From contig SPQJ01000001.1 in assembly GCA_004570425.1 (NCBI GenBank), positions 1-64,000 on the forward strand: a DNA stretch of 64,000 nucleotides. The letters are read 5' to 3'. The position numbers and the translations under genes are program-made. Below, piece after piece: positions 1 through 64,000 of this stretch. The notes under the pieces were generated by a model, which had not been told where the DNA came from, did no database searches, and saw only the letters and a list, made by a program, of their open reading frames with translations. The stretch is from Bacillus sp. AZ43 (GTDB taxonomy: Bacteria; Actinomycetota; Actinomycetes; Mycobacteriales; Geodermatophilaceae). Each line of letters begins with the position of its first letter. Positions within the stretch are counted from its first letter, which is position 1.

Positions 1-412
1 GATCTCCGTCCCGGCCGGCGGCGGGGGCGGCCGACGGGCCGAGGGCCAGCGCGAGGGCCTCGGGGGACGGGCCGCGCAGGCCGAGCACGCGGGCCACCGA
101 CGCGGCGGGCACGGCTGTCGCGGCGCCGCCGCCGACCACGGCCGCTACCGGTCCGCCCAGTGCGCGCAGGGCCGCGAGGACCGCTCGCGGGTCGTGCGTG
201 TCGCACGCGACCCAGCGGTCGACGAGCCACTCCGCGCCGTCGCCGTCGTCCGCAGGGTCTCGGGACAGCACGACCGTCCCGAGACCACGCCGCTGGGCCC
301 GGTCGAGCAGGGCCTCGCCGGGCGCGAGGAACCGCTCCCCCAGGCGCACCGCGCCGGGAGCGGCGCGATGCGGACGGTCGAGGCCGAGGCAGACGAACCA
401 GGGCGGCGACAT
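1..412 (-). CDS. N-terminal part of a probable ATP-grasp protein (runs off window)
   Basis: An open minus-strand frame of 137 codons starts at ATG 412 (MSPPWFVCLGLDRP) and continues past base 1, so only the N-terminus is present. It reads as a Rossmann-like pre-ATP-grasp domain: an opening strand, a segment LGTVVLSRDPADD, and near residues 105-120 ARVLGLRGPSPEALALA. That last pattern resembles the region in ATP-grasp carboxylate-amine ligases where the lid precedes the ATP-binding domain. The catalytic domain is off the window, so the substrate cannot be named. Its third-base composition is strongly GC, like the chromosomal genes here. It is transcribed away from the GAF-ANTAR gene across a 265-bp gap in which I see no other gene. 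Confidence 0.55.
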   Translation of the reverse strand, partial: MSPPWFVCLGLDRPHRAAPGAVRLGERFLAPGEALLDRAQRRGLGTVVLSRDPADDGDGAEWLVDRWVACDTHDPRAVLAALRALGGPVAAVVGGGAATAVPAASVARVLGLRGPSPEALALALGPSAAPAAGRDGD

Positions 413-677
413 GATTCCCGGAGCCGGCCCGGCGGCGGTGTGGCGACCCACGCGCACAAACGTACCGGACGGTTGGTTTTCTTCCTACCATTTGCGTCGT
501 GACCACGCGACGGAACGCCGCCCGGCAGGCGGTCGGGAGGGTGTAGCGTCCCGCCCAGCGGCGATGCGCAGTGCGTCGACCCTGCGCCCAAACAGCGGCG
601 CAGCCGCGATGCGGGCCCTCCATCGGGGTCCGCTGCCGAGGCCACCCGCCCCCGGTGTCACACCCGGAGGATCTGCC

Positions 678-1433
678 GTGGACGGCACGTACGCCCCTGG
701 ACCCGCGACCGCTACCGACGCGCTGAAGCAGCTCGGTGGGCTGTCCCTGCGCGACCTGTCGATGGACACGCTGCTGCAGACGGTGGCCGACCTGACCAGG
801 ACGGTGATGCCCGGCAACCCGGACACCTCGGTCCTGCTGCTGGTCAAGGACCGCCCCACCACGGTGGTTTCTACCGGCCAGCTGGCCGTCGACCTCGACG
901 AGACCCAGTACGCGCGAGGCCACGGCCCGTGCCTGCACGCGGCCCGGACCGGCGAGCTGACCGAGATCCCCGACACCCGGACCGACACCCGCTGGCCGGA
1001 CTACACGCGTCGCGCGGCGGAGCGGGGAAACCTCAGCTCCCTGTCCATCCCGCTGCTCATCGACGGGGAGGCGCAGGTGACCGGGGCGCTGAACATCTAC
1101 GCCCGCCGGCCCCACGCCTTCGACGAGGCCAGCCGCTCGGCCGCCACGCGGTTCGGCCCGTACGCCGCGGTCGCCGCGGGCAATCTGCACGCCTACCAGG
1201 CCGCCCGCGACATGGCGGACAACCTGCAGGCCGCGCTCGAGTCGCGTGCGGTGATCGACCAGGCCAAGGGCGTGCTGATGGAGCGCTACAAGCTGACGCC
1301 CGACCAGGCCTTCCAGCTCCTGGCCCGCGCATCCATGCACACCAACCGGAAGGTCCGCGACATCGCCGACCACCTCGTGCACACCGGCGAGCTCCTCGGC
1401 ACACCGCCGGGCGGCGACCGCGGTCGTCGCTGA
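678..1433 (+). CDS. GAF and ANTAR domain regulator
   Basis: A 251-residue protein with a GAF sensor domain at about residues 25-172 and a C-terminal ANTAR RNA-binding domain at about 182-237 (VIDQAKGVLMERY, then a helical hairpin). ANTAR proteins bind paired hexaloop RNA stems and act as antiterminators; the GAF domain is the likely ligand or redox input. I chose the GTG at 678 because GGAGGA lies six bases upstream and the GAF domain begins soon after. The open frame extends upstream, but that part has no protein-like composition. Such proteins are numerous in actinomycetes. Neither the target RNA nor the ligand can be read from the sequence. Confidence 0.88.
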   Translation: MDGTYAPGPATATDALKQLGGLSLRDLSMDTLLQTVADLTRTVMPGNPDTSVLLLVKDRPTTVVSTGQLAVDLDETQYARGHGPCLHAARTGELTEIPDTRTDTRWPDYTRRAAERGNLSSLSIPLLIDGEAQVTGALNIYARRPHAFDEASRSAATRFGPYAAVAAGNLHAYQAARDMADNLQAALESRAVIDQAKGVLMERYKLTPDQAFQLLARASMHTNRKVRDIADHLVHTGELLGTPPGGDRGRR

Positions 1434-1526
1434 CCCGGTCGACCTCTCGTCCCCGGGCAGCCGCAGCGCGTCCGGCCACCCGCTGCCGCATCCGCCGCGA
1501 CGGCCGTCCGTCTCGGAAGGACTCCC

Positions 1527-1793
1527 ATGGCCGGCACCGCCGTCGCCTGCCCCTTGACCGTCGTCGCCCGGTGGCTCGGGGACCTGGCGCCGAACGCGCT
1601 CTGGTGGGCCTACCTGGAGTGCGGCGGCAACCAGTCCCGCATCGACCTCGCGCAGTACCTGGGCGGCACCGCCCTCTGGCCGGACGGCGAGCACAACGCC
1701 TTGTCGCAGGCCTTAAACGAGGCCCTGTGGGACATCGGCTGCCCGAGCCTCGTCCCGCTCCGGGAGGGCCCGCCGGTCGGCGCCGGGACATAA
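1527..1793 (+). CDS. Small hypothetical protein
   Basis: An 88-residue protein beginning MAGTAVACPL, 93 bp after the GAF-ANTAR gene. GGAAGGA lies just upstream of the ATG. It has a hydrophobic, tryptophan-rich stretch around residues 13-30 (VARWLGDLAPNALWWAYL) and no recognisable domain, signal peptide or cysteine motif. Same strand and short spacing suggest co-transcription with the GAF-ANTAR regulator. It is the last chromosomal gene before the mobile element. I do not recognise the family. Confidence 0.5.
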   Translation: MAGTAVACPLTVVARWLGDLAPNALWWAYLECGGNQSRIDLAQYLGGTALWPDGEHNALSQALNEALWDIGCPSLVPLREGPPVGAGT

Positions 1794-1817
1794 GCACCCT
1801 GCGGCCAGGGACGACTC

Positions 1818-1845
1818 AGGCCGCCCTCCCGGAGGAGGACGGCCT
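1818..1845 (-). terminator. Original terminator of tRNA-Ala, left of the element
   Basis: A GC-rich inverted repeat (AGGCCG...CGGCCT arms with a CCCTCC/AGGAGG inner stem) lies a few bases beyond the tRNA 3' fragment on the minus strand. A variant copy at 13884-13911 occupies the same place after the intact tRNA. The two copies differ at only a few positions, so this is most simply the native terminator separated from its tRNA by integration. Confidence 0.6.
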
Positions 1846-1853
1846 GGTCGACG

Positions 1854-1898
1854 GGGTGGAGCTGAGGGGACTCGAACCCCTGACCCCCACACTGCCAG
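1854..1898 (-). repeat. attL: exact 45-bp core, fragment of tRNA-Ala (positions 32-73)
   Basis: Identical to 13920-13964. Bases 1857-1898 correspond to tRNA nucleotides 32-73 (anticodon loop, variable loop, T arm, 3' acceptor strand). The sequence beyond 1898 has no tRNA 5' half, so this is not a functional gene. Weaker similarity extends left through the terminator, giving 94 aligned bases without a gap (1805-1898 against 13871-13964). Confidence 0.9.
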
Positions 1899-2014
1899 GC
1901 CGTCATGATCGCGTTCGTCGACGTACGTCGGCGTCCTCAACAAGGCACTGACCAGCGCCTACGTCGTACTGGCGCATCCGGGCGAACTGTGCCGGATGCT
2001 CGCGAATCGACCGC

Positions 2015-2037
2015 AACTGCAACCAGAACTGCAACCA
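2015..2037 (+). repeat. Left arm repeats: two AACTGCAACCA copies, 12-bp period
   Basis: AACTGCAACCA occurs at 2015-2025 and 2027-2037, 116 bp inside the left core repeat. The same pair, same orientation and same 12-bp period, occurs at 13851-13873 inside the right end. This is the expected layout of integrase arm-type binding sites. Assignment to integrase is inference. The surrounding 1899-2139 stretch holds no gene that I can support. Confidence 0.65.
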
Positions 2038-2139
2038 GGTTGAAGCCATCCGGAACAGGCCGGTCGCCGCGGACTCACACTGTGCTGGGGCTCGGCACCT
2101 CGCCGGGGAGGCCCTGTTGGAGACTCTGGCGTGACTGGG

Positions 2140-3888
2140 TCATCGGGTTGCGCCCGCGGTGCCAGCGTCCGCGATTCGCGTGCGCGGGGTCCCGTTCGCA
2201 GCTGCGAGGTAGGCCGGGTCCGAGCACAAACATCCTGATGTGCGTTGCCGGGGCCGGTTGATGACCTGAGGCAGTCCTCGAAGCAGGTCTAGACGCGCTT
2301 CCACCGGTTGTGCTCGACGCTCGCGCATCGCGGGCACGTGCGCGGCGTAGTACGTAACCGCCAGCATGATGCCTGCCAGGGCCGACTGGTGGGCGAGGGG
2401 AACGAGCGCGTCGTCGGGCTCGTCGCTGCCGGGCACGCGCATGAGCCCGCCGGCGCAGACACCGTCGCGATACAGCTGACCGATTGGCATGCCTGCCCAG
2501 TGTGCGGCTTCCTCGGGCGAGACCCGTCCCGCCGCCACGAGATCGCCGAGCAGTGGCTGGGTCAGCCACATGCCGGCCTCGGGGGGCGCCGGCAGGTCGG
2601 GCACGGTCGCCAGCAGCGGAAGCGGTGCGCCGACCGGCGCGCCGGTGATCAGGTAGGTCAGTACCCGGAGCGGGTGTTGTGCGAGGGCGGCGGCGATGAG
2701 TTCGTGTTCGTTGGGTCGTTCTCGGTCGGGGTAGTAAAGGCAAGCTAGGCACGGCTGGACGCCGAATTGCTCGTGTCGCGACCAGCCAATGTCCGTGGGC
2801 TGAGTCCACGCGTTGTACGCGGCGTTCGGCAGTGCGGCGGCAACGGTGATCCGGTCGGCTGCGCTGTCGAGCGCGGTCAGGACCGTCTCGGTGCCGGGTC
2901 CGGTCCGGGCGTCGGCGCCCCACGGGGTCGGGACCGGTTGGACCGTCAGCTTCGATCCAAATGCTGCCGCTTGCGCGACCTCGACCTTGGCTTGCCGGAC
3001 GCTGGTGTCGTCGGTGAGCAGGTAGCGCTGCAGGTTCGACAACGTGATTTCTTGCGGGTCGACGACGGTGACGGTCGCGGTCACGTCCGCGTGGATGAGC
3101 GCCCACAGGCATGCCTGACCGATGGCGCCGGCGCCGACGAGCGTCACAGGCGGCAACTCCGGTTGTGGTTCATCGGGGGATGGGCCGACCCAAACCTCGT
3201 CGGTGGCGGCGTCGGCCGAGGTGTCGCCGGTGAGCAGGTTGATCGATCCGGGTTGCCGGCCGGCTCGGCCGCGGTCGGCGAGAGCGTCGGCGAACGCGGC
3301 GCGGAACACCTCGCCCATGCCCAGCGCGACGGCCGCGGCGTTAGCTAGCGGGTGCGCGGCCGGATTGCTTTCGCCGTCGCCGAGGGAGCGGCGGAGTGCG
3401 CCGGAGCGGTCCGGCGGCGTTGGGTCGATGGCAATTGTCCATCCGGTCGCGCCGATGCCAATGATGTCGGCAGCGCCGGGACTGTCCCACACCAGGTGCA
3501 GGTGGCGGCGGGGGTCCGCGCTGGCGTCGGTGCCGACGCTGTTGTCATGGCCGCTGTTGTCGTGGCCACCGTCGTGCTCGTGCTGGCGGACTGTGGCGTC
3601 GACTCGGTGCTCATCGGTGACGGTGGTCAGGTGCCCGCCGGGGTGGATCGCGCTCGCAAGCGCCTGCGCCTGCGCCAACCAGCCCGGGTCGCCGTGCAAC
3701 GTGATGTTCGGATACAGCCGGGCGGCGAGGTTGACCGCAAGCAGGCTCGCCCGGGCGCGTTCGCTGTCGCCGGGGGCATGGATGTGCACTTCGATCGTGT
3801 CCAGGTGTGCCGCGAGCGCATCACGGTCGAGCCCGGCGACCGGGGTGAGTGCGTCGGCGACGCGGGAGAAGAACCTCGGCAAGGTCAT
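2140..3888 (-). CDS. E1-like/ThiF-type adenylyltransferase of the Ub-like system
   Basis: A 582-residue protein that should adenylate the C-terminal glycine of the neighbouring Ub-like modifier. The active ThiF/E1 fold starts near residue 247: nucleotide loop VGAGAIG (251-257), VVDP with Asp277, then SNLQRY (Asn285, Arg288) and a lysine at 301, all at canonical spacing. Cysteine pairs Cys380/Cys383 and Cys553/Cys555 could form a zinc site; Cys478 (GVCAGG) is a candidate thioester cysteine. Residues 1-240 look like a degenerate second Rossmann/E1-like half lacking the glycine loop, with a His/Asp-rich insert near 102-118. The ATG at 3888 overlaps the JAB stop (ATGA). It is last in the operon, the position of the E1 in Bil operons. 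Confidence 0.85.
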   Translation of the reverse strand: MTLPRFFSRVADALTPVAGLDRDALAAHLDTIEVHIHAPGDSERARASLLAVNLAARLYPNITLHGDPGWLAQAQALASAIHPGGHLTTVTDEHRVDATVRQHEHDGGHDNSGHDNSVGTDASADPRRHLHLVWDSPGAADIIGIGATGWTIAIDPTPPDRSGALRRSLGDGESNPAAHPLANAAAVALGMGEVFRAAFADALADRGRAGRQPGSINLLTGDTSADAATDEVWVGPSPDEPQPELPPVTLVGAGAIGQACLWALIHADVTATVTVVDPQEITLSNLQRYLLTDDTSVRQAKVEVAQAAAFGSKLTVQPVPTPWGADARTGPGTETVLTALDSAADRITVAAALPNAAYNAWTQPTDIGWSRHEQFGVQPCLACLYYPDRERPNEHELIAAALAQHPLRVLTYLITGAPVGAPLPLLATVPDLPAPPEAGMWLTQPLLGDLVAAGRVSPEEAAHWAGMPIGQLYRDGVCAGGLMRVPGSDEPDDALVPLAHQSALAGIMLAVTYYAAHVPAMRERRAQPVEARLDLLRGLPQVINRPRQRTSGCLCSDPAYLAAANGTPRTRIADAGTAGATR

Positions 3889-4388
3889 GGGGCTGTCCCT
3901 GGATTGATCTCGACGCGATCCGCTGCGGTCAGCGGGTCCCACTTGCCGGTGCCGACCAGGCGATACCACGCCCACCGCTCGATGTCGCCCGGCGCGTTGA
4001 ACGCAAAGTCCGGGATCACAAGCGACAGTGCGCCGGTGAGAGTGACCAGCGGATTGTGGTCGTCGGTGTCGGAGTGGTATGCGTCGGTCGGATGTGAGTG
4101 GATTTGCCCAGCGAGCACCTCCCCGCGGCTGTACAGGGTCCGGTTCACGTCAAACAACGCCTCGCCGTCGACGGTGACCAGGAGCCCGTGTGCGGTCTTG
4201 TGTGCGGTCTGCGCGGGGGCGATTACCGAGTCGAACACGACCTGGTGGCCGTCGCGCGAGACCCGTCCGCCCCAGAGCACGAATGCTTCGAATCCGCGTC
4301 GGCCGGCGTCGCGGAGGATCTCCAGAGTCTGCAGCATCCGGTCGGTGTCGATGCGGAAGTCCCGGACCCGCTCCAGTGGGCTGCTCAC
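3885..4388 (-). CDS. JAB/JAMM metalloprotease (deubiquitinase-like)
   Basis: A 167-residue Mov34/MPN-type protein. Glu34 precedes a hydrophobic strand, and the JAMM zinc signature follows as HSHPTDAYHSDTD: His97, His99, Ser106 and Asp109. The spacing is one residue shorter than the usual H-x-H-x7-S-x2-D. Family members cleave isopeptide or linear bonds after a Ub-like Gly-Gly, or trim the modifier. Because this modifier already ends in Gly-Gly, removal from targets is the likelier role. The GTG start at 4388 overlaps the stop of the gene before it (GTGA), and the stop overlaps the E1 start, so translation is tightly coupled. Confidence 0.85.
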   Translation of the reverse strand: MSSPLERVRDFRIDTDRMLQTLEILRDAGRRGFEAFVLWGGRVSRDGHQVVFDSVIAPAQTAHKTAHGLLVTVDGEALFDVNRTLYSRGEVLAGQIHSHPTDAYHSDTDDHNPLVTLTGALSLVIPDFAFNAPGDIERWAWYRLVGTGKWDPLTAADRVEINPGTAP

Positions 4389-5278
4389 GGCAACAATGGC
4401 CCTTGCGCCTGCGCGGCCCCCATCGGCTGCGCGGCCTGCATGGCTTGGGCCTGCGCGGCCGCCGCGTCCAGCCCATTGGGGGCGCCCGGCAGGGCGGTCA
4501 GGTCGCCTTGGGCGATGGCCACCTGAAGCTCGGTGCCGACAGCGGGTGGGAACGCCTGCATGGTCACGCGCAGTCCGATGACGTTGACGACCATCCGTTG
4601 CCAGATCCGCTCGCAGATGACGGCGATCCGTCCTGCGCCCGAGCGCCGGTGCAGCAGCCAGTCGTCGCCGGAGTGCTGGGGGTGGCTGTGGTATTCGCGG
4701 ATGCCGGGAAGGCACAGAAACGGCAGACCGGTGACCGGGTGGTTCTCCACCAGCGCATCGCGCACCCCGTGCTCGCCGTTGGCGGGGGCCCGAACGACGG
4801 GAGGGGCCGGCTGGCGGGTCCGCGGGTCGATGAACGTGACACTCGGCGGCCACAGGTCGTAGTTGGTGTAGTCGATGCGAACGCAGGCGGTGATGACTGG
4901 GGCGGCGAGAACTCCGACCAGTGGAACGCTCGCGACGAACGCGATGTCAACCTGCTGTTCGGTGTGCTCGAGCATCACCCACCCACGCCGTTGGTAGATC
5001 TCGGCGTTTGCCTGCCAGTCACACAGTTCCGCCTGAAGTTTTGCCGCGGTCACCTGCTCGGGCACCAACGCGGGCACCGGTCCGGGCTTGGGGACACCGT
5101 CAGCGACGCTCTCGACAGCGTGGCCGGGCTCGCCGAAACCGCGGTGCCCGCTGGCCGGGTGGCCGTCGGCGGGAGATGACTGCCCGTTGACCGGCTCGCG
5201 ATCGCCGATCCCGACCGGGCCGTCACGCTCGGCCGGGTTGACGTCCGCGCGCCCGTAGGCGTCGGCCCGGTCAGCCAC
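4385..5278 (-). CDS. E2-like / predicted metal-binding CEHH protein of the Ub-like system
   Basis: A 297-residue protein in the E2 slot of the operon. Residues 1-75 are a low-complexity Gly/Pro/Asp-rich leader and the last 35 are Gln/Ala/Pro-rich. The core at about 76-250 contains ENHPVTGLPFLCLPG, which recalls the His-Pro...Gly...Cys-Leu active-site loop of UBC enzymes with Cys189 as the candidate catalytic residue. The same stretch also gives Cys189-x5-Glu195-x-His197-x-His199, the spacing of the predicted metal-binding CEHH domain linked to bacterial Ub-like operons. Trp207 follows. I cannot decide between thioester carrier and metal enzyme without structure prediction. The GTG start at 5278 overlaps the modifier stop by eight bases. 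Confidence 0.65.
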   Translation of the reverse strand: MADRADAYGRADVNPAERDGPVGIGDREPVNGQSSPADGHPASGHRGFGEPGHAVESVADGVPKPGPVPALVPEQVTAAKLQAELCDWQANAEIYQRRGWVMLEHTEQQVDIAFVASVPLVGVLAAPVITACVRIDYTNYDLWPPSVTFIDPRTRQPAPPVVRAPANGEHGVRDALVENHPVTGLPFLCLPGIREYHSHPQHSGDDWLLHRRSGAGRIAVICERIWQRMVVNVIGLRVTMQAFPPAVGTELQVAIAQGDLTALPGAPNGLDAAAAQAQAMQAAQPMGAAQAQGPLLP

Positions 5279-5546
5279 CGGCGCCGGCCCGCGGGTTCAG
5301 AAACAGCGTTTCGCCCTCGTGCAGCCCGGCGTCGGCGGCCCGCTGGGACTGCGGGAGAAGTGCACCGCTCTGGGTGCGCAGCTCCCAGTCCGCGGGCGGC
5401 TGGCCGACGTTGCCGGACTCCTTCAACGCGTCGCGCACCAGGTGCTCGAGCGTCTGGTTCGACTTCACGTGGGCCGGGACGGGCGAGCCGGAGACGACGA
5501 CGATCACGTCGAAGTCGGTGGGCTTGTGTTGAGACTGACCGGACAT
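5271..5546 (-). CDS. Ubiquitin-like beta-grasp modifier ending in Gly-Gly
   Basis: A 91-residue protein, first gene of the operon. After a short polar leader it has an opening strand FDVIVVVSG, a helix around LEHLVRDALKESG (33-45), the strand WELRTQSG and a closing strand ETLFLNP, the order of a beta-grasp fold. The last residues are RAGAGG, so the protein ends exactly at Gly90-Gly91 and needs no processing before adenylation. It resembles DUF2604-type Ub-like proteins. It is a single domain, not the fused double domain or polyubiquitin seen in some related operons. The ATG at 5546 was chosen because upstream codons run through the hairpin-rich leader and are not protein-like. Confidence 0.8.
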   Translation of the reverse strand: MSGQSQHKPTDFDVIVVVSGSPVPAHVKSNQTLEHLVRDALKESGNVGQPPADWELRTQSGALLPQSQRAADAGLHEGETLFLNPRAGAGG

Positions 5547-5796
5547 GGGCCACCCTGTCTGCTCGTGGGCCCCGCGCGGGCCCCGCTGCTGTGGATCGTG
5601 GCCCCGGCCGCGGCTCGCGGCGGGGCCTTCACCTGCTTGTAGGCAGCCCGGGTGGGCATCTCGCGCGAAATCTTGGAAGAGTTTTCCGCTCGGCTGGCGC
5701 GGGCGGCCCCGTCGCGGGCGACCGAGCAGACCCCCGCACCGTCGAAGCACAGTTGTGGCGGACGGATTGTCGTACCCCTCAGGCAATATTGGCGCC
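5547..5796. promoter_or_regulatory. Divergent control region between the Ub-like operon and the sigma gene
   Basis: This 250-bp region separates divergent genes. It holds a GGGCCC-flanked dyad at 5567-5583 and a longer hairpin at 5600-5627 (GGCCCCG/CGGGGCC outer arms, CCGCG/CGCGG inner), both in the probable 5' leader of the modifier mRNA. No convincing -35/-10 pair is visible in either direction; the AT-rich CAATATT (5784-5790) just before the sigma start is the best -10 candidate. Transcription by the neighbouring alternative sigma factor would explain the missing consensus, but that is inference. Confidence 0.4.
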
Positions 5797-6498
5797 GTGA
5801 CCAGGCCGGACATGGCTACCAGGGCAAGCGCCCTGCTGTTGGCTGTTGCTGCCGGGCGTCCTGGCGCGGCGACCGAGCTGGCCACCGAGCTGTACAAGGT
5901 CCTGTTTGCCGCCGCTCGCAAGCGGGCGAGGGCCGTCGGTGGGCGCGTCCGTGCCGGGACCGATGGGATCGCGATACCGCCGGTGCCGCCGGCGGACTGG
6001 GATTCGGTCGCCCATGACGTGACCGTGCATGCGCTGAACCGGCTGGTGGCGAACGCCCGCCGATTCGACCCCGACCGCGGCGACGGGCTGATGTGGGCGC
6101 TGCGGCAGGTGAACTTGTCCTACGTCGACGTCGTGCGCGACACCTACCAGTTGCGGCGGGCCCTGCGTGCGGTTCCTACCGATGACGAGCAACTCATTCC
6201 GGTCGCCGAGGCCCGCCGGCCGGGCCCGGACACGGCCGCGCTCGTGGAGGCCCGCCAGCAGTTGGACGCTGCGCTCGCCGCGCTGACGCTCGAGGAACGG
6301 CAGGTCACCCTGGCGCTCTCTCACTACGGCTACAGCTACGCTGAGACCGCGCAGTTGGTGTTCGGTGAAGCCGCCGCGACCGGGCGAGTGGACCGTGTCC
6401 GGCGCTCGGCGAAACGGAAGTTGACGCTGGCCGAGGCCCGCTGGCGAGCATCCGCCGATGACGCTCCAGCCGCCGAAGCACCCGGAAACGATGGTTGA
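5797..6498 (+). CDS. ECF-like sigma factor, divergent from the Ub-like operon
   Basis: A 233-residue protein (GTG at 5797; ATG at 5812 is the alternative). Residues 70-120 resemble sigma region 2: VAHDVTVHAL, then ANARRFDPDRGDGLMWALRQV and an arginine-rich helix. Residues 155-212 resemble region 4: ALTLEERQVTLALSHYGYSYAE, then an insert and VDRVRRSAKRKL in place of the usual tight helix-turn-helix. It lacks a clear anti-sigma partner. Its divergent position beside the modifier operon suggests that it drives that operon or the small gene downstream. Region 4 is unusual enough that it could be a sigma-derived regulator that does not bind core polymerase. Confidence 0.65.
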   Translation: MTRPDMATRASALLLAVAAGRPGAATELATELYKVLFAAARKRARAVGGRVRAGTDGIAIPPVPPADWDSVAHDVTVHALNRLVANARRFDPDRGDGLMWALRQVNLSYVDVVRDTYQLRRALRAVPTDDEQLIPVAEARRPGPDTAALVEARQQLDAALAALTLEERQVTLALSHYGYSYAETAQLVFGEAAATGRVDRVRRSAKRKLTLAEARWRASADDAPAAEAPGNDG

Positions 6499-6604
6499 CG
6501 ATGCCGACACCCATTTGGGCAGTCGTCACAGCGGTGGATCACACCGTGGTCAAGTGTGGTGGTTATGCTGCCGATGTGTAGGTCAGACAACGGGATCGGA
6601 GGCG

Positions 6605-6853
6605 ATGGCGACGATGAGCACTCATGACGCGGCTGCGTCGCGTGTACCGACCTTCGACGAGCTGCTAGCCGACCCGAGCGAGCAGTTCGATGTTCGCTCG
6701 GAGCTGCTCGCCAGTGTGCTCACCTATCTGTCTGCGCCGCCGGCGACAGCGGGCACCCAGCCTTGGCATCCCAACGTGGGCCCGAGCCACGCGTGGCTGT
6801 TTGCACCATCATCGACCCCCGGAGCCACTACCGGCGGTATCGCAGTCGCCTGA
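6605..6853 (+). CDS. Small hypothetical protein downstream of the sigma gene
   Basis: An 82-residue protein starting MATMSTHDAA with GGAGG at 6598-6602, three bases before the ATG; the second ATG, nine bases on, is also plausible. An acidic amphipathic segment (FDELLADPSEQFDVRSELL, about 17-35) is followed by a Pro/Gly/Thr-rich tail with scattered tryptophans (QPWHPNVGPSHAWLF). It has no cysteine, membrane segment or known motif. It lies 106 bp after the sigma gene on the same strand and could be a regulator or partner of it, but nothing in the sequence shows this. Confidence 0.4.
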   Translation: MATMSTHDAAASRVPTFDELLADPSEQFDVRSELLASVLTYLSAPPATAGTQPWHPNVGPSHAWLFAPSSTPGATTGGIAVA

Positions 6854-7401
6854 CCCATCACCCGCGCCACTTCGGCCGCGACTCCTCGCTTCCCCGCCGC
6901 ATGCGACCGCACTCGCCGTGGTAGGCCACAGCCCGCGCGCGTCACTGCATGCTGACAAGCCTCTGAAGCCGCGCTAGCGATAGCCGTCCCTGCCGCTGGC
7001 CCCGACCACAACTCGCCCGCTCGTCGGTCCTCCGGCTGTTCAGATCTCCAAGATCATCGACCGTCACACGTCTTGCACTTCGGAGTGCGCAATTCGTTGT
7101 GACAGATAGCAGCAACGTCTGCGTGCCCTTTGGCCTCAGCTGTCGGCCACGGGTCCGCGGAAGTTCAGAGAAGTCCTTCCGCTCAGCGCGACTGCACTGC
7201 GGCACGACGACGAACACAAGCGAACGACCTGGCACGGACAGCGATGGTGGTCTCGCGGGCGCTCACCTCAACCTCGAGGCTGGCCCCGAGGCCGCTGGCA
7301 GGACGTTGCCCGACGCCATGAGCGCCGCCGTCGCCAGCGGCACGTCCTCTGCGAGCAGAAGAGGCCGTTCGGGGCGGCCATACTCGCTTGCCGCCGGCGC
7401 A
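6854..7401. other. 548-bp gene-free stretch between convergent genes
   Basis: No convincing gene on either strand; the short open frames lack ribosome sites and codon bias. It lies between the ends of the 82-residue gene and the NTPase gene. It contains the left copy of the imperfect 57-bp repeat (7048-7104), whose middle GCACT-TCGG-AGTGC could form a small hairpin. Composition is less GC-rich than the chromosome. Confidence 0.5.
7048..7104 (+). repeat. Left copy of imperfect 57-bp direct repeat flanking the NTPase gene
   Basis: Aligns without a gap to 11622-11678 (43 of 57 positions by eye). The shared blocks are CCAAGATCA, CGACCGTCACAC, TGCAC, ATTCGT and GTGAC. Each copy has inward-facing CGTCAC.../...GTGAC arms about 30 bp apart, like a protein-binding dyad. 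The pair brackets a 4.6-kb block holding only the NTPase gene. Confidence 0.6.
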
Positions 7402-10400
7402 CTACTCGCGCCGCATGTTCACCTTGTACTCCGGCTTCCAACTGTCCTCGGAGTAGCTGCTCACGGCACCGACCCGCCGGAGGCGGGCCAGCAACTGCGC
7501 GACGCCAGGGATATTTGGCACTTTAGGCCGGTGATGTCCGCGCTCCAAGAGCTGGCTGTACGGTTCGCCGAGCGAATGCACTATCGGCTGGATCTGCTCC
7601 AAGCTCCACTCCCCCACGCCGAGGGCGAGTAGACGCAGAATCGCCGGTTGGCTGGCCTGCGCACCCGCCAAGGCCGCAACCACTTCGCTAGGCTGCGCGC
7701 CGCCTAACGAAGAGGCCCGTTCGGCCAGCGCCGTTGCGGCAGGCGCTTCTAAAGCCTCTCGGAGATCTACGACTTGCCCCAGCAGCCAGTCCTTCGCAGC
7801 ATCGGGTACAGCACGGCTCGTCGCGATGCCCGTGACGTCGGCAGAGGACAGTTCGAGTTCAGGGAGATAGTTCGAGAACTGGTCGGAGGCCTCGATGAGC
7901 CGCTCCTTGGTACTCCACTCCCTGTCCGATAGGCGCGCATATGCGGCAGCATTGTCGACAATCAGGTCGGCGCGAACCAGCGCGGGAATTATGGTGACGG
8001 CTTGATCAACAATCAAGTCAGGATCAATATAGGACTCAAGGTTGAGGCTGCTTAGCAGTGAAATCTTGGCGTCGTCCTCGAGCACCGGGGCATTCATGAG
8101 CGTAATTGCCAGAGACATGCGCGTGGCTTGAGAGTCGTCGAGTTCGCTGATTGCGCCGCAAGCAGACGCGTGGTCCGCGAACGCTTGGTCGACGCCATGC
8201 TCGTCGATGTACGCGGCCACATTGGTCAGCGTCAGCGGGAACCGCTGCGCGGCCGCCAGGGCCGGCCACGCCGCAGGCTCGATGGCGGAAAGGTCAGACA
8301 CCACGCAGCTGCCCGTCGCCCTTCGCGCGACCTCTTCGAGAGCATCGGGAGCAGCTTCGTGAACATCGACCAAGACGGCGACGAATGCACCGGCGTCGCT
8401 GACGGTCTGCAGCGAGGCTTCCGCCACGACTTGGAAGTAGTCGTCGAGGTGGGCCAGCACGTGCGGGTAGAGCGAGTCCGCACCAGACGCCCTGATTGCG
8501 TCGAGCGACAATGAGGAGCCAGTGCCGAGAACCGCCACGAGGTTGGTATGTGTGACTGGAAAGATCCGCTGCCCTACTAGCTCCGCGCGGAGCGTTTGCG
8601 GGACCACCGAGAGGTCTCTGATCTGAACACCGAACCGCTGCAGCAACCTGGCGACTCGAGCGGCGAGCGGGGCGTCCAAGGGCTGGTTAAAGAGGGCGAG
8701 GCTGGCATACCGCCGCTCGATCGCTTCGCGCTCCGCGACCCCGATCGTGTAGTTCACCGTCAGTCGTGCGCCAGCCAGCGCAGCATTCAATTGCCGGGCG
8801 CGGAGCGCCTCGTCCTCCACACCCTCAAGACCAACCAAGTAGGTGAAGGTCCCAGGCCAAAGTCCGCTTACGCGCTCGATGAACTCACTCACCCTCTGAC
8901 CAGAGGCGATGTAGGCGTCTATGAACTCCGTGTCGCTGGTCGCAGAAGCCGCGAGGCGCGACAGTGGAGAGGCCAGGCGGTCTGGGTCGGTCTCAAGAAG
9001 CCGATCGAAGATTTCGATGTTGTAGACACTCCGGCCTGCGAGCAGCCGCTCGGCCTCTTCCCGCACGACCGCGTCGATGTCTTCAGGAGCATCGAAGTGG
9101 TACGGGATGTCCATCTCGTTGCCTTGTACGGCGTGCAAGATGAAGTTCATCGCGGCTACTGGAACGCTCACGCCATGGAAGTCCGCGACATACAGCGTGA
9201 AGTTCTCGTCGATGTAGCCGCGCCGCAGAAGTTCAAGCGGTAGGGCGGCATCACCTACCAACCTTGCCGAAACCTGACTGAGGGTGCGCGGCTCACCGTC
9301 GTAGGTGACAGTGAGATCCACTCGCTCGAACACTTCGGCCATCGAGGCGCGGGTAACCACGCGACGCAGGTCTCGCGCGGCCTGGGCCTCTTCCTCCAAC
9401 TGGGCCCGGTCTTCGTCACTCCAGTCCGAGAGTGACAGGGATACTCCCATCAGCCGCTCTATTTGCTCAAGCTGGAACGAGACAGGCTGAATGTAAGATC
9501 GCGGCGCGAACGTAAGCGAGCGCTGAGCGAACAACGCGTGCCAGAATTCTGGCTTGTGCAGTTCATTAGCTACGAAGTTGCCTTTTCCCGGAACTTGAAC
9601 CTGCGCTTGGGTGGCGTTGAATTGGTCCGCCGCGACCGTGCCCCGCAGCGCCTCGAGGAGACGATCCCCGTAGCGTCGGCTACGAGGAACGATGTCATCC
9701 AGTCGCTCGAGCTGGGCCTGTGCTTTCGTTCCTCGCCTACGCGCGAGGTCCGCCTGCTCCGAGACGAGCACGCGGTACTGGCGATATACGTCATCGAGTG
9801 AGCTCGTGCCCTCACGGACAGACTCGAAGTCCCGCAGGTAGAGGTTCTTGTAGACCATCATCGCGAACAAGCGGTCCGCATCGAGTTCCTTGAGTCCCCG
9901 CGGCGGAAGGATCCGCTGAGCGAAGATCTCGTACTCGTTGCAGATGTTCTTGATCAGGCGCATGTCGGTCAGATGCGCGCCGACCAGGTCAACGATGCCA
10001 ACCTGCGGCCGGTACTCGTCAGGTAGCGAAGCGAGCTCCCGGCGAATTAGGTCACGGGAAGTGCGGTGCGAGATAAAGGGCACCATCGGCAATACGAGGT
10101 CGAAGAACTTGGTGCGATTCGTCGACGTGAGCCGCCGCGTCTCGGTCTCTTGCGTGTCCGTCGATTCAGGCTGGGAGTCGTCGCCGGCCGCGTCGACACC
10201 CAATTCCTCGAAAATGCTATCCCGGATGGCGTACACGAACCGGATCGGTCGCGTCTTCAGCTGCTCGGCGCTGTTGAGAAGGGTGTTGACCTCCCTAAGC
10301 GTCTCGAAGATGTGGGGATCCTTGAACCGGTCCAGGTCCTCAAAGATCGCAACAGAGGTCCTCGACTTCTGGAAGAAGTAGACGATCTCGTCAAGGTATT

Positions 10401-11106
10401 CATCGAAATACGAACTGTTCTCATCGCTGAGCGCAACGGTAGCCGGTCCCGCCGTAAACTTCTCAATCCGAATACGGTTGTGGACGAGTCGCGTGAGTCC
10501 GATGGAAATCACCCAGGCAAGGAGCATCACAGCGGGTATTGCCAGCCAAGGCGTCCACTTGTGATCGGCCGTGAAGCGCGACGGCAGCACTGGTCCGACC
10601 TTGCCAGGCAGATCGCTGAGAAGGCCAAGGAACCCTGCCACCGCGGCGACAATCGCCGACCAGCCCAGTGCTGATCGCCAACGGAACATATCCAGACGTC
10701 GGTATCGCGACGCTGGCATCGCTGTCGGCGCCTTGCGGTAGAGCAGTTGTTTGACGATTTCTTTTTGGATCAGATTTGTAGTCTCGCGGGCGGGTTCGAC
10801 CTCGGTGGGGCGGTCGTTGCCCACCCCCAGGCTGGGAAGCGACAGATTGACGACCTCAACACCCTCAGCCCGGAGCTGGCGTTCCACCTCCGCGATGACA
10901 CTGCTTTTGCCGCTGCCGTAGTGCCCTGTGAGCGCGATGTTGCGGGGGGCATCGGCTCCGGGTTGCCGCAGCGCGCCCAGTAGCAGCACAACGTGCTGGC
11001 CGTGCTGGTCGTCCTCGTACTTGGGCCTGAGAGAGCGCAGGACCGATGGGGCGACTGGCACTCTGCCTACCGTCGGGGTGCCAACCTGATCCGGGACCGC
11101 GCTCAT
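7402..11106 (-). CDS. YobI/KAP-type membrane P-loop NTPase
   Basis: A 1234-residue NTPase. Walker A is GHYGSGKS (61-68) after RNIALT. Two membrane segments (about 148-166 and 186-207) are inserted in the NTPase domain, as in KAP-family proteins. Walker B is VAIFEDLDR (252-260) and a sensor-like RFVYAIRDSIF lies at 289-299. The remaining ~900 residues are an all-helical region without named domains. N-terminal spacing and length resemble the YobI-like branch. KAP NTPases are often linked to defence or membrane-anchored complexes, but the function here is unknown. The ATG at 11106 sits seven bases after TAGCAT, so the mRNA is probably leaderless. Base composition is markedly less GC-rich than chromosomal genes, suggesting separate acquisition. 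Confidence 0.82.
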   Translation of the reverse strand: MSAVPDQVGTPTVGRVPVAPSVLRSLRPKYEDDQHGQHVVLLLGALRQPGADAPRNIALTGHYGSGKSSVIAEVERQLRAEGVEVVNLSLPSLGVGNDRPTEVEPARETTNLIQKEIVKQLLYRKAPTAMPASRYRRLDMFRWRSALGWSAIVAAVAGFLGLLSDLPGKVGPVLPSRFTADHKWTPWLAIPAVMLLAWVISIGLTRLVHNRIRIEKFTAGPATVALSDENSSYFDEYLDEIVYFFQKSRTSVAIFEDLDRFKDPHIFETLREVNTLLNSAEQLKTRPIRFVYAIRDSIFEELGVDAAGDDSQPESTDTQETETRRLTSTNRTKFFDLVLPMVPFISHRTSRDLIRRELASLPDEYRPQVGIVDLVGAHLTDMRLIKNICNEYEIFAQRILPPRGLKELDADRLFAMMVYKNLYLRDFESVREGTSSLDDVYRQYRVLVSEQADLARRRGTKAQAQLERLDDIVPRSRRYGDRLLEALRGTVAADQFNATQAQVQVPGKGNFVANELHKPEFWHALFAQRSLTFAPRSYIQPVSFQLEQIERLMGVSLSLSDWSDEDRAQLEEEAQAARDLRRVVTRASMAEVFERVDLTVTYDGEPRTLSQVSARLVGDAALPLELLRRGYIDENFTLYVADFHGVSVPVAAMNFILHAVQGNEMDIPYHFDAPEDIDAVVREEAERLLAGRSVYNIEIFDRLLETDPDRLASPLSRLAASATSDTEFIDAYIASGQRVSEFIERVSGLWPGTFTYLVGLEGVEDEALRARQLNAALAGARLTVNYTIGVAEREAIERRYASLALFNQPLDAPLAARVARLLQRFGVQIRDLSVVPQTLRAELVGQRIFPVTHTNLVAVLGTGSSLSLDAIRASGADSLYPHVLAHLDDYFQVVAEASLQTVSDAGAFVAVLVDVHEAAPDALEEVARRATGSCVVSDLSAIEPAAWPALAAAQRFPLTLTNVAAYIDEHGVDQAFADHASACGAISELDDSQATRMSLAITLMNAPVLEDDAKISLLSSLNLESYIDPDLIVDQAVTIIPALVRADLIVDNAAAYARLSDREWSTKERLIEASDQFSNYLPELELSSADVTGIATSRAVPDAAKDWLLGQVVDLREALEAPAATALAERASSLGGAQPSEVVAALAGAQASQPAILRLLALGVGEWSLEQIQPIVHSLGEPYSQLLERGHHRPKVPNIPGVAQLLARLRRVGAVSSYSEDSWKPEYKVNMRRE

Positions 11107-11113
11107 AGGCGCG

Positions 11114-11158
11114 ATGCTAGAGATCGCTACCGACACAGTTCGGCTTGCTTGCAAGCCG
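11114..11158 (-). promoter_or_regulatory. Promoter and palindromic operator of the NTPase gene
   Basis: A TAGCAT -10 box (minus strand, 11114-11119) is seven bases from the ATG. At 11141-11158, where the -35 region should lie, is a perfect dyad with 8-bp arms CGGCTTGC and GCAAGCCG separated by TT. No good -35 hexamer is visible. The dyad is a natural repressor or activator site for the NTPase gene. Confidence 0.5.
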
Positions 11159-11711
11159 TGTCGGAACGGGGTCCTCCGCTAACCGACCAGCTTCCACCCG
11201 GTTGACGCGGCCCCTGAGAACTGACTGTCTACGTTAAAGGGCGATGCCGGACTGAACACGATTGATGCGTCCACGCTTGCCACTCGGTCGGAACCTCAAC
11301 CTCACCCACGTCCCGGTCCGTGCCGCGGCCATCCACTCGCTTCTCAATCCAGGACGGGTCCTGCTCGAACGTTGGCAAGCTCATTAAGGCGACCGAGCTG
11401 AATCCCCCCGGACCGAAGAGTGCAACGCCCGCCGGTGGGCCGCCCGCAACCGGAGGCCCCTCTCGGGACGCTCCGAGGTCCACTCGCGCCAGTTCCCGAC
11501 TGTGAATGCCAAGCGTCGATAACGGGAGCACTGCACGAGCTCCCCTCTGACCTAGCCGGGACAGCCTCCTTCGCAGGACTTCCTTCCCCCTGGCGCCAAC
11601 CCACTGCACCGCCTCATAGGACCAAGATCAACGACCGTCACACCTTATGCACCTAGGGTCCGGCGATTCGTGGTGACGGGTTTCCGGAGACTCGTCCGGA
11701 GGCTTGACGGC
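11159..11711. other. Gene-poor stretch upstream of the NTPase gene
   Basis: About 550 bp with no gene I can support. A minus-strand open frame (11229-11609, GTG start) encodes 126 residues with a plausible C-terminal half (SLPTFEQDPSWIEKR), but it has no ribosome site, mixed codon use and a low-complexity start, so I leave it unassigned. The right copy of the 57-bp repeat (11622-11678) and the GGAGG ribosome site (11698-11702) of the next gene are at its end. Confidence 0.4.
11622..11678 (+). repeat. Right copy of imperfect 57-bp direct repeat
   Basis: Partner of 7048-7104, same orientation, no gaps in the alignment. It lies about 515 bp upstream of the NTPase start and 34 bp before the zinc-finger gene. 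It could be an insertion scar or exchange site for the NTPase block, or a duplicated operator controlling both flanks. Confidence 0.6.
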
Positions 11712-12197
11712 ATGGGAACCAGCGGTAGTCCCGAGTACCGAGCCCGACGGCGGGAGCGCGAGCGGCAACGGCGTCAGCAATCCCAGCGGACGACCCCCAA
11801 GACCCGCTCGGACCCGGCCGCAGCGGACGTGCACGGTCGCGAGCGGAGGACTGCGGCGACCGCCTGCGGGTGGTGCGGTGGACCCATCACTCCGGGAAGC
11901 CGGGGGCCGATCCCGAAGTGGTGCTCGGTCACCTGCCGGCACCGGGCGTGGGAGCAGGCCAGGGCTGCTGCCTCCGGTCTGTCCGCGGTGGAGCTGGTCG
12001 AGCGGCGCGTCGAAGTCCAGGTTCCTCTCGTGCCCACCCGCCGCGACTGGCCCAGGCTGCTCGGCGAGCTCGCCGGCCAGCTGAACGACGGTCGGGTCTA
12101 CGACCGCGACCTGCCAGCCCTTGGGCGGGCACTGCAACCGGTACTGGAGGCGTACCGGAGACGGGCCCACCTGACCGGCGCCCTCGATGTGCGTTGA
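11712..12197 (+). CDS. C4 zinc-finger protein of the integration module
   Basis: A 161-residue protein. After an arginine-rich start (YRARRRERERQRR) it has a four-cysteine cluster Cys52-x2-Cys55...Cys71-x3-Cys75 (ACGWCGG...KWCSVTC), a compact zinc-finger pattern. A helical C-terminal part (WPRLLGELAGQL...LGRALQPVLEAYRRR) follows. GGAGG lies ten bases before the ATG at 11712. Similar short Cys4 proteins accompany excisionase and integrase genes of actinobacterial integrative elements. Here it is the first of three same-strand genes, so a DNA-binding accessory or regulator of excision is the likely role. No enzyme motif is visible. Confidence 0.65.
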   Translation: MGTSGSPEYRARRRERERQRRQQSQRTTPKTRSDPAAADVHGRERRTAATACGWCGGPITPGSRGPIPKWCSVTCRHRAWEQARAAASGLSAVELVERRVEVQVPLVPTRRDWPRLLGELAGQLNDGRVYDRDLPALGRALQPVLEAYRRRAHLTGALDVR

Positions 12198-12377
12198 ATC
12201 TGAGGCTGCAGGACTTCTCCAGTCGGCAGACGGCCGCCGCTCGGTTCTCCTGTCGGCCGGGGTCACCGCTGAGTCGCCGTGACTGGTGAGTGACTGGAGA
12301 TTGTCGGCAGGCCGCTCCCCCACCGTCGTACGGCAGCCTTCCCGCAGCAACGCGCGAACGATCCGGGAGAGGTCGAC

Positions 12378-12620
12378 ATGGGTGACCCTCAGCCGCTCCG
12401 GCACGTCCTGGCCGGCCACCGGCTCCTCCTCACGCCCGAAGAGGCAGCGGAGGTCCTCCGCATCGGTCGCACGACGGTGTACGCCCTCATGAAGAGCGGG
12501 GAGCTGCGTCCTGTGCACATCGGCCGCAGCTGCCGGATATCCCAGGCGGAGGTCGAGCGCTACGTCCGCCGGCTCCAGGCTCAGCCGTTCCTTCCACATC
12601 CTTCGCCGGACGCCGCGTGA
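12378..12620 (+). CDS. Excisionase-like MerR-type helix-turn-helix protein
   Basis: An 80-residue protein with one winged-helix domain: LLTPEEAAEVLRIGRTTVYALMKSG (17-41), then VHIGRSCRISQAEVERYVRRL. This is the small excisionase/AlpA-type DNA-binding fold that recognises att arms and biases the integrase toward excision. GAGAGG lies about ten bases before the ATG. It sits 73 bp upstream of the integrase gene, the usual xis-int order in actinobacterial elements. It might instead repress the integrase promoter. Confidence 0.82.
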   Translation: MGDPQPLRHVLAGHRLLLTPEEAAEVLRIGRTTVYALMKSGELRPVHIGRSCRISQAEVERYVRRLQAQPFLPHPSPDAA

Positions 12621-12693
12621 ATTCACAGGGCGCGTGCCCTAATCGAGGTGCTCGATGAGACTGAGCCTTCGCAAGAGCGCCAAGGGGTAGCGG

Positions 12694-14160
12694 ATGGCGG
12701 GACGCGCGGCGAACGGCGAGTCGACGATCTACAAGGGCGCCGACGGGCGGTGGCACGGCTACGTCTCCGTCGGGTTCAGACTCGACGGCAAGCTCGACCG
12801 CCGGCACGTCAGCAGCAAGAACCGCGGCGTCGTGGTCGCGAAGGTCCGAGAGCTCGAGCGTCAGCGCGACACCGGGACCATCACCGAGACGTCGGCACCC
12901 ACCGTGGCGACGTGGCTCGAGCACTGGCTGACCACCATCGCGCCACGCCGCGTGCGACAGCGGACGCTGGAGAGCTACGAGTCGGCGGTCCGCAGGCACC
13001 TGATCCCCAGCATCGGCCGGCACCGCCTCGACCGGCTGCGGCCGGAGCATCTGGACCAGCTCTACACGGCCTTGCTCGACGCCGGCTACTCCCCCGCGTC
13101 GGTGCTCCGCCACCACCACCGGATCCTGTCCCGGGCCCTCACCGTCGCCGTCCAGCGCGGCCACGTCCCGCGCAACGTCGCCGCACTCGTCGACCCGCCC
13201 GCCCAGCGGCCGAGCGACCTCGCGACCGCCCTGGACCTCGACGAGGCCCGCGCCGTCCTGGAAGCCGCCGCGACCGTCCGCAACTCGGCCCGCTGGACGG
13301 TCGCCCTGGCCCTCGGGCTCCGCCAGTCCGAGGCGCTCGCCCTGCAGTGGAAGGACATCGACCTGCTGAACACCACCCTCACGGTCCGGCGCAGCATCCA
13401 CCGGGTCCGCGGCGGCGGGCTGATCTACGAGGAGCCCAAGAGCAAGCGCAGCCAGCGCACCCTGGCGCTCCCGCTACCGCTCGTCGCCGAACTGCACCGG
13501 CACAAGGCCGCGCAGCTCGGCGAGCGGATGCTGGCCGGCTCCGAATGGCACGACGAGGACCTCGTCTTCGCCCAGCCCAACGGCCGGCCGATCGACAAGA
13601 AGACCGACTACGACGACTGGACGCGGCTGCTGCAGAGGGCAGGCGTTCGCCACGTCCGCCTGCACGACGGGCGGCACACCGCCGCAACCCTGCTGCTGAC
13701 CGAGAACGTCCACCCGCGGGTGGTCATGGAGCTGCTCGGCCACAGCCAGATGCGCACGACCATGGACATCTACAGCCACGTCATGCCGGCCCTCGCCCGG
13801 GAGGCAGCCGACCGGATGGGCGCCCTGCTGCTGCCAGGTAAGGGCAGGCAAACTGCAACCACAACTGCAACCAGAGACGACTCAGGCCGCCCTCCCGAGG
13901 GAGAACGGCCTGGTCAGACGGGTGGAGCTGAGGGGACTCGAACCCCTGACCCCCACACTGCCAGTGTGGTGCGCTACCAGCTGCGCCACAGCCCCGAACC
14001 GACCCGGTCTGGTGCGTCCGAGCCGGGAGCAACTGTACAGGCCCCGGTGAGTGGACCGGCGGAGGGGTGGGCGACGCGGCGAACGGGTCAGGGCTGCTTC
14101 ATCTGCGCGATGCGGATGTGGTTGCCGAACGGGTCGCGGAGGCCGAAGTCGATGCCGTAG
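12694..14160 (+). CDS. Tyrosine site-specific integrase (frame extended into host DNA by integration)
   Basis: The N-terminal arm-binding region (about 9-45) and the SAM-like core-binding domain (67-165) precede the catalytic domain. Catalytic residues are Arg210 (LGLRQSEAL), Lys249/251 (EEPKSK), His324 and Arg327 (HDGRH), His350 (LLGH) and the nucleophile Tyr360 (DIYSHV). AAGGGG lies eight bases before the ATG. As integrated, the frame runs through attR, antisense to the tRNA and into the neighbouring gene, giving 488 residues. In the closed circle the codons after the core come from 1899 onward and reach TGA at 1906-1908, giving 426. Residues 424-488 are therefore an artefact of the junction. 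It should recombine in the tRNA anticodon loop. Confidence 0.9.
   Translation: MAGRAANGESTIYKGADGRWHGYVSVGFRLDGKLDRRHVSSKNRGVVVAKVRELERQRDTGTITETSAPTVATWLEHWLTTIAPRRVRQRTLESYESAVRRHLIPSIGRHRLDRLRPEHLDQLYTALLDAGYSPASVLRHHHRILSRALTVAVQRGHVPRNVAALVDPPAQRPSDLATALDLDEARAVLEAAATVRNSARWTVALALGLRQSEALALQWKDIDLLNTTLTVRRSIHRVRGGGLIYEEPKSKRSQRTLALPLPLVAELHRHKAAQLGERMLAGSEWHDEDLVFAQPNGRPIDKKTDYDDWTRLLQRAGVRHVRLHDGRHTAATLLLTENVHPRVVMELLGHSQMRTTMDIYSHVMPALAREAADRMGALLLPGKGRQTATTTATRDDSGRPPEGERPGQTGGAEGTRTPDPHTASVVRYQLRHSPEPTRSGASEPGATVQAPVSGPAEGWATRRTGQGCFICAMRMWLPNGSRRPKSMP
13851..13873 (+). repeat. Right arm repeats: two AACTGCAACCA copies
   Basis: Copies at 13851-13861 and 13863-13873, 12-bp period, 46 bp inside the right core and embedded in the last codons of the integrase. 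They match the left pair (2015-2037) in sequence, orientation and period, the arrangement expected of attP arm sites. Occupancy by integrase could also affect transcription of its own 3' end. Confidence 0.65.
13884..13911 (-). terminator. Element-borne terminator for the reconstituted tRNA-Ala
   Basis: Inverted repeat AGGCCG...CGGCCT with CCCTCCC/GGGAG inner pairing, twelve bases past the tRNA 3' end on the minus strand. It is nearly the same as 1818-1845. The element therefore supplies both the tRNA 3' half and a substitute terminator, keeping the tRNA expressed after insertion. Confidence 0.6.
13920..13964 (-). repeat. attR: exact 45-bp core within tRNA-Ala
   Basis: Identical to 1854-1898. 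It spans tRNA positions 32-73 plus three bases past the 3' end, and joins the host 5' half of the tRNA at the anticodon loop. The integrase frame also runs across it. Confidence 0.9.
13923..13995 (-). tRNA. tRNA-Ala (GGC anticodon)
   Basis: A 73-nt cloverleaf on the minus strand: acceptor GGGGCTG/CAGCTCC, D arm GCGC/GCGC, anticodon stem CCACA/TGTGG around loop CTGGCAG (anticodon GGC, reading GCC), 5-nt variable loop, T arm AGGGG-TTCGAGT-CCCCT, discriminator A. CCA is not encoded. It is the integration target; the 5' half is host and the 3' half comes from the element. Confidence 0.95.
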
Positions 14161-14501
14161 GGCTGGTCGACCGGCTCCTCGGTGATCTCGACGCCCTTGG
14201 CCTTGAGCTCGGCGTGGGTGCGATACGCGTCGTCGCAGGCGAAGAACAGGTGGCCGCCGGCCACGCCCTTGCTGATCGCCTCGCGCACCTGGGCGGCGGT
14301 CTCCTCGCTCATCGACGGCGGCCCCGGCTTCTCCAGCAGGACGGCGCGGTCGGGCTGCCCCGGCAGGTTGACGGTGAGCCAGCGCATGGGCCCGAAGTTC
14401 ATGTCGGACTGGACCTCGAAGCCGAGCTTCCCGACGTAGAAGTCGAGCGCGGCGTCCTGGTCGGGCACGTAGATCTGGGTGATGGTGATCGCGGTGAGCA
14501 T
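14088..14501 (-). CDS. VOC/glyoxalase-family protein
   Basis: A 137-residue single vicinal-oxygen-chelate domain (TQIYVPDQDAALDFYVGKLG at the start, HLFFACDD in the middle, FGLRDPFGNHIRIAQ at the end), the typical length of a protein that dimerises to form a metal site. I chose ATG 14501, not the in-frame GTG at 14525, because TAGCGT lies seven bases before it, a leaderless layout repeated across this window. It follows the AraC-type gene on the same strand, so the two may form an operon. The substrate is not evident; resistance or detoxification roles are common in the family. Confidence 0.8.
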   Translation of the reverse strand: MLTAITITQIYVPDQDAALDFYVGKLGFEVQSDMNFGPMRWLTVNLPGQPDRAVLLEKPGPPSMSEETAAQVREAISKGVAGGHLFFACDDAYRTHAELKAKGVEITEEPVDQPYGIDFGLRDPFGNHIRIAQMKQP

Positions 14502-14521
14502 GGGCGCAACGCTAGGGACCG

Positions 14522-14935
14522 TCACCGCTCGGGCGCTTCTCCGAAACTGCTGGGTCGCAGCCAGGCCATGGCGAAGCAGGACGGCACCGGCGGCAGGGCG
14601 CCGCGCCGCCGGTAGGCCGAGGGCGGCTCCCCCACGACGTCCCGGAACACCCGGCTGAAGGTGCCCAGGCTGGAGAACCCGACGTCCATGCAGATGTCGG
14701 TGACGCTGCGGTCGGTCGTCCGGAGCAGGAACATGGCCCGCTCGACCCGGCGCCGCTGCAGGTACCGGTGCGGCGTCTCGCCGAAGGTGGCGCGGAACGT
14801 CCGGATGAAGTGCGCCTCGGACACGTGGGCGATGCGGGCGAGGCCCGGGACGTCGAGCGGCTCGGCGTACCGCCGGTCCATCTCGTCGCGCGCCCGCAGC
14901 ATGCGGCGATTGGAGTCCTCCGCGGCGCTCGGCAC
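14522..14935 (-). CDS. AraC-family transcriptional regulator (DNA-binding domain only)
   Basis: A 137-residue protein that is almost only the AraC/XylS double helix-turn-helix. The first is VPGLARIAHVSEAHFIRTFRATFG (about 29-52) and the second VTDICMDVGFSSLGTFSRVFRDVVG (about 78-102), followed by the usual PPSAYRRR end. There is no ligand-binding N-terminal domain, so it resembles short MarA/SoxS-like members. The GTG at 14935 gives the longest form; an ATG eleven codons in (MLRARDEM) is possible. It lies just before the VOC gene and probably controls it. Confidence 0.82.
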   Translation of the reverse strand: MPSAAEDSNRRMLRARDEMDRRYAEPLDVPGLARIAHVSEAHFIRTFRATFGETPHRYLQRRRVERAMFLLRTTDRSVTDICMDVGFSSLGTFSRVFRDVVGEPPSAYRRRGALPPVPSCFAMAWLRPSSFGEAPER

Positions 14936-14976
14936 TGCGGAATCACATCACGGCGCCGGACGAGGTTCGCCGTACG

Positions 14977-15012
14977 GCAGCCAGGTGCGCGGTACACCGC
15001 GCACCTGGCTGC
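14977..15012 (-). terminator. 17-bp perfect inverted repeat (terminator of the M23 gene)
   Basis: Arms GCAGCCAGGTGCGCGGT (14977-14993) and its exact complement (14996-15012) flank a two-base centre. It lies 37 bp past the stop of the M23 peptidase gene and 42 bp upstream of the AraC start. There is no T-tract, as is usual in high-GC actinomycetes. A factor-binding palindrome for the AraC promoter is an alternative. Confidence 0.6.
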
Positions 15013-15048
15013 GACATCGCGCGGACGACGGCGTCCGGCGCGGGCGGG

Positions 15049-15813
15049 TCAGACGGAGACGCCGCGCTCGGCGAGCCAGGTGACCGGGTTGACCCGCTCG
15101 CCGTCCTCGCCGCCCTTGTGCACCTCGAAGTGCAGGTGCGGGCCGGTGGACTGGCCCCGGTTGCCCAGCAGGGCGATCGTGTCGCCGGCGTCGACGTACT
15201 GCCCCGGCTCGACGAGGATCTCGTCCATGTGGCCGTAGACGGTGACGTCGCCGTTCTCGTGGAGGATGTAGACGGCCAGGCCGAACCCGCTGGCGGCGCC
15301 GGCCCGCAGGACGACGCCGTCGCCGGCCGCGTACTCGGGCGTGCGCATCGGCGCGGCCAGGTCGATGCCGTAGTGGAAGGTGCCCCAGCGGCTGCCGTAG
15401 CCGCTGGTGAGCCGGGCGCCGTTCACCGGGAGCACGAACTTCGGGCGGGCGGCCTCGCGGGCGGCGGCCTCGGCCTCGGCGCGGGCGGCACGCGAGGCGG
15501 CCACCTCCTGCAGGCGGGCCTGGGCCTCGGCGACGGTGACCGACGCCTGCGGCTTGACCTCCAGGCCCTCCTCCTGGCCCAGCAGCGCCTGCTGGGCCTC
15601 GAGGACCGAGGTCGCCTCGGCCGACGCCGCCGGAGCCCCGTGCACGCCGAGCACGGCGGCGCCGACACCGCCGGCGAGGGCCGCGGCGAGCAGCAGGGCG
15701 GGGCGACGGCGCACCGTCGGGACGGGGCGGCGGCCGACCGCCGCGTGCCGACCGGTCGGGGTCACCGAGGTCAGGAGATCGGTGGCGGCCTCCTGGCCGG
15801 AACCTGCGCGCAT
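15049..15813 (-). CDS. M23-family (LytM-type) cell-wall metallopeptidase
   Basis: A 254-residue exported protein. A cytoplasmic Arg-rich start is followed by one hydrophobic segment (about 38-62, ending PAASA), an alanine-rich coiled-coil-like stretch (68-123) and an M23 domain from about 127 to the end. Zinc ligands are His147 and Asp151 (HYGIDLAAP) and His228 (HLHFEV), with His195 in VYGHMDE and His226 completing the active site. All are present, so it should cleave peptidoglycan cross-bridges. The upstream leader contains nested dyads, typical of regulated wall hydrolases. Confidence 0.9.
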   Translation of the reverse strand: MRAGSGQEAATDLLTSVTPTGRHAAVGRRPVPTVRRRPALLLAAALAGGVGAAVLGVHGAPAASAEATSVLEAQQALLGQEEGLEVKPQASVTVAEAQARLQEVAASRAARAEAEAAAREAARPKFVLPVNGARLTSGYGSRWGTFHYGIDLAAPMRTPEYAAGDGVVLRAGAASGFGLAVYILHENGDVTVYGHMDEILVEPGQYVDAGDTIALLGNRGQSTGPHLHFEVHKGGEDGERVNPVTWLAERGVSV

Positions 15814-16280
15814 GCACCTGCCCGTTCGTCCGTGCGGGGAGAGCCGGAGGGGAAGTTCGGCTCTCCGTCATACAAACACTCCGTGACTCTCTCGTGACCT
15901 GGCGTACGGCGCGTCGTCCGGGACACGCCGTGCGAGCTGCCTCACACGTCCCGCTGGTCACAGCCGTTACTGACACGGATGTCATTCGTGACCAGCGCGG
16001 ACGGGTCGCCGCCCCGCCCTCCCCGGCGTGTGGACCGGCCACTCCGTACACCCGAGCGGGTGGTCGCGGGGTTTGGCCGGCGCCGAGGTCGGGCAGGCTC
16101 GTCCTCCGGCGTGAAACCGCTCGCGCCGCTCCCGCGTCTAACGATTTGGGCGTCCGGTGAGCGGATCGACGCTCGAGCCATTGCGCGGGACCCCGCTGCA
16201 CCCGTGTACTGCTGATCACCGTCGGCCCGGAACTGGGACGGCTGCGATGAGCCGTGCTCACGAACTGACGAGACGGAGGG
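15814..16280. promoter_or_regulatory. Divergent 467-bp control region with nested dyads
   Basis: No gene seen. Going up from the M23 start there is an 8-bp-arm hairpin (15839-15865, GAGAGCCG/CGGCTCTC) in the leader. At 15953-15996 is a nested dyad: outer arms GCTGGTCAC/GTGACCAGC and inner TGACA-CGGA-TGTCA. The second looks like an operator or structured RNA. I looked for the c-di-AMP ydaO riboswitch that precedes many actinobacterial wall hydrolases but could not recognise its conserved core. Confidence 0.45.
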
Positions 16281-17897
16281 ATGTTGACCCGAGCAGAGAC
16301 CTTCCCCCTCCCCCTGAGCCCGGGCCCGCTCACGGCGGAGGTCTCCCCTGGGACCAGTGCGAGCGCGACCGTCCTGGCCGACCTGCCCAACGTGGTGGCG
16401 TCGGCGACCGGGATCCGGCCGCTCACCCAGGAGACGCTCGGACAGCACGACGAGCAGCTGATCGTGCCGACCTACGACCGGTCGGCCCTCACCCCGGCCG
16501 TCGTGCACTTCAGCGTCGGCGGCTTCCACCGCGCGCACCAGCTCCTGTACTTCGACGAGATCGCCGAGCGCCGGATCAGCGACGGCTGGGGCGTCGTCGG
16601 CGTGGGGCTGCACAGCCGGCACATGAAGGACGCGCTGGCGCCGCAGGACCACCTCTACACGGTGGTCGAGCGCAGCCCGGACGGTGAGCGGGCCCGCGTC
16701 GTCGGCGTGATGGTCGACTACCACTACGCGCCCGACGACCCGGCGGCGGTGCTCGACCTGCTCACCGACGAGCGCACGCGGATGGTCTCCCTGACCATCA
16801 CCGGCAACGGCTACCGGCTGTGCCCGGCCAGCGGCCTCTTCGACGCCGACGACGCCGACATCCGGCACGACCTCGGCCAGCCGGGCCGCCCCCGCACCGT
16901 CTTCGGCTTCCTGGTGGAGGCGCTCGACCGGCGTCGCCGCGCCGGCCTGCCGCCGTTCACCGTCGTCTCCTGCGACAACATGCACCGCAACGGGGACGCC
17001 GCGCGGGCGGCCGTGGTCGGGTTCGCGCGGCTGCGCGACGAGGTGCTCGCCCGGTGGATCGCCGACCGCGTCGCGTTCCCGAGCAGCATGGTCGACCGCA
17101 TCACGCCGCACACGACCGCGGAGCAGCGCGAGGCCGTCGCCCAGCGCTACGGCGTGGACGACAACTGGCCGGTCATCACCGAGCCGTTCTCGCAGTGGGT
17201 CATCGAGGACGACTTCTGCAACGGCCGCCCGCCGCTGGACATCGTCGGCGTGCGCTTCGTGCCCGACGTCGCCCGCTACGAGCTCATGAAGACCCGGCTG
17301 CTCAACGCCAGCCACTGCGCCCTGGGCTACCTCGGATCGCTCGCCGGCCACACCAGCATCGACCGGGTGATGGCCGACCCGCTGTTCGCCGAGTACGTCG
17401 AGCAGCTCATGGACGCCGAGGTCACGCCGTTGCTGCCGCCCCCGGACGGCATCGACCTCGCCGAGTACAAGCGGACGCTGCTCAAGCGGTTCGCCAACCC
17501 GGCGATCGCCGACCAGCTCTACCGGCTGTGCCGGCGCGGGTCGACGAAGATGCCGCACCACCTGCTGCCCTCGCTGCGGGAGGCGCTCGCCACCGGGCGG
17601 CCGCACGCCCTGCTCACCCTGGCCGTCGCCGGCTGGTTCCGGTACCTGCACGGCGTCGACGACGAGGGCCGGCCGTTCGTGGTCGACGACCCCCGGGCCG
17701 ACGAGCTGCAGGCGCTCGCGCGCGCCGGGGGGCCGGACCCGCGGCCGCTGCTCGGCGTCCGGTCCGTCTTCGGCGATCTGGGCGACGACCCCGCCTTCGT
17801 CGCCGAGCTCTCCGCCGCGCTGGAGATGCTGGAACGCGACGGCGTCCGGGTCGCCGTGGCCCGATCGCTGGCCCCGTCCGACCGGTTCCGCCCGTGA
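16281..17897 (+). CDS. Mannitol dehydrogenase-family polyol oxidoreductase
   Basis: A 538-residue long-chain polyol dehydrogenase. The N-terminal NAD domain shows FSVGGFHRAH (77-86) and TVVSCDN (227-233). The catalytic signature YELMKTRLLNASH gives Lys337, Asn342 and His345, the conserved Lys-Asn-His set. It should interconvert mannitol (or a similar polyol, possibly phosphorylated) and the ketose. GGAGGG sits only one base before this ATG, so the overlapping TTG at 16284 may be the real start. The next gene is an HAD phosphatase, and two nucleotide/polyol-phosphate transferases follow, which argues for biosynthesis of a polyol unit over sugar catabolism. Confidence 0.85.
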   Translation: MLTRAETFPLPLSPGPLTAEVSPGTSASATVLADLPNVVASATGIRPLTQETLGQHDEQLIVPTYDRSALTPAVVHFSVGGFHRAHQLLYFDEIAERRISDGWGVVGVGLHSRHMKDALAPQDHLYTVVERSPDGERARVVGVMVDYHYAPDDPAAVLDLLTDERTRMVSLTITGNGYRLCPASGLFDADDADIRHDLGQPGRPRTVFGFLVEALDRRRRAGLPPFTVVSCDNMHRNGDAARAAVVGFARLRDEVLARWIADRVAFPSSMVDRITPHTTAEQREAVAQRYGVDDNWPVITEPFSQWVIEDDFCNGRPPLDIVGVRFVPDVARYELMKTRLLNASHCALGYLGSLAGHTSIDRVMADPLFAEYVEQLMDAEVTPLLPPPDGIDLAEYKRTLLKRFANPAIADQLYRLCRRGSTKMPHHLLPSLREALATGRPHALLTLAVAGWFRYLHGVDDEGRPFVVDDPRADELQALARAGGPDPRPLLGVRSVFGDLGDDPAFVAELSAALEMLERDGVRVAVARSLAPSDRFRP

Positions 17898-17929
17898 CCA
17901 CCCACCACCACACGAGGGAGACCCCCCGC

Positions 17930-18706
17930 ATGCCGCCCGTCCAGACGCCGCTGCTCGAGCAGGTCGAGTACCTGCTGTGCGACGCCGACGGCAACCTGTT
18001 CCCCTCCGAGGAGCCGGCCTTCGACGCCTCGGTCGAGGTGACCAACGCCTTCCTGGCCTCGATCGGCAGCGACCGGCGGTTCACCGCGCCCGAGCTGCGG
18101 CTGGCCGCGACCGGCCTGAACTTCCGCTCGACCGCGCAGCGGCTGGCCGCCGAGGCCGGCGTCCTCGACGTGGACGTCGAGCCGTGGGTCCAGGAGGAGA
18201 AGCGGGCGGTCACCGCCCACCTGGCCGCCACCCTGCGCCCGCACCCGGAGACCTCGGCCGCGCTGACCGCGCTCGCCCGGCATCTGCCGCTGGCCGCGGT
18301 CAGCTCGAGCGCCCTGGCGCGGCTGGCCGGCTGCTTCACCGCCGCCGATCTCGACGAGCTCATCCCGCCGGAACGCCGGTTCAGCGCGGAGGACTCGCTG
18401 CCCACGCCCACGAGCAAGCCCGATCCGGCCGTCTACCTGCACGCCTGCCGGCAGCTGGGGATCGCCCCGGAGGCCGGCCTGGCCGTCGAGGACTCGCTGC
18501 CCGGCGCGCAGTCGGCCGTCGCCGCAGGCTGCCCCACGATCGGCAACCTGCTGTTCGTCGCGCCGGAGGAGCGCGCGGAGCGCGCGGCCCTGCTCGAGTC
18601 GGCCGGCGTGCTCGCCGTCGTCTCCTCCTGGCAGGAGATCGCCGACCTGCTGCTGCCCGTCCTCGAGCGTCGCGACGCCGTCCTCCCGAGCGGGGCCGGC
18701 CGATGA
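17930..18706 (+). CDS. HAD-superfamily phosphatase
   Basis: A 258-residue HAD hydrolase of the beta-phosphoglucomutase/sugar-phosphatase type. Nucleophile motif LLCDADGNLF (Asp18, Asp20) with a helical cap, then VSSSALARL (motif II), KPDPAVYL (motif III Lys) and AVEDSLPGA (motif IV). GAGGGAG lies ten bases before the ATG. It sits between the polyol dehydrogenase and the CDP-glycerol-type transferase and overlaps the latter by four bases. In other bacteria an HAD domain is fused to mannitol-1-phosphate dehydrogenase to release mannitol; here the two activities may be split. Substrate unproven. Confidence 0.82.
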   Translation: MPPVQTPLLEQVEYLLCDADGNLFPSEEPAFDASVEVTNAFLASIGSDRRFTAPELRLAATGLNFRSTAQRLAAEAGVLDVDVEPWVQEEKRAVTAHLAATLRPHPETSAALTALARHLPLAAVSSSALARLAGCFTAADLDELIPPERRFSAEDSLPTPTSKPDPAVYLHACRQLGIAPEAGLAVEDSLPGAQSAVAAGCPTIGNLLFVAPEERAERAALLESAGVLAVVSSWQEIADLLLPVLERRDAVLPSGAGR

Positions 18707-19827
18707 ACATCGTCTACAGCGCCTTCCGGGGGCACTTCTCCGACAGCCCCCGCGCCATCTACGAGGCCCTGCTGGAGCGCGGCATCGACGCGACCCACAC
18801 CTGGCTGGCCGCGCCGCACCTGGCCGGCACGTTCCCGGCCGACGTCGACACCGTGGAGTTCGGCAGCCCCGAGTGCATCGCCGCCCTGGAGGGCGCCGAC
18901 CTCGTCGTCTCCAACGACCACATCCCCCTGGACTGGGAGAAGCGGCCGGGGACGACGTACCTGCAGACCTGGCACGGCACGATGCTCAAGCGCATCCACA
19001 ACGACGTGCTGTGGGCGCCCGAGGGCCGGCTGGCCTACCTCGAGCAGGACATCGCCCGCTGGGACCTGCTGCTCTCGCCGAACGCCGCCAGCACCGACCG
19101 GCTGCGCAAGGCGTTCGGGTTCACCGGCCCGATCCACGAGACCGGCCTCCCCCGCAACGACCTGCTCAGCTCACCGGAGCGCGACCGGGTCCGGGCGGCC
19201 GTCCGGGCCGACCTCGGCATCGCCGACGACCAGAAGGCGGTCCTCTACACGCCGACCTGGCGCGACGACCTGGTGTTCAACAAGACCGGCCCCCAGGACT
19301 TCGAGTTCGCCATCGACCTCGACGACTTCGCGAAGCGGCTGGGCGACGACCACGTGCTGCTGCTCCGGCTGCACAACATGGTCATGGACCGGCTGGAGAT
19401 CACCGACGGCTCCGCCGTCCGCGACGTCTGCAGCCACCCCGACATCCGCGACCTCTACCTCGCGGCCGACCTCATGGTCACCGACTACTCGTCGACCATG
19501 TTCGACTTCGCGATCACCGGGAAGCCGCAGCTGTTCTACACCTACGACCTGGAGTACTTCCGGGACGAGCTGCGCGGCTTCTACTTCGACCTGGCCGAGG
19601 CGGCGCCCACTCCCCTGCTGCGCACCAGCGAGGAGCTCGTGTCCGCGATCGCCGACATCGACCGGATCGCCGCGGAGAACGCCGACCGGTACGCCCGGTT
19701 CCGGGAGACCTTCACCCACCTGGAGGACGGCTCGGCCACCGAGCGCGTCCTGCACCTGCTGTTCCCGACCGGCGCACCCCGCGACCGGCAGACGACCGAG
19801 GGAGATGAGAACCGTGCGGACCTCTGA
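18703..19827 (+). CDS. CDP-glycerol glycerophosphotransferase-family polymerase
   Basis: A 374-residue protein of the TagB/TagF family, which transfers polyol-phosphate from a CDP-activated donor to a growing wall or capsule polymer. Signatures seen are LQTWHGTMLKRIH (His91-Gly-Thr), GLPRNDLL, LYTPTWRDD and VTDYSSTMFDF. The length corresponds to the catalytic core without an extra glycosyltransferase domain. ATG overlaps the HAD stop (ATGA) and the end overlaps the cytidylyltransferase gene by 23 bases, so the cluster is translationally coupled. The donor may be CDP-glycerol or a CDP-hexitol; the polyol dehydrogenase upstream favours the second, as inference. Confidence 0.88.
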   Translation: MNIVYSAFRGHFSDSPRAIYEALLERGIDATHTWLAAPHLAGTFPADVDTVEFGSPECIAALEGADLVVSNDHIPLDWEKRPGTTYLQTWHGTMLKRIHNDVLWAPEGRLAYLEQDIARWDLLLSPNAASTDRLRKAFGFTGPIHETGLPRNDLLSSPERDRVRAAVRADLGIADDQKAVLYTPTWRDDLVFNKTGPQDFEFAIDLDDFAKRLGDDHVLLLRLHNMVMDRLEITDGSAVRDVCSHPDIRDLYLAADLMVTDYSSTMFDFAITGKPQLFYTYDLEYFRDELRGFYFDLAEAAPTPLLRTSEELVSAIADIDRIAAENADRYARFRETFTHLEDGSATERVLHLLFPTGAPRDRQTTEGDENRADL

Positions 19828-20641
19828 CCGCGTTCTGAGCAATGTCCTGCGTGGCCGATCCCCCTCACGGACGGCGCGCCTGCAGACCGTGGCTCCCCCG
19901 CTCCAGGTGATCATCCTGGCGGCCGGCATGGGGACCCGGCTGGGCCGCGACCATCCCAAGTGCCTGACCCCGCTGACCGACGGCCGCACGATCCTGCAGC
20001 GCCAGCTCGACGGCCTGCGGGCCGTCCTGGGCCCGGACGTACCGATCACCGCGGTGGTCGGCTACCGGTGCGAGATGATCATGCAGGCGGTGCCGGACCT
20101 GACGTTCGCGTACAACCCCGACTTCGCCACGACCAACACGTCGAAGAGCCTGCTGCGCGGCCTCGCCAACTCGCGTGACGGCGGCGTCCTCTGGCTCAAC
20201 GGCGACGTGGTCTTCGACCCGGCCGTGCTGGAGCTGGCCCTGCCCTGCCTGCGCTCCGAGCAGAGCTTCGTCTGCGTCGACACCAACACGGTGGCCGACG
20301 AGGAGGTCAAGTACACCCTCGACGGCGACGGGTACGTCCGCGAGCTGTCGAAGACCGTGGTCGGCGGCCTGGGCGAGGCGGTGGGCATCAACTTCGTGTC
20401 GGCCGCGGACAAGCACGCCCTGATCGACCACCTCGACGCCTGCGACCTGCAGGACTACTTCGAGCGCGGCATGGAGACCGCCATCGAGGAGCGCGGGCTG
20501 CGCTTCCGGCCGGTCGACATCTCCCAGTTCAACGCGGTGGAGGTCGACTTCGAGACCGACCTGCAGCGCGCGAACACGCTCCTGCCCGGCACCCTCAACC
20601 ACGTCGTCGACGACGTGGCGGCGGTGGCCGAGGTCGGCTGA
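19805..20641 (+). CDS. Sugar/polyol-phosphate nucleotidyltransferase
   Basis: A 278-residue nucleotidyltransferase. After an Arg-rich start the fold begins VIILAAGMGTRL (35-46) with Lys52 (HPKCLTP), and the metal-binding Asp is in WLNGDVVFDP. The closest family look is the LicC/phosphocholine cytidylyltransferase type, which makes CDP-activated small alcohols. As fourth gene of the polyol cluster it is the natural enzyme for the CDP donor used by the preceding polymerase. The GAGGG ribosome site lies inside the previous gene. The nucleotide and acceptor are not proved by sequence. Confidence 0.8.
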   Translation: MRTVRTSDRVLSNVLRGRSPSRTARLQTVAPPLQVIILAAGMGTRLGRDHPKCLTPLTDGRTILQRQLDGLRAVLGPDVPITAVVGYRCEMIMQAVPDLTFAYNPDFATTNTSKSLLRGLANSRDGGVLWLNGDVVFDPAVLELALPCLRSEQSFVCVDTNTVADEEVKYTLDGDGYVRELSKTVVGGLGEAVGINFVSAADKHALIDHLDACDLQDYFERGMETAIEERGLRFRPVDISQFNAVEVDFETDLQRANTLLPGTLNHVVDDVAAVAEVG

Positions 20642-20662
20642 CCGTCGCGCGTCCGGTCCCGG

Positions 20663-21718
20663 TCAGCCGACCGGGACCGGACGCCCCGGGCCCGCGGCCG
20701 CGGGCTCCCGGAAGCGCCGCACCGCGGCGATCCCCCCGCCGACGAACCCCAGCCCGAGCGCCAGCAGCAGGGCGACCGCCACCCGGGCGAGGGGCTGCGG
20801 GCCGCTCGACAGCACGTTCGCCGTCCAGAGGACGTCGACGTCGGGCAGGCCCTGCACCAGCAGCAGCCAGCCGAGGACGACGGCCAGCAGGCCGGTCATC
20901 GCGCCACGACCCCGCCGGGACGCCCGGAAGCCGAGGGCGGCCACCAGCGCCGCGGTGAGCGCGGGCAGCATCGCCGAGATCACCGCCCCGGCGTGCGAGG
21001 AGATGCTCACCGGCGGCTCCGGCGTCGCCCCGGCGTGCCACAGCGCCGCGGCGGCCCCCACCAGCAGCAGCGCGCCGAGCGGGCGCGGGCCCCGGGCCAG
21101 CAGCCCGGCCGCGAGGGCCAGCAGCACCACCGCCGCGTAGAGCGGCCACACCAGCCACGGGGCCGGCGGCGGGCTCCAGGTGAGCTCACCGGCGACCTCG
21201 ACGGGCGTGCCGCCGTGCTGCAGCGGCACGACCCACTCGAACACCGTGTGCGCGCGGTCGGGCTCGGCGGCGACGGCGGGGGGCAGCTGCTCCGCGCTCA
21301 TCCAGTGCGTGCGGTGGTCGTGCCACACGTAGGAGGGCTCGGTGGACACCTGCACCCAGTCCGGCTCCGCCCCGCGCTCGGCGTGGTCGGGCAGGTCGAC
21401 CCGGCCGTACCGGTCGAGGTTGATGTACGTGGCGGCGCTGTTGGCGTTCCGCCAGACCCCGTCGGGACCGATGCGCAGGTACGGCTCGCCGTCGTACCCG
21501 GGGACGGCGACCTCGGTGCCGGTGCCGTTGACCAGCTCCAGCTCGTCGCCGAACGACAGCACCCGGACGCTCAGGCCCGGGACCTCGGGGGTCACCGACA
21601 GCACCCGGGCGTCGTAGTCGCTGCCCGCGGCGCCGCCCCCGACGTGCGCCCCGGCCGGGCCGGCGACCGCGAGCACGGCCACCAGGCCGAGCAGCACGAC
21701 CACCAGCCGCCGGATCAC
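20663..21718 (-). CDS. Exported/membrane protein of the copper operon, unknown function
   Basis: A 351-residue protein: a signal peptide (about 1-24, ending AGA), an extracytoplasmic domain (25-185) with a His-rich patch (VWHDHRTHWMSAEQLPP), then five or so membrane helices. GTG overlaps the SCO1 stop (GTGA) and it is last in the copper operon. The His/Met patch suits copper or haem-copper oxidase assembly outside the membrane. I do not recognise a named domain. Confidence 0.7.
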   Translation of the reverse strand: MIRRLVVVLLGLVAVLAVAGPAGAHVGGGAAGSDYDARVLSVTPEVPGLSVRVLSFGDELELVNGTGTEVAVPGYDGEPYLRIGPDGVWRNANSAATYINLDRYGRVDLPDHAERGAEPDWVQVSTEPSYVWHDHRTHWMSAEQLPPAVAAEPDRAHTVFEWVVPLQHGGTPVEVAGELTWSPPPAPWLVWPLYAAVVLLALAAGLLARGPRPLGALLLVGAAAALWHAGATPEPPVSISSHAGAVISAMLPALTAALVAALGFRASRRGRGAMTGLLAVVLGWLLLVQGLPDVDVLWTANVLSSGPQPLARVAVALLLALGLGFVGGGIAAVRRFREPAAAGPGRPVPVG

Positions 21719-22410
21719 ACGCCCTCCGCGACCAGGCGCAGGTCGGCGGCGATGTCCCGGGCGTTGTTCCCGTTGTCGAAGGCGACGTGCGCCTCGTCGT
21801 CGGCGCCGTACAGCAGCAGCAGCGACGAGTGCAGCCGCCCCTGGTCCTCGGCCAGCGGCACCCCGGCCGCCAGCTGCGCGCGGTCGACCTCGCCCTGGCT
21901 GCCGGTCAGCCCGACGAACCGGACCGGCAGGTCGGCGTCGAACTGCCGCAGGTACTCCCCCAGCACCTCCGGGCTGTCGGTCGCCGGGTCGGTGGTCACG
22001 AAGACCACCTGCAGGTCGGCCACCTCGTCGGCGTCCAGCCCCCGCAGCGCGACGGCGACGTCGGCCATCGTCGTCGGGCAGATGTCGGGGCAGTCGGTGT
22101 AGCCGAAGAACAGCAGTGTCGGCCGGCCCGCCGTCGCCGCCCGGAAGTCGAACGGGGCGCCCTCGGTGTCGGTGAGGGTGAACGACGGCCGCTGGTACGG
22201 GTCGGGCAGGTCGAGCCCGGCGAACCGGTCGTCCGGCCCCTCGACGACGGCCGGGCCGCCTGAGTGGTCGTGCCCGTCGGTGCCGCCCTGGGCCTGCGGC
22301 GTGGACTCCCCGCCGCAGCCGGTGAGGACCACGAGGAGCGAGAGGGCCATGACGAGCAGGGGCACGGCCGCCGGCACCGGGCGCTGGCGGCCGCCGACGG
22401 CGGAACTCAC
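21715..22410 (-). CDS. SCO1/SenC copper chaperone lipoprotein
   Basis: A 231-residue lipoprotein. A hydrophobic signal ends in the lipobox LTGC (Cys32), followed by a His-rich linker (GTDGHDHSGG) and a thioredoxin-like SCO domain. The copper ligands Cys107 and Cys111 (TDCPDICPTT) and the distal His (RLHSSLLLLYG) are all present. SCO proteins deliver copper to the CuA site of cytochrome oxidase or reduce its cysteines. GTG at 22410 overlaps the YcnI stop (GTGA), and the stop overlaps the next gene. It is regulated with the copper import genes upstream. Confidence 0.92.
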   Translation of the reverse strand: MSSAVGGRQRPVPAAVPLLVMALSLLVVLTGCGGESTPQAQGGTDGHDHSGGPAVVEGPDDRFAGLDLPDPYQRPSFTLTDTEGAPFDFRAATAGRPTLLFFGYTDCPDICPTTMADVAVALRGLDADEVADLQVVFVTTDPATDSPEVLGEYLRQFDADLPVRFVGLTGSQGEVDRAQLAAGVPLAEDQGRLHSSLLLLYGADDEAHVAFDNGNNARDIAADLRLVAEGV

Positions 22411-23156
22411 GAGGACACGGTACGTCGGTTCGCCCGCCACCCGAGGACGACGCCGCCGACCGCGGCGAGCAGCGCCAGGATGGAGAGGAACAGCGCGAGC
22501 CCGGCCGGCGAGCCGTCGGCGTCCCCGTGCCCGTGGTCGGCCTCCTCCTCCGCGGCGGCCTCGGTGGCGGCCGGCTCGTCGGTCGCCGCGGCCAGGCTCA
22601 GCACCGGGGCGGGGCGCTCGGGCTCCTCCTGGCCGTCGACCGTCGGCTCGATCCAGGCCGCCTCCCTGCCGTCGCTGTAGAGCTGGACCGCGGGGAAGGA
22701 CACCTGGCCGGCGTCGGGGAAGGGACCGCCGGAGAGCGCGAACTCCTGGAACTCACCGGGGGCGATCCCGCCGCCGTCCGCGGCCCGGAACTCGACGACG
22801 GAGACGTACTCGGTGATCTCCTGACCGTGGTTCTCGAGGGGCTCGGCCAGCTCGGCGGTGGTCAGCGCCGCCGTCCAGCCGGGCACCGGCTGGGTGCGCA
22901 GGGACGCGAGGGCCGCCTCCTCGGGGATCTGGATGCGCAGCCCGACGGTGCTGGCGGTGTCGCTCTCGTTGGGCACGCGGAAGACGAGCTTCCCGTAGCC
23001 CCCCGGGGCGGCGTCCTGGCTGGACACCGTCACGTGCGCGGCGGCGGTGCCGGCCGAGGCCGCGAGGGCGGTGACGACGGCCAGCGCGAGGACGGCGAGC
23101 CGGGCGAGGGGGCGGGGCAGGGCAACGACTCTCGACAGCACGGGACTCCTGTTCAT
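22407..23156 (-). CDS. YcnI-like DUF1775 copper-binding membrane protein
   Basis: A 249-residue protein. The signal peptide ends AAA and cleavage would leave His41 (HVTVSS) as the new N-terminus, which is the copper ligand in YcnI proteins. The DUF1775 beta-domain runs to about 175, followed by an acidic, His-containing linker (EEEADHGHGDADG) and one C-terminal helix. It lies between CopC-CopD and SCO1, the usual ycnI-ycnJ neighbourhood for copper acquisition. The ATG at 23156 is 35 bp past the CopC-CopD stop. Confidence 0.88.
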   Translation of the reverse strand: MNRSPVLSRVVALPRPLARLAVLALAVVTALAASAGTAAAHVTVSSQDAAPGGYGKLVFRVPNESDTASTVGLRIQIPEEAALASLRTQPVPGWTAALTTAELAEPLENHGQEITEYVSVVEFRAADGGGIAPGEFQEFALSGGPFPDAGQVSFPAVQLYSDGREAAWIEPTVDGQEEPERPAPVLSLAAATDEPAATEAAAEEEADHGHGDADGSPAGLALFLSILALLAAVGGVVLGWRANRRTVSS

Positions 23157-23191
23157 CGGGGGGTGGGCCCGGAGGCGGACTCGGGGAGGAG

Positions 23192-24961
23192 TCAGCGCAC
23201 CGGGAAATCGGTACTCGCGGTGGTGGCGGTGAACTCGTCGAGGCGCACGGTGACCGAGAGGGTCCAGGTGCCGGCGCCGGGGATGGCCATCCCGTCGCCG
23301 ACGTAGTGCCCCGGGCCGGCCGGTTCCAGGTCGACCTCGAGCGGGCCGAGGTCCTGCGACCGCTCGGTGAGGGTCACCGTGATCGCCTCCGGCTGGGTCA
23401 GCCGGCCGGTGTCGTCGAACAGGTAGAGGTGCAGCGTGTTCGGTCCGGGCCGGGCGGGGTCGACCGACACCTGCACGCTGCCCGAGGGCCCGCCGCTGCC
23501 CTGCAGCGGCAGCACCACGTCGACCGGCTGCGCCACCGCCGACCGCGCCGGCGGCGTGCCGACGAGCACCGCGCTCAGCGCCAGGACGACGGCGGCGATC
23601 GCGAACTCGACGAGCACCGACCGGCGCAGGGCGGGCACGTGCTCGGCGGCGGCCTCCGCCTGCAACCGGCGGCGGGTGTCGGCGGCCTCCTCGACCGCCG
23701 GGTCGGCCCCCGGCGCGGCGAAGGCGTGCGCCGTCACCGTGCGGCGGCCCTTCGGCCGGGCCCGTCCGGCGCCCAGCCGCTGCTGCACCCAGACCCGCGA
23801 CACCCCGGCGGCGGCGAGGAGGGCCAGGACGAGCACCAGCTTGGCGACCAGCAGCCAGCCGTAGGTGGTCGCGAACAGCGCCGTCGGCGACTCGACCTCC
23901 CGCACCGCCTGCACCGCGCCGCTGACCACCAGCGCGGCGACGGCGCCGAACGCGACGCGCGACCAGGGTCCGAGCACGCGAGCCAGCTCCGCCCCGCCGG
24001 TCGCGGGCCTGAGCACGACGGCGAGCAGGGCGGCCAGGCCGCCGAGCCAGACGGCCATGCCCGCGGCGTGCACCGAGGCGACCACCACGGCGAGCCCCGG
24101 CCAGGGGCCGGCCACCGGGTGGCCGATGGCCGCGGTGGTTGCCACGACCCCGAGCGCGAGCACGCCCGCCACGACGGCCGGGCCGGTCGACGGCGGTGCG
24201 GCACGGCGCCAGGCCGGGCGCAGGACGAGGGCCAGCGCGAGGGCCAGCGCCGCCCGTGCCAGGAGCGTCCAGCCGGCCACCGACGACAGCGTGGCCCCCA
24301 GCAGGGTGGGGTCGAACACGCCGGACGGGCCGGTCGCGGCCGCGTAGGGGCCCTGCAGCAGGAAGGTCAGCACCGCGGAGCCCGCGACGGCGAGCGCGCC
24401 CCCGGTGGCCAGCCGGCGCAGCGCGGCGGAGCCCCAGCCGGCCGGCCAGCAGGCGAACGCCAGCACCGGCACGCCGACCGCCAGGGCCAGGCCGGCGAAG
24501 CCGATCCAGCGGCTGACCGGCAGCGCGGTCGCGACCACCGGGTCGACGGGGTCCTCGTCGGCGCCCGCCGCCGCGGCCACGAGCTCGCCGTCCCCGACGA
24601 CGAAGGAGTACGCGCCGGAGATCGGGTGCGAGTCGGCGGAGATGACGCGGTAGCTGACCAGGTAGCCCGCATCCGGCAGGCCGGTGCGCAGCGGGATGGT
24701 GAGGACCCGGCCGTCGACGGTGGCCGCGCCGCTGTCCACGCGCGCGCCGTCGCCGTCGAGGACGCGCGCGTACCCCGCGCCCAGGGACACGCCCTCGCTG
24801 AACTCGAGCGTCACCCGGGCCGGTACGGCGTCCAGCCGGGCGCCCTCCCCGGGATCGGTGGAGACCAGGGTGGCGTGCGCGGACGCGGGGGCGGCGAGGA
24901 CGACGCCACCGCCCAGCCACGCCCCGAGCAGGACGCCCAGCAGGACCCAGGAGCGCCTCAC
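23192..24961 (-). CDS. CopC-CopD fusion copper importer (YcnJ-like)
   Basis: A 589-residue fusion. The signal peptide ends ASA, leaving His29 (HATLVSTDP) as mature N-terminus, a CopC copper ligand; ISADSHPISGAYSF closes the CopC domain near 125. About eight membrane helices of the CopD domain follow (roughly 145-390), then a ninth helix and a beta-sandwich tail like YtkA/FixH from about 470. Such fusions import copper for oxidase assembly. GTG at 24961 overlaps the anti-sigma stop (GTGA), so copper import is coupled to the sigma-regulated unit. Confidence 0.9.
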   Translation of the reverse strand: MRRSWVLLGVLLGAWLGGGVVLAAPASAHATLVSTDPGEGARLDAVPARVTLEFSEGVSLGAGYARVLDGDGARVDSGAATVDGRVLTIPLRTGLPDAGYLVSYRVISADSHPISGAYSFVVGDGELVAAAAGADEDPVDPVVATALPVSRWIGFAGLALAVGVPVLAFACWPAGWGSAALRRLATGGALAVAGSAVLTFLLQGPYAAATGPSGVFDPTLLGATLSSVAGWTLLARAALALALALVLRPAWRRAAPPSTGPAVVAGVLALGVVATTAAIGHPVAGPWPGLAVVVASVHAAGMAVWLGGLAALLAVVLRPATGGAELARVLGPWSRVAFGAVAALVVSGAVQAVREVESPTALFATTYGWLLVAKLVLVLALLAAAGVSRVWVQQRLGAGRARPKGRRTVTAHAFAAPGADPAVEEAADTRRRLQAEAAAEHVPALRRSVLVEFAIAAVVLALSAVLVGTPPARSAVAQPVDVVLPLQGSGGPSGSVQVSVDPARPGPNTLHLYLFDDTGRLTQPEAITVTLTERSQDLGPLEVDLEPAGPGHYVGDGMAIPGAGTWTLSVTVRLDEFTATTASTDFPVR

Positions 24962-25602
24962 GCGGGCACCCGCCGCCCGGCGAGCGCGCGCAGCGCGCCC
25001 CGGCGGCGGCCCCGCCACGCCACCGCGGAGACCAGGACCACGCCCGCCAGCAGCAGCACGTGCGCGCCCGCCCGCTCGGCGTGCACGTGCCCCGCGCCGA
25101 GGTCGGCGAGGGTGACCGGCAGGAGGAGCCCCGCGAAGGTGGCCAGGAACGGCAGCGCACCGGCCGCGAGCCGGGGGCCGGCGGCGACGGCGAGGAAGGC
25201 CGCGGCGACGGCGAGGTTCCACGCGCCCGACTCGTGCGCCATGTGCACCGGCGCGCTCATCGCGCCGGCGCCGGAGGTCAGCACCGGCCAGGCGAACGCC
25301 GCCTGGGCGACGCCCACGGCGAGCAGGGCCAGGCGCAGCGCGGAACCGATCAGCCGGGACCGCGCCTCGGCGGCGGCGCCCGGCAGCTCCCGCGGCAGGG
25401 CCGCGAGCACCGCGACCGTGAGGTCGGGCACAGCCGGTGCGGGGGCGAGCCGGGCCCGGCGGGTGACCGTCGCGGCAGCCTCCGCCCACTCGGCGCAGGC
25501 CGGGCAGGCGGCGAGGTGCCGGTCCACCTCGGCGGACGGCAGGCCGCCCGCCTCGCCGTCGAGGCGTGCGGAGAGGGCCTCGCGGAACGGAACGCACGTC
25601 AT
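24958..25602 (-). CDS. Zinc-finger anti-sigma factor, multi-pass membrane
   Basis: A 214-residue protein. The first 45 residues hold the zf-HC2 signature His29-x3-Cys33-x2-Cys36 (RHLAACPACAEW), the cytoplasmic domain that holds an ECF sigma factor inactive. About five membrane helices follow, including His/Met-bearing loops (GAMSAPVHMAHESG and GAGHVHAERAGAHV) that could sense copper directly. It is divergent from the ECF sigma gene across 97 bp and heads the copper operon. ATG at 25602 leaves the zinc motif at the expected distance. Confidence 0.88.
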   Translation of the reverse strand: MTCVPFREALSARLDGEAGGLPSAEVDRHLAACPACAEWAEAAATVTRRARLAPAPAVPDLTVAVLAALPRELPGAAAEARSRLIGSALRLALLAVGVAQAAFAWPVLTSGAGAMSAPVHMAHESGAWNLAVAAAFLAVAAGPRLAAGALPFLATFAGLLLPVTLADLGAGHVHAERAGAHVLLLAGVVLVSAVAWRGRRRGALRALAGRRVPA

Positions 25603-25699
25603 GCTTGGTTGGTCGTCCACGGGGGCCGTACGGTTCCCGGCCGGACGGAGAAAGGTGCTCCGCACCTCCGGAGGGGTCCTCCGCGACGAGAAACGGGAC

Positions 25700-26263
25700 A
25701 TGGACGAGCTGCAGCGCACGGCGAGCGAGGCGGCCGGTGGCGACCCCCTGGCCGCGGCGGCGTTCGTGCGGGCCACGCAGGCCGACGTCTGGCGGCTGTG
25801 CGCCGCGCTGGGCGACCCGGGCTCGGCCGACGACCTGACGCAGGAGACCTACCTGCGCGCCTTCGGTTCGCTGCACCGCTTCGAGCACCGCTCGTCGGTC
25901 CGCACGTGGCTGCTGTCCATCGCCCGCCGGGTGTGCGCCGACGCGGTCCGCTCCCGGCGCCGCCGCCGGCTGACCCTCGTCCGGGACGACGCCGACCTGG
26001 AGACCCTGTCCGGGCCGGTGCACGGCGATCCGGTGGCCGAGGGCGCGACGGTCGAGGACCTGCTCGCCCGCCTCGACGTCGACCGGCGCGAGGCGTTCGT
26101 GCTCACCCAGCTCCTGGGGCTCTCCTACGCGGAGGCCGCCGAGGTGGCCGGCTGCCCCGTGGGCACCGTCCGCTCGCGGGTGGCGCGCGCCCGGGCCGAT
26201 CTGATCGCCTCCCTCGACGGGGTGGAAGGCGGCGACGGCGAGAGCGACGCGGCTCACGCCTGA
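25700..26263 (+). CDS. ECF sigma factor of the copper regulon
   Basis: A 187-residue ECF sigma factor: region 2 DDLTQETYLRAFGSLHRF (about 44-61) with the RTWLLSIARRVCADAVR helix, and region 4 LLGLSYAEAAEVAGCPVGTVRSRVARARADL near 135-165. It is transcribed away from its probable anti-sigma partner, and the intergenic region carries a CTCCGCACCTCCGGAG-like dyad. Sigma factors near CopC-CopD in actinobacteria (SigC-type) respond to copper limitation; that role fits here but is inferred from neighbours. Confidence 0.88.
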   Translation: MDELQRTASEAAGGDPLAAAAFVRATQADVWRLCAALGDPGSADDLTQETYLRAFGSLHRFEHRSSVRTWLLSIARRVCADAVRSRRRRRLTLVRDDADLETLSGPVHGDPVAEGATVEDLLARLDVDRREAFVLTQLLGLSYAEAAEVAGCPVGTVRSRVARARADLIASLDGVEGGDGESDAAHA

Positions 26264-26371
26264 CCCCTGCGGCGGCGGGCCGGGGCGCCGCGGCGCCTAT
26301 GCTGCCCGACGGTCCTGAATCGCCACCCGGCGTTCTCCGGCCGTTCACCATCCCCGAGACGGAGTCGTCGC

Positions 26372-26989
26372 GTGCCCTTCAGCCTCACGCCCAAGGACTC
26401 GAGCTTCTACCCGCTGTTCACCGCGTCCGCGGAGAACCTGGTGGCCGCCACCGACGTCCTCAGCGAGTTCATCCACGACCACGCCCGCCGGGAGGAGCTG
26501 GCCGGCCGGCTGCGCGACCTCGAGCACTCCGCGGACCAGACGACGCACGCCATCTTCCGCCAGCTCAACACGAGCTTCGTGACGCCGTTCGACCGCGAGG
26601 ACATCTACTCGCTCGCCAGCAACCTCGACGACGTCATGGACTACGTGGAGGCGGCCGCCGACCTGGTCATCCTCACCGGCCTGGGCACCTTGCCCGCCGA
26701 GATGAGCCAGCAGGTGGCGCTCCTGCAGCGCTGCGCGCAGACCACCGCCGAGGCGATGCCGCGGCTGAAGACGCTCAAGGACCTCTCCGACTACTGGATC
26801 GAGGTCAACCGGATCGAGAACGAGGCCGACAAGCTCTACCGACGGCTGCTGTCCCGGCTCTACAGCGGGGAGTTCGACGCGCTGGAGATCCTGAAGCTCA
26901 AGGAGGTGGCCGACCAGCTGGAGGAGGCCGCCGACGCGTTCGAGCACCTGGCCAACGTGGTCGAGACGATCGCCGTCAAGGAGTCCTGA
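26372..26989 (+). CDS. DUF47/PhoU-like phosphate transport accessory protein
   Basis: A 205-residue all-helical PhoU-like protein (DUF47): SSFYPLFTASAENLVAA, EHSADQTTHAIFRQLNTSFVTP, DREDIYSLASNLDDVMDYVE. The acidic repeats are the metal-cluster motifs of the family. It ends six bases before the Pit gene, the standard DUF47-pit pair, and probably gates phosphate uptake. GTG start, supported by the conserved N-terminal FSLTPKD segment. Confidence 0.9.
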   Translation: MPFSLTPKDSSFYPLFTASAENLVAATDVLSEFIHDHARREELAGRLRDLEHSADQTTHAIFRQLNTSFVTPFDREDIYSLASNLDDVMDYVEAAADLVILTGLGTLPAEMSQQVALLQRCAQTTAEAMPRLKTLKDLSDYWIEVNRIENEADKLYRRLLSRLYSGEFDALEILKLKEVADQLEEAADAFEHLANVVETIAVKES

Positions 26990-26994
26990 GCCGC

Positions 26995-27993
26995 ATGGAC
27001 GCGGCCTTCATCGGTCTGATCATCATCGTCCTGGTCGCCCTGGCCTTCGACTACACCAACGGCTTCCACGACGCCGCCAACGCCATCGCGGTCGCGGTCT
27101 CCACCAAGGCGCTCACCCCGCGCGTGGCGCTGGCCCTCGCCGCGGTCATGAACCTCGTCGGGGCGCTGCTGTCGACCGAGGTGGCCAAGACCGTCGGCGC
27201 GGGCATCATCGACCCGCCCGAGGGCACCGGCGGTCTGGAGATCGTCTTCGCCGCCCTCATCGGGGCGATCACCTGGAACATGATCACCTGGTGGTACGGG
27301 CTGCCCTCGTCGTCGTCCCACGCGCTGATCGGCGGCCTGGTCGGCGCGGCGCTCGCCGCGGCCCACTCCGTGCAGTGGATGGGCGTCTTCGAGAAGGTCA
27401 TCATCCCGATGATCGTGTCGCCGCTGGTCGGCTTCGGCCTCGGCTACCTGTTCATGCTGCTGCTGCTGTGGAGCTTCCGGCGCGCGCACGTCTCGAAGGC
27501 CAACCGGAACTTCCGCTACGCCCAGATCGTCAGCTCGGCGACCATGGCGCTCGGGCACGGCATGCAGGACGCCCAGAAGACGATGGGCATCATCACGCTC
27601 GCCCTGTTCACCGCCGGGGAGATCGACTCCTTCGAGGTGCCCTTCTGGGTCGTCCTGGCCGCCGCGGCGGCGATCAGCGCCGGCACCTACGCCGGTGGCT
27701 TCCGGATCATGCGGACGATGGGCCGGCGGATCATCCAGCTCACCCCCGCCGGCGGCTTCGCCGCCCAGACGGTGGCCTCCAGCGTCATGGTGACGACGGC
27801 GACGGTCTTCGCCGTGCCGGTGTCGACGACGCACATCACGACGACGTCGATCATGGGCGTCGGCGCGACCCGCCGTCTCTCCGCGGTCCGCTGGGGCGTC
27901 GCCGGCAACATCGTCGCGGCCTGGGTGGTCACCCTCCCGGCCGCCGGCGCCGTCGCCGCGCTCGCCTACTTCCTCACCACCCTCGTCGTCTGA
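26995..27993 (+). CDS. Inorganic phosphate transporter, Pit family
   Basis: A 332-residue polytopic protein with the two Pit signature repeats: FDYTNGFHDAANAIA (about 19-33) near the start and the GHGMQDAQKTMGIITLAL counterpart in the second half, each followed by SSSSHAL / VSTTHITTTSI motifs. About ten membrane helices. Pit carriers take up metal-phosphate with protons at low affinity. It is co-transcribed with the DUF47 gene and followed after four bases by an exporter gene. Confidence 0.93.
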   Translation: MDAAFIGLIIIVLVALAFDYTNGFHDAANAIAVAVSTKALTPRVALALAAVMNLVGALLSTEVAKTVGAGIIDPPEGTGGLEIVFAALIGAITWNMITWWYGLPSSSSHALIGGLVGAALAAAHSVQWMGVFEKVIIPMIVSPLVGFGLGYLFMLLLLWSFRRAHVSKANRNFRYAQIVSSATMALGHGMQDAQKTMGIITLALFTAGEIDSFEVPFWVVLAAAAAISAGTYAGGFRIMRTMGRRIIQLTPAGGFAAQTVASSVMVTTATVFAVPVSTTHITTTSIMGVGATRRLSAVRWGVAGNIVAAWVVTLPAAGAVAALAYFLTTLVV

Positions 27994-27997
27994 CGCC

Positions 27998-29407
27998 ATG
28001 ACCGGCGGCCGGGGCGGGGCGCTCGCGCTGGGCAGCGCGCCCGGCCGGTGGCTGGTCGCGGTCACCGTGCTCGCCTCGGGCATGGCGTTCCTGGACGCCA
28101 CGGCCGTCCAGGTGGCGCTGCCGTCGATCGGCGAGGACCTCGACGCCTCGCTGTCGGGACTGCAGTGGACGGTGAACGGCTACACGCTCACGCTCGCCGC
28201 GCTGATCCTGCTCGGCGGTTCGCTGGGCGACCGGTACGGCCGGCGCCGCGTCTTCGTGCTGGGGGTCGTCTGGTTCGCCGTCGCCTCGCTGCTGTGCGGG
28301 CTGGCGCAGGACACCGGGCAGCTGGTCGCCGCACGGGCGCTCCAGGGCATCGGCGGGGCACTGCTGACGCCGGGCAGCCTGGCGCTGATCCAGTCCTCGT
28401 TCCGGCACGAGGACCGCGGCCGGGCCATCGGCCTGTGGTCGTCCCTGTCGGGCATCGCGGTGATGGTCGGCCCGTTCCTCGGCGGGCTGCTGATCGATGC
28501 CGTGAGCTGGCGGCTGATCTTCCTGATCAACGTCCCGGTCGCGGTGCTCGTCGTCGTCATCGCCGGCCGGCACGTCCCCGAGAGCCGGGACGGCGGCACG
28601 CACGGCCGCTTCGACGTCGCCGGCGCGGTGCTCGGGGCGGTCGCCCTCGGCGGCGTCACGTACGCGCTGATCGCCGCCGAGGAGACCTTCGCCCGCACCG
28701 ACGTCGTCGTCTCGGCGGCCGTCGGGATCGCCTCGGCGGTCGCGTTCGTCGTCCGGGAGCGGCGGGCCGCCGACCCGATGCTCCCGCTGGGGGTGTTCGC
28801 CGACCGGCAGTTCACCGGCGCCAACCTGGCCACCCTCGCCGTGTACGGCGCCCTGGGCGGCAGCGGGCTCTTCCTCGTCCTGCAGCTGCAGAACGTGCTC
28901 GGCTACGGGGCGGCGGCGGCCGGGGCCGCCATGCTGCCGTCCGTCCTGCTGCTCACCGCCCTGTCGCCGCGGGCCGGCGCGCTGGCGCAGCGGATCGGCC
29001 CGCGGCTGCCGATGACCGCCGGTCCCCTGCTGGTCGCCGTCGGCACCGTCCTGCTGGCCTTCGTCGACGGCGACGCGCCCTACGTCGTGGAGATCCTGCC
29101 GGGGTCGGTCCTGCAGGGGCTGGGGATGGCGCTCACCGTCGCGCCGCTCACCGCCACCGTGCTCGCGGCGGCGCCCGACGCGATGGCCGGCGTCGCGAGC
29201 GGGGTCAACAACGCCGTGGCGCGGGCCGCGCAGCTGCTGGCGGTGGCCGCGCTGCCGGTCGCGGTCGGCCTCGGCGGCGCCGACTACGCCGATCCCGTCG
29301 CGCTGACCGACGGCTACCGCATGGCCACGCTGCTCTGCGCCGGGCTGTTCGCGCTGGGCGGTGCGGTCTCCTGGGCGACCATCCGGAACGACGTCCTGAG
29401 GGCCTGA
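27998..29407 (+). CDS. DHA2-family MFS drug exporter
   Basis: A 469-residue major facilitator with about 14 predicted helices. Motifs seen: FLDATAVQVALPSIGEDL (motif D1), GGSLGDRYGRRRVF (motif A, about 75-88), ARALQGIGGALLTPGSLALI (motif B/C) and WRLIFLINVPVA. This is the EmrB/QacA-type proton antiporter pattern. It starts four bases after the pit stop, so it may be read from the phosphate promoter, though its substrate is unlikely to be phosphate. No TetR or MarR regulator lies beside it. Confidence 0.88.
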   Translation: MTGGRGGALALGSAPGRWLVAVTVLASGMAFLDATAVQVALPSIGEDLDASLSGLQWTVNGYTLTLAALILLGGSLGDRYGRRRVFVLGVVWFAVASLLCGLAQDTGQLVAARALQGIGGALLTPGSLALIQSSFRHEDRGRAIGLWSSLSGIAVMVGPFLGGLLIDAVSWRLIFLINVPVAVLVVVIAGRHVPESRDGGTHGRFDVAGAVLGAVALGGVTYALIAAEETFARTDVVVSAAVGIASAVAFVVRERRAADPMLPLGVFADRQFTGANLATLAVYGALGGSGLFLVLQLQNVLGYGAAAAGAAMLPSVLLLTALSPRAGALAQRIGPRLPMTAGPLLVAVGTVLLAFVDGDAPYVVEILPGSVLQGLGMALTVAPLTATVLAAAPDAMAGVASGVNNAVARAAQLLAVAALPVAVGLGGADYADPVALTDGYRMATLLCAGLFALGGAVSWATIRNDVLRA

Positions 29408-29428
29408 TCCCGCTCCGCGGACCCTGCG

Positions 29429-29463
29429 TTGCATATGTCCATCGATCTGGTAGACATATCCCC
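29429..29463 (+). promoter_or_regulatory. Promoter with inverted repeat upstream of the leader peptide
   Basis: TTGCAT (29429-29434) and TAGACA (29451-29456) are 16 bp apart, a reasonable promoter pair. They overlap a dyad ATATGTC (29433-29439) / GACATAT (29453-29459), a likely operator that would respond to sulfur or iron-sulfur status. The leader ATG begins at 29464. Confidence 0.5.
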
Positions 29464-29547
29464 ATGGCGGCGACGGCGGTGCTCCTCGTGGGGCGGATCC
29501 ACGTCGACCTGCAGCGCGTCTGCACCGCCACCTGTCCGGGCTGCTGA
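29464..29547 (+). CDS. Cysteine-rich leader peptide (attenuator of the TauE gene)
   Basis: A 27-codon open frame starting MAATAVLLVGRIHVDLQ and ending RVCTATCPGC then stop. HVDLxRV followed by cysteines is the hallmark of the actinobacterial putative leader peptides placed before sulfur-metabolism genes. Three of the last eight codons are Cys, so ribosome stalling when cysteinyl-tRNA is scarce could alter translation or transcription of the downstream exporter. A gap of 104 bp separates it from the TauE start. Confidence 0.72.
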   Translation: MAATAVLLVGRIHVDLQRVCTATCPGC

Positions 29548-29651
29548 CTCCCCGCGCCTGAGGCCTCTCCTCTCGCACGTCCTCCCCCGCTCGCCCGCCG
29601 CTGCGGCGCCCGTTCGCGCGCCCGCGGTCATCCAGACTCGGAGTCAGACCC

Positions 29652-30656
29652 GTGAAGACCCTCGTCCTGCTCGCCCTCGTCGGCCTGGGCGCGCAACTCG
29701 TGGACGGCAGCCTCGGCATGGCCTACGGCGTCACGTCGACCACCCTGCTGCTCGCCATCGGCACCAACCCGGCGGCCGCCTCGGCCACGGTGCACCTCGC
29801 GGAGATCGGCACGACGCTCGCGTCGGGTCTCTCGCACTGGAAGTTCGGCAACGTCGACTGGAAGGTCGTCGCCAAGATCGGCCTGCCCGGCGCGGTCGGC
29901 GCCTTCGCCGGCGCGACGTTCCTGGCCAGCCTCTCGACCGAGGTCGCCGCCCCGGTCATGTCACTGATCCTGCTGACGCTGGGCGTCTACATCCTGGCCC
30001 GCTTCACCCTGCGCGGCATCGACCGCCGGCACCTGGGCAAGCCGATGCGCAAGCGCTTCCTCGGCCCGCTGGGCCTGGTCGCCGGCTTCGTCGACGCCAC
30101 GGGCGGTGGCGGCTGGGGTCCGGTGGGCACGCCGGCGATCCTGGCCAGCGGCCGCATGGAGCCGCGCAAGGTGATCGGCTCCATCGACACCTCGGAGTTC
30201 CTCGTCGCCCTGGCCGCCAGCCTCGGCTTCCTGTTCGCGCTGGGCTCGCAGGGCATCAACCCGACCTGGGTCGCCGGCCTGCTCATCGGTGGCCTGATCG
30301 CCGCCCCGATCGCCGCCTGGCTGGTGCGGCACATCCCGCCGCGCCTGCTCGGGTCCCTCGTCGGCGGCATCATCGTGCTGACCAACACCCGCACGCTGCT
30401 GAAGAGCGACTGGATCGGCGCCGACGACGCCACCCGCTACGCCGTCTACGCGGTGATCTACCTGGTGTGGGCCGCCGCGGTGGCGCACTCCTACCGCGAG
30501 TACCGCAAGGACCGCGCGCTCGAGTCCGCCGACGCCGTCGCCGCCGAGGCGGAGCGCAAGGCGGCGGAGGCCGAGCGCAACGTCGCCGTCGACCTGGACG
30601 CGGCCGCCGCGCCGGAGCACGTCCCGGCCGGCCGCCCCAGCGCCCCGCGCGACTGA
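29652..30656 (+). CDS. TauE/SafE-family sulfite or organosulfonate exporter
   Basis: A 334-residue membrane protein with eight or so helices and the two TauE repeats: DGSLGMAYGVTSTTLLLAIG at residues 18-37 and DATGGGGWGPVGTPAIL around 143-159. A charged, alanine-rich coiled tail follows residue 290. TauE/SafE carriers move sulfite, sulfonates or related anions. The cysteine-rich leader peptide directly upstream supports a sulfur role. GTG start at 29652. A strong hairpin follows the stop. Confidence 0.88.
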   Translation: MKTLVLLALVGLGAQLVDGSLGMAYGVTSTTLLLAIGTNPAAASATVHLAEIGTTLASGLSHWKFGNVDWKVVAKIGLPGAVGAFAGATFLASLSTEVAAPVMSLILLTLGVYILARFTLRGIDRRHLGKPMRKRFLGPLGLVAGFVDATGGGGWGPVGTPAILASGRMEPRKVIGSIDTSEFLVALAASLGFLFALGSQGINPTWVAGLLIGGLIAAPIAAWLVRHIPPRLLGSLVGGIIVLTNTRTLLKSDWIGADDATRYAVYAVIYLVWAAAVAHSYREYRKDRALESADAVAAEAERKAAEAERNVAVDLDAAAAPEHVPAGRPSAPRD

Positions 30657-30665
30657 GGCCTCGAC

Positions 30666-30705
30666 CGAGAGGCCCCGTCCGGCACCAGCCGGGCGGGGCC
30701 TCTCG
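30666..30705. terminator. Bidirectional terminator hairpin
   Basis: Two 18-base arms (30666-30683, 30688-30705) pair with a single G-T wobble around a four-base loop. It lies between the convergent TauE and SRPBCC genes, ten bases past one stop and six past the other, and so serves both. Confidence 0.75.
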
Positions 30706-30710
30706 GCGTC

Positions 30711-31190
30711 CTAGCGGTCTGCGGCCGGGATGTGCTGCGGCGCCACCTGCCAGTTCCGGAACACGAACCGGTGCACGGACTTCAGGCCGACCAGCACCAT
30801 CGCCGAGACGACCGGCTTCAGCCATCCCCGCGCCACGACGGTCGTCGTGCGCGTCACCCGGGTGCCACGGGGGTGCGGCACCAGCACGAAGTCGTCCTCG
30901 AGCGCGTCCAGGTGGCGGCCGAACCCCAGCGTGGTGGTCTCCATGTGGAACCGGAGACGGGCCGGCGGTTCCCAGACGGTGATCCGCTGGTGGACGGTGC
31001 CGGCGGTCGAGCGGCACTCGCGCTCGGCGCCTGGGCCGCCCTCCCCCGACGGCAGCGCGCACTCGTGCGGCCGCGGCGCCCCGAGGTAGAAGACCGGGCA
31101 CAGCGGCCGCAGCCGGAGACGCGAGTCGCACAGCAGCCGCCAGGTGTCGGCCGGGGACGACGGGATCACCCGCGTGGTCGTGACCCGCAC
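30711..31190 (-). CDS. SRPBCC-family protein (polyketide cyclase/START-like)
   Basis: A 159-residue START-like ligand-binding fold: opening strand VTTTRVIPSSPADTWRLL, mid strands VHQRITVWEPPARLRFHMETT, then VPHPRGTRVTRTTTVVARGW and a long C-terminal helix. GTG 31190 was chosen because GGAGGG lies nine bases upstream and a TATGCT -10 box lies at 31243-31248. The ATG at 31247 would fall inside that box. The ligand is unknown; such proteins bind lipids or polyketides. Confidence 0.72.
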   Translation of the reverse strand: MRVTTTRVIPSSPADTWRLLCDSRLRLRPLCPVFYLGAPRPHECALPSGEGGPGAERECRSTAGTVHQRITVWEPPARLRFHMETTTLGFGRHLDALEDDFVLVPHPRGTRVTRTTTVVARGWLKPVVSAMVLVGLKSVHRFVFRNWQVAPQHIPAADR

Positions 31191-31261
31191 CCCCGCACCG
31201 CCCTCCGCCGACCGGATCCGGGCCCCGCGGCACGGATCCCGCAGCATAGGGGCACGGCGGC

Positions 31262-32248
31262 TCAGCGGGCCGCGAGCAGCTGCGCCTCCAGCTCCTCCGG
31301 GAGACCCGGTTCCCGCCGGTGGGCCATCGCCGCGAACGGCGGCCGCCCCGAGGACCGCAGCCACGACCACGTGTCGGCGACGGTCTCCGTGAGCGGGCGG
31401 CTGGGGAGCCCGAGCTCCCGGGCACGGGTGGTGTCGACGTCCCACGCGGTCCGCGCGTCCCCGGCCCGCAGCCACAGCGGCAGGTGGGTCCACTCCTCGA
31501 CGCCGGCGGCGATCAGGTCCGCCTCGGGCACCGGTACCCACTCCGCGTCGGAGCCGGTGACGTCGCGGCAGATGTCCAGCAGGCCGCCCAGCGTGGTCAT
31601 GCCCGCGGGGCCGGTGGCGGTGACCGCGCCACCCTGACCGCGCTCGGCCGACTCCACGAGCCAGCCGGCCAGGTCACGGGCGTCGATCAGCGCGATCGGC
31701 TGACCCAGACCCTCCGCCGGGACGACGACCCGCCCGCCCCGCGCGACGCGCTCCAGCCACCACCCCAGCCGGTGGATGTCGTCGTGCGGGCCCACGATCA
31801 GCCCGGCGCGCGCCGTGAGGAAGCGGTCGCCGAGCACCGCGCCCAGCACCCGCTCGGCGTGCGCCTTGACCGGGCCGTACGCGTCGTCGTCCGTCGTCCA
31901 GGTCGGCTCGTCGTCCTCGCGGCCGACCGGGCCCGGGGGCCAGCTGCGGTAGGCGTTGAGGCTGCTGACGAACGCGTAGCCGCGGACGCCGGCCAGCGCC
32001 GCCGCCGCGTTCTCCGCCGCGGCGCGCGTCTGGCAGGAGGTGTCGACGACGAGCTCGGGGGCCCAGCCGTCGAGAGCGCGGCCGAGCGCCTCCGGGTCGT
32101 CGCGGTCGCCGTGCAGGGCCCGGGCGCCCTCCGGCGGCTCACCGGAGCGGCCGCGGGTGAAGGTGGCGACGTCGTGGCCGCGCGCGAGCGCAGCGCTGAC
32201 GACGTGCCGGCCGAGGAAGCGGGTGCCGCCGAGGACGAGAAGTCTCAT
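31262..32248 (-). CDS. NAD-dependent epimerase/dehydratase (SDR)
   Basis: A 328-residue extended SDR. The nucleotide loop LVLGGTRFLGRHV (4-16) is an atypical GGTxFxG version, followed by AFVSSLNAYRS and the catalytic pair in AYGPVKAHAE (Tyr and Lys). The C-terminal half is the variable substrate domain. The GGTRFLG variant is common in actinobacterial isomerases and reductases acting on sugars or RNA-like cofactors. It stands alone, 71 bp before the SRPBCC gene on the same strand. Confidence 0.82.
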   Translation of the reverse strand: MRLLVLGGTRFLGRHVVSAALARGHDVATFTRGRSGEPPEGARALHGDRDDPEALGRALDGWAPELVVDTSCQTRAAAENAAAALAGVRGYAFVSSLNAYRSWPPGPVGREDDEPTWTTDDDAYGPVKAHAERVLGAVLGDRFLTARAGLIVGPHDDIHRLGWWLERVARGGRVVVPAEGLGQPIALIDARDLAGWLVESAERGQGGAVTATGPAGMTTLGGLLDICRDVTGSDAEWVPVPEADLIAAGVEEWTHLPLWLRAGDARTAWDVDTTRARELGLPSRPLTETVADTWSWLRSSGRPPFAAMAHRREPGLPEELEAQLLAAR

Positions 32249-32363
32249 GGACCCACCCCAGCCCAGCCGCTCCCCCGCCGTCCAGCCGGTTCGCGGCCGG
32301 CGTAAGCCCCCCGCCGGAGGCTCGCCGCGAGCGCGCGAGCGGTGAGGAGGCGGGGGTCCTCCT

Positions 32364-32855
32364 TCAGACGGCCCGGCGGTACTCCGGGACCTGTGGGAGC
32401 GGGGTGGAGCGCGCGGCGGCCAGCACCATCTGCGGCGACCGGGGCAGACCCCGGCGGGTGCACAGCCGCAGCGCGCGGGCGCCGGTCAGCACGTCGGTCT
32501 CCGGCGGGACGACGAGCAGGTCGGCCCGGCGGGTGCCGCCGGCCCAGGTGAGGCAGACGACGCCGGGGTCCATGCTGCGGAACCCGCCGGTGCGCACCGT
32601 CCGCCCCTGGACGACGATCTTGCGCGCGACCGGCGCCCACGCCTCGAGGGCGTAGGTGAACCGCTCGATCCGCACGCCGCGCCGGTCCAGCTCGGCGATC
32701 AGCTCGGGCAGCTCGACGGCCAGATCGCGGCTCCGCGGGAACCAGGCGCCGTCGAACGCCGAGGCCCCGTCACCCGCGCCGTCCCGGAGGCTCACCCGGA
32801 CGTCGATGCCGCCCCGGAAACCGGTGTCGGGGCTCGTTCGGGTGATCGTCGTCAT
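32364..32855 (-). CDS. DUF5994 family protein
   Basis: A 163-residue cytosolic protein. Conserved-looking blocks are FDGAWFPRSRDLAVELPELIAELD, ERFTYALEAWAPVARKI and ADLLVVPPETD, matching the DUF5994 pattern common in actinomycetes with several copies per genome. No catalytic motif is evident. ATG 32855 begins MTTITRTSPDTG. Function unknown. Confidence 0.72.
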   Translation of the reverse strand: MTTITRTSPDTGFRGGIDVRVSLRDGAGDGASAFDGAWFPRSRDLAVELPELIAELDRRGVRIERFTYALEAWAPVARKIVVQGRTVRTGGFRSMDPGVVCLTWAGGTRRADLLVVPPETDVLTGARALRLCTRRGLPRSPQMVLAAARSTPLPQVPEYRRAV

Positions 32856-33002
32856 CAGCGCTCGGCCGCCTCTCGTCGCTGGACCGGTCCGCGGCACACG
32901 GACCCATCGGCAACGTACGTCGAGGCCCGAGCGTGTCCGGCCGAGCCGGGGACGGGCGCGTCCCGCTCCCCCGGCTCGTCGTCACCGCGCGTGCCGGGCC
33001 CG

Positions 33003-33052
33003 TTGCGCGAGGAGCCCCCTTCCCGCAGGTGGGAAGGGGGCTCCTCGCGCAA
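33003..33052 (-). terminator. Very strong typA terminator, 22-bp perfect stem
   Basis: Arms 33003-33024 and 33031-33052 are exact complements around a six-base loop, nine bases past the typA stop. The stem is long and uninterrupted and begins TTGCGCGAGG. It could also act from the other strand, but no plus-strand gene ends here. Confidence 0.8.
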
Positions 33053-33061
33053 TCAGCGGGG

Positions 33062-34954
<1,893 letters not shown>

Positions 34955-35053
34955 GCGAAAAGGCACCTCAGGGGATTTCGGGGAGTTCGGCACGCTCTCG
35001 CGCCGTCATCGCTGTAACGGCCGCCGGCCCGGCGACCTTCCCAGAGTAGTCGC

Positions 35054-35401
35054 TCAGGCGGCCGGGCCGGTCTCCGTGGGCCGATCTGCCACCCCGAACG
35101 TCACCCCTGCGGCGGCGAGGGTGACCAGACTCACCGCCAGCCAGGCCGACATGCCCACGCCGATCGCCAGCACGTGGGCGAGCACGAAGGCGCCGACGTA
35201 GAGCGCGGCCAGGGCGACGGCGGTGGCCGGGCCCCGCCGCCGCAGCCACAGCACGCCGGCGGCCAGACCGGCCGCGGCGAACACCGCTCCCCCCAGCGCG
35301 CGGACGCCCGTGCCCTGCGCGATGCCGAAGCCGGCGGCCAGGCCGACGGCGACGAGGACGGCGGAGGGGAACCGGGTGCGCGCGAGGGTGGAGGTCGACA
35401 T
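35054..35401 (-). CDS. Small four-helix membrane protein
   Basis: A 115-residue hydrophobic protein ([11 protein letters not shown]) with about four membrane helices and a short charged loop RRRGPATA. No named domain. It starts 17 bp after the DUF4232-type membrane protein on the same strand, and its own sequence is well conserved in codon bias. Likely co-expressed with that gene; function unknown. Confidence 0.65.
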
Positions 35402-35418
35402 GTCGCCAGTCTCCCGCG

Positions 35419-36699
35419 TCAGCCCCCGGCGGGCGCCCACGGGGCGATCGCCCAGGCGCCGCCGTCGGCGATGTCGAACGGCGCGGGGCCGGCCTCCTCC
35501 GGCAGGGCGACGGGGACGAGCGTGGACGTGGCGTCCAGCGCGGCCACCACCGACTGCGGGGTCTCCGTGTCGGCCCAGCCGCCGTAGCTGCGCCAGGTCA
35601 TCAAGGAGAGCGCCGACCCACCGGGCGCGACGTCCACCCGCTGGACGACGGCGGGACCGCCGTCCGGTGTCTGTCCCGGCCCGACCGTGAGGGCGAGGGG
35701 CCGCTCGCCCTGCATCACCAGCACGACCGGGACGCCCTCGACCCAGCACGGCGTCGCGCTCACGTTCGTCGCCTGCAGGCTCGCCGCCCGGGCGCCCATG
35801 GCGCCGTCGAAGCCGAGGACGGCGAAGGTCAGATCCTCCGGTGCGCAGGGCACCGCCGCCTCGGCGACCGGCGGCGGCGTCGGCGGCGCCTCCGGGGGCG
35901 GCGGCAGCGGCGCCGGGTCGGGCTGCGGGATCGGCTCCGGCCGCTCCGGTGCGTGCGGAGCCAGGACGTGGGCGGCTTCCGGCCAGGCGGGACCCGGCAG
36001 CGCCTGCACCCCCGCGAGGACGGCGACACCGGACAGGACCAGCAGGACGGCGACGACGCCGCGACCGGCGGGCCCCTCCGCCACGACGCGCGCCACGGCG
36101 ATCACCGCACCGACGGTGAGGGCGCCGGCCAGGGGCAGCAGCCAGAACGAGGGTCCCCCACCCGCGCGAATGCTCACCGCCATCGCCAGCAGGCCGAGGA
36201 AGCCGGCGCCCAGCGCGACGAACCACGCCCGGCGCAGCGGGACGTGCGGCGCGCCGTAGTACCGGTCGACGCCCACGAGGAGCGCCGCCTCGGCGACGAC
36301 GAGAGCGGTCAGCACGGCGACGAACGCGTGCGGGCTCAGGAAGATCGCCCCGAGCCCCAGCGGGAGCAGCGCCACGCCGAGGAACGCGGTCACGAGCACG
36401 CTGGCCAGCACGTGCGCGACGGGCGTGCCGCCCGCGTGCCGCCGGCGCTCGGCGCCCAGCCCCCAGGTGACGAGCGCCAGCCCGATCACGACCAGCAGCC
36501 CTCCGGCGCCCAGCACCCACCAGAGCGCCTGGAGCGCCGGTTCGACCTCGTCGAGGGAGCACTCGCCCCGGCGCACGCACGCCGGCTGGGGCTCGAGCCA
36601 CTCCTTCTGCCACCGCCCGGCGCGCACCCCCGCAGCGACCATGACCAGCAGGCCGAGGGCGGTGCAGGGCCACGCCAGTCTCTGGAGCACACCCCGCAC
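35419..36699 (-). CDS. Membrane protein with C-terminal DUF4232-like domain
   Basis: A 426-residue protein with about seven membrane helices in the first 240 residues and a proline-rich linker (PQPDPAPLPPPPEAPPTPPP). An extracytoplasmic domain follows, CAPEDLTF...LQATNVSATPCWVEGVPVVLV, a DUF4232-like beta-sandwich with paired cysteines. GTG 36699 follows AGGATCAGG; longer starts would run into a terminator hairpin. Probably a surface-exposed sensor or adhesin-like protein, but nothing proves it. Confidence 0.68.
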   Translation of the reverse strand: MRGVLQRLAWPCTALGLLVMVAAGVRAGRWQKEWLEPQPACVRRGECSLDEVEPALQALWWVLGAGGLLVVIGLALVTWGLGAERRRHAGGTPVAHVLASVLVTAFLGVALLPLGLGAIFLSPHAFVAVLTALVVAEAALLVGVDRYYGAPHVPLRRAWFVALGAGFLGLLAMAVSIRAGGGPSFWLLPLAGALTVGAVIAVARVVAEGPAGRGVVAVLLVLSGVAVLAGVQALPGPAWPEAAHVLAPHAPERPEPIPQPDPAPLPPPPEAPPTPPPVAEAAVPCAPEDLTFAVLGFDGAMGARAASLQATNVSATPCWVEGVPVVLVMQGERPLALTVGPGQTPDGGPAVVQRVDVAPGGSALSLMTWRSYGGWADTETPQSVVAALDATSTLVPVALPEEAGPAPFDIADGGAWAIAPWAPAGG

Positions 36700-36725
36700 G
36701 ACCCTGATCCTGCCCGAGACGCGAC

Positions 36726-36756
36726 GAGGGCCCCGGGCGAATCGCCCGGGGCCCTC
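36726..36756 (-). terminator. Second hairpin downstream of yceI-like gene
   Basis: Perfect 15-bp arms (36726-36740 and 36742-36756) with a one-base centre. It lies just upstream of the DUF4232-type gene, insulating it from yceI-like read-through. Confidence 0.6.
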
Positions 36757-36777
36757 AGGTGACGTGCTGGAGCGGCG

Positions 36778-36826
36778 CCCCGTCCCGGGTCCCACCCCGA
36801 GCGTGCGAAGGGTGGGGAGGACGGGG
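36778..36826 (-). terminator. First hairpin downstream of yceI-like gene
   Basis: Outer arms CCCCGTCC/GGACGGGG (36778-36785, 36819-36826) and inner CCCACCC/GGGTGGG form a long stem seven bases past the YceI stop. With the next hairpin it makes a tandem terminator. Confidence 0.6.
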
Positions 36827-36832
36827 TGCTTG

Positions 36833-37396
36833 TCAGGCGGTGCGGAGCACGGCCTCGATCTCGAGCTCGACGTTGATCTTGTCGCCGACGACGACGCCGC
36901 CGCCGTCCATCGGCATGTCGATGTCGACGCCGAACTCCTTGCGGGAGATCTCGGTCTTGGCGCTGAAGCCGGCGCGGGTGCCGCCGTAGGCGTCGGGGCC
37001 GAAGCCGTTGAGCTCGAGCTCCAGGGTGACCGGCTTGGTGATGCCCTTGATCGTCAGGTCGCCCTCGACGGTCCAGTCGGCGCCGTCGGTGCGGACGGCG
37101 GTGGACCGGAAGGTCATCTCGGTGTAGTTGCCCACGTCGAAGAAGTCGGCGGAGCGGATGTGCGCGTCACGCTGCTCCTGACGGGTGTCGATCGAGTCCA
37201 TGTTGATGGTCGCCGTGACCTGCGACTGGGTCGGGTCCTCGGCGGTGAGGATCTCGCCGGAGAACTCGCGGAAGTAGCCGCGGACCTTGCTGACCATCAT
37301 GTGGCGGACGGAGAAGCCGACGGTGGAGTGGCTGGCGTCGATGTCCCAGGTGCCGACGACGTAGCCGGGGATCTGCGTGCTGGTGGCGCTGGTCAT
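36833..37396 (-). CDS. YceI-family lipid-binding protein
   Basis: A 187-residue beta-barrel of the YceI family: YVVGTWDIDASHSTVGFSVRHMMVSKVRG at the start, HIRSADFFDVGNYTEMTFRST in the middle and GFSAKTEISRKEFGVD near the end. The family binds isoprenoid or other amphiphilic lipids. There is no signal peptide, so it is cytosolic here, as in most actinobacterial copies. GGAGG lies eight bases before the ATG. It is divergent from a MarR repressor with two operator-like repeats between them, so derepression by a small molecule is likely. Confidence 0.9.
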   Translation of the reverse strand: MTSATSTQIPGYVVGTWDIDASHSTVGFSVRHMMVSKVRGYFREFSGEILTAEDPTQSQVTATINMDSIDTRQEQRDAHIRSADFFDVGNYTEMTFRSTAVRTDGADWTVEGDLTIKGITKPVTLELELNGFGPDAYGGTRAGFSAKTEISRKEFGVDIDMPMDGGGVVVGDKINVELEIEAVLRTA

Positions 37397-37408
37397 GGGT
37401 GCCTCCGG

Positions 37409-37477
37409 ATAGTTGAACGATTGACCTTCTGGCTCGCTGCAGCGTAGTTGAGCGCTTGACTATTCCGCCAGTACGAT
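37409..37477. promoter_or_regulatory. Two MarR-type operators in the yceI/marR divergent promoter
   Basis: ATAGTTGAACGATTGACC (37409-37426) and TAGTTGAGCGCTTGACTA (37445-37462) share TAGTTGA-N4-TTGAC; the second is an imperfect palindrome around AGCGCT. For marR, TTGAGC (37448-37453) and TACGAT (37472-37477) are 18 bp apart and six bases before the ATG. A bound repressor would block both genes. Confidence 0.7.
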
Positions 37478-37483
37478 GAAGTC

Positions 37484-37999
37484 ATGTCGCAGCAGGTGTG
37501 GGAACCGTCACAGGACGAGGTGACCCGCGAGATGGACGGCACCCGCTGGCTGGACGCCGACGAGCAGCGGGCCTGGCGGGCCTGGCTGTACAGCGCCCAG
37601 CTGCTGCTCGACCGGCTCGACCGGGAGCTGACCCACGAGACCGGCATCAGCCACGCCTACTACGAGATCCTGGTCGCGCTCTCCGAGACCGAGGGCCGGA
37701 TGATGCGGATGAGCCAGCTGGCCGACCGCTGCCTGTCCTCGCGCAGCCGGCTCTCGCACGCGGTCTCCCGGCTGGAAGAGCGCGGCTGGGTGCGCCGCCA
37801 GGTCTGCGAGGAGGACGGCCGCGGACAGCTCGCCGTCCTCACCGACGACGGATTCGAGGCGCTGGAGGCGGCGGCGCCGGTGCACGTCGAGAGCGTGCGG
37901 ACCCACCTGTTCGACCAGCTCACCCCCGAGCAGGTGGCGGCCATGCGCGACCTCGGCGAGACGCTGCTCCGCCACCTGGACCCGAACTCGCTGCGCTGA
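37484..37999 (+). CDS. MarR-family transcriptional regulator
   Basis: A 171-residue winged-helix repressor. Recognition region MRMSQLADRCLSSRSRLSHAVSRLEERGWVRR (about 68-100), wing DGRGQLAVLTDDG, and helices at both ends for dimerisation. Cys85 lies in the recognition helix area and Cys105 near the wing, so redox control is possible. It is transcribed leaderless from a promoter embedded in the operator region and should autoregulate and control the divergent yceI-like gene. Confidence 0.9.
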   Translation: MSQQVWEPSQDEVTREMDGTRWLDADEQRAWRAWLYSAQLLLDRLDRELTHETGISHAYYEILVALSETEGRMMRMSQLADRCLSSRSRLSHAVSRLEERGWVRRQVCEEDGRGQLAVLTDDGFEALEAAAPVHVESVRTHLFDQLTPEQVAAMRDLGETLLRHLDPNSLR

Positions 38000-38005
38000 C
38001 CACCC

Positions 38006-38659
38006 TCACCCGGCCGTCGACGGCTCCCGCACCGTGCGGCTCCCGCGGAGCAGCAGCCAGCCGCTGAGCACCGGCAGCCAGAGGTAGAAGAGCAGGTCCA
38101 GCAGGCCCAGCGAGGGGACCGCGGTCGCGGCGAGGACCGCGACGCCGACCGCGACCGTGGCCGCGGCCAGCCACCGGGGCAGCCCGCCGACAGCGAGCGC
38201 CCCCAGGCCCAGCAGGACGACGAAGGCGCCGTCCAGGGCCCGTGCCACGCCGACCGCGGCGTCGTTGACGCTCAGCAGGGCCGTGACGGTGCCCGCGTCG
38301 AAGCGGTCGATCTCCAGCGCGGCCAGGCCCGGGGCGAACGACGCGACCTTGACGGCGAACGCCGCGACCGCCATCCCCACGACGGCGGACGGCAGCCACC
38401 AGTCGGGCTGCACGGACCGCAGGCGGGCGGCCGCACGGGTCGCGAGGAGGACGAGGACGGCCAGCCCGGCGCCCTCCAGCCACATCCCGGCCCAGAACCC
38501 GGTGGCCGGCGGATGGGCGCGCAGGTGCGCCACGACGACGTCGGCCGCCTCCAGTGACGGGGGCAGGTGCGGGGCGACGAGGACGGCGAAGCCGCCGAAG
38601 GCGAGCAGGACGTGCAGGATGCCGCCGGCGTCGGCGACACGGTCGAGGAACCTGGTCAC
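38006..38659 (-). CDS. Multi-pass membrane protein beside two-component system 1
   Basis: A 217-residue protein with about six helices; GTG at 38659 follows GGAGG. It is divergent from a histidine kinase gene across 160 bp. A second, similarly sized membrane protein (48173-48805) occupies the same position beside the other kinase-regulator pair, and their C-terminal halves look weakly alike (TALLSVND.../TALVLMNL...). It is a probable target or sensor partner of the kinase. Function unknown. Confidence 0.7.
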   Translation of the reverse strand: MTRFLDRVADAGGILHVLLAFGGFAVLVAPHLPPSLEAADVVVAHLRAHPPATGFWAGMWLEGAGLAVLVLLATRAAARLRSVQPDWWLPSAVVGMAVAAFAVKVASFAPGLAALEIDRFDAGTVTALLSVNDAAVGVARALDGAFVVLLGLGALAVGGLPRWLAAATVAVGVAVLAATAVPSLGLLDLLFYLWLPVLSGWLLLRGSRTVREPSTAG

Positions 38660-38819
38660 GGGAGGACCTCCGGGCTGGGGGACGGGGCCCGGCGAGCCTG
38701 CGCTCCGCGCGCCGTGCGCCGCGTCGCCCCGCGACCGGATCTCCCTCCTCCCCGGAACCGACCCGGGTCCGCCGCCGGGGGGACGCCGCAGGGCGCGATC
38801 CGGCGCTAGCGTCCGCGCC

Positions 38820-39980
38820 ATGTGGCCCCGCCCGAGCCGTCTCGACGTCGGTCTCGCCGCGGTCTCCGCTCTGCTCACCGCCGCCGTGCTGCTCGGGGTG
38901 GGGCAGTACGCGGCGAGTGACCCGACCGTGCCCGGCAGCCGCTGGTGGGTGGCGCCCCTGCTGCTCGTGCCCGCGCTCGCCCTGCTCTGGCGCCGCCACG
39001 ACCCGCTGATCAGCGTCGCGGGTGCGTGGCTCCCGGCCGCGGCGCACGCCCTCCTCGCGGGCGACGCCGCGCAGGGCCTCTTCCTGGTCTGGCCGGCGTG
39101 GGTCAGCCTCTACGCCCTCGCCGCCTACGGCTCCCGCCGACAGCTGGTCGCGGGGCTGGCCGTCGCCGTCGCGTGCCTGGTGGCGCACGCCCTCGAGGAC
39201 CCGTCGTCCTGGAGCGACGAGTCCGGCTGGTCCGGGCTGTGGTGGAGCCTGGTCCTCCTCGTCGCGCCTCTGGTCGGGGGCCTGGTCGCGGGCGCGCGCC
39301 GCGCCCGGGAGCTCGCGACGGAGGCCGAGCTCGCCGAGGCGCAGGCCCGGGCGGCCGTCACCGCCGAGCGCGCCCGGATCGCCCGCGAGCTGCACGACGT
39401 CGTGACCCACCACGTCAACGTCGTCGTCCTGCAGGCGATGGCCGCCTCCTGCCTCGTCGACGACGACGCCGGCCAGGTGCGCGAGCGACTGGGGCTCATC
39501 GAGCGCAGCGGGCGCGAGGCGCTCGCCGAGATGCGCCGGCTGCTCGGCGTGCTCCGCGAGGACGACGCGGAGCGGCCGCTGGCGCCGCAGCCGGGCGTGG
39601 ACGACGTGGGTGACCTCGTCGGCTCGGCCCGGTCGGCGGGCCTGTCGGTCGGCCTGGCCGTCTCCGGGGCACCGCGGCGGCTGCCGGCGGGGCTGGGCCT
39701 CACCGTCTACCGGATCGTCCAGGAAGCGCTCACCAACGCCGCCCGGCACGCCGCCGGGGCGCGTGTGCGGGTCAGCCTGCGGTACGAACCCGACGCCGTC
39801 GACGTCGCCGTGGTGGACGACGGCGGGCGGGAGACCCAGCGCCCCGGCGGCGGGGGCCACGGGCTGCTGGGCATGCGGGAGCGCGTGGCGGTCTTCGCCG
39901 GGACCCTGGACGCCGGCCCGTCGGCCGACGGCGGCTTCGCGGTGCACGCCCGGCTCCCCCTGCCCCCGGAGCCGTCGTGA
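38820..39980 (+). CDS. NarL-type sensor histidine kinase (system 1)
   Basis: A 386-residue kinase with about four to five N-terminal helices and no large external loop, so an intramembrane-sensing type. A HisKA_3 box ARELHDVVTHHVNVVVLQ follows (His near 199) and an ATPase domain with IVQEALTNAARHA (N box) and GHGLLGMRERV (G2 box). ATG lies seven bases after TAGCGT. Its last four bases overlap the regulator start (GTGA). Confidence 0.9.
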   Translation: MWPRPSRLDVGLAAVSALLTAAVLLGVGQYAASDPTVPGSRWWVAPLLLVPALALLWRRHDPLISVAGAWLPAAAHALLAGDAAQGLFLVWPAWVSLYALAAYGSRRQLVAGLAVAVACLVAHALEDPSSWSDESGWSGLWWSLVLLVAPLVGGLVAGARRARELATEAELAEAQARAAVTAERARIARELHDVVTHHVNVVVLQAMAASCLVDDDAGQVRERLGLIERSGREALAEMRRLLGVLREDDAERPLAPQPGVDDVGDLVGSARSAGLSVGLAVSGAPRRLPAGLGLTVYRIVQEALTNAARHAAGARVRVSLRYEPDAVDVAVVDDGGRETQRPGGGGHGLLGMRERVAVFAGTLDAGPSADGGFAVHARLPLPPEPS

Positions 39981-40633
39981 TCCGCGTCCTGGTGGCCGAC
40001 GACCAGGCCCTCATCCGCGACAGCCTCCGGCTGCTGCTCGACCTCGAACCGGACCTGGAGGTCGTCGGCGAGGCCGGGGACGGGCAGGAGGCGGTCGCGC
40101 GGACCCGGCAGCTCCGGCCCGACGTCGTGCTCATGGACATCCGCATGCCGGTGCTCGACGGCCTGGAGGCCACGCGCGCCCTCGCCCGCGCGGGCTCTCC
40201 CGCGCGGGTGCTCATCCTCACCACGTACGACGCCGACGAGTACCTCTACGACGCGATGCGCGCCGGCGCCTGCGGCTTCCTGCTCAAGGACGTGCGGCGC
40301 GATCAGCTGGCGGGTGCCGTCCGCACCGTGGCTGCCGGGGACGCGCTGCTGCACCCCGCGCTGACCCGCCGGCTCGTCGAGCAGTTCGTCGCCGGCCCGC
40401 CACCCGGCCGGCGGCCCGACTTCCTGGCGGACCTCACCGAGCGGGAGACCGAGGTGCTGGCGCTCGTCGGCCGGGGCCTGTCCAACGCGGAGATCGCGAC
40501 CCGGCTGTTCCTCGGGGAGGCGACGGTCAAGACGCACCTCGGGCGGGTGCTGACCAAGCTGGGTCTCCGCGACCGCGTCCAGGCCGTCGTGCTCGCCTAC
40601 GAGTCGGGGCTGGTGCGGCCGGGCGGCGTCTGA
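39977..40633 (+). CDS. NarL-type response regulator (system 1)
   Basis: A 218-residue regulator: receiver domain with Asp8-Asp9 (VADDQ), phospho-acceptor Asp54 (VVLMDIRMP), Thr82 and Lys104 (LLKD). A LuxR helix-turn-helix LTERETEVLALVGRGLSNAEIATRLFLGEATVKTHL follows. The 3' end overlaps the convergent enoyl-CoA hydratase gene by 37 bp. It should activate the divergent membrane-protein gene or its own operon. Confidence 0.92.
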   Translation: MIRVLVADDQALIRDSLRLLLDLEPDLEVVGEAGDGQEAVARTRQLRPDVVLMDIRMPVLDGLEATRALARAGSPARVLILTTYDADEYLYDAMRAGACGFLLKDVRRDQLAGAVRTVAAGDALLHPALTRRLVEQFVAGPPPGRRPDFLADLTERETEVLALVGRGLSNAEIATRLFLGEATVKTHLGRVLTKLGLRDRVQAVVLAYESGLVRPGGV

Positions 40634-41520
40634 GCCGCCACGTCGTCCGGACGGGCCGGCCAGCGGGGCACGCCGGCGACGGCGCCGTCGGGCAGCCTCC
40701 CCGGGAAGCGCGGGGCGCGCTTCTCCAGGAAGGCGGCGACGCCCTCGGCCGGGTCGGGCCCCTCCCCCAGCTCGACCAGGGCCCGGGACTCGGCGCGGTG
40801 GGCGTCCCACGGCGAGGCGGCGCCGAGCATCGACCAGAGCAGCTGCCGGGCGGCGGCGACGGCGACCCCGCTGGTGTTGGCCACGATCTCGTGCGCCAGC
40901 GCGTACGCCGCGGGCAGGAGCTCGAGGTCCGGGACGACGCGGGAGACCAGCCGGCCGCGCAGCGCCTCGGCGGCGCCGAACACCCGGCCGGTGGCCACCC
41001 ACTCCATCGCCTGGCTGATGCCCACCACCCGGGGCAGGAACCACGACGACGCCGCCTCGGGCACGATGCCGACCCGGCCGAACACGAAGCCGAAGCGCGC
41101 CGACTCCGCCGCGATGCGGATGTCCATCGGCAGGGTCATCGTCGCCCCGATGCCGACGGCGGGCCCGTTGATCGCGGCGATCACCGGCTTGCGCAGGGCG
41201 GCGAACGGCAGCGACGCCACCCCGCCGGCGTCCCGCGGGAACCCGCCGACGTCCTCGCTCAGCGGCCCCGGCGGACGCTCCCGCGTGCGCCGGTCGGAGA
41301 AGGTGCCGGGGCCACCACCGAGGTCGGCGCCGGCGCAGAACGCCCGGCCCGACCCGGTGACCACGACCACGCGCACGTCGTCGTCGGCGTCGGCCGCCGC
41401 GGCCACGCGGGTCAGCTCGTCGGCCATCGTGAGCGTGAAGGCGTTCAGCCGCTCCGGCCGGTGCAGCCACACGGTCGCGACACCACCGGCCACCTCGTAC
41501 CGCAGCTCGGTGAGGTCCAC
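40597..41520 (-). CDS. Enoyl-CoA hydratase/isomerase family protein
   Basis: A 307-residue crotonase. Oxyanion-hole motifs SGRAFCAGADLGGG (about 57-70) and NGPAVGIGATMTLPMDIR (118-135) are intact; GIVPEAASSWFLPRVVG carries the catalytic Glu position. The C-terminal 30 residues are a Pro/Arg-rich extension overlapping the response-regulator gene. It belongs with the acyl-CoA dehydrogenase pair and CoA ligase next door for beta-oxidation of an unidentified acyl or steroid side chain. Confidence 0.88.
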   Translation of the reverse strand: MDLTELRYEVAGGVATVWLHRPERLNAFTLTMADELTRVAAAADADDDVRVVVVTGSGRAFCAGADLGGGPGTFSDRRTRERPPGPLSEDVGGFPRDAGGVASLPFAALRKPVIAAINGPAVGIGATMTLPMDIRIAAESARFGFVFGRVGIVPEAASSWFLPRVVGISQAMEWVATGRVFGAAEALRGRLVSRVVPDLELLPAAYALAHEIVANTSGVAVAAARQLLWSMLGAASPWDAHRAESRALVELGEGPDPAEGVAAFLEKRAPRFPGRLPDGAVAGVPRWPARPDDVAAQTPPGRTSPDS

Positions 41521-41545
41521 CGCCGTCCCCTCCCTCCCCCCGGGA

Positions 41546-42538
41546 TCAGACGCCGAGGGCGCCGTCGACGGCCAGCCGCGCGACGGCGTCGAGGTGCTCG
41601 GCCTCGTCGCCCAGCAGCAGCCGGTCCACCTTGGCCCGCCGCCAGTACAGGTGCGCGTCGTGCTCCCAGGTGAACCCGATGCCCCCGTGCACCTGGATGA
41701 GGGTCTCGGCGGCGTGCTCGAGGACCCGCGCCGCGTAGGCCTTGGCCGCCGACGCGGCGAGCGGGAACTCCTCGGGTGCGGCGTCCGCGGCCCACGCCGC
41801 CCACCACACCAGCGAGCGCAGCTGGTCGACCCCGACCCAGGCGTCGACCAGCATGTGCTTGACCGCCTGGTACGAGCCGATCGGCCGTCCGAACGCGTGC
41901 CGCTCCCGGGCGTAGGCCACCCCGAGCTGGACGGCGCGGTCGGCCGCGCCCAGCCCCTCCGAGGCCAGCACCACCGCGGCGACCCTGCGCGCCCGGGCCC
42001 AGAGCTCTCCGGCGTCCTGGCGCAGCACCTGCCGCTCGGTCAGCCGCACGGAGGCCAGGCCGCGGGTGGCGTCGATCGGCGGGCCGCCGCGCACCTCGCC
42101 GTCGCCGACGACGAGGGCGTCGCCGTCGAGGGCGAGGAACCGGGTGGCGCCGAGGGCGTCGATCGAGGGGGCGGAGCCGTCGGCCGGCCCGTCGAGCACG
42201 GCGAACGCGATCGACCCGTCGGCCAGCGCCGCGGCGAGCTCGGGGTGGTCGGCCAGGAGGACGGCGGCCCGGGCCGCGGTCACCAGCGAGGGGCCGGCCA
42301 GCACGGCACCCCCCTGCTCCGCGACGACGGCGAGGTCGAGCAGCGAGCCACCGGCGCCCCCCGCCTCCTCCGCCACGGTGATCCCGAGGAAGCCGATGTC
42401 GGCCAGCGCCTCGTGCCCCGGCTCGACGGTCCCGCCCTCGAGGGCCGCCCGGGCCGCGGAGGCGGACGCCGAGCCGCTGAAGAACTGCCGGGCGCCGGCC
42501 GCGGCGTCGCGCTGGTCGGTGTCGAGGTCGAAGTTCAC
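41546..42538 (-). CDS. Acyl-CoA dehydrogenase, short partner subunit
   Basis: A 330-residue acyl-CoA dehydrogenase-like protein, shorter than the canonical ~380-400. The N-terminal helical part is brief and the middle beta-domain reduced, while the C-terminal helical domain (RERHAFGRPIGSYQAVKHMLVD, ETLIQVHGGIGFTWEHDAHLYWRRAK) is intact. Overlapping GTGA coupling to a full-length partner suggests a heteromeric FadE pair, as in actinobacterial steroid side-chain enzymes. The active-site base may come from only one of the two. Confidence 0.88.
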   Translation of the reverse strand: MNFDLDTDQRDAAAGARQFFSGSASASAARAALEGGTVEPGHEALADIGFLGITVAEEAGGAGGSLLDLAVVAEQGGAVLAGPSLVTAARAAVLLADHPELAAALADGSIAFAVLDGPADGSAPSIDALGATRFLALDGDALVVGDGEVRGGPPIDATRGLASVRLTERQVLRQDAGELWARARRVAAVVLASEGLGAADRAVQLGVAYARERHAFGRPIGSYQAVKHMLVDAWVGVDQLRSLVWWAAWAADAAPEEFPLAASAAKAYAARVLEHAAETLIQVHGGIGFTWEHDAHLYWRRAKVDRLLLGDEAEHLDAVARLAVDGALGV

Positions 42539-43752
42539 CGCGAGCCCCCCGAGAACGGCGCCGACTTGTCCAGCCGCGGTTCCGGCGGGAGCCCCAGCAC
42601 CCGCTCCCCGAGGATGTTGCGGAGCACCTGGTCGGTGCCGCCGGCGATCGCCAGCCCCGGCAGGTAGGCCTGCGTGCGCTGCCAGGTGTCGTCGCCGTCG
42701 GCGGTGGCGGCGTAGACGGCCTCGTCGCCGAGCAGCCGCACGCCCGCGTCGGCGGCGAGCCGGGCGGCGGCGGTGCCGGCCAGCTTCCCGGCGCTGGCCT
42801 CGGGGCCGGGCAGCCCGCCCTGGCTGAGCACCGTGAAGCGGCGGTAGCCGGTGTAGCGGGTGGCCAGCAGCTCGACGACGGCGCGCCCGACGGCCTGCCG
42901 GGCGACGACCTGCCGGTCGCCGGGCAGCGCGGGCAGCCGGTCACGGGCGTGCACGGCGAGCGACTCGACGGGGACGCCGATGTCGCTGCCCGCCCCGCCG
43001 ATGGCGACCCGCTCGTTCATCAGCGTCGTCAGCGCCACCCGCCAGCCCTCGCCGGGCTCGCCCAGCCGCTCGGAGTCGGGGATGCGGACGTCGTCGAAGA
43101 AGACCTCGTTGAACCCCGCCCCGCCGGCCATCTGGCGCAGCGGCCGCACGGTCACCCCGGGTGCGTGCATGTCGACGACGAACATCGTCAGGCCGGCGTG
43201 CTTGGGCCGCTCCGGGTCGGTGCGGGTGAGCAGGATGCCGTAGTCGGCGACGTGCGCGAGCGTCGTCCAGACCTTCTGGCCGTTGACCACCCAGTCGTCG
43301 CCGTCGCGGACGGCGGTGGTGCGCAGCGCCGCGAGGTCGGAGCCGGACGCCGGCTCGCTGAACAGCTGGCACCAGACGTCGTCGGCGCGCAGCAGCCGGG
43401 CGAGGTAGCGCCCCTTCTGGTCGTCGCTGCCGTGCGCGATGACCGTCGGGCCGCACATCCCCAGGCCGATGTGGTTGATCAGCGTGGGGATGCGGGCGCG
43501 GGCGAACTCCTGCGCGGCGATCGCCTGCTGCACCAGCGTGCCGCCCTGCCCGCCGTGCTCGCGGGCCCAGGTGATGCCGACCAGGCCCGCCTCGGCGAGC
43601 ACCCGCTGCGTGGCCCGGAACTCGGCCTGGTGGGTGGCCGGGTCGACCGACTCCCCAGGTGCGACGTGCAGCAGCTCCCCGGCGTGCTGGTCGAGCAGGC
43701 GCCGGACGTGGGCCCGGTACTCGGCTTCCTCGGGGCTGTCGTCGAAGTCCAC
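42535..43752 (-). CDS. Acyl-CoA dehydrogenase, full-length partner
   Basis: A 405-residue acyl-CoA dehydrogenase. WCQLFSEPASGSDLAALRTTA is the FAD-binding middle-domain signature, and VVNGQKVWTTLAHVADYG and AGGAGFNEVFFDDVRIPDSERLG follow. GTG 43752 (VDFDDSPEEAEYR) was preferred over earlier codons because the fold begins there. It is the first gene of a minus-strand operon with the short partner and the hydratase. The TetR gene is divergent, with an operator dyad between. Confidence 0.9.
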   Translation of the reverse strand: MDFDDSPEEAEYRAHVRRLLDQHAGELLHVAPGESVDPATHQAEFRATQRVLAEAGLVGITWAREHGGQGGTLVQQAIAAQEFARARIPTLINHIGLGMCGPTVIAHGSDDQKGRYLARLLRADDVWCQLFSEPASGSDLAALRTTAVRDGDDWVVNGQKVWTTLAHVADYGILLTRTDPERPKHAGLTMFVVDMHAPGVTVRPLRQMAGGAGFNEVFFDDVRIPDSERLGEPGEGWRVALTTLMNERVAIGGAGSDIGVPVESLAVHARDRLPALPGDRQVVARQAVGRAVVELLATRYTGYRRFTVLSQGGLPGPEASAGKLAGTAAARLAADAGVRLLGDEAVYAATADGDDTWQRTQAYLPGLAIAGGTDQVLRNILGERVLGLPPEPRLDKSAPFSGGSR

Positions 43753-43809
43753 GGGCGGGCGCCTCTCGTCGGTGAGCGGGTCGCGGGGAGCGTGACAGCC
43801 CTCACCTGT

Positions 43810-43829
43810 AACGGTCAACGGTGACTGTT
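43810..43829. promoter_or_regulatory. TetR-type operator dyad
   Basis: AACGGTCA and TGACTGTT are inverted around ACGG: six of eight outer pairs and the inner GTCA/TGAC are exact. It lies between the divergent dehydrogenase operon and the TetR gene, in the promoter zone of both. The TetR gene has TACGCT (43849-43854) seven bases before its GTG. Confidence 0.65.
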
Positions 43830-43861
43830 GCCGGGGGGCCCGTCGGCCTACGCTTCGCCCG

Positions 43862-44506
43862 GTGACCGCCGAGCCGCTCGACTCCCCCGGCCCCCGATCC
43901 CGGTCGGAGCGGACCGCGGACAGCCGGCTGCTGATCCTCGACGCGGCGGTGGCGTGCCTGGTCGAGGAGGGCTACGCCGGCGCCTCCACGCTCGCGGTGC
44001 AGGCCCGGGCCGGGGTGTCCCGCGGCCGGCTGCTGCACCACTTCCCGTCCCGCGCCGAGCTGCTCGTCGCAGCCGCCGAGCACCTCGCGACCACGCAGCT
44101 CGAGGAGGTCCGCAGCCGTGCCGCGGCCCTGATGGACGACGAGCCGGCCGGCGCCGAGCGGGTCGACCGGGCCATCGACCTCATGTGGGCGACGTTCCTC
44201 GAGCCGCCGTTCTGGGCGGCGATGGAGCTGTGGACGGCGGCCCGCACCGACCCCACCCTCCGCGCCGCCCTGCGCGGCGAGGAGCGCCGGCTGCGGGCGG
44301 CGATCGCCGCGGTGGCCGACGGGATCTGGGGTCCCGAGATCACCCGCTCGCCGCTGTACGCCGAGCTGACCGAGCTGCTGTTCACCAGCATGCGCGGGGT
44401 CGCGCTGGTCTACGCGTTCGAGGACCGGCCGGCGGCGACCGACCCGCACCTGGCCCTCTGGAAGCGGCTCGCCGCGCGGATGCTGGCCCTCGACAGTCAG
44501 GGTTGA
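43862..44506 (+). CDS. TetR-family regulator of the acyl-CoA cluster
   Basis: A 214-residue repressor. The helix-turn-helix is in LDAAVACLVEEGYAGASTLAVQARAGVSRGRLLHHFPSRAELL (about 27-68). The C-terminal ligand domain is helical with FLEPPFWAAMELWTAARTD. Its ligand is presumably an acyl-CoA of the pathway. It lies divergent from the dehydrogenase operon and 68 bp before the CoA-ligase gene, which may be in its own transcript. Confidence 0.88.
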   Translation: MTAEPLDSPGPRSRSERTADSRLLILDAAVACLVEEGYAGASTLAVQARAGVSRGRLLHHFPSRAELLVAAAEHLATTQLEEVRSRAAALMDDEPAGAERVDRAIDLMWATFLEPPFWAAMELWTAARTDPTLRAALRGEERRLRAAIAAVADGIWGPEITRSPLYAELTELLFTSMRGVALVYAFEDRPAATDPHLALWKRLAARMLALDSQG

Positions 44507-44574
44507 CCGGCCACCGCTGCCCCACCAGCATGACGCAGGTCACATCCGCGCCGTCGCCAGCCCGGAGGAGCACC

Positions 44575-46143
44575 ATGACCGTCCCCGACCTGATGGGCCG
44601 CGGCATGACCATGAGCGACCAGCTCGCCCGGCACGCACGGACGACGCCCGACGTCGCCGCGCTGCGCTTCGACGGCCGGGGGCGCAGCTACGCCGAGCTC
44701 GACGAGCGGGTCACCCGGCTGGCGCGGGCGCTCCGGCAGCGCGGGGTCGCACCCGGCGACCGGATCGCCGTGCTCGCGCTCAACGGCATGGAGACGTGGG
44801 AGGCCTACCTCGCCGGCGTCCGGCTCGGCGCGATCGTCGTCCCGGTGAACTTCCGGCTGGTGGCCGACGAGGTCGCCTACGTGCTCGACGACTCCGGCGC
44901 CGTCGCGCTCGTGGTCGACGCCCCGCTGGCCGAGCTCGGCGCCAAGGCCCGCGAGCAGGCGCCGTCGGTCACGACGACGCTGGTGATCGGCGGCGACTAC
45001 GAGGAGGCCCTCGCGGCGGCGGGCAGCGAGCCGCTCGACGTCACCGTCGACGAGGGCCAGCCCGCGTTCATCATGTACACGTCCGGGACCACCGGCCGCC
45101 CCAAGGGCGCGGTGCTGACCCACCGCAACCTGCTGATGCACGTCTTCAGCCAGCTCGTCACGCTCGGCGCCGACCTGGCGGCCGAACGCGTCACGGCGCC
45201 CGGGGCACCGATGTTCCACATCGCCGGTCTCGCGGGCGGGCTGCCGCCGCTGCTCGTCGGCGGCACGAACGTGATCATGCGATCGGGAGGTTTCGACCCG
45301 GTGGCCCTGCTCGACCTGGTCGAGCGCGAGCGGATCAACAGCCTCTTCCTGGTGCCGGCCATGTGGGCCGCCGTGGTCGCCGTCCCCGGCATCGCCTCCC
45401 GCGACCTGTCCTGCCTGACCCGCATCTCGTGGGGCGCGGCGCCGGCCTCGACCACCCTGCTGCGCACGCTCATCGACACGTTCCCGCAGGCGGAGGTGAT
45501 GACCGCGTTCGGACAGACCGAGTGCAGTCCGGTCACCTGCCTGCTGCGCGGCGAGGACTCGGTGCGCAAGATCGGGTCGGTCGGCACCCCGATGCTCAAC
45601 GTCGAGGTGCGCATCGTCGACGACGCCATGCACGACGTCCCCCGCGGCGAGGTCGGCGAGATCGTCTACCGCAGCCCGATGGTGATGAAGGAGTACTGGA
45701 ACAAGCCCGACGCGACCGCCGTGGCGTTCGCCGGCGGATGGTTCCACTCCGGCGACCTGGTGCGCCAGGACGAGGACGGCTACCTCTACGTCGTCGACCG
45801 CAAGAAGGACATGATCATCTCCGGCGGCGAGAACATCTACTGCGCCGAGGTCGAGGACGTGCTGGCCGCCCACCCGAAGGTCGCCGAGGTGGCGCTGATC
45901 GGCGTGCCCGACACCCGCTACGGCGAGGCACCGCTGGCCGTCGTCGCGCCGCGCGACCCGGCCGACCCGCCGACGCCGGACGAGCTGGACGCCTGGTGCC
46001 GGGAGAAGCTCGCCCGCTACAAGAACCCGCGCGAGTACTCCGTCGTCGCGGCGCTGCCCCGCAACCCCAGCGGCAAGGTGCTCAAGACGACGCTGCGCCA
46101 GGAGCGCGCGGCGGGCTCGCTGATCGCCGAGCCGGTGGTCTAG
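44575..46143 (+). CDS. Acyl-CoA synthetase (AMP-dependent ligase), cluster member
   Basis: A 522-residue ANL-family ligase: FIMYTSGTTGRPKGAVLTH (P-loop, about 164-182), MTAFGQTECSPVT, GWFHSGDLVRQDEDGYLYVVDRKKDMIISGGENIY, and the C-terminal Lys in NPSGKVLKTTLR. GGAGGAG lies six bases before the ATG. It activates a carboxylic acid to its CoA ester with ATP, the entry step for the dehydrogenases and hydratase nearby. The stop shares a CTAG with the convergent response-regulator stop. Confidence 0.92.
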   Translation: MTVPDLMGRGMTMSDQLARHARTTPDVAALRFDGRGRSYAELDERVTRLARALRQRGVAPGDRIAVLALNGMETWEAYLAGVRLGAIVVPVNFRLVADEVAYVLDDSGAVALVVDAPLAELGAKAREQAPSVTTTLVIGGDYEEALAAAGSEPLDVTVDEGQPAFIMYTSGTTGRPKGAVLTHRNLLMHVFSQLVTLGADLAAERVTAPGAPMFHIAGLAGGLPPLLVGGTNVIMRSGGFDPVALLDLVERERINSLFLVPAMWAAVVAVPGIASRDLSCLTRISWGAAPASTTLLRTLIDTFPQAEVMTAFGQTECSPVTCLLRGEDSVRKIGSVGTPMLNVEVRIVDDAMHDVPRGEVGEIVYRSPMVMKEYWNKPDATAVAFAGGWFHSGDLVRQDEDGYLYVVDRKKDMIISGGENIYCAEVEDVLAAHPKVAEVALIGVPDTRYGEAPLAVVAPRDPADPPTPDELDAWCREKLARYKNPREYSVVAALPRNPSGKVLKTTLRQERAAGSLIAEPVV

Positions 46144-46808
46144 CTCCGGCCGCCGGGGCGCACGAGCCCCGACTCGTAGGCCACGACGACCGCCTGGACC
46201 CGGTCGCGCACGCCGAGCTTGGCGAGCACGCGCGCCACGTGCGTCTTCACCGTGCCCTCGCCGAGGACGAGGTGCCCGGCGATCTCCGCGTTCGACAGCC
46301 CCCGCGCCACCAGCCGCAGCACCTCCTCCTCCCGCGGCGTCAGCTCCGCCAGGCCGGGCGGCCGGGCGGACGACGTTCCCGCGCGGCGGACGAAGTCGTC
46401 GAGCAGGCGGCGCAGCAACGCCGGTGCGAGCAGCGAGTCACCGCCCGACGCCGTCCGGACCGCGGTCACCAGCTGGTCGCGCGGCATGGACTTGAGCAGG
46501 AAGCCGGTGGCACCGGCGCGCAGCGCCTCGACGACGTGCTCGTCGGCGTCGAAGGTCGTGAGGACGACCACCGCCGTGTCCACGGCCGGGTCCGCGCAGA
46601 TGCGCCGGGCGGCCTGGATCCCGTCCACCCGCGGCATGCGGATGTCGACCAGGGCGACGTCGGGACGCAGGTCGCGGCAGAGGGAGACCGCCTCCGCCCC
46701 GTCCGACGCCTCGCCGACGACCTCGATGCCGGGCTCGGCCTCGAGGATCATGCGCAGCCCGGCGCGGACGAGCGCCTCGTCGTCGGCCAGGAGGACGCGG
46801 ACGGTCAT
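46140..46808 (-). CDS. NarL-type response regulator (system 2)
   Basis: A 222-residue regulator, strongly like the regulator at 39977-40633: receiver with LLADDE (Asp9-Asp10 region), VALVDIRMP (phospho-Asp), LLKS, and LuxR HTH LTPREEEVLRLVARGLSNAEIAGHLVLGEGTVKTHV. ATG overlaps the kinase stop (ATGA). The terminal residues YESGLVRPGG are shared with system 1. It probably controls the divergent membrane-protein gene at 48173. Confidence 0.92.
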   Translation of the reverse strand: MTVRVLLADDEALVRAGLRMILEAEPGIEVVGEASDGAEAVSLCRDLRPDVALVDIRMPRVDGIQAARRICADPAVDTAVVVLTTFDADEHVVEALRAGATGFLLKSMPRDQLVTAVRTASGGDSLLAPALLRRLLDDFVRRAGTSSARPPGLAELTPREEEVLRLVARGLSNAEIAGHLVLGEGTVKTHVARVLAKLGVRDRVQAVVVAYESGLVRPGGRS

Positions 46809-47983
46809 GTGGCGACGCGCTCCGGCGCGGGGACGGGCAGGACGACCGAGGTCCGCCACCCGGGGCCGTCGGCGCGCGGGCCGGCGTCCACCCGGCCGTC
46901 GAAGAGAGCGGCCCGTTCGCGGATGCCCGCCAGCCCGAAGCCGGGCGGCCCGGCGTCGGTCTCCGTGCCGTCCCCGTCGTCGACCACCTCGACCCGCAGG
47001 GCCCGCTCCCCGTAGTGCAGCCGGACCTCGATGCGGGCACCGGCCGCGTGCCGCACCGCGTTGGTCAGCGACTCCTGGACGATGCGGTGGGCGGCCGCCT
47101 CGACGGCGGCGGGCAGCGGGCGGACCGCGCCCTCGCGCACGACCGTCGCACGGGCCGTCTCGGCCAGCGGCTCGACGTCCGCCAGGGTGCCGGGCCGCGG
47201 GTCGCCGGCACCCCCGCGCTCGGCGGGTCCGCGCAGCAGCCGCAGCAGCCGGTGCAGGTCCTCGAGCGCCGTCCGGCCCGAGGTGAGGACGACGTCCAGC
47301 GCGGCGGCCGCCTCCGGCTCGCGGCGGCCGAGCCGGGCCTGCGCGGCGTCGGCGTGCAGCAGCATCAACGTCACGCCGTGCCCGACCACGTCGTGCATCT
47401 CGCGGGCGATCCGCCGGCGCTCGGTGTCCACCGCCGCCTCGCGCGCCAGCTCCTCCTCGCGCGCCCGCGTCCGGGCGGCCGTCGCCTCCCGCTCCGCGGC
47501 CACCGCCCGGTCCAGCCGCTCGCGGGCCAGCCGGGCGAAGACCCAGACGACGACCGGGATCGCGGCGTTCGCGATCTCGTCGACCACCCGGACGTCGGGG
47601 CGGACGAACGGGTAGAGCTCGACGGCCGCCAGGATCGCCAGCAGTCCGAGCAGCGCCTCGCGTCGCCGGTCGGCGTACTGGGCCACCGAGTAGGTGGCGA
47701 CGAGGACGGCTATGAAGCCCGACAGCACGGGGGCGTCGCCGAGCACGGTCTGGAACGCCAGCCCGCCCGCCACCGCGCACGCGGCGGTGAGCGGCCGCGT
47801 GCGGCGCAGCACGAGGCTGCCGGTCATGACCGCGAACGCGACGACCTGCAGCGGCAGCTGCGGGGGGATCTCCTCCGCCAGCGCGGTCAGCTCCGCCTGG
47901 GCGGCCAGGGTCAGGGTCGCCGCGAGCACCGCGTCGCGCACCCACAGCGGGAGGCCGCGCCACCTGGTCCAGAGTCCGGACAT
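46805..47983 (-). CDS. NarL-type sensor histidine kinase (system 2)
   Basis: A 392-residue kinase with four to five membrane helices (about 15-150), coiled coil, HisKA_3 box IAREMHDVVGHGVTLMLLHAD and ATPase IVQESLTNAVRHAAGA and GFGLAGIRERA. ATG lies six bases after TACGCT on the minus strand, again leaderless. Architecture, size and neighbour are the same as system 1. Confidence 0.9.
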   Translation of the reverse strand: MSGLWTRWRGLPLWVRDAVLAATLTLAAQAELTALAEEIPPQLPLQVVAFAVMTGSLVLRRTRPLTAACAVAGGLAFQTVLGDAPVLSGFIAVLVATYSVAQYADRRREALLGLLAILAAVELYPFVRPDVRVVDEIANAAIPVVVWVFARLARERLDRAVAAEREATAARTRAREEELAREAAVDTERRRIAREMHDVVGHGVTLMLLHADAAQARLGRREPEAAAALDVVLTSGRTALEDLHRLLRLLRGPAERGGAGDPRPGTLADVEPLAETARATVVREGAVRPLPAAVEAAAHRIVQESLTNAVRHAAGARIEVRLHYGERALRVEVVDDGDGTETDAGPPGFGLAGIRERAALFDGRVDAGPRADGPGWRTSVVLPVPAPERVAT

Positions 47984-48172
47984 GGCCGGAGCGTAGGGCG
48001 GACCGGGCCCTCCGGAGGTCTGTCGCGCGGCCGATCACCCGTCCGCCGGACGGCGGACCGGGGTGCCCGGCGCTCACCGTCGGATCTGCCCCGGGACGGA
48101 CGGCCGGCCGGCGCTGCCGGTCCAGCGTGGGGGCCGTCGGCGCGACGGTCGCGCCGCCCGAGGAGGCCCGAC

Positions 48173-48805
48173 ATGACCACCACCGTCGTCCCCGATGCCG
48201 CCGTCCGCCCGCGCCGGCGGGGCGCGCCACTCGCCGCCGTCGCCGGCGTGCTCGCGCTCGTCGCGTTCGCCGCGGCGGCCGTCGTCTTCAACGATCCGCT
48301 GCGCGGCGCGTCGACCCCGGATGAGGCGGCCGCAGCCCTGGAGGGCTCGTCGATCACCCTGGCGGCGACGCTCCTGGGCGCCTATGCCCTGCTGGCGATC
48401 GCGGTCACCGGGCGGCTGGCCGTCCGGCTGGCGAGGGGCGGTGAGAGCGCCTCGACCCGGCTGCTGCCGCTGCTCGGCGCCGGGCACGTGCTCCTGCTGA
48501 CCGCCGCCTTCGCCGCTCCCGCCGCCGCGCTCGCCGTCGGCAGCCAGGTGTTCACCGGCGGCGTCAGCGCGACGGGTGCGGAGACGGCGCTGGTCCTGAT
48601 GAACCTCGCCCACCCGATGGCCGCCTGGGTGGGGGCCGGCTTCCTGATCGCCGTCGCGGTCGCCGCCCGGGACTCCCGGCCGCTGGCGGTCGTCAGCGGA
48701 GTCTTCGCCCTCGGGCTCCTGCTGCCCCCCGTCGGCTGGGCCGTCACCTACCTGATGCCGTTCTGGTTCGCCGGGGTCGGCATCTGGCTCTGGCGCCGGG
48801 GCTGA
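48173..48805 (+). CDS. Multi-pass membrane protein beside two-component system 2
   Basis: A 210-residue protein with about six helices; GAGGAGG lies seven bases before the ATG. It is divergent from the system-2 kinase across 189 bp, mirroring the layout at 38006-40633. Possible DUF4386-like look, but I do not recognise it firmly. It ends eight bases from the convergent patatin stop. Confidence 0.68.
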   Translation: MTTTVVPDAAVRPRRRGAPLAAVAGVLALVAFAAAAVVFNDPLRGASTPDEAAAALEGSSITLAATLLGAYALLAIAVTGRLAVRLARGGESASTRLLPLLGAGHVLLLTAAFAAPAAALAVGSQVFTGGVSATGAETALVLMNLAHPMAAWVGAGFLIAVAVAARDSRPLAVVSGVFALGLLLPPVGWAVTYLMPFWFAGVGIWLWRRG

Positions 48806-48812
48806 GCCCGGC

Positions 48813-49667
48813 TCAGCCGTGCCAGACGTCGGCGATCCGGGCAGCCACCGACGCCGCCTGGGCACGGCCCGCCCGGGCCGACGGGGCCCGCGCGGCGGGG
48901 TCGAGGACGTTGCGGCCGATCGCCGCCCGGCTCGTCCGGTCGGGCGAGACGACCGCGACGCGGGAGACCATGCCGGTGACCTGGGCGTCGACGCTGGCCA
49001 TCGGGCCGATCCCGCGCGGGATCGGCGCCAGCACCACCAGCCGGTCGTAGCCCTGCGCGAGGTCGGCGTTCGCCGCCGAGCGCATGCCGCCGTCGACGTA
49101 CCGGCGCCCGTCGACCGTGACCGGCGGGTAGACCCCGGGGACGGCGCAGCTGGCGGCGACGGCGTGCAGCAGGGGCACCCCGGAGTCGCGGTCGAACACC
49201 CGGAACTCGCCGGTCTCCGCGTCGACGGCGGTGACCTGCAGCAGGCGGTCCACCGGCCAGTCCTTGCCCCCGAGGCGGGCGCCGATCACGTCGAGCCGCT
49301 CCTGCTCCGACGGCGTGGCGCCGGCCTTCTCGGCCGCCAGCGCGAGCGCCCCGATGCGCCGGCGGAACTCGACGTCCCGCCCCCGGCTGCGCAGCAGCGC
49401 CCAGCCGAACTGGGCGAAGGTCGCGCGGTTGAGGCGGGTCGCCTTCTCCCCGGTGGCCGGCTCCAGCTGGCGGCCGTACATCGCCTCGAGGGGCTCACCG
49501 GTGGCCACCTGCGCCCCGACCACCGACCCCGCCGACGTGCCGACGACGAGGTCCGCGCCGGTCAGGTCGGTGCCGACCTCGGCCAGACCCGCGAGCAGGC
49601 CGATCTCCCACGCGATGCCGGTGATGCCGCCGCCCCCGAGGACGAGGGCGGTGCGCTGGTCGCTCAT
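48813..49667 (-). CDS. Patatin-like phospholipase
   Basis: A 284-residue patatin. The oxyanion loop is VLGGGGITGIAWEIG (about 8-22), the nucleophile elbow LVVGTSAGSVVGA has Ser44, and the catalytic Asp is in YVDGGMRSAAN. Both members of the Ser-Asp dyad are present. There is no signal peptide, so it acts inside the cell on lipids. ATG 49667 was chosen because the fold starts at once. It is divergent from an acyl-CoA synthetase gene 89 bp away, suggesting release and activation of fatty acids. Confidence 0.88.
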   Translation of the reverse strand: MSDQRTALVLGGGGITGIAWEIGLLAGLAEVGTDLTGADLVVGTSAGSVVGAQVATGEPLEAMYGRQLEPATGEKATRLNRATFAQFGWALLRSRGRDVEFRRRIGALALAAEKAGATPSEQERLDVIGARLGGKDWPVDRLLQVTAVDAETGEFRVFDRDSGVPLLHAVAASCAVPGVYPPVTVDGRRYVDGGMRSAANADLAQGYDRLVVLAPIPRGIGPMASVDAQVTGMVSRVAVVSPDRTSRAAIGRNVLDPAARAPSARAGRAQAASVAARIADVWHG

Positions 49668-49756
49668 CCCGACATCCTCACAGAACCGCAGGCTCTCGAC
49701 AGGGCGTGTGAGCTGCGCCACGCTGTGTGCCGACGTCCGTCGACGAGAGGAAGCGC

Positions 49757-51496
49757 ATGACCGCCACGCAGTCCGAGCCGGCCACCACCACGAGCAGCTG
49801 GCCGCCTGGACTCCCCCGCTCCCTGGACTACCCGGAGGTACCGGTCGGCTCGATCATGCGCGCCGCCGTCCGCCGGTGGGGCGACCGCACCGCCTTCGTC
49901 GACCACGACGTCCCGCTGACCTTCACCGAGATGGGCAGCCGGGCGCACGCGGTGGCCGGGTGGCTGGCCGACCAGGGCGTCGGCCGCGGGGACGTCGTCG
50001 CGGTGCACATCCCGAACTGCCGCCAGTACCCGGCGATCTACTACGGGATCATGCTGGCGGGAGCGACCTTCTCCCCCACCAACCCGCTGCTGCCGGCCGC
50101 CGACCTCGCCGCCCAGCTCACCGACGCCGGCGCGACGGTCCTCGTCACCTGGGACCAGGTGCTGCCATTCGTCCGCGGCGCCCTCGCCCAGACCCCGGTG
50201 CGGACGGTGATCGTCACCGGCGAGGCGCACATCACCGACTTCGCCGCCCGCCTCGAGCTGGAGGACGGCGACGTCGACCTGGCCGACCTGCTGGCCGCCG
50301 ACCCCACCGACCGGCACCTCGACGCCGGCATCGACGTGGCGAACGACCTCGCGCACCTGGCCTACACCGGCGGCACCACCGGCGTGAGCAAGGGCGTCGA
50401 GCTGCCGCACCGCAACGTCGTCACGAACGTCCTGCAGTCGGGCTGCTGGACGTCGGGGTCGCTTCCCCACCTGGACGAGCACGGCGACGTCACGCTGCGC
50501 CAGGTGCTGGGCGAGGAGGAGATCGCCACCCGGCTCGGCGAGGCCCGGATCATCAACCTCACGCCGTGGTTCCACGCGATGGGCGCGATCGGCTACCTCA
50601 ACGGCATGGTCATGGGCGGCACCATGACCGTCATCCACATGCGCTTCGACCCGGTCAAGTACGTCGAGGACATGGTCAAGTACGAGGTCACCGCCATCGG
50701 CGGCGCGCCGCCGATCTTCGTGGCGCTCCTGCAGGTGCCCGGGTTCGCCGAGGCCGACCTCTCCCACGTGCGCGGGGTGACCAGCGGCGCGGCGCCCCTG
50801 GCCAAGTCGCTGATCGACAAGATGGCCGCGTTGATGCCGAACGCGACCATCGGCGAGGGCTACGGCCTCACCGAGGTGACCATGCAGGCCACCGGCGCGC
50901 CGTCGTTCCGGTCGGGCACGCGCAAGCCCGGCACGGTCGGCGTCCCGATCTTCGACACCGAGATCAGCATCCGGCCGCTCGGCGGCGGCGACCCGCTGCC
51001 GCCCGGCGAGCGCGGCGAGGTCTGCATCCGCGGACCGCAGGCGATGCGCGGCTACGCCCACCGGCCGGAGGCGACCGCCGAGGCGATCGACGCCGACGGC
51101 TGGTTCCACTCCGGCGACGTCGGGATCCTCGACGAGGACGGCTACCTGTCCATCGTCGACCGCACCAAGGACATGCTGCTCTACAAGGGCTACAACGTCT
51201 TCCCGCGCGAGCTGGAGGAGATCCTGTTCACGGTGCCCGGCGTCGGCGGCGCGGCCGTCGTCGGCCGGCCCGACGAGGAGGCCGGCGAGCTGCCGATCGC
51301 CTACGTCGTCCGCAAGGACGACGCCGACGGCGCGGCGCTCACCGTCGAGTCGGTGATGGCCGCGGTCAACGACAAGGTGACGCCGTACAAGCGGCTGCGC
51401 GACGTGGTCTTCATCGACGCGATCCCCGTCTCGGCCGCCGGCAAGGTGCTCAAGCGGGAGCTGGCCGCCAGGGAGCGGGAGAAGGTCGGGGCCTGA
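49757..51496 (+). CDS. Acyl-CoA synthetase (AMP-dependent ligase)
   Basis: A 579-residue ANL ligase: LAYTGGTTGVSKGVELPH (P-loop variant with Gly for Ser), TPWFHAMGAIGYLN, GEGYGLTEVTMQATG, GWFHSGDVGILDEDGYLSIVDRTKDMLLYKGYNVFP, and catalytic Lys in SAAGKVLKREL. GAGAGGAAG precedes the ATG at 49757. The 30-residue insert before TPWFHAMG (HLDEHGDVTLRQVLGEEEIA) is characteristic of medium/long-chain ligases. A hairpin terminator follows. Confidence 0.9.
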   Translation: MTATQSEPATTTSSWPPGLPRSLDYPEVPVGSIMRAAVRRWGDRTAFVDHDVPLTFTEMGSRAHAVAGWLADQGVGRGDVVAVHIPNCRQYPAIYYGIMLAGATFSPTNPLLPAADLAAQLTDAGATVLVTWDQVLPFVRGALAQTPVRTVIVTGEAHITDFAARLELEDGDVDLADLLAADPTDRHLDAGIDVANDLAHLAYTGGTTGVSKGVELPHRNVVTNVLQSGCWTSGSLPHLDEHGDVTLRQVLGEEEIATRLGEARIINLTPWFHAMGAIGYLNGMVMGGTMTVIHMRFDPVKYVEDMVKYEVTAIGGAPPIFVALLQVPGFAEADLSHVRGVTSGAAPLAKSLIDKMAALMPNATIGEGYGLTEVTMQATGAPSFRSGTRKPGTVGVPIFDTEISIRPLGGGDPLPPGERGEVCIRGPQAMRGYAHRPEATAEAIDADGWFHSGDVGILDEDGYLSIVDRTKDMLLYKGYNVFPRELEEILFTVPGVGGAAVVGRPDEEAGELPIAYVVRKDDADGAALTVESVMAAVNDKVTPYKRLRDVVFIDAIPVSAAGKVLKRELAAREREKVGA

Positions 51497-51508
51497 GCTG
51501 AGCCGATC

Positions 51509-51550
51509 CGCCGCACCCGTCCGGGTTCCCTGACCCGAACGGGTGCGGCG
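51509..51550 (+). terminator. Terminator of the acyl-CoA synthetase gene
   Basis: CGCCGCACCCG (51509-51519) pairs exactly with CGGGTGCGGCG (51540-51550), with an inner CGGGT/ACCCG pairing. It lies 13 bases past the stop and upstream of the channel promoter. Confidence 0.7.
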
Positions 51551-51588
51551 GCGCGCACAGCGGGACCGGGCTCACTACTGTCCCCCGG

Positions 51589-52653
51589 GTGAAGTTCGAG
51601 CCGGAGGGGACGGAGTCCGAGCACACCGGTGTCCAGATCGCCCACGAGGAGGTCTCGCCGGTCCGGCAGGTGCTGCGGCGGGTCCTGATCGCCGCCCTCG
51701 TCCTGGTGGTCGTCGTCCTGATCGTGTTCCTCGACCGGGACGGCTACGAGGACAGCAAGGGCGGGGAGATCTCCCTGCTCGACGCCACCTACTACGCGAC
51801 GGTCACCCTCTCCACGACCGGCTACGGCGACATCACCCCGGTGACGCCGGAGGCCCGGCTCATCAACATCGTGCTGATCACGCCCCTCCGGATCATGTTC
51901 CTGATCGTCCTCATCGGGACGACCCTCGAAGCCCTCACCGCGCGCTCGCGGGAGGAATTCCGCATCCACCGCTGGAGGTCCCGCGTGCGCCAGCACGTCA
52001 TCGTGTGCGGCTACGGCACGAAGGGCCGCAGCGCCATCCGCTCGCTCATCGCCAACGGGACGCCGCCGGACAAGATCGTCGTCGTCGACCCCGAGCCCCG
52101 CGCCATCGACGAGGCCAACTCGATGGGCCTGACCGGCATCGTCGGCGACGCCGGCCGCACCGAGGTGCTGCGCCGGGCCTCGGTGGAACGCGCCCGCGCG
52201 GTCATCGTCGCGGCCAACCGGGACGACGCGTCGGTGCTCATCACGCTGACCGTCCGGCAGATCAACCCGAGCGTGCCGATCACCACCAGCGTCCGCGAAG
52301 AGGAGAACGCCAACCTCCTCCGGCAGTCGGGCGCCGACACCGTCATCACCACGTCGGCCACCTCGGGCCGGCTGCTGGGCCTGTCCACCGACGCCCCGCG
52401 GGTGGTGGCCGTCGTCGAGGACCTCGTCACCGGCGGCCAGGGCCTCGACCTGCACCAGCGCACGGTCACCTCCAGCGAGGTCGGCCTGGCGCCGCGCCAG
52501 CTGCGCGACATCGTCCTGTCGGTGACCCGCGGCGGGCGCACCCTCCGCTTCGACGACCCGCTGATCGGCACGCTGCAGCCGGAGGACGTGCTCGTCGTCG
52601 TCAAGGCGCACGAGCCCGGGAAGCCGATGCGGCCACCGACGCAACCGTCCTGA
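51589..52653 (+). CDS. Two-TM potassium channel with RCK (TrkA-N/TrkA-C) domain
   Basis: A 354-residue channel. TM1 is about 32-48, the pore loop has filter TTGYGD (76-81), and TM2 is about 93-113. A cytosolic RCK domain follows: HVIVCGYGTKGRSAI (NAD-type Gly loop 141-146), VVDPEPRAIDEANSMG, and a TrkA-C-like lobe from about 260. It conducts potassium, gated by ligand at the RCK ring. GTG lies seven bases after TACTGT, leaderless. The single chain carries everything needed for a tetramer. Confidence 0.92.
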   Translation: MKFEPEGTESEHTGVQIAHEEVSPVRQVLRRVLIAALVLVVVVLIVFLDRDGYEDSKGGEISLLDATYYATVTLSTTGYGDITPVTPEARLINIVLITPLRIMFLIVLIGTTLEALTARSREEFRIHRWRSRVRQHVIVCGYGTKGRSAIRSLIANGTPPDKIVVVDPEPRAIDEANSMGLTGIVGDAGRTEVLRRASVERARAVIVAANRDDASVLITLTVRQINPSVPITTSVREEENANLLRQSGADTVITTSATSGRLLGLSTDAPRVVAVVEDLVTGGQGLDLHQRTVTSSEVGLAPRQLRDIVLSVTRGGRTLRFDDPLIGTLQPEDVLVVVKAHEPGKPMRPPTQPS

Positions 52654-52674
52654 GCTGCCCCGGGGGTCGCGGCG

Positions 52675-53808
52675 TCACCGTCGCAGCGCGGCCGCCCGGC
52701 GGGTGAGGTGCTCGCGCTCGGCCGTGTTCGACGCGGCCCGCGCCGCGGCGGCGTAGAGGTCGGCCGCCACCGCGAGGTCGCCGGCCTTCTCGTGCAGGTA
52801 CGCCGCGGCCGCGGTGTGGCGCGGGAGCCGGGGGTCGACCTCGGCCAGCGCCGCCAGCCCCGCCTGCGCGCCGTCCGCCTCCCCCACCGCCACGGCGCGG
52901 TTGAGCCTCGCGACGTCCGACCCGGTGAGCGCGACCAGCTCGTCGTACCACTCGACGATCTGCACCCAGTCGGTCTCCTCGAACCTGCGCGCGTCGGCGT
53001 GCAGGGCGGCGATCGCGGCCTGGGCCTGGTACTCGCCGAGCCGGTCGCGGGCGAGCGCCGCCTGCAGGACGGCCACCCCCTCCGCGATCAGGGCCGTGTC
53101 CCATCGGGAGCGGTCCTGCTCGGCGAGGGGGACCAGCCGGCCGGCGTCGTCGGTGCGCGCCGCACGGCGCGCGTGGTGCAGCAGCATCAGCGCCAGCAGC
53201 CCGGCCACCTCCGGTTCGCCGGTGACGGCGGAGAGCTGCCGGGTCACCCGGATCGCCTCGGTGGCGAGGTCGACCTCGCCGGAGTGGCCCTCGTTGTAGA
53301 TCAGGTACAGCACCCGCAGCACGGTGGCCAGATCGCCGGGCTGGTCCAGCGGCACGTCCGCGATGCGCCGCTTGGCGCGGCTGATCCGCTGCGCCATCGT
53401 CGCCTCCGGCACGAGGTAGGCCTCGGCGATCTGCCGGGTGGTCAGGCCGCCGACCGCGCGCAGGGTCAGCGCCACCGCCGACCCGGACGAGAGCGACGGG
53501 TGCGCGCAGAGGAAGTACAGGCGCAACGTGTCGTCGGCCGCGGGCACCGGTCCCGGCGGTGGTTCGAGGTCGACGGCCACCTCGCGACCGAGCCGTGCCT
53601 GCTCCGAGCGGCGCAGGTCCAGGTACTTCCGCCACGAGACGGTGACCAACCACCCCTTCGCGTCCCGCGGCGGGTCCGCGGGCCACGTCTCGAGAGCCTT
53701 GAGCAGCGCCTCCTGGACGGCGTCCTCGGCCGACGCGAAGTCCGCTCCGCGCCGGACGAGGACGCCGATCACCTCCGGGATCAGCTGCCGCAGCCGCGGC
53801 TCGTTCAC
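52675..53808 (-). CDS. ECF42-like sigma factor with C-terminal helical domain
   Basis: A 377-residue sigma factor: region 2 FASAEDAVQEALLKALETWP with GWLVTVSWRKYLDLRR, and region 4 VGGLTTRQIAEAYLVPEATMAQRISRAKRRI. A long TPR-like helical C-terminal half (about 180-377) follows, which replaces a separate anti-sigma factor in this group. GTG overlaps the stop of a YCII/DGPF gene (GTGA), the diagnostic partner of ECF42-type sigma factors. Targets usually include the YCII genes themselves. Confidence 0.88.
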   Translation of the reverse strand: MNEPRLRQLIPEVIGVLVRRGADFASAEDAVQEALLKALETWPADPPRDAKGWLVTVSWRKYLDLRRSEQARLGREVAVDLEPPPGPVPAADDTLRLYFLCAHPSLSSGSAVALTLRAVGGLTTRQIAEAYLVPEATMAQRISRAKRRIADVPLDQPGDLATVLRVLYLIYNEGHSGEVDLATEAIRVTRQLSAVTGEPEVAGLLALMLLHHARRAARTDDAGRLVPLAEQDRSRWDTALIAEGVAVLQAALARDRLGEYQAQAAIAALHADARRFEETDWVQIVEWYDELVALTGSDVARLNRAVAVGEADGAQAGLAALAEVDPRLPRHTAAAAYLHEKAGDLAVAADLYAAAARAASNTAEREHLTRRAAALRR

Positions 53809-54212
53809 TCGGTGACGGTGGGCGGGGCGCCGAGGAAGGGGCGCACCTCCAGCCACTCGTGGATCGGCCTGCCGCCGGCGCCGGGGGCGGCCGACAGCTC
53901 ACCGGCGAGCTCGACGGCGCGGTCCCAGGTGTCGACGTCGATGATCATCCAGCCGGCGATCAGGTCCTTCGTCTCCGCGAACGGGCCGTCGGTGACGGGC
54001 GGGCGGCCCTCCCCGTCGTAGCGGACCCACGCCCCCTCGGGGGCCAGCGCCTGCCCGTCGACGAACTCGCCCGATTCCTCGAGCTTCGCCGCGAAGTCGC
54101 GCATGTACTGGATGTGGGCGTCGATCTCCTCGGGCGCCCACCGGTCCATCGGGACGTCGTTCACCGCCGCCGGGGCGCCGCGGTAGTGCTTGAGCAGCAG
54201 GTACTTCGCCAT
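53805..54212 (-). CDS. YCII/DGPF-domain protein
   Basis: A 135-residue YCII-like protein: MAKYLLLKHYRG at the start and VTDGPFAETKDLIAGWMIID (the DGPF motif, near 73-92) in the middle. It is upstream of and overlapping the ECF42-like sigma gene. Family members are small dimeric proteins, some with hydrolase or dehalogenase-like chemistry via a His-Asp pair. The role here is unknown but linked to the sigma factor. Confidence 0.88.
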   Translation of the reverse strand: MAKYLLLKHYRGAPAAVNDVPMDRWAPEEIDAHIQYMRDFAAKLEESGEFVDGQALAPEGAWVRYDGEGRPPVTDGPFAETKDLIAGWMIIDVDTWDRAVELAGELSAAPGAGGRPIHEWLEVRPFLGAPPTVTE

Positions 54213-54307
54213 GGGTCTCTCCTCGTACGGTGCGGCCCATCCTGGCCGCCTCACCCCAGGGACGGAGCCGGCGCGGCGTTCTCGACATCCCCGGCGGAGA
54301 AGGTTTC

Positions 54308-55825
54308 TCAGCGGCGCACCCAGGTGACCGTGCGCTCGCCCCGGCCGCGCAGCTCCACCTCGCCGTCCCGGACCCAGTGCTCCCGCTCCTCGGGCGCGGC
54401 GGCCTGCACGGTCGGCTCGCTGGCCATGATGCGTCCGGGGCGCTCCTTGGCCAGCTCGGTGAGCCGGGCGGCCTCGTTCACCGGGTCGCCGATCACCGTG
54501 TACTCCAGCCGGCTGGCCGCCCCGACCTGGCCGGCCCACACCCGCCCGCAGGCGACGCCGATCCCGACGTCGACCTCGCCGGCCTCGCGCACCGCGTCGC
54601 CGATCCGGCGGGCCGCGCGCAGCGCCGCGCCGGCCGGATCCGGGTGGTCGGTCGGCGCGCCGAAGACGCACAGGGCGGCGTCGCCCTCGAACTTGTTGAC
54701 CAGGCCGCCGTCGACCTCGATGGCGTCCACGACGATCTCGAAGAACCGGTTGAGCAGACCCACCATGTCCGCCGGGCCGGTGCGCTTCACCAGGGAGGTC
54801 GAGCCGGCGATGTCGACGAAGAGGGCCGCGACGGTGCGCTCCTCCCCACCCAGGGAGACGCCGGTGTCCAGCGCACGGGCGGCGACCGTGGAGCCGACGT
54901 GCCGGCCGAAGAGGTCGCGCAGCCGCTCCCGCTCGGCCAGCCCGGCCGCCATGGTGTTGACGCCCTCCTGCAGCAGCCCGATCTCGCCGGCGTCGTCGAC
55001 GACGACCCGGACGTCGTAGTCGCCCTTGCCGACGTGCTGCACCGCCTGGCGCAGGTCGCGCAGGGGCTGGCCCACCGCCCGCGCGGTGAGCAGGGTGGCC
55101 AGCGCCCCCACGAGCAGGGCGACGACGACGAGGAAGACGACGGCACCCTCGCCCGGGCCACCGGGGTTGCTGGGGTCGAGGAAGAGCAGCACCACGCCGA
55201 GCATGGGGACGCCGCTGGTCAGCCCCCAGGTGAGCAGGAGGCGGGGCCGCACACCGAGGGCCAGCTTGCCTGCGGGTGGGTGCGCCGCGAGGGCGATCGC
55301 GGTGACGGTGCGAGCCGCGCGCGCGACCAGCAGGTACGTGACGCCGGCGGTCGCCATGCCGCCCAGGAGGGTGGCGATGCCGGTCCGCAGGCCGACGAGC
55401 GGGTCCGGGAAGGCCAGCGCGGAGGTGGTCCCCACCAGCACGGCGCCGAGCAGCCAGATGGAGCCGGCGATGAGCGCGGTGTCCACCGGCAGGCGCAGCG
55501 CCTGACCCGCCTCCGCGCTCGTGGGGTCGCGCCCGGCCATCAGCCACCGGTTCGTGACCGCCTGGCGGCGGAACCCGGCCACCGTCCCGGCCGGGAAGGC
55601 GACCACCAGGTACGCCGCGACCGCCCAGAGGACGGTGCTGCGCCCGCTGCTGCCGCTGCCGTCCTCGACGCCGATCAGCAGCAGCACCACCGTGGCGACG
55701 CCGACCAGGTTGGCCACGATCACCAGCAGCACGATCGCCGGGACGGCGGCCCGCCCGCTGGGTGCCCAGGAGGCCCAGACGCCGTCCCGCGGGACGGGCT
55801 GGGGCTCGGGCCCGCCGGTGGTCAC
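54308..55825 (-). CDS. Membrane adenylate/guanylate cyclase with HAMP domain
   Basis: A 505-residue class III cyclase: six helices (about 25-235), HAMP domain around 245-300 (LLTARAVGQPLRDLRQAVQHVGKGDYDVRV), then the catalytic domain. The first metal Asp is in ALFVDIAGSTSLVKR and the second in NKFEGDAALCVFGAP, with GVACGRVWAGQVGA and YTVIGDPVNEAARL. This resembles mycobacterial six-TM cyclases. GTG 55825 begins VTTGGPEPQP. It is divergent from the IclR-type gene. Confidence 0.88.
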   Translation of the reverse strand: MTTGGPEPQPVPRDGVWASWAPSGRAAVPAIVLLVIVANLVGVATVVLLLIGVEDGSGSSGRSTVLWAVAAYLVVAFPAGTVAGFRRQAVTNRWLMAGRDPTSAEAGQALRLPVDTALIAGSIWLLGAVLVGTTSALAFPDPLVGLRTGIATLLGGMATAGVTYLLVARAARTVTAIALAAHPPAGKLALGVRPRLLLTWGLTSGVPMLGVVLLFLDPSNPGGPGEGAVVFLVVVALLVGALATLLTARAVGQPLRDLRQAVQHVGKGDYDVRVVVDDAGEIGLLQEGVNTMAAGLAERERLRDLFGRHVGSTVAARALDTGVSLGGEERTVAALFVDIAGSTSLVKRTGPADMVGLLNRFFEIVVDAIEVDGGLVNKFEGDAALCVFGAPTDHPDPAGAALRAARRIGDAVREAGEVDVGIGVACGRVWAGQVGAASRLEYTVIGDPVNEAARLTELAKERPGRIMASEPTVQAAAPEEREHWVRDGEVELRGRGERTVTWVRR

Positions 55826-55927
55826 CGGGCCATGATCGCCGGTCCGGGGTTCGGGCGCCGCACGGCCGCGCCGACGTCCCCCTGTCGGGTGTGCGCACAG
55901 CGCACGGACGGTGCCTACGCTGGCGCC

Positions 55928-56710
55928 ATGGCCGACGAGCCGGCGAGGCCGGACACCCTCCAGTCGCTGGAACGCGGTCTCGCGGTGCTCCAGGTGTTCT
56001 CGAGCGAGCACCCGCGGCTGACGCTGAGCGACGTGGCGCGGCTGGCCGGCGTCACCCGGGCGACCGCCCGCCGGATCCTGCTGACGCTGGAACACCTCGG
56101 GTACGTCCGCGCGGAGGGCCGGCTGTTCTCGCTCACGCCGCGGGTGCTCTCCCTCGGTTTCGGCTACCTGTCCTCGCTCAACCTCTGGGACCTGGCCCAG
56201 CCGTTCATGCAGGAGCTGGTCGACCAGACCCACGAGTCCTGCTCGGCGGCGACGCTCGACCTCCCCGACATCGTCTACGTCGCCCGCGTGCCCACCCGGC
56301 GGATCATGACGATCTCGCTCGGCATCGGCTCACGACTGCCGGCGCACGCCACGTCGATGGGCCGGGTGCTGCTGGCCGGCCTCCCCGACGAGGAGCTCGA
56401 CGCGTTCCTCGCCTCGGGCCCCTTCCCGTCCTACACCGAGCGGACCGTCGTCGACCCGGCCGAGCTGCGCACCGCGATCCGGCGGGTGCGCGAGCAGGGC
56501 TGGTCGATGGTCGACCAGGAGCTGGAGATGGGGCTGCGGTCCATCTCGGCGCCCGTCCACGGGTCCGACGGCCGCACGCTGGCCGCGCTCAACATCGCGG
56601 CGGCGGCCCCCCGTGTCGGGCTCGACGAGCTGCGCAACCGGTTCCTCCCGCGGGTGCTGGCCACCGCCGAGGAGATCTCGGACGCCTTCCGCCGCAGCGG
56701 GAAGCACTGA
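55928..56710 (+). CDS. IclR-family transcriptional regulator
   Basis: A 260-residue regulator: winged HTH LQSLERGLAVLQVFSSEHPRLTLSDVARLAGVTRATARRILLTLEHLGYV (about 10-62), then the IclR effector domain with VARVPTRRIMTI, LPAHATSMGRVLLA and DQELEMGLRSISAPV. The Pca/Pob-type look suggests control of aromatic catabolism, but no such genes are adjacent. TACGCT sits six bases before the ATG, leaderless. It is followed by a hairpin shared with tmRNA. Confidence 0.9.
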   Translation: MADEPARPDTLQSLERGLAVLQVFSSEHPRLTLSDVARLAGVTRATARRILLTLEHLGYVRAEGRLFSLTPRVLSLGFGYLSSLNLWDLAQPFMQELVDQTHESCSAATLDLPDIVYVARVPTRRIMTISLGIGSRLPAHATSMGRVLLAGLPDEELDAFLASGPFPSYTERTVVDPAELRTAIRRVREQGWSMVDQELEMGLRSISAPVHGSDGRTLAALNIAAAAPRVGLDELRNRFLPRVLATAEEISDAFRRSGKH

Positions 56711-56739
56711 CCTCCGCGGCTGACAGCCGGACGACGCAC

Positions 56740-56768
56740 GAGAGCCCCGGTCGACGACCGGGACTCTC
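56740..56768. terminator. Bidirectional hairpin between the IclR gene and ssrA
   Basis: GAGAG-C-CCCGGTCG and CGACCGGG-A-CTCTC pair with one mismatch. It sits 29 bases past the IclR stop and 14 past the tmRNA 3' end on the other strand, so it serves both. Confidence 0.7.
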
Positions 56769-56781
56769 GCACGAACAGGGG

Positions 56782-57157
56782 TGGTGGAGGTGGCGGGAAT
56801 CGAACCCGCGTCCTTCGACGCATCACCAGGGCTTCTCCGAGCGCAGTCTGCGTTGCCTCTGCTCGACCCCGTCGATCATGCAGACAAGTCGACGTGACGG
56901 GCCCAGTCGCTGTTGGGTGTCCCGCACGCGCCCGCGACCGGCACGTGCAGTGAGTCATCTAGCTGATGCCAGGATCCGGGCCGATGACGAACCCGGGCTG
57001 ACAGACTCGTCTAGCTGCTATCAGGCAGCGAGAGCGAAGTCGCGCTGATTGGAATCGGCGCTTGTGTGTTTTCCAACGGATGGTTAACGAGCTCATCGTT
57101 GGCTTCCTCGGCTCGCTTCCCCTGGTCACCCGACCGAAGTCGAGACCATTCACCCCC
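56782..57157 (-). ncRNA. ssrA: tmRNA (ssrA), tag ADSNQRDFALAA
   Basis: A 376-nt minus-strand RNA. The 5' end GGGGGTG pairs with CACCTCC before a CCA-ending 3' terminus; the T-arm GCGGGTTCGATTCCCGC is typical. The tag frame at 57021-57059 reads ADSNQRDFALAA then TGA, an actinobacterial tag with the ALAA degradation signal. It rescues stalled ribosomes with SmpB. A TAGGCT box lies upstream at 57175-57180. Confidence 0.95.
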
Positions 57158-57219
57158 TGTGTAGTTGTGCACACAGCCTAACGGCACCGGCAAGCGCGGT
57201 GTTCCCTCGGCGCCCTCTT

Positions 57220-58350
57220 TCAGATCCAGTCGCGGCGCTTGAAGACGACGTACAGGGTCAGGCTCACCCCGGCCATCAGCAGCAGGGCGAGCGGGTAGCC
57301 CCAGGCCCAGTGCAGCTCCGGCATGTGGTCGAAGTTCATCCCGTAGACCGTGCCGACCAGGGTGGGCGCGAACAGGATGGCGGCCCACGCCGAGATCTTC
57401 TTGACCTCCTCGCCCTGGGCGATCGAGGCCTCGGTCAGTTCCCTGATCTCCTCGTTCTGCCGCTGCGCGACCAGCGTCGCGTTGACGGTGAGGATGTCGC
57501 GCAGCTGCAGCCGGAAGCCCTCGGCCCGCTCGTTGACCTGGGTGACGTGGTCGGCGACGTCGCGCAGGTAGCTGCGCAGCTCCTCGTCGACGCCGTACTT
57601 GTCGAAGCCGGCGGTGATCTGGGCGAGGATGCCGGTCAGCGGCGCGGCGGCGCGCTGGAACTCGAGCACCTCCTGCGAGAGCTCGTAGATGCGCCGCGAG
57701 ACGCCCGGGTCGCCGCGGAAGACCTCGGTCTCGATCTCGTCGATGTCGGTGGCCAGACCGTCGACCACCGGCCGGTACCCGTCGACGACGGCGTCGAGGG
57801 TCGCGTAGAGCACCGCCTCGCTGCCCTTGGCGAGCAGGTCCGGCTCGCTCTCCAGCCGGCGGCGCACCCGCGAGAGGTCGGGCGACTCGCTGTGCCGGAC
57901 GGTGATCGCGAACTCGCGGCCGAGGAACAGGTGCAGCTCGCCGAACTCGACCTCCTCGGTCGCGTCCAGGTAGCGCGCGGCCTTGAGGACGACGAACAGC
58001 GTGTCGCCGTAGCGCTCGAACTTCGGCCGCTGGTGGGCCTTGATGGCGTCCTCGACGGCGAGGTCGGGCAGGTCGTAGAGCTCGGCCAGCTCACCGAGCT
58101 CGCCGGGCTCGGGCCGGTACAGCCCCAGCCAGGCGAGACGGTCCTCCCCCGAGGTCAGCTCCTCGCGGCTCTCGGCCGCGGACGACGGCGTAGCGACCCG
58201 CCGTCCCTCGGAGTAGACGGCGTTGTCGACGATGCGCGACCGCGGCTCGGGCACGGCCGGCTGCAGGACGGGCGGGCGCGACTCGGCCCGCGACGGCCGG
58301 CGGGCCAGGGTGGTGAGGGCGCTCAGCGGCGCGAGACGACGCTCGGTCAT
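57220..58350 (-). CDS. corA: CorA-family magnesium/cobalt transporter
   Basis: A 376-residue CorA: a long cytosolic N-terminal funnel (to about 315), stalk helices with EEIRELTEASIAQGEEVKKISAWAAI, then two C-terminal helices with YGMNF at 336-340 between them, ending FKRRDWI. It forms a homopentameric Mg2+ channel. ATG 58350 follows GGGAGTCC; longer forms are unneeded. The N-terminus is rather long and basic, typical of actinobacteria. Confidence 0.93.
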   Translation of the reverse strand: MTERRLAPLSALTTLARRPSRAESRPPVLQPAVPEPRSRIVDNAVYSEGRRVATPSSAAESREELTSGEDRLAWLGLYRPEPGELGELAELYDLPDLAVEDAIKAHQRPKFERYGDTLFVVLKAARYLDATEEVEFGELHLFLGREFAITVRHSESPDLSRVRRRLESEPDLLAKGSEAVLYATLDAVVDGYRPVVDGLATDIDEIETEVFRGDPGVSRRIYELSQEVLEFQRAAAPLTGILAQITAGFDKYGVDEELRSYLRDVADHVTQVNERAEGFRLQLRDILTVNATLVAQRQNEEIRELTEASIAQGEEVKKISAWAAILFAPTLVGTVYGMNFDHMPELHWAWGYPLALLLMAGVSLTLYVVFKRRDWI

Positions 58351-58391
58351 GACGGACTCCCGGCGGCAGCAGTGGCGAGGTGCTGGAACGG

Positions 58392-58443
58392 CCACCCTTC
58401 AGGGGCCCGCGGCGAGCCTGCGGGGCGTGGGGGGGAAGGGTGG
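58392..58443. terminator. Possible hairpin between DASS and corA genes
   Basis: CCACCCTTC (58392-58400) pairs exactly with GAAGGGTGG (58435-58443) around a GC-rich 34-base loop. It lies between the stop of the transporter and the corA start, so it could end the former or lie in the corA leader. Confidence 0.35.
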
Positions 58444-58575
58444 TCCTTCAGCCGGTACTCGGAGGTTCGCTGCGCATGCGCCGGCTCCCTCCCTGGTCGG
58501 GGCCCGTGTCCGTCCGCGGGCCGTCGTCCATGATGGCACGGGGCGTCCAGCGCCCCGCCCGTTCGGGTGAGGCGG

Positions 58576-60198
58576 TCAGCCGCCCACGGAGCCGAGCACC
58601 AGGTCGACCATCACCGGCAGCAGCAGCACGATGAGCAGCGCCCCGAGCACGTCGAACGAGGCCCCGGACCGGATCATCTTCGTGATCGGCACGACGCCCG
58701 ACCCGTACGCGATCGCGTTCTGCGGCGTCGACACCGGGAGCATGAACCCGAACGAGGCGGCGAAGGTGGCCGCCAGCGCGGGCACGAACGGGTTGACGTC
58801 CGCGGCCATCGCCACCGGGATGATGATCGGCACGACCACCGCCGCCGACGCGGTGTTCGACGTCGTCTCGCTGATGATGATCGCCAGGATCACCGCGAAG
58901 ATCGTGATCGCGAAGGTGCTGGTGAGGCCGAGCGAGTCGGCCGACGCCTCCCCGATGGTCTCGGCCAGGCCGGTGCTCGCCAGCAGGGAGCCGAAGATGA
59001 TCCCGGTGCCGAAGAGCAGGATCGTGCCCCAGTCGATCTTCGCCGCGTCGCTCCAGCGCAGGGTGAACTCGCGCGACTCCCAGTCGGTCGGCAGCAGGAA
59101 CAGCAGCGAGGCACCGAGGACGGCGATGATGCCCTCGTCCATGCGGTCGCTGATCGTCGCGTAGAGGTCGGAGTCGGTGCCGGCGGTCAGCGCGATGACG
59201 CCGGGGAAGATCCAGCACGCCACGGTGATGCCGAACGCGATCAGCGTGTTCTTCTCGGCCCGGGAGAACTTCCCGAGCTCGGCCCGCTCGGCCTGGACGT
59301 ACTCGCTGACGCCCTCGATCCGCCGGATCTCCGGCTTGTTGAGCAGCAGCAGGACGGCGGCCAGGGCCACGAACATGAGCGCGCAGATGGGCAGCGCCAT
59401 GAGCATCCAGTCGAGGAAGCCGATCCGCTCGCCGGTGGCCTCCTCGATCAGCCCGCGGCCGATCAGGTTCGGCGGGGTGCCGACCGGTGTGATCAGCCCG
59501 CCGACGCTCGCGCCGTAGGCCAGCATCAGCATGATCGCGACGCCGACGCGCAGCCGGAGCGGGTCGAAGTCCGGCTTCACCAGCTCCTTGTCCTGGAGCA
59601 GCTTGGCGATCACCGAGATGATCCCGAGCGCCGTCGGCAGCAGCATCGCGACGGTGGCCGTGTTCGACACGAAGGCCGACAGCAGCGCGGTGATGGCGCC
59701 GAACGCGATGACGACGCGGTACGTCGAGGTGCCGACCCACTTCAGCGACAGCACGAACATGGCGAACCGGCGCGCGAGGCCGTGCTTGAGCATCGCCATG
59801 GCGAGGATGAACGCGCCGATGAACGTGAACACCGTCGTCGAGCCGAACGGCGCCAGCGCGTCGTCGGCCGGGACGACCCCGAGGACGACGATCGCCGCGA
59901 TGCCGATCAGGCCGCCCACCGGGATCGGTACCGGCTCGGTGATCCAGAGGACGATGACGCCGAGCAGGATCGCCGCGAGCAGGTGCTGGTCGCGCGGCAG
60001 GTCGACCGGCACCAGCGCGAAGACGATCGTCACCACCGGCGCGAGGAACAGGCCGATGGTGCGGCGGCCCTTCTCGAACCGCTCCTCGGCCGGGCTGAGC
60101 TGCTGCTCCCCGAGGCTCCGGTAGGTGGCGCTGCCCCGGAAGGCGGCGTCGACGTCGGTCCGCTGGACCTGGCCTGTCTCCCGCTCCGTCGCGGTCAT
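58576..60198 (-). CDS. DASS-family sodium/dicarboxylate symporter
   Basis: A 540-residue transporter with about eleven helices. The two Ser-Asn-Thr motifs SNTATVAMLLP and ETTSNTASAAVVVPI and the re-entrant loops GGLITPVGTPPNLIG and GFMLPVSTPQNAIAYG are present. These define the SLC13/DASS fold for succinate-like anions. A polar 45-residue N-terminus precedes the first helix. It is monocistronic. Confidence 0.92.
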   Translation of the reverse strand: MTATERETGQVQRTDVDAAFRGSATYRSLGEQQLSPAEERFEKGRRTIGLFLAPVVTIVFALVPVDLPRDQHLLAAILLGVIVLWITEPVPIPVGGLIGIAAIVVLGVVPADDALAPFGSTTVFTFIGAFILAMAMLKHGLARRFAMFVLSLKWVGTSTYRVVIAFGAITALLSAFVSNTATVAMLLPTALGIISVIAKLLQDKELVKPDFDPLRLRVGVAIMLMLAYGASVGGLITPVGTPPNLIGRGLIEEATGERIGFLDWMLMALPICALMFVALAAVLLLLNKPEIRRIEGVSEYVQAERAELGKFSRAEKNTLIAFGITVACWIFPGVIALTAGTDSDLYATISDRMDEGIIAVLGASLLFLLPTDWESREFTLRWSDAAKIDWGTILLFGTGIIFGSLLASTGLAETIGEASADSLGLTSTFAITIFAVILAIIISETTSNTASAAVVVPIIIPVAMAADVNPFVPALAATFAASFGFMLPVSTPQNAIAYGSGVVPITKMIRSGASFDVLGALLIVLLLPVMVDLVLGSVGG

Positions 60199-60258
60199 GG
60201 CGCCTCCCCTGGTCTGCTGACCAGACGATAAGGACGCGGCGCCGGGACGGCGACCTGG

Positions 60259-61122
60259 TCAGCGCCCGAAGACGCCCTGCCCGAACGCCCCGGCCTCGAC
60301 CAGCCGCCGGGACAGCCCCTTGCCGAGCTCGATCACGCGGGCGGTCTTCTCCGCGCCGAGGGACAGCCACGGATCGGCGGCCAGCGCGTCGGTCTGCACC
60401 TCGATGCGGGCCCGCAGCTCCTCGCCCTCGGCGGTCAGGCCCGCGTCGCCCAGCAGGCCCCGGTCGGCCAGGGCGGAGCAGGCCGCGGCCCACTCCTCGT
60501 CCCGCCAGCCGCGGGTGGCCTTGGCGGCGGCCTCGGTGAACCCGCGACCGGTGGCCGAGTGGGTGATCAGCGCCTCCAGGCCGGTGAGCCCCGCGTGCAG
60601 CAGGACGGCGACGTGGCCGTCGCCGCGGTGCTCGCGCAGGAGCGTCGCGCCGTGCCACAGGGCGGCCAGCGGCTCCTCGGGCCACGGCAGGTCGGCGTTG
60701 CCGGCGTAGAGCGGCCGCGCCTCCGCGGTCAGTCCGGCGGACGCCTCGCGCAGCAGCCCGGCCAGCTCGGCGACAGCGTCGGAGTCGGCCGCCTCCCCCA
60801 GCAGCCGGCGCAGCGACGCGCAGGCGGCGTCGAGCCGGGCCGGGAGGACCTGCTCGGGCGTGGCGATCGTCCAGGCGCGCGGGATCATGTGCGCGACCAG
60901 GGACGGGGAGAAGTTGTAGAAGGTCGCCGTCACCACGCCCGCCGCGACCGCCCCCATCGGTGCCGCGCGGCCCGCGAAGTAGCTCATCCGGCCCGGCTTC
61001 AGCCCCAGCGCGCTCAGCCGCTCGTCGTGCTCCGGCGAGAAGTAGGTCTGCGAGTGCAGCGGGTCGATCGCGCGGTGGGCGCGGCCGACGAGGGCGGGGT
61101 CGAAGTGATCGGCGCTGATCAT
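60259..61122 (-). CDS. SCO6745-family protein
   Basis: A 287-residue cytosolic helical protein of the actinobacterial SCO6745 family: RMSYFAGRAAPMGAVAAGVVTATFYNFSPSLVAHMIPRAW at 45-84, then helical repeats and a C-terminal winged-helix-like part (DEEWAAACSALADRGLLG...LTAEGEELRARIE). The latter looks like a DNA-binding or MarR-derived fold. TAGGGT lies six bases before the ATG. Function unknown. Confidence 0.75.
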   Translation of the reverse strand: MISADHFDPALVGRAHRAIDPLHSQTYFSPEHDERLSALGLKPGRMSYFAGRAAPMGAVAAGVVTATFYNFSPSLVAHMIPRAWTIATPEQVLPARLDAACASLRRLLGEAADSDAVAELAGLLREASAGLTAEARPLYAGNADLPWPEEPLAALWHGATLLREHRGDGHVAVLLHAGLTGLEALITHSATGRGFTEAAAKATRGWRDEEWAAACSALADRGLLGDAGLTAEGEELRARIEVQTDALAADPWLSLGAEKTARVIELGKGLSRRLVEAGAFGQGVFGR

Positions 61123-61131
61123 GGCGGCACC

Positions 61132-62127
61132 CTAGCGAGCGGCCACCGGCGCGAGCCGCTCGGACCAGGACACCTGGGTGCGGGCGGTCGTGAAGCCGAG
61201 CGACTCGTAGAGCCGCAGCGCGCCGGTCACGTTGTCGCTGTCGACGTCGAGGCCGGCCCGCTCGCAGCCGTCGTCGGCCGCGACGCGCAGCGCCTCGGCG
61301 ATCAGCGCCTTCGCCAGACCGATCCCGCGGGCGGCGGGCAGCACCCCGATCTGCCCGAGGTGGGTCTGCCGGTAGCCGTTGGCCTCGGAGTCGGCGTCGT
61401 AGACGTAGGCCAGCACGTAGCCGACGACGGCGCCGTCCCGCACGCCGATGACCGACAGGTCGGGCCGGAAGGACCGCTGACCGGTGAACAGGGCCGCCCA
61501 GGTCTCGGCGTCGCGTTCGCTGGAGCCGTGGTGCTCGGTGAAGCAGGCGTTGTGGGTGCGGCGGACCTCGTCGTCCCGGGCCGGGTCGAACGGCACGATC
61601 TCGACGCCGGGGACGGACGCCGGCCGCGGCAGGCCGGTGAGCGGCCGCTCCATCTGCCGGTACCAGCGCTCGGGCTCGAGCCCGGCCCGGCGGACCAGCC
61701 CCTCCAGCCCGGCGACGCCCTCCGAGACGGGGACGACGAGCCGCGCCGGCGCCTCCGGCAGGCGCTCGGCGTGCAGCTCGCGGCCGCGCGCCAGCTGCCA
61801 GCCGAGCAGCGCCCGGCCGACGCCGCGGCCCCGCAGCTCGGGACGCACCCGGCCCTCCAGGTAGATGCCGACCGCGTCGCGCCAGGTCGGCTCGATCAGC
61901 GCGGTGGCGTACCCGGCGAGGCGGCCGTCGCCGTCGAACACGCCGAGGCCGTCCGTGGCGGGGTCGATGTGCCAGCCGGTCCACCACTCGGTGATGTCCT
62001 GGGCCGCGAAGTTCTCACCGGTGTCGTCGTGCGGCTCCGCCGCGGTGAGCAGCTCGGCCACCGCCGCGGCGTCGTCGGCGAGGTGGCGGACGGTCAGGCC
62101 GTCGGGGACGGCGGGCAGGGCGGGCAC
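61132..62127 (-). CDS. Tandem GNAT acetyltransferase (MshD-like layout)
   Basis: A 331-residue protein with two GNAT domains. The N-terminal one (about 10-155) has VRPELRGRGVGRALLGW, the acetyl-CoA loop Q/RxxGxG/A; the C-terminal one (about 170-325) has IGVLPAARGIGLAKALI. The layout resembles mycothiol synthase, but the length and the WWTGWHIDP segment also fit general tandem GNATs. Both CoA loops look intact. GTG start eight bases after TAGCCT. Confidence 0.82.
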   Translation of the reverse strand: MPALPAVPDGLTVRHLADDAAAVAELLTAAEPHDDTGENFAAQDITEWWTGWHIDPATDGLGVFDGDGRLAGYATALIEPTWRDAVGIYLEGRVRPELRGRGVGRALLGWQLARGRELHAERLPEAPARLVVPVSEGVAGLEGLVRRAGLEPERWYRQMERPLTGLPRPASVPGVEIVPFDPARDDEVRRTHNACFTEHHGSSERDAETWAALFTGQRSFRPDLSVIGVRDGAVVGYVLAYVYDADSEANGYRQTHLGQIGVLPAARGIGLAKALIAEALRVAADDGCERAGLDVDSDNVTGALRLYESLGFTTARTQVSWSERLAPVAAR

Positions 62128-62170
62128 GGGGAGGAAGGCTAGGGATCCACCCCCCGCAGAGCCACCGGTT

Positions 62171-62542
62171 TCAGTCGCTCACCCACAGGCAGAAGGGATG
62201 GCCGGCGGGGTCCAGGCAGACGCGGACGTCGTCCTGCGGCTGGAACTCCGCCACCGTCGCGCCGGCCTCGACGGCGAGCTGCACCGCGGCGGCCAGGTCG
62301 TCGACCTCGATGTCGAGGTGCAGCTGCATGCGCGGGTCGCCGTCGGAGGCCGGCCAGACCGGCGGGACGTGGTCCTCCTCCAGCTGGAAGGAGAGGCCGG
62401 CGCTCCCGTCCGGCGGTCGCAGCGTCACCCACTCCGGTTCGTCGGAGCCCAACGGCCAGCCCAGCAGGCGCTGGTAGAAGAGCGCGAGCCCCTTCGGGTC
62501 GGGGCTGTCGAGCACGGTGCCGGTCAGCGTGAAGCGGGCCAT
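62171..62542 (-). CDS. VOC-family protein A
   Basis: A 123-residue VOC domain: LDSPDPKGLALFYQRLLGWPL, VTLRPPDGSAGLSFQLEEDHVPPVWP, LHLDIEVDDL, CLDPAGHPFCLWV. Glyoxalase-like/PhnB type. CCAGGAGGACC precedes the ATG. It is a close paralogue of the next gene, probably a tandem duplication. Substrate unknown. Confidence 0.88.
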   Translation of the reverse strand: MARFTLTGTVLDSPDPKGLALFYQRLLGWPLGSDEPEWVTLRPPDGSAGLSFQLEEDHVPPVWPASDGDPRMQLHLDIEVDDLAAAVQLAVEAGATVAEFQPQDDVRVCLDPAGHPFCLWVSD

Positions 62543-62555
62543 CGGTCCTCCTGGG

Positions 62556-62933
62556 TCAGGCGGGCACGAAGAGGCAGAAGACGTGCCCCGCCGGATCCCG
62601 GTAGATGCGCACGCGCTCGACCTCGTCGTCGTACCCGCCGATCCGCACCGCCCCGGCGTCCTCGGCGACGGCGCAGGCCGCCTCCAGGTCGTCGACCCGG
62701 AGGTCGAGGTGCTGCTGCATCTGCTGGGTGCCGGGCACCGGCGGCCACACCGGCGGCACGTGGTCGCGCTCGAGCTGGAAGGACAACCCCGTGCCGCCGT
62801 CGTCGGGCCGCAGGGCCGCCCACTCGTCGGTGTCGTCACGCAGCGGCCAGCCGAGCAGCCGCTGGTAGAAGCGGGCCAGGCCACGGGGGTCCGGCGTGCC
62901 GATGACGGCGGCGCGCAGGGTGACGCTCGGCAT
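62556..62933 (-). CDS. VOC-family protein B
   Basis: A 125-residue paralogue of VOC protein A, sharing GTPDPRGLARFYQRLLGWPL, GLSFQLERDHVPPVWPP and PAGHVFCLFV. The ATG overlaps the amidohydrolase stop (TGATG), so it is translationally coupled to that gene and then to protein A. The pair could form a heterodimer. Confidence 0.88.
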   Translation of the reverse strand: MPSVTLRAAVIGTPDPRGLARFYQRLLGWPLRDDTDEWAALRPDDGGTGLSFQLERDHVPPVWPPVPGTQQMQQHLDLRVDDLEAACAVAEDAGAVRIGGYDDEVERVRIYRDPAGHVFCLFVPA

Positions 62934-63829
62934 CAGGCCTCCACTCCGAACAGGCGGGCGCCGTTCTCCCAGAGCACGGCGCGCAGCCACTCCTCCCCCA
63001 GCCCGAGCCGGTGCAGCGCCTGGAGCTGGTGCGCGTACGGGTACGGGATGGAGGGGAAGTCGCTGCCGAGCAGCACCTTGCCGCGGAGGTCCGACAGTCT
63101 CGGCAGGTCCGCGGGGGCGAAGGGCATCAGGCGCTCGGTGAAGTCGGTGGCGAACATCGTGGTGTCCAGGTGCACCCGCTCGTACCGCTCGGCCAGGTCG
63201 AGGAACTCCCGGTACTCGGGCATGCCGAGGTGCGCGATCACCAGCTGCAGCCGCGGGAAGCGGTCCAGGAGTCCGGTGACGGGCTCGGGCCCGGTGTGCT
63301 CCCCGGCCAGCGGTCCCGACCCGCAGTGGATGACGACCGGCGTCCCGCTCTCCTCGAGCCGCGCCCAGACGCCGTCGAGCAGCGGGTCGCGCGGGTCGAA
63401 GGAGCCGACCTGCACGTGCACCTTGAACACGCGGGCGCCGGCGTCCAGGGCCGTGGCGACGTAGCCCGCCGCCTCCGGCTCCGGGTAGAAGGTGGCCGAG
63501 CTCAGCACCTGCGGGCGGCCGGCGGCGAACGCGCGCGACCACTCGTTGAGCCAGGCCGCCATGCCCGGCTTGTGCGGGTAGGGCAGCGTCGGGAACGCGC
63601 GCACGCCCAGCCGGCCGAGCAGCGCCAGCCGCTCGTCGACCGGCAGCGGGTAGGCGATCGGCCAGTCCGAGCCGTAGTGCGTACCGGCCGCGGCGAAGTA
63701 GTCCCAGACCTTGGTCTGCACCCGGTCGGGCAGGAAGTGCACGTGGACGTCGACCAGGCCGGGCAGGCCGAGCTCCCGCCAGTAGCGCGGGACGTCCTCG
63801 TCGTCGACCGGCGGGCGGACCGCGCTCAT
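62933..63829 (-). CDS. Amidohydrolase-family TIM-barrel protein
   Basis: A 298-residue protein. The first-strand motif is DVHVHFLP (His pair, about 27-34), with a Lys in VFKVHVQVG, IHCG, IAHLGMPE and the metal/base Asp in LLGSDFPSIPYP. This is the Amidohydro_2 pattern of decarboxylases and lactonases. ATG overlaps the truncated upstream gene (ATGA). It is second in a minus-strand operon of oxidoreductase, amidohydrolase and two VOC proteins. Confidence 0.85.
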   Translation of the reverse strand: MSAVRPPVDDEDVPRYWRELGLPGLVDVHVHFLPDRVQTKVWDYFAAAGTHYGSDWPIAYPLPVDERLALLGRLGVRAFPTLPYPHKPGMAAWLNEWSRAFAAGRPQVLSSATFYPEPEAAGYVATALDAGARVFKVHVQVGSFDPRDPLLDGVWARLEESGTPVVIHCGSGPLAGEHTGPEPVTGLLDRFPRLQLVIAHLGMPEYREFLDLAERYERVHLDTTMFATDFTERLMPFAPADLPRLSDLRGKVLLGSDFPSIPYPYAHQLQALHRLGLGEEWLRAVLWENGARLFGVEA

Positions 63830-64000
63830 CGCAGGGTGACGACGACCTTGCCGCGCACGTGGCCCTCGCCGACCAGCCGGTGCGCCGCCACCAGCTCCTC
63901 GAGGGGGAACGCCTTCGCGATCGGCACCCGCAGCTGGCCGGCGTCGGCCATGCGCGCGAGCTCCTCGAGGTCGTGCTGCTCGGGGCGCACGAACACGTAC
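63826..64000 (-). CDS. C-terminal end of a zinc-type oxidoreductase (runs off window)
   Basis: Fifty-eight C-terminal codons, open at base 64000. EQHDLEELARMADAGQLRVP, then FPLEELVAAHRLVGEGHVRGKVVVTLR and stop. This is the closing segment of quinone oxidoreductase-like MDR proteins (AHRxxxxGxxxGKVVxT). Its stop overlaps the amidohydrolase start. The nucleotide domain is off the window. Confidence 0.8.
   Translation of the reverse strand, partial: YVFVRPEQHDLEELARMADAGQLRVPIAKAFPLEELVAAHRLVGEGHVRGKVVVTLR

Follow-up and report, generated by a model that had tools for sequence, protein, structure and literature searches.

Four overlapping genes on the minus strand, read directly from the open reading frames, encode in order a ubiquitin-like (Ubl) modifier, an E2-like protein, a JAB peptidase and an E1-like enzyme in the window, that is, the whole 64,000-nucleotide stretch analysed here (Table 1). 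Consecutive genes overlap by 8 bp (modifier/E2), 4 bp (E2/JAB) and 4 bp (JAB/E1), so that both the overlaps and the Bil-type gene order claimed by the first-pass annotation hold. All four frames are open and have coding composition, with a third-position GC of 0.82–0.89.

Table 1 Positions in the window of the Bil operon and of the element that carries it
Feature	Position	Strand	Evidence
Left attachment repeat with 3′ fragment of tRNA-Ala	1799..1898	.	100-nt direct repeat, 90% identical to 13865-13964
BilD, E1-like adenylating enzyme, 582 aa from ATG	2140..3888	-	Pfam ThiF 8.6e-13; PADLOC BilD 4e-10; PDB 8tyz_A E1(BilD) 1.1e-39
BilC, JAB/JAMM peptidase, 167 aa from GTG	3885..4388	-	PADLOC BilC 2.7e-12; PDB 8tyx_B DUB(BilC) 2.5e-27
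BilB, E2-like, 297 aa from GTG	4385..5278	-	Pfam PF14455 (Metal_CEHH) 1e-32; PDB 8tyz_C E2(BilB) 2.4e-26
BilA, single-domain ubiquitin-like modifier, 91 aa	5271..5546	-	Pfam DUF2604 4.7e-21; PDB 8tyx Ubl(BilA) 2.1e-12
Sigma-like protein, divergent from bilA, start 5797 or 5812	5797..6498	+	Homologues beside Bil in both Nocardioides loci
Short ORF, remnant or short version	6605..6853	+	Aligns with C-terminal half of small Nocardioides protein upstream of Bil
YobI-like P-loop NTPase, Tmn-type	7402..11154	-	YobI-ATPase 1.9e-106; PADLOC Tmn 6e-38
Putative excisionase	12378..12620	+	HTH_17 7.6e-17
Tyrosine integrase	12694..14160	+	Phage_integrase 1e-24; Phage_int_SAM_3 1.2e-9
Right attachment repeat, overlaps 3′ end of intact tRNA-Ala gene	13865..13964	.	
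tRNA-Ala (GGC), integration target	13921..13995	-	ARAGORN

A 12-kb element integrated at tRNA-Ala carries the operon and also encodes an integrase, a Tmn/YobI-type NTPase and a putative excisionase. The integrase lies beside the tRNA, both ends of the element have a direct repeat that contains tRNA 3′-end sequence, and the tRNA-Ala site is conserved in the genus; in congeners the left flank (1501–1798) gave no more than short matches. The open frame of the integrase continues through the tRNA, and its true C-terminus is uncertain. The Tmn-type NTPase is a second defence-type cargo, and the setting of the operon is both mobile and defensive.

All four products match their namesakes in the solved Bil (bacterial ISG15-like) system, and a Bil chain is the best solved match of each component (PDB search). 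The profile comparison with Pfam and PADLOC (Table 1) agrees with what the first-pass annotation had expected of each protein. In PADLOC neither the modifier nor the E2 had a match at E up to 1, and none of the four proteins matched a Bil model in NCBIfam. Relatives are only modestly similar in sequence, with 49% identity as the best value for the E1. On the strength of these matches the operon is BilABCD, a new member, in a divergent lineage, of the already known Bil kind and not a new kind of system. Judged from the profile and PDB matches, it is very improbable that another ubiquitination-like system (Bub, as named in an excerpt of PMC13373217, CBASS Cap2/Cap3, or 6A-MBL) merely resembles Bil here. 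The E1 does match E1–E2 fusion models weakly (best 9e-5, PADLOC) and 6A-MBL cap2_3 (0.0011, NCBIfam), but the E1–E2 matches are about five orders of magnitude weaker than that to BilD in the same library, the E2, JAB and E1 are separate genes with Bil chains as nearest solved structures, and the 12 ORFs scanned with Pfam included neither a CD-NTase nor a metallo-beta-lactamase.

Bil loci were surveyed for comparison, and E2, JAB and E1 were present in all 85, with the order Ubl–E2–JAB–E1 in 84. Three of these 84 (L022, L055 and L066) have extra or split pieces, the E2 of L066 being split over two frames. In L085 no modifier was detected, and the branch of its E1 is very long. The 85 loci are non-independent, with L012 on the same contig as L007 and a single E2 cluster comprising 30 loci; hence 41 clusters at 85% E2 identity were used as alignment rows. 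Relatives from genome contigs were taken in for 80 of 84. Bil loci on pNGR234a and a Rhizobium plasmid have the same gene order as the window, and are annotated there as a DUF2604 protein, a metal-binding protein, Mov34/MPN/PAD-1 and E2 ligase fold family C. The distribution is sporadic: counting the window's own genome, Bil was found in 1/16 genomes of the genus and 4/112 of the family, one of these four, G796, having a far weaker match to the E1 profile (1.6e-37) than the rest. No Bil relative was detected among the viral contigs and phages scanned, at the sensitivity used.

The modifier BilA ends in RAGAGG, with Gly-Gly terminal and no residue beyond. Its ATG start was taken from the length of homologues and is uncertain, the frame continuing open upstream. 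A review (PMC11354881, in the portion available) words BilA as two consecutive Ubl domains, a layout that the 91-aa, one-domain protein of the window does not have. PDB chains named BilA, however, include single-domain forms (98 aa in 8tyx, 100 aa in 8tyz) beside forms of two-domain size (243 aa), so two domains are not a constant of the family; stop-to-stop frames of 150 aa or less, too short for two domains, occur in 27 of the 40 distinct modifiers, counts made from ORF length since the domain profile sees the C-terminal Ubl only. Side matches of the modifier to YukD, a Ubl-fold relative (Pfam, 1.6e-5, 26 bits against a cut-off of 27), DJ-1 (Pfam, 0.0056), EccD (0.0034) and PfpI (0.08; both NCBIfam) were set aside.

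BilB bears the residues C189, E195, H197 and H202, corresponding to CEHH, the published BilB motif (PMC11354881, same portion), with the spacing of Cys138, Glu144, His146 and His151. A direct pattern search recovered this spacing in 85/85 loci, window included, and in 41/41 cluster rows. The start is uncertain, as GTG codon 1 overlaps the modifier stop and GTG codon 68 lies near the starts of homologues. In an AlphaFold2 model, the core at about 70–233 is confident and both ends are of low confidence. For BilB the structure-prediction check called for by the first-pass annotation was favourable: the best PDB fold matches of the model are 8tz0/8tyz (2.6e-12), and the only three chains matched at E <=0.001 all come from BilABD complexes. 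Compared with rhizobial copies, BilB of the window is shorter in the segment ahead of its catalytic Cys, and its C-terminal end is long. The first-pass annotation had also suggested a distinct subtype marked by a single-domain modifier and CEHH, which is not sustained, both features being ordinary in Bil: CEHH is no subtype mark because it is BilB's own motif in every locus, and a single domain is none because single-domain BilA chains are solved and most distinct modifiers are too short for two. A subtype would have to be argued from other sequence evidence, namely the long-stemmed clade in the E1 tree and the altered E2 loops described below.

The JAMM residues of BilC are intact (E34, H97-x-H99, S106 and D109) and present in 41/41 alignment rows. 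In the alignment, E34 falls on the E33A site of 8tyx_B. Residue D110, variable in L053, L020 and L023, is not the JAMM Asp, and the Pfam Prok-JAB match falls under its cut-off (23 vs 25 bits). BilD carries C380, C383, C478, C553, C555, R288, K301 and D341. The five cysteines are kept in every row covering them (38–39/41), the rows of L015 and L022 being without the cysteine region and that of L066 without C553; the roles proposed for them below rest on this conservation. Pfam side matches of the E1 to ApbA and saccharopine dehydrogenase were set aside. A Gly-Gly modifier, E1, E2 and JAB standing intact in an actinomycete mobile island, as first proposed, is what catalytic residues, attachment repeats and integrase show.

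The presence of a ThiF domain in the E1, which also matches MoeB/ThiF models of NCBIfam at about 7e-8, and of a Ubl-like modifier with a Gly-Gly end would also suit a sulfur-carrier module (ThiS/MoaD plus ThiF/MoeB) for sulfur transfer to a cofactor or natural product. Such a function is nevertheless scarcely credible for an operon that has a dedicated E2 with a catalytic Cys plus a JAB peptidase and whose relatives keep E2, JAB and E1 in every locus. ThiS is absent among the Pfam matches of the modifier, and other contigs of the genome contain a ThiF match of nearly full length and three matches to the ThiS family. The sulfur-carrier neighbourhood that the first-pass annotation had named as the competing setting was not found, 0/12 ORFs scanned with Pfam in and beside the element being a thiamine, Moco or cysteine gene.

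Given that family identity and gene order are established here, together with the intact catalytic residues, the predicted E2 fold and the mobile setting, we put at about 0.88 the probability that this is a complete, apparently intact BilABCD on a 12-kb tRNA-Ala element of an actinomycete, probably of the Geodermatophilaceae, working by the following tagging mechanism, in which each chemical step, the E1 residue roles, the target and the antiphage function are drawn by analogy from named relatives. BilD would adenylate the C-terminal Gly-Gly of BilA and then bind it as a thioester, most likely through C478; a structural metal site would be formed by C380/C383/C553/C555. BilA would be handed to C189 of BilB, a CEHH histidine serving as catalytic helper, and BilB could attach it directly to targets. 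By analogy, the target would be a protein of the phage virion, for instance the central tail fibre, which the Collimonas Bil system tags (Hor 2024, as summarised in the excerpted text of PMC11364771). Progeny particles with the tagged virion protein would be defective, and BilC might strip BilA off again, lessening damage to host proteins. BilC should not be needed for maturation of BilA, because BilA already ends in Gly-Gly.

The same cascade could instead conjugate BilA to host proteins, as stress regulation or as an addiction-like modify/demodify pair of the sort speculated on in 2006 (PMC1779556, in part). A sporadic, mobile distribution fits selfish maintenance (same source), and a sigma-like gene is divergent from the operon; yet a phage tail fibre is the target of a relative that has been characterised (PMC11364771, excerpt) and the element also bears the Tmn-type gene, making host targets unlikely. 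This option has the same identity and cascade as the tagging of phage proteins and differs from it in target only, so that its odds and the probability given above are not exclusive.

The sigma-like protein has a Sigma70_r4_2 match of 7.8e-8 in its Nocardioides alpinus homologue and of only 0.062 in the window itself. Its profile gave 2e-109 for the window's own protein and otherwise, among 396 Actinomycetota genomes, nothing better than a partial match at 5.7e-11; it was rejected as a Bil marker, since matches occur in 139/396 of these genomes, like those of ordinary sigma factors, and a PDB search with it gave nothing up to E 0.1. The ORF at 6605–6853 shares 43% and 36% identity with the small Nocardioides proteins, and the Zeta-like kinase of the Nocardioides loci has no counterpart seen in the window. 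The shortness of this ORF and the missing kinase might speak for a decayed, inactive copy, which we consider very improbable, as the four Bil frames are open and overlapping, with coding composition and all catalytic residues kept.

In the E1 tree, which holds 38/41 clusters (the E1 pieces of L015, L022 and L066 were too short), the window, two Nocardioides loci and one actinomycete MAG (Soudan) are joined on a long stem with good support; the rhizobial lineage lies elsewhere, and so does a second group made up mostly of actinobacteria. Their traits are this stem, an E2 loop altered ahead of the catalytic cysteine and modifiers that are mostly mature on translation, that of the Soudan MAG having one extra residue. 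The window and Nocardioides carry the sigma-like gene, a putative regulator, where the other actinobacterial group has a winged-helix and perhaps STAS-like one, whose profile matched PDB weakly (best 0.003, an IclR regulator). The recurrence of upstream regulators suggests that Bil operons of actinobacteria are turned on only under certain conditions. Our results also raise the doubtful possibility that these four form a functionally distinct actinobacterial lineage with its own regulator, in which the long disordered E2 ends of the window and Nocardioides may recruit targets; if so, the targets would differ from the tail fibre tagged by the proteobacterial system.

Actinobacteria are known for pupylation, and a complete eukaryote-like E1–E2–Ubl–JAB cascade in an actinobacterial mobile defence element widens the reach of Bil. 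A modifier without need of maturation would allow BilC deconjugation to be studied apart from processing.

Among known systems, BilABCD of PDB 8tyx/8tyz/8tz0 (Ubl–DUB and E1–E2–Ubl complexes) has all four components in common with the window, including a single-domain BilA, a CEHH E2, a JAMM peptidase and aligned E1 cysteines. Its near relative on pNGR234a (L009) and the other rhizobial copy compared (L008) share about 30–40% identity with the window, which differs from PDB and rhizobial Bil in the shorter E2 segment before the Cys, the long E2 C-terminal end and a BilA ending at Gly-Gly. Operon type 6c of Iyer et al. 2006 was described by sequence analysis as a predicted Ub-like system in a rhizobium, with its prototype on the NGR234 megaplasmid (PMC1779556, in part); judging from the plasmid, not a locus tag, L009 is probably that prototype. 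The Collimonas system is of the same type by name. CBASS Cap2/Cap3 resembles the window in using E1/E2 chemistry and a deubiquitinase-like protein in phage defence, but its E1 and E2 are fused and its substrate is a CD-NTase rather than a separate Ubl (PMC12355090, in the text available), whereas E1 and E2 are separate in the window and the ORFs scanned contain no CD-NTase. The Bil loci of Nocardioides alpinus (L010) and N. glacieisoli (L011) form a group sister to the window (100/96 in the E1 tree) and share 45–50% identity with it in E1, E2 and Ubl, as well as the sigma-like gene; unlike in the window, that gene is co-directional with Bil there, and a Zeta_toxin-like kinase and a longer small protein come after it.

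The four genes previously annotated as a ubiquitin-like conjugation operon constitute a new, divergent member of the known Bil (bacterial ISG15-like) kind, whose identity, integrity and context are demonstrated here. The ORFs, read directly, succeed one another with overlaps of 8, 4 and 4 bp, and GC at third positions is 0.82–0.89 across all four. Pfam searches gave strong E-values for DUF2604, Metal_CEHH and ThiF, and a Prok-JAB match of the JAB protein slightly under the cut-off. PADLOC named BilC and BilD, and returned no match for the modifier and the E2. The top PDB match of each protein was a chain labelled Ubl (BilA), E2 (BilB), DUB (BilC) and E1 (BilD), respectively.

Features of the window and of the compared loci (window coordinates unless a locus is named)
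Feature	Location	Strand	Remark
Bil operon	5546->2140	minus	four genes
BilA modifier		minus	91 aa, C-terminus RAGAGG
CEHH protein (BilB)		minus	297 aa
JAB protein (BilC)		minus	167 aa
E1 (BilD)		minus	582 aa
Sigma-like gene	5797-6498	plus	divergent from bilA
YobI-ATPase / Tmn-type NTPase	7402-11154	minus	1250 aa; second defence-type cargo alongside Bil in the same tRNA-Ala element
tRNA-Ala(GGC)	13921-13995		intact
Second copy of 100-bp repeat	1799-1898		contains tRNA-Ala 3' end
Sigma-like homologues	L010:4965-5690, L011:5166-5858		one in each Nocardioides locus, upstream of Bil
Zeta_toxin-like kinase and small protein	L010:5683-7445, L011:5840-7481		between sigma-like gene and Bil
Conserved winged-helix gene, nine loci	L020:4448-5260, L056:3146-3856, L060:1431-2336, L062:6725-7702, L063:778-1368		divergent from bilA
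Same gene, remaining loci	L067:6746-7606, L073:6928-7716, L081:6733-7557, L141:8176-9486		divergent from bilA
XRE, ImmA/IrrE-like and PIN-like genes	L006:2818-4578	minus	upstream-divergent of Bil
XRE, ImmA/IrrE-like and PIN-like genes	L007:9829-11471	minus	downstream-convergent with Bil
E2/JAB/E1-like cluster of G796	L142:2484-5217		modifier not detected

The catalytic residues are intact in the window. C189, E195, H197 and H202 of the window E2 have spacing identical to that reported for the BilB CEHH residues Cys138, Glu144, His146 and His151 (PMC11354881), a spacing present in 85/85 annotated loci. JAB E34 is aligned with the E33A mutation site of the solved chain 8tyx_B, with H97, H99, S106 and D109 making up the rest of a JAMM set found in all 41 clustered rows, the window counted. 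The E1 contains the nucleotide-site glycines, R288, K301, D341 and five cysteines, the latter retained in all rows covering them (38 or 39 of 41). Judging from cysteine order and the ThiF/MoeB pattern, C478 would be catalytic and the other four cysteines metal ligands. Of the refutation tests named in the first-pass annotation, that of the fold was run on the E2, whose predicted fold is that of BilB: the AlphaFold2 model (29 sequences) is confident over the core, residues ~70–233, with low confidence at both ends, and its PDB matches at E <=0.001 were three chains of the Bil complexes 8tz0 and 8tyz only, at 36% identity; for the modifier, JAB and E1, the match to solved Bil proteins is at the sequence level. 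The best-supported account is a cycle in which BilD would activate BilA, which would be handed on to BilB and attached to targets, with BilC taking it off again; in a Collimonas system, a phage central tail fibre is reported to be covalently tagged (PMC11364771). The sulfur-carrier test named in the same annotation came out against that rival reading: the ThiS-family and main ThiF-family genes of the genome are on contigs other than that of the operon.

An E2 alignment scan of genome_contigs gave 84 relatives, of which the 80 listed were annotated with L006–L009 and the window, making 85 loci. Not every locus is an independent one (L012 is L007 over again), and the set collapses to 41 clusters. 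The order Ubl, E2, JAB, E1 occurs in 84/85 loci, the sole exception being L085, where the Ubl was not detected. By record titles and tree labels, the taxa comprise alphaproteobacteria (mostly Mesorhizobium), Actinomycetota, Bacteroidota, Gallionellaceae, Gemmatimonadota, Acidobacteriota and Dormibacterota. The plasmid search gave 12 records, all from Sinorhizobium, Rhizobium or Mesorhizobium, and no relative was found among the phages and viral contigs scanned. The pNGR234a copy (L009) is equated here with the prototype that Iyer et al. 2006 describe for operon type 6c (PMC1779556). Among 40 distinct modifiers, the window included, 21 terminate exactly at glycine, 15 carry 1–3 extra residues and four have longer tails. 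In two of these four (L017, Methylorubrum podarium; L072, an Acetobacteraceae MAG) no stop separates the modifier from the in-frame BilB; these may be natural BilA–BilB fusions, in need of cleavage by BilC. Stop-to-stop frames are <=150 aa in 27/40 modifiers, too short for two domains, and the extra N-terminal sequence of some longer ones (e.g., L068 and L075) may represent a second domain.

In the E1 tree (38/41 clusters), the window grouped with the two Nocardioides loci (support 100/96), joined next by the Soudan actinomycete MAG L007 (100/100; stem of 1.92 changes per column). Interpretation of the deeper branching is limited by midpoint rooting, by the very long branch of L085 and by the program-flagged unusual composition of the window. 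A separate supported group (100/99) took in nine further rows, of which seven are Actinomycetota, and one actinomycete, L006, fell outside both. In the E2 of the window clade, the segment preceding the catalytic Cys is shortened and an earlier hairpin has an insertion; the C-terminal ends are long in the window and both Nocardioides. Presence is sporadic: PF14455 was detected in 3/396 genomes of the Actinomycetota sample and 2/397 of the order sample, and an E1 profile, with matches accepted at E <=1e-20, in 4/112 family genomes (G796 much more weakly), own genome included in each, and in 1/16 genus genomes, namely its own. Among the family matches, G676 has the same position as L081 (Blastococcus sp. 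TF02A-35), which makes Geodermatophilaceae the probable family. The cluster of G796 is a weaker, divergent one within the family.

The operon lies between the copies of a 100-bp repeat containing the tRNA-Ala 3' end, together with an integrase, an HTH_17 excisionase-like gene and a YobI/Tmn-type NTPase; the literature classes Tmn among defence systems of KAP-family NTPases (PMC11846954). The tRNA and downstream DNA were matched in 15/16 genus genomes, own included, with a gap of ~0.75 kb in G566; in G783, the downstream part alone was matched, at a contig start. Further partial copies of the tRNA-Ala end lie ~4.6 to 26 kb off on the same contig in G566, G668, G712 and G728, an arrangement resembling an integration hotspot in which elements are stacked.

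The sigma-like protein had, at best, a partial match (5.7e-11) in the 395 other sampled Actinomycetota genomes. The Zeta_toxin-like kinases (4.7e-18 and 6.6e-11) come after the sigma-like gene in the Nocardioides loci, and a short version of the accompanying small protein is present in the window. L006 and L007 carry homologous XRE and ImmA/IrrE-like genes with a PIN-like gene (families assigned by eye), homology being supported for the first gene. In the other group, a different divergent gene takes the place of the sigma-like gene in 8/9 rows (L023 excepted) and, besides these, in G798; it has a winged-helix region and, by eye only, a possibly STAS-like N-terminal part. In layout this gene is similar to CapS, which is described as a STAS-wHTH repressor upstream of immune operons, five Bil operons among them (PMC13373217).
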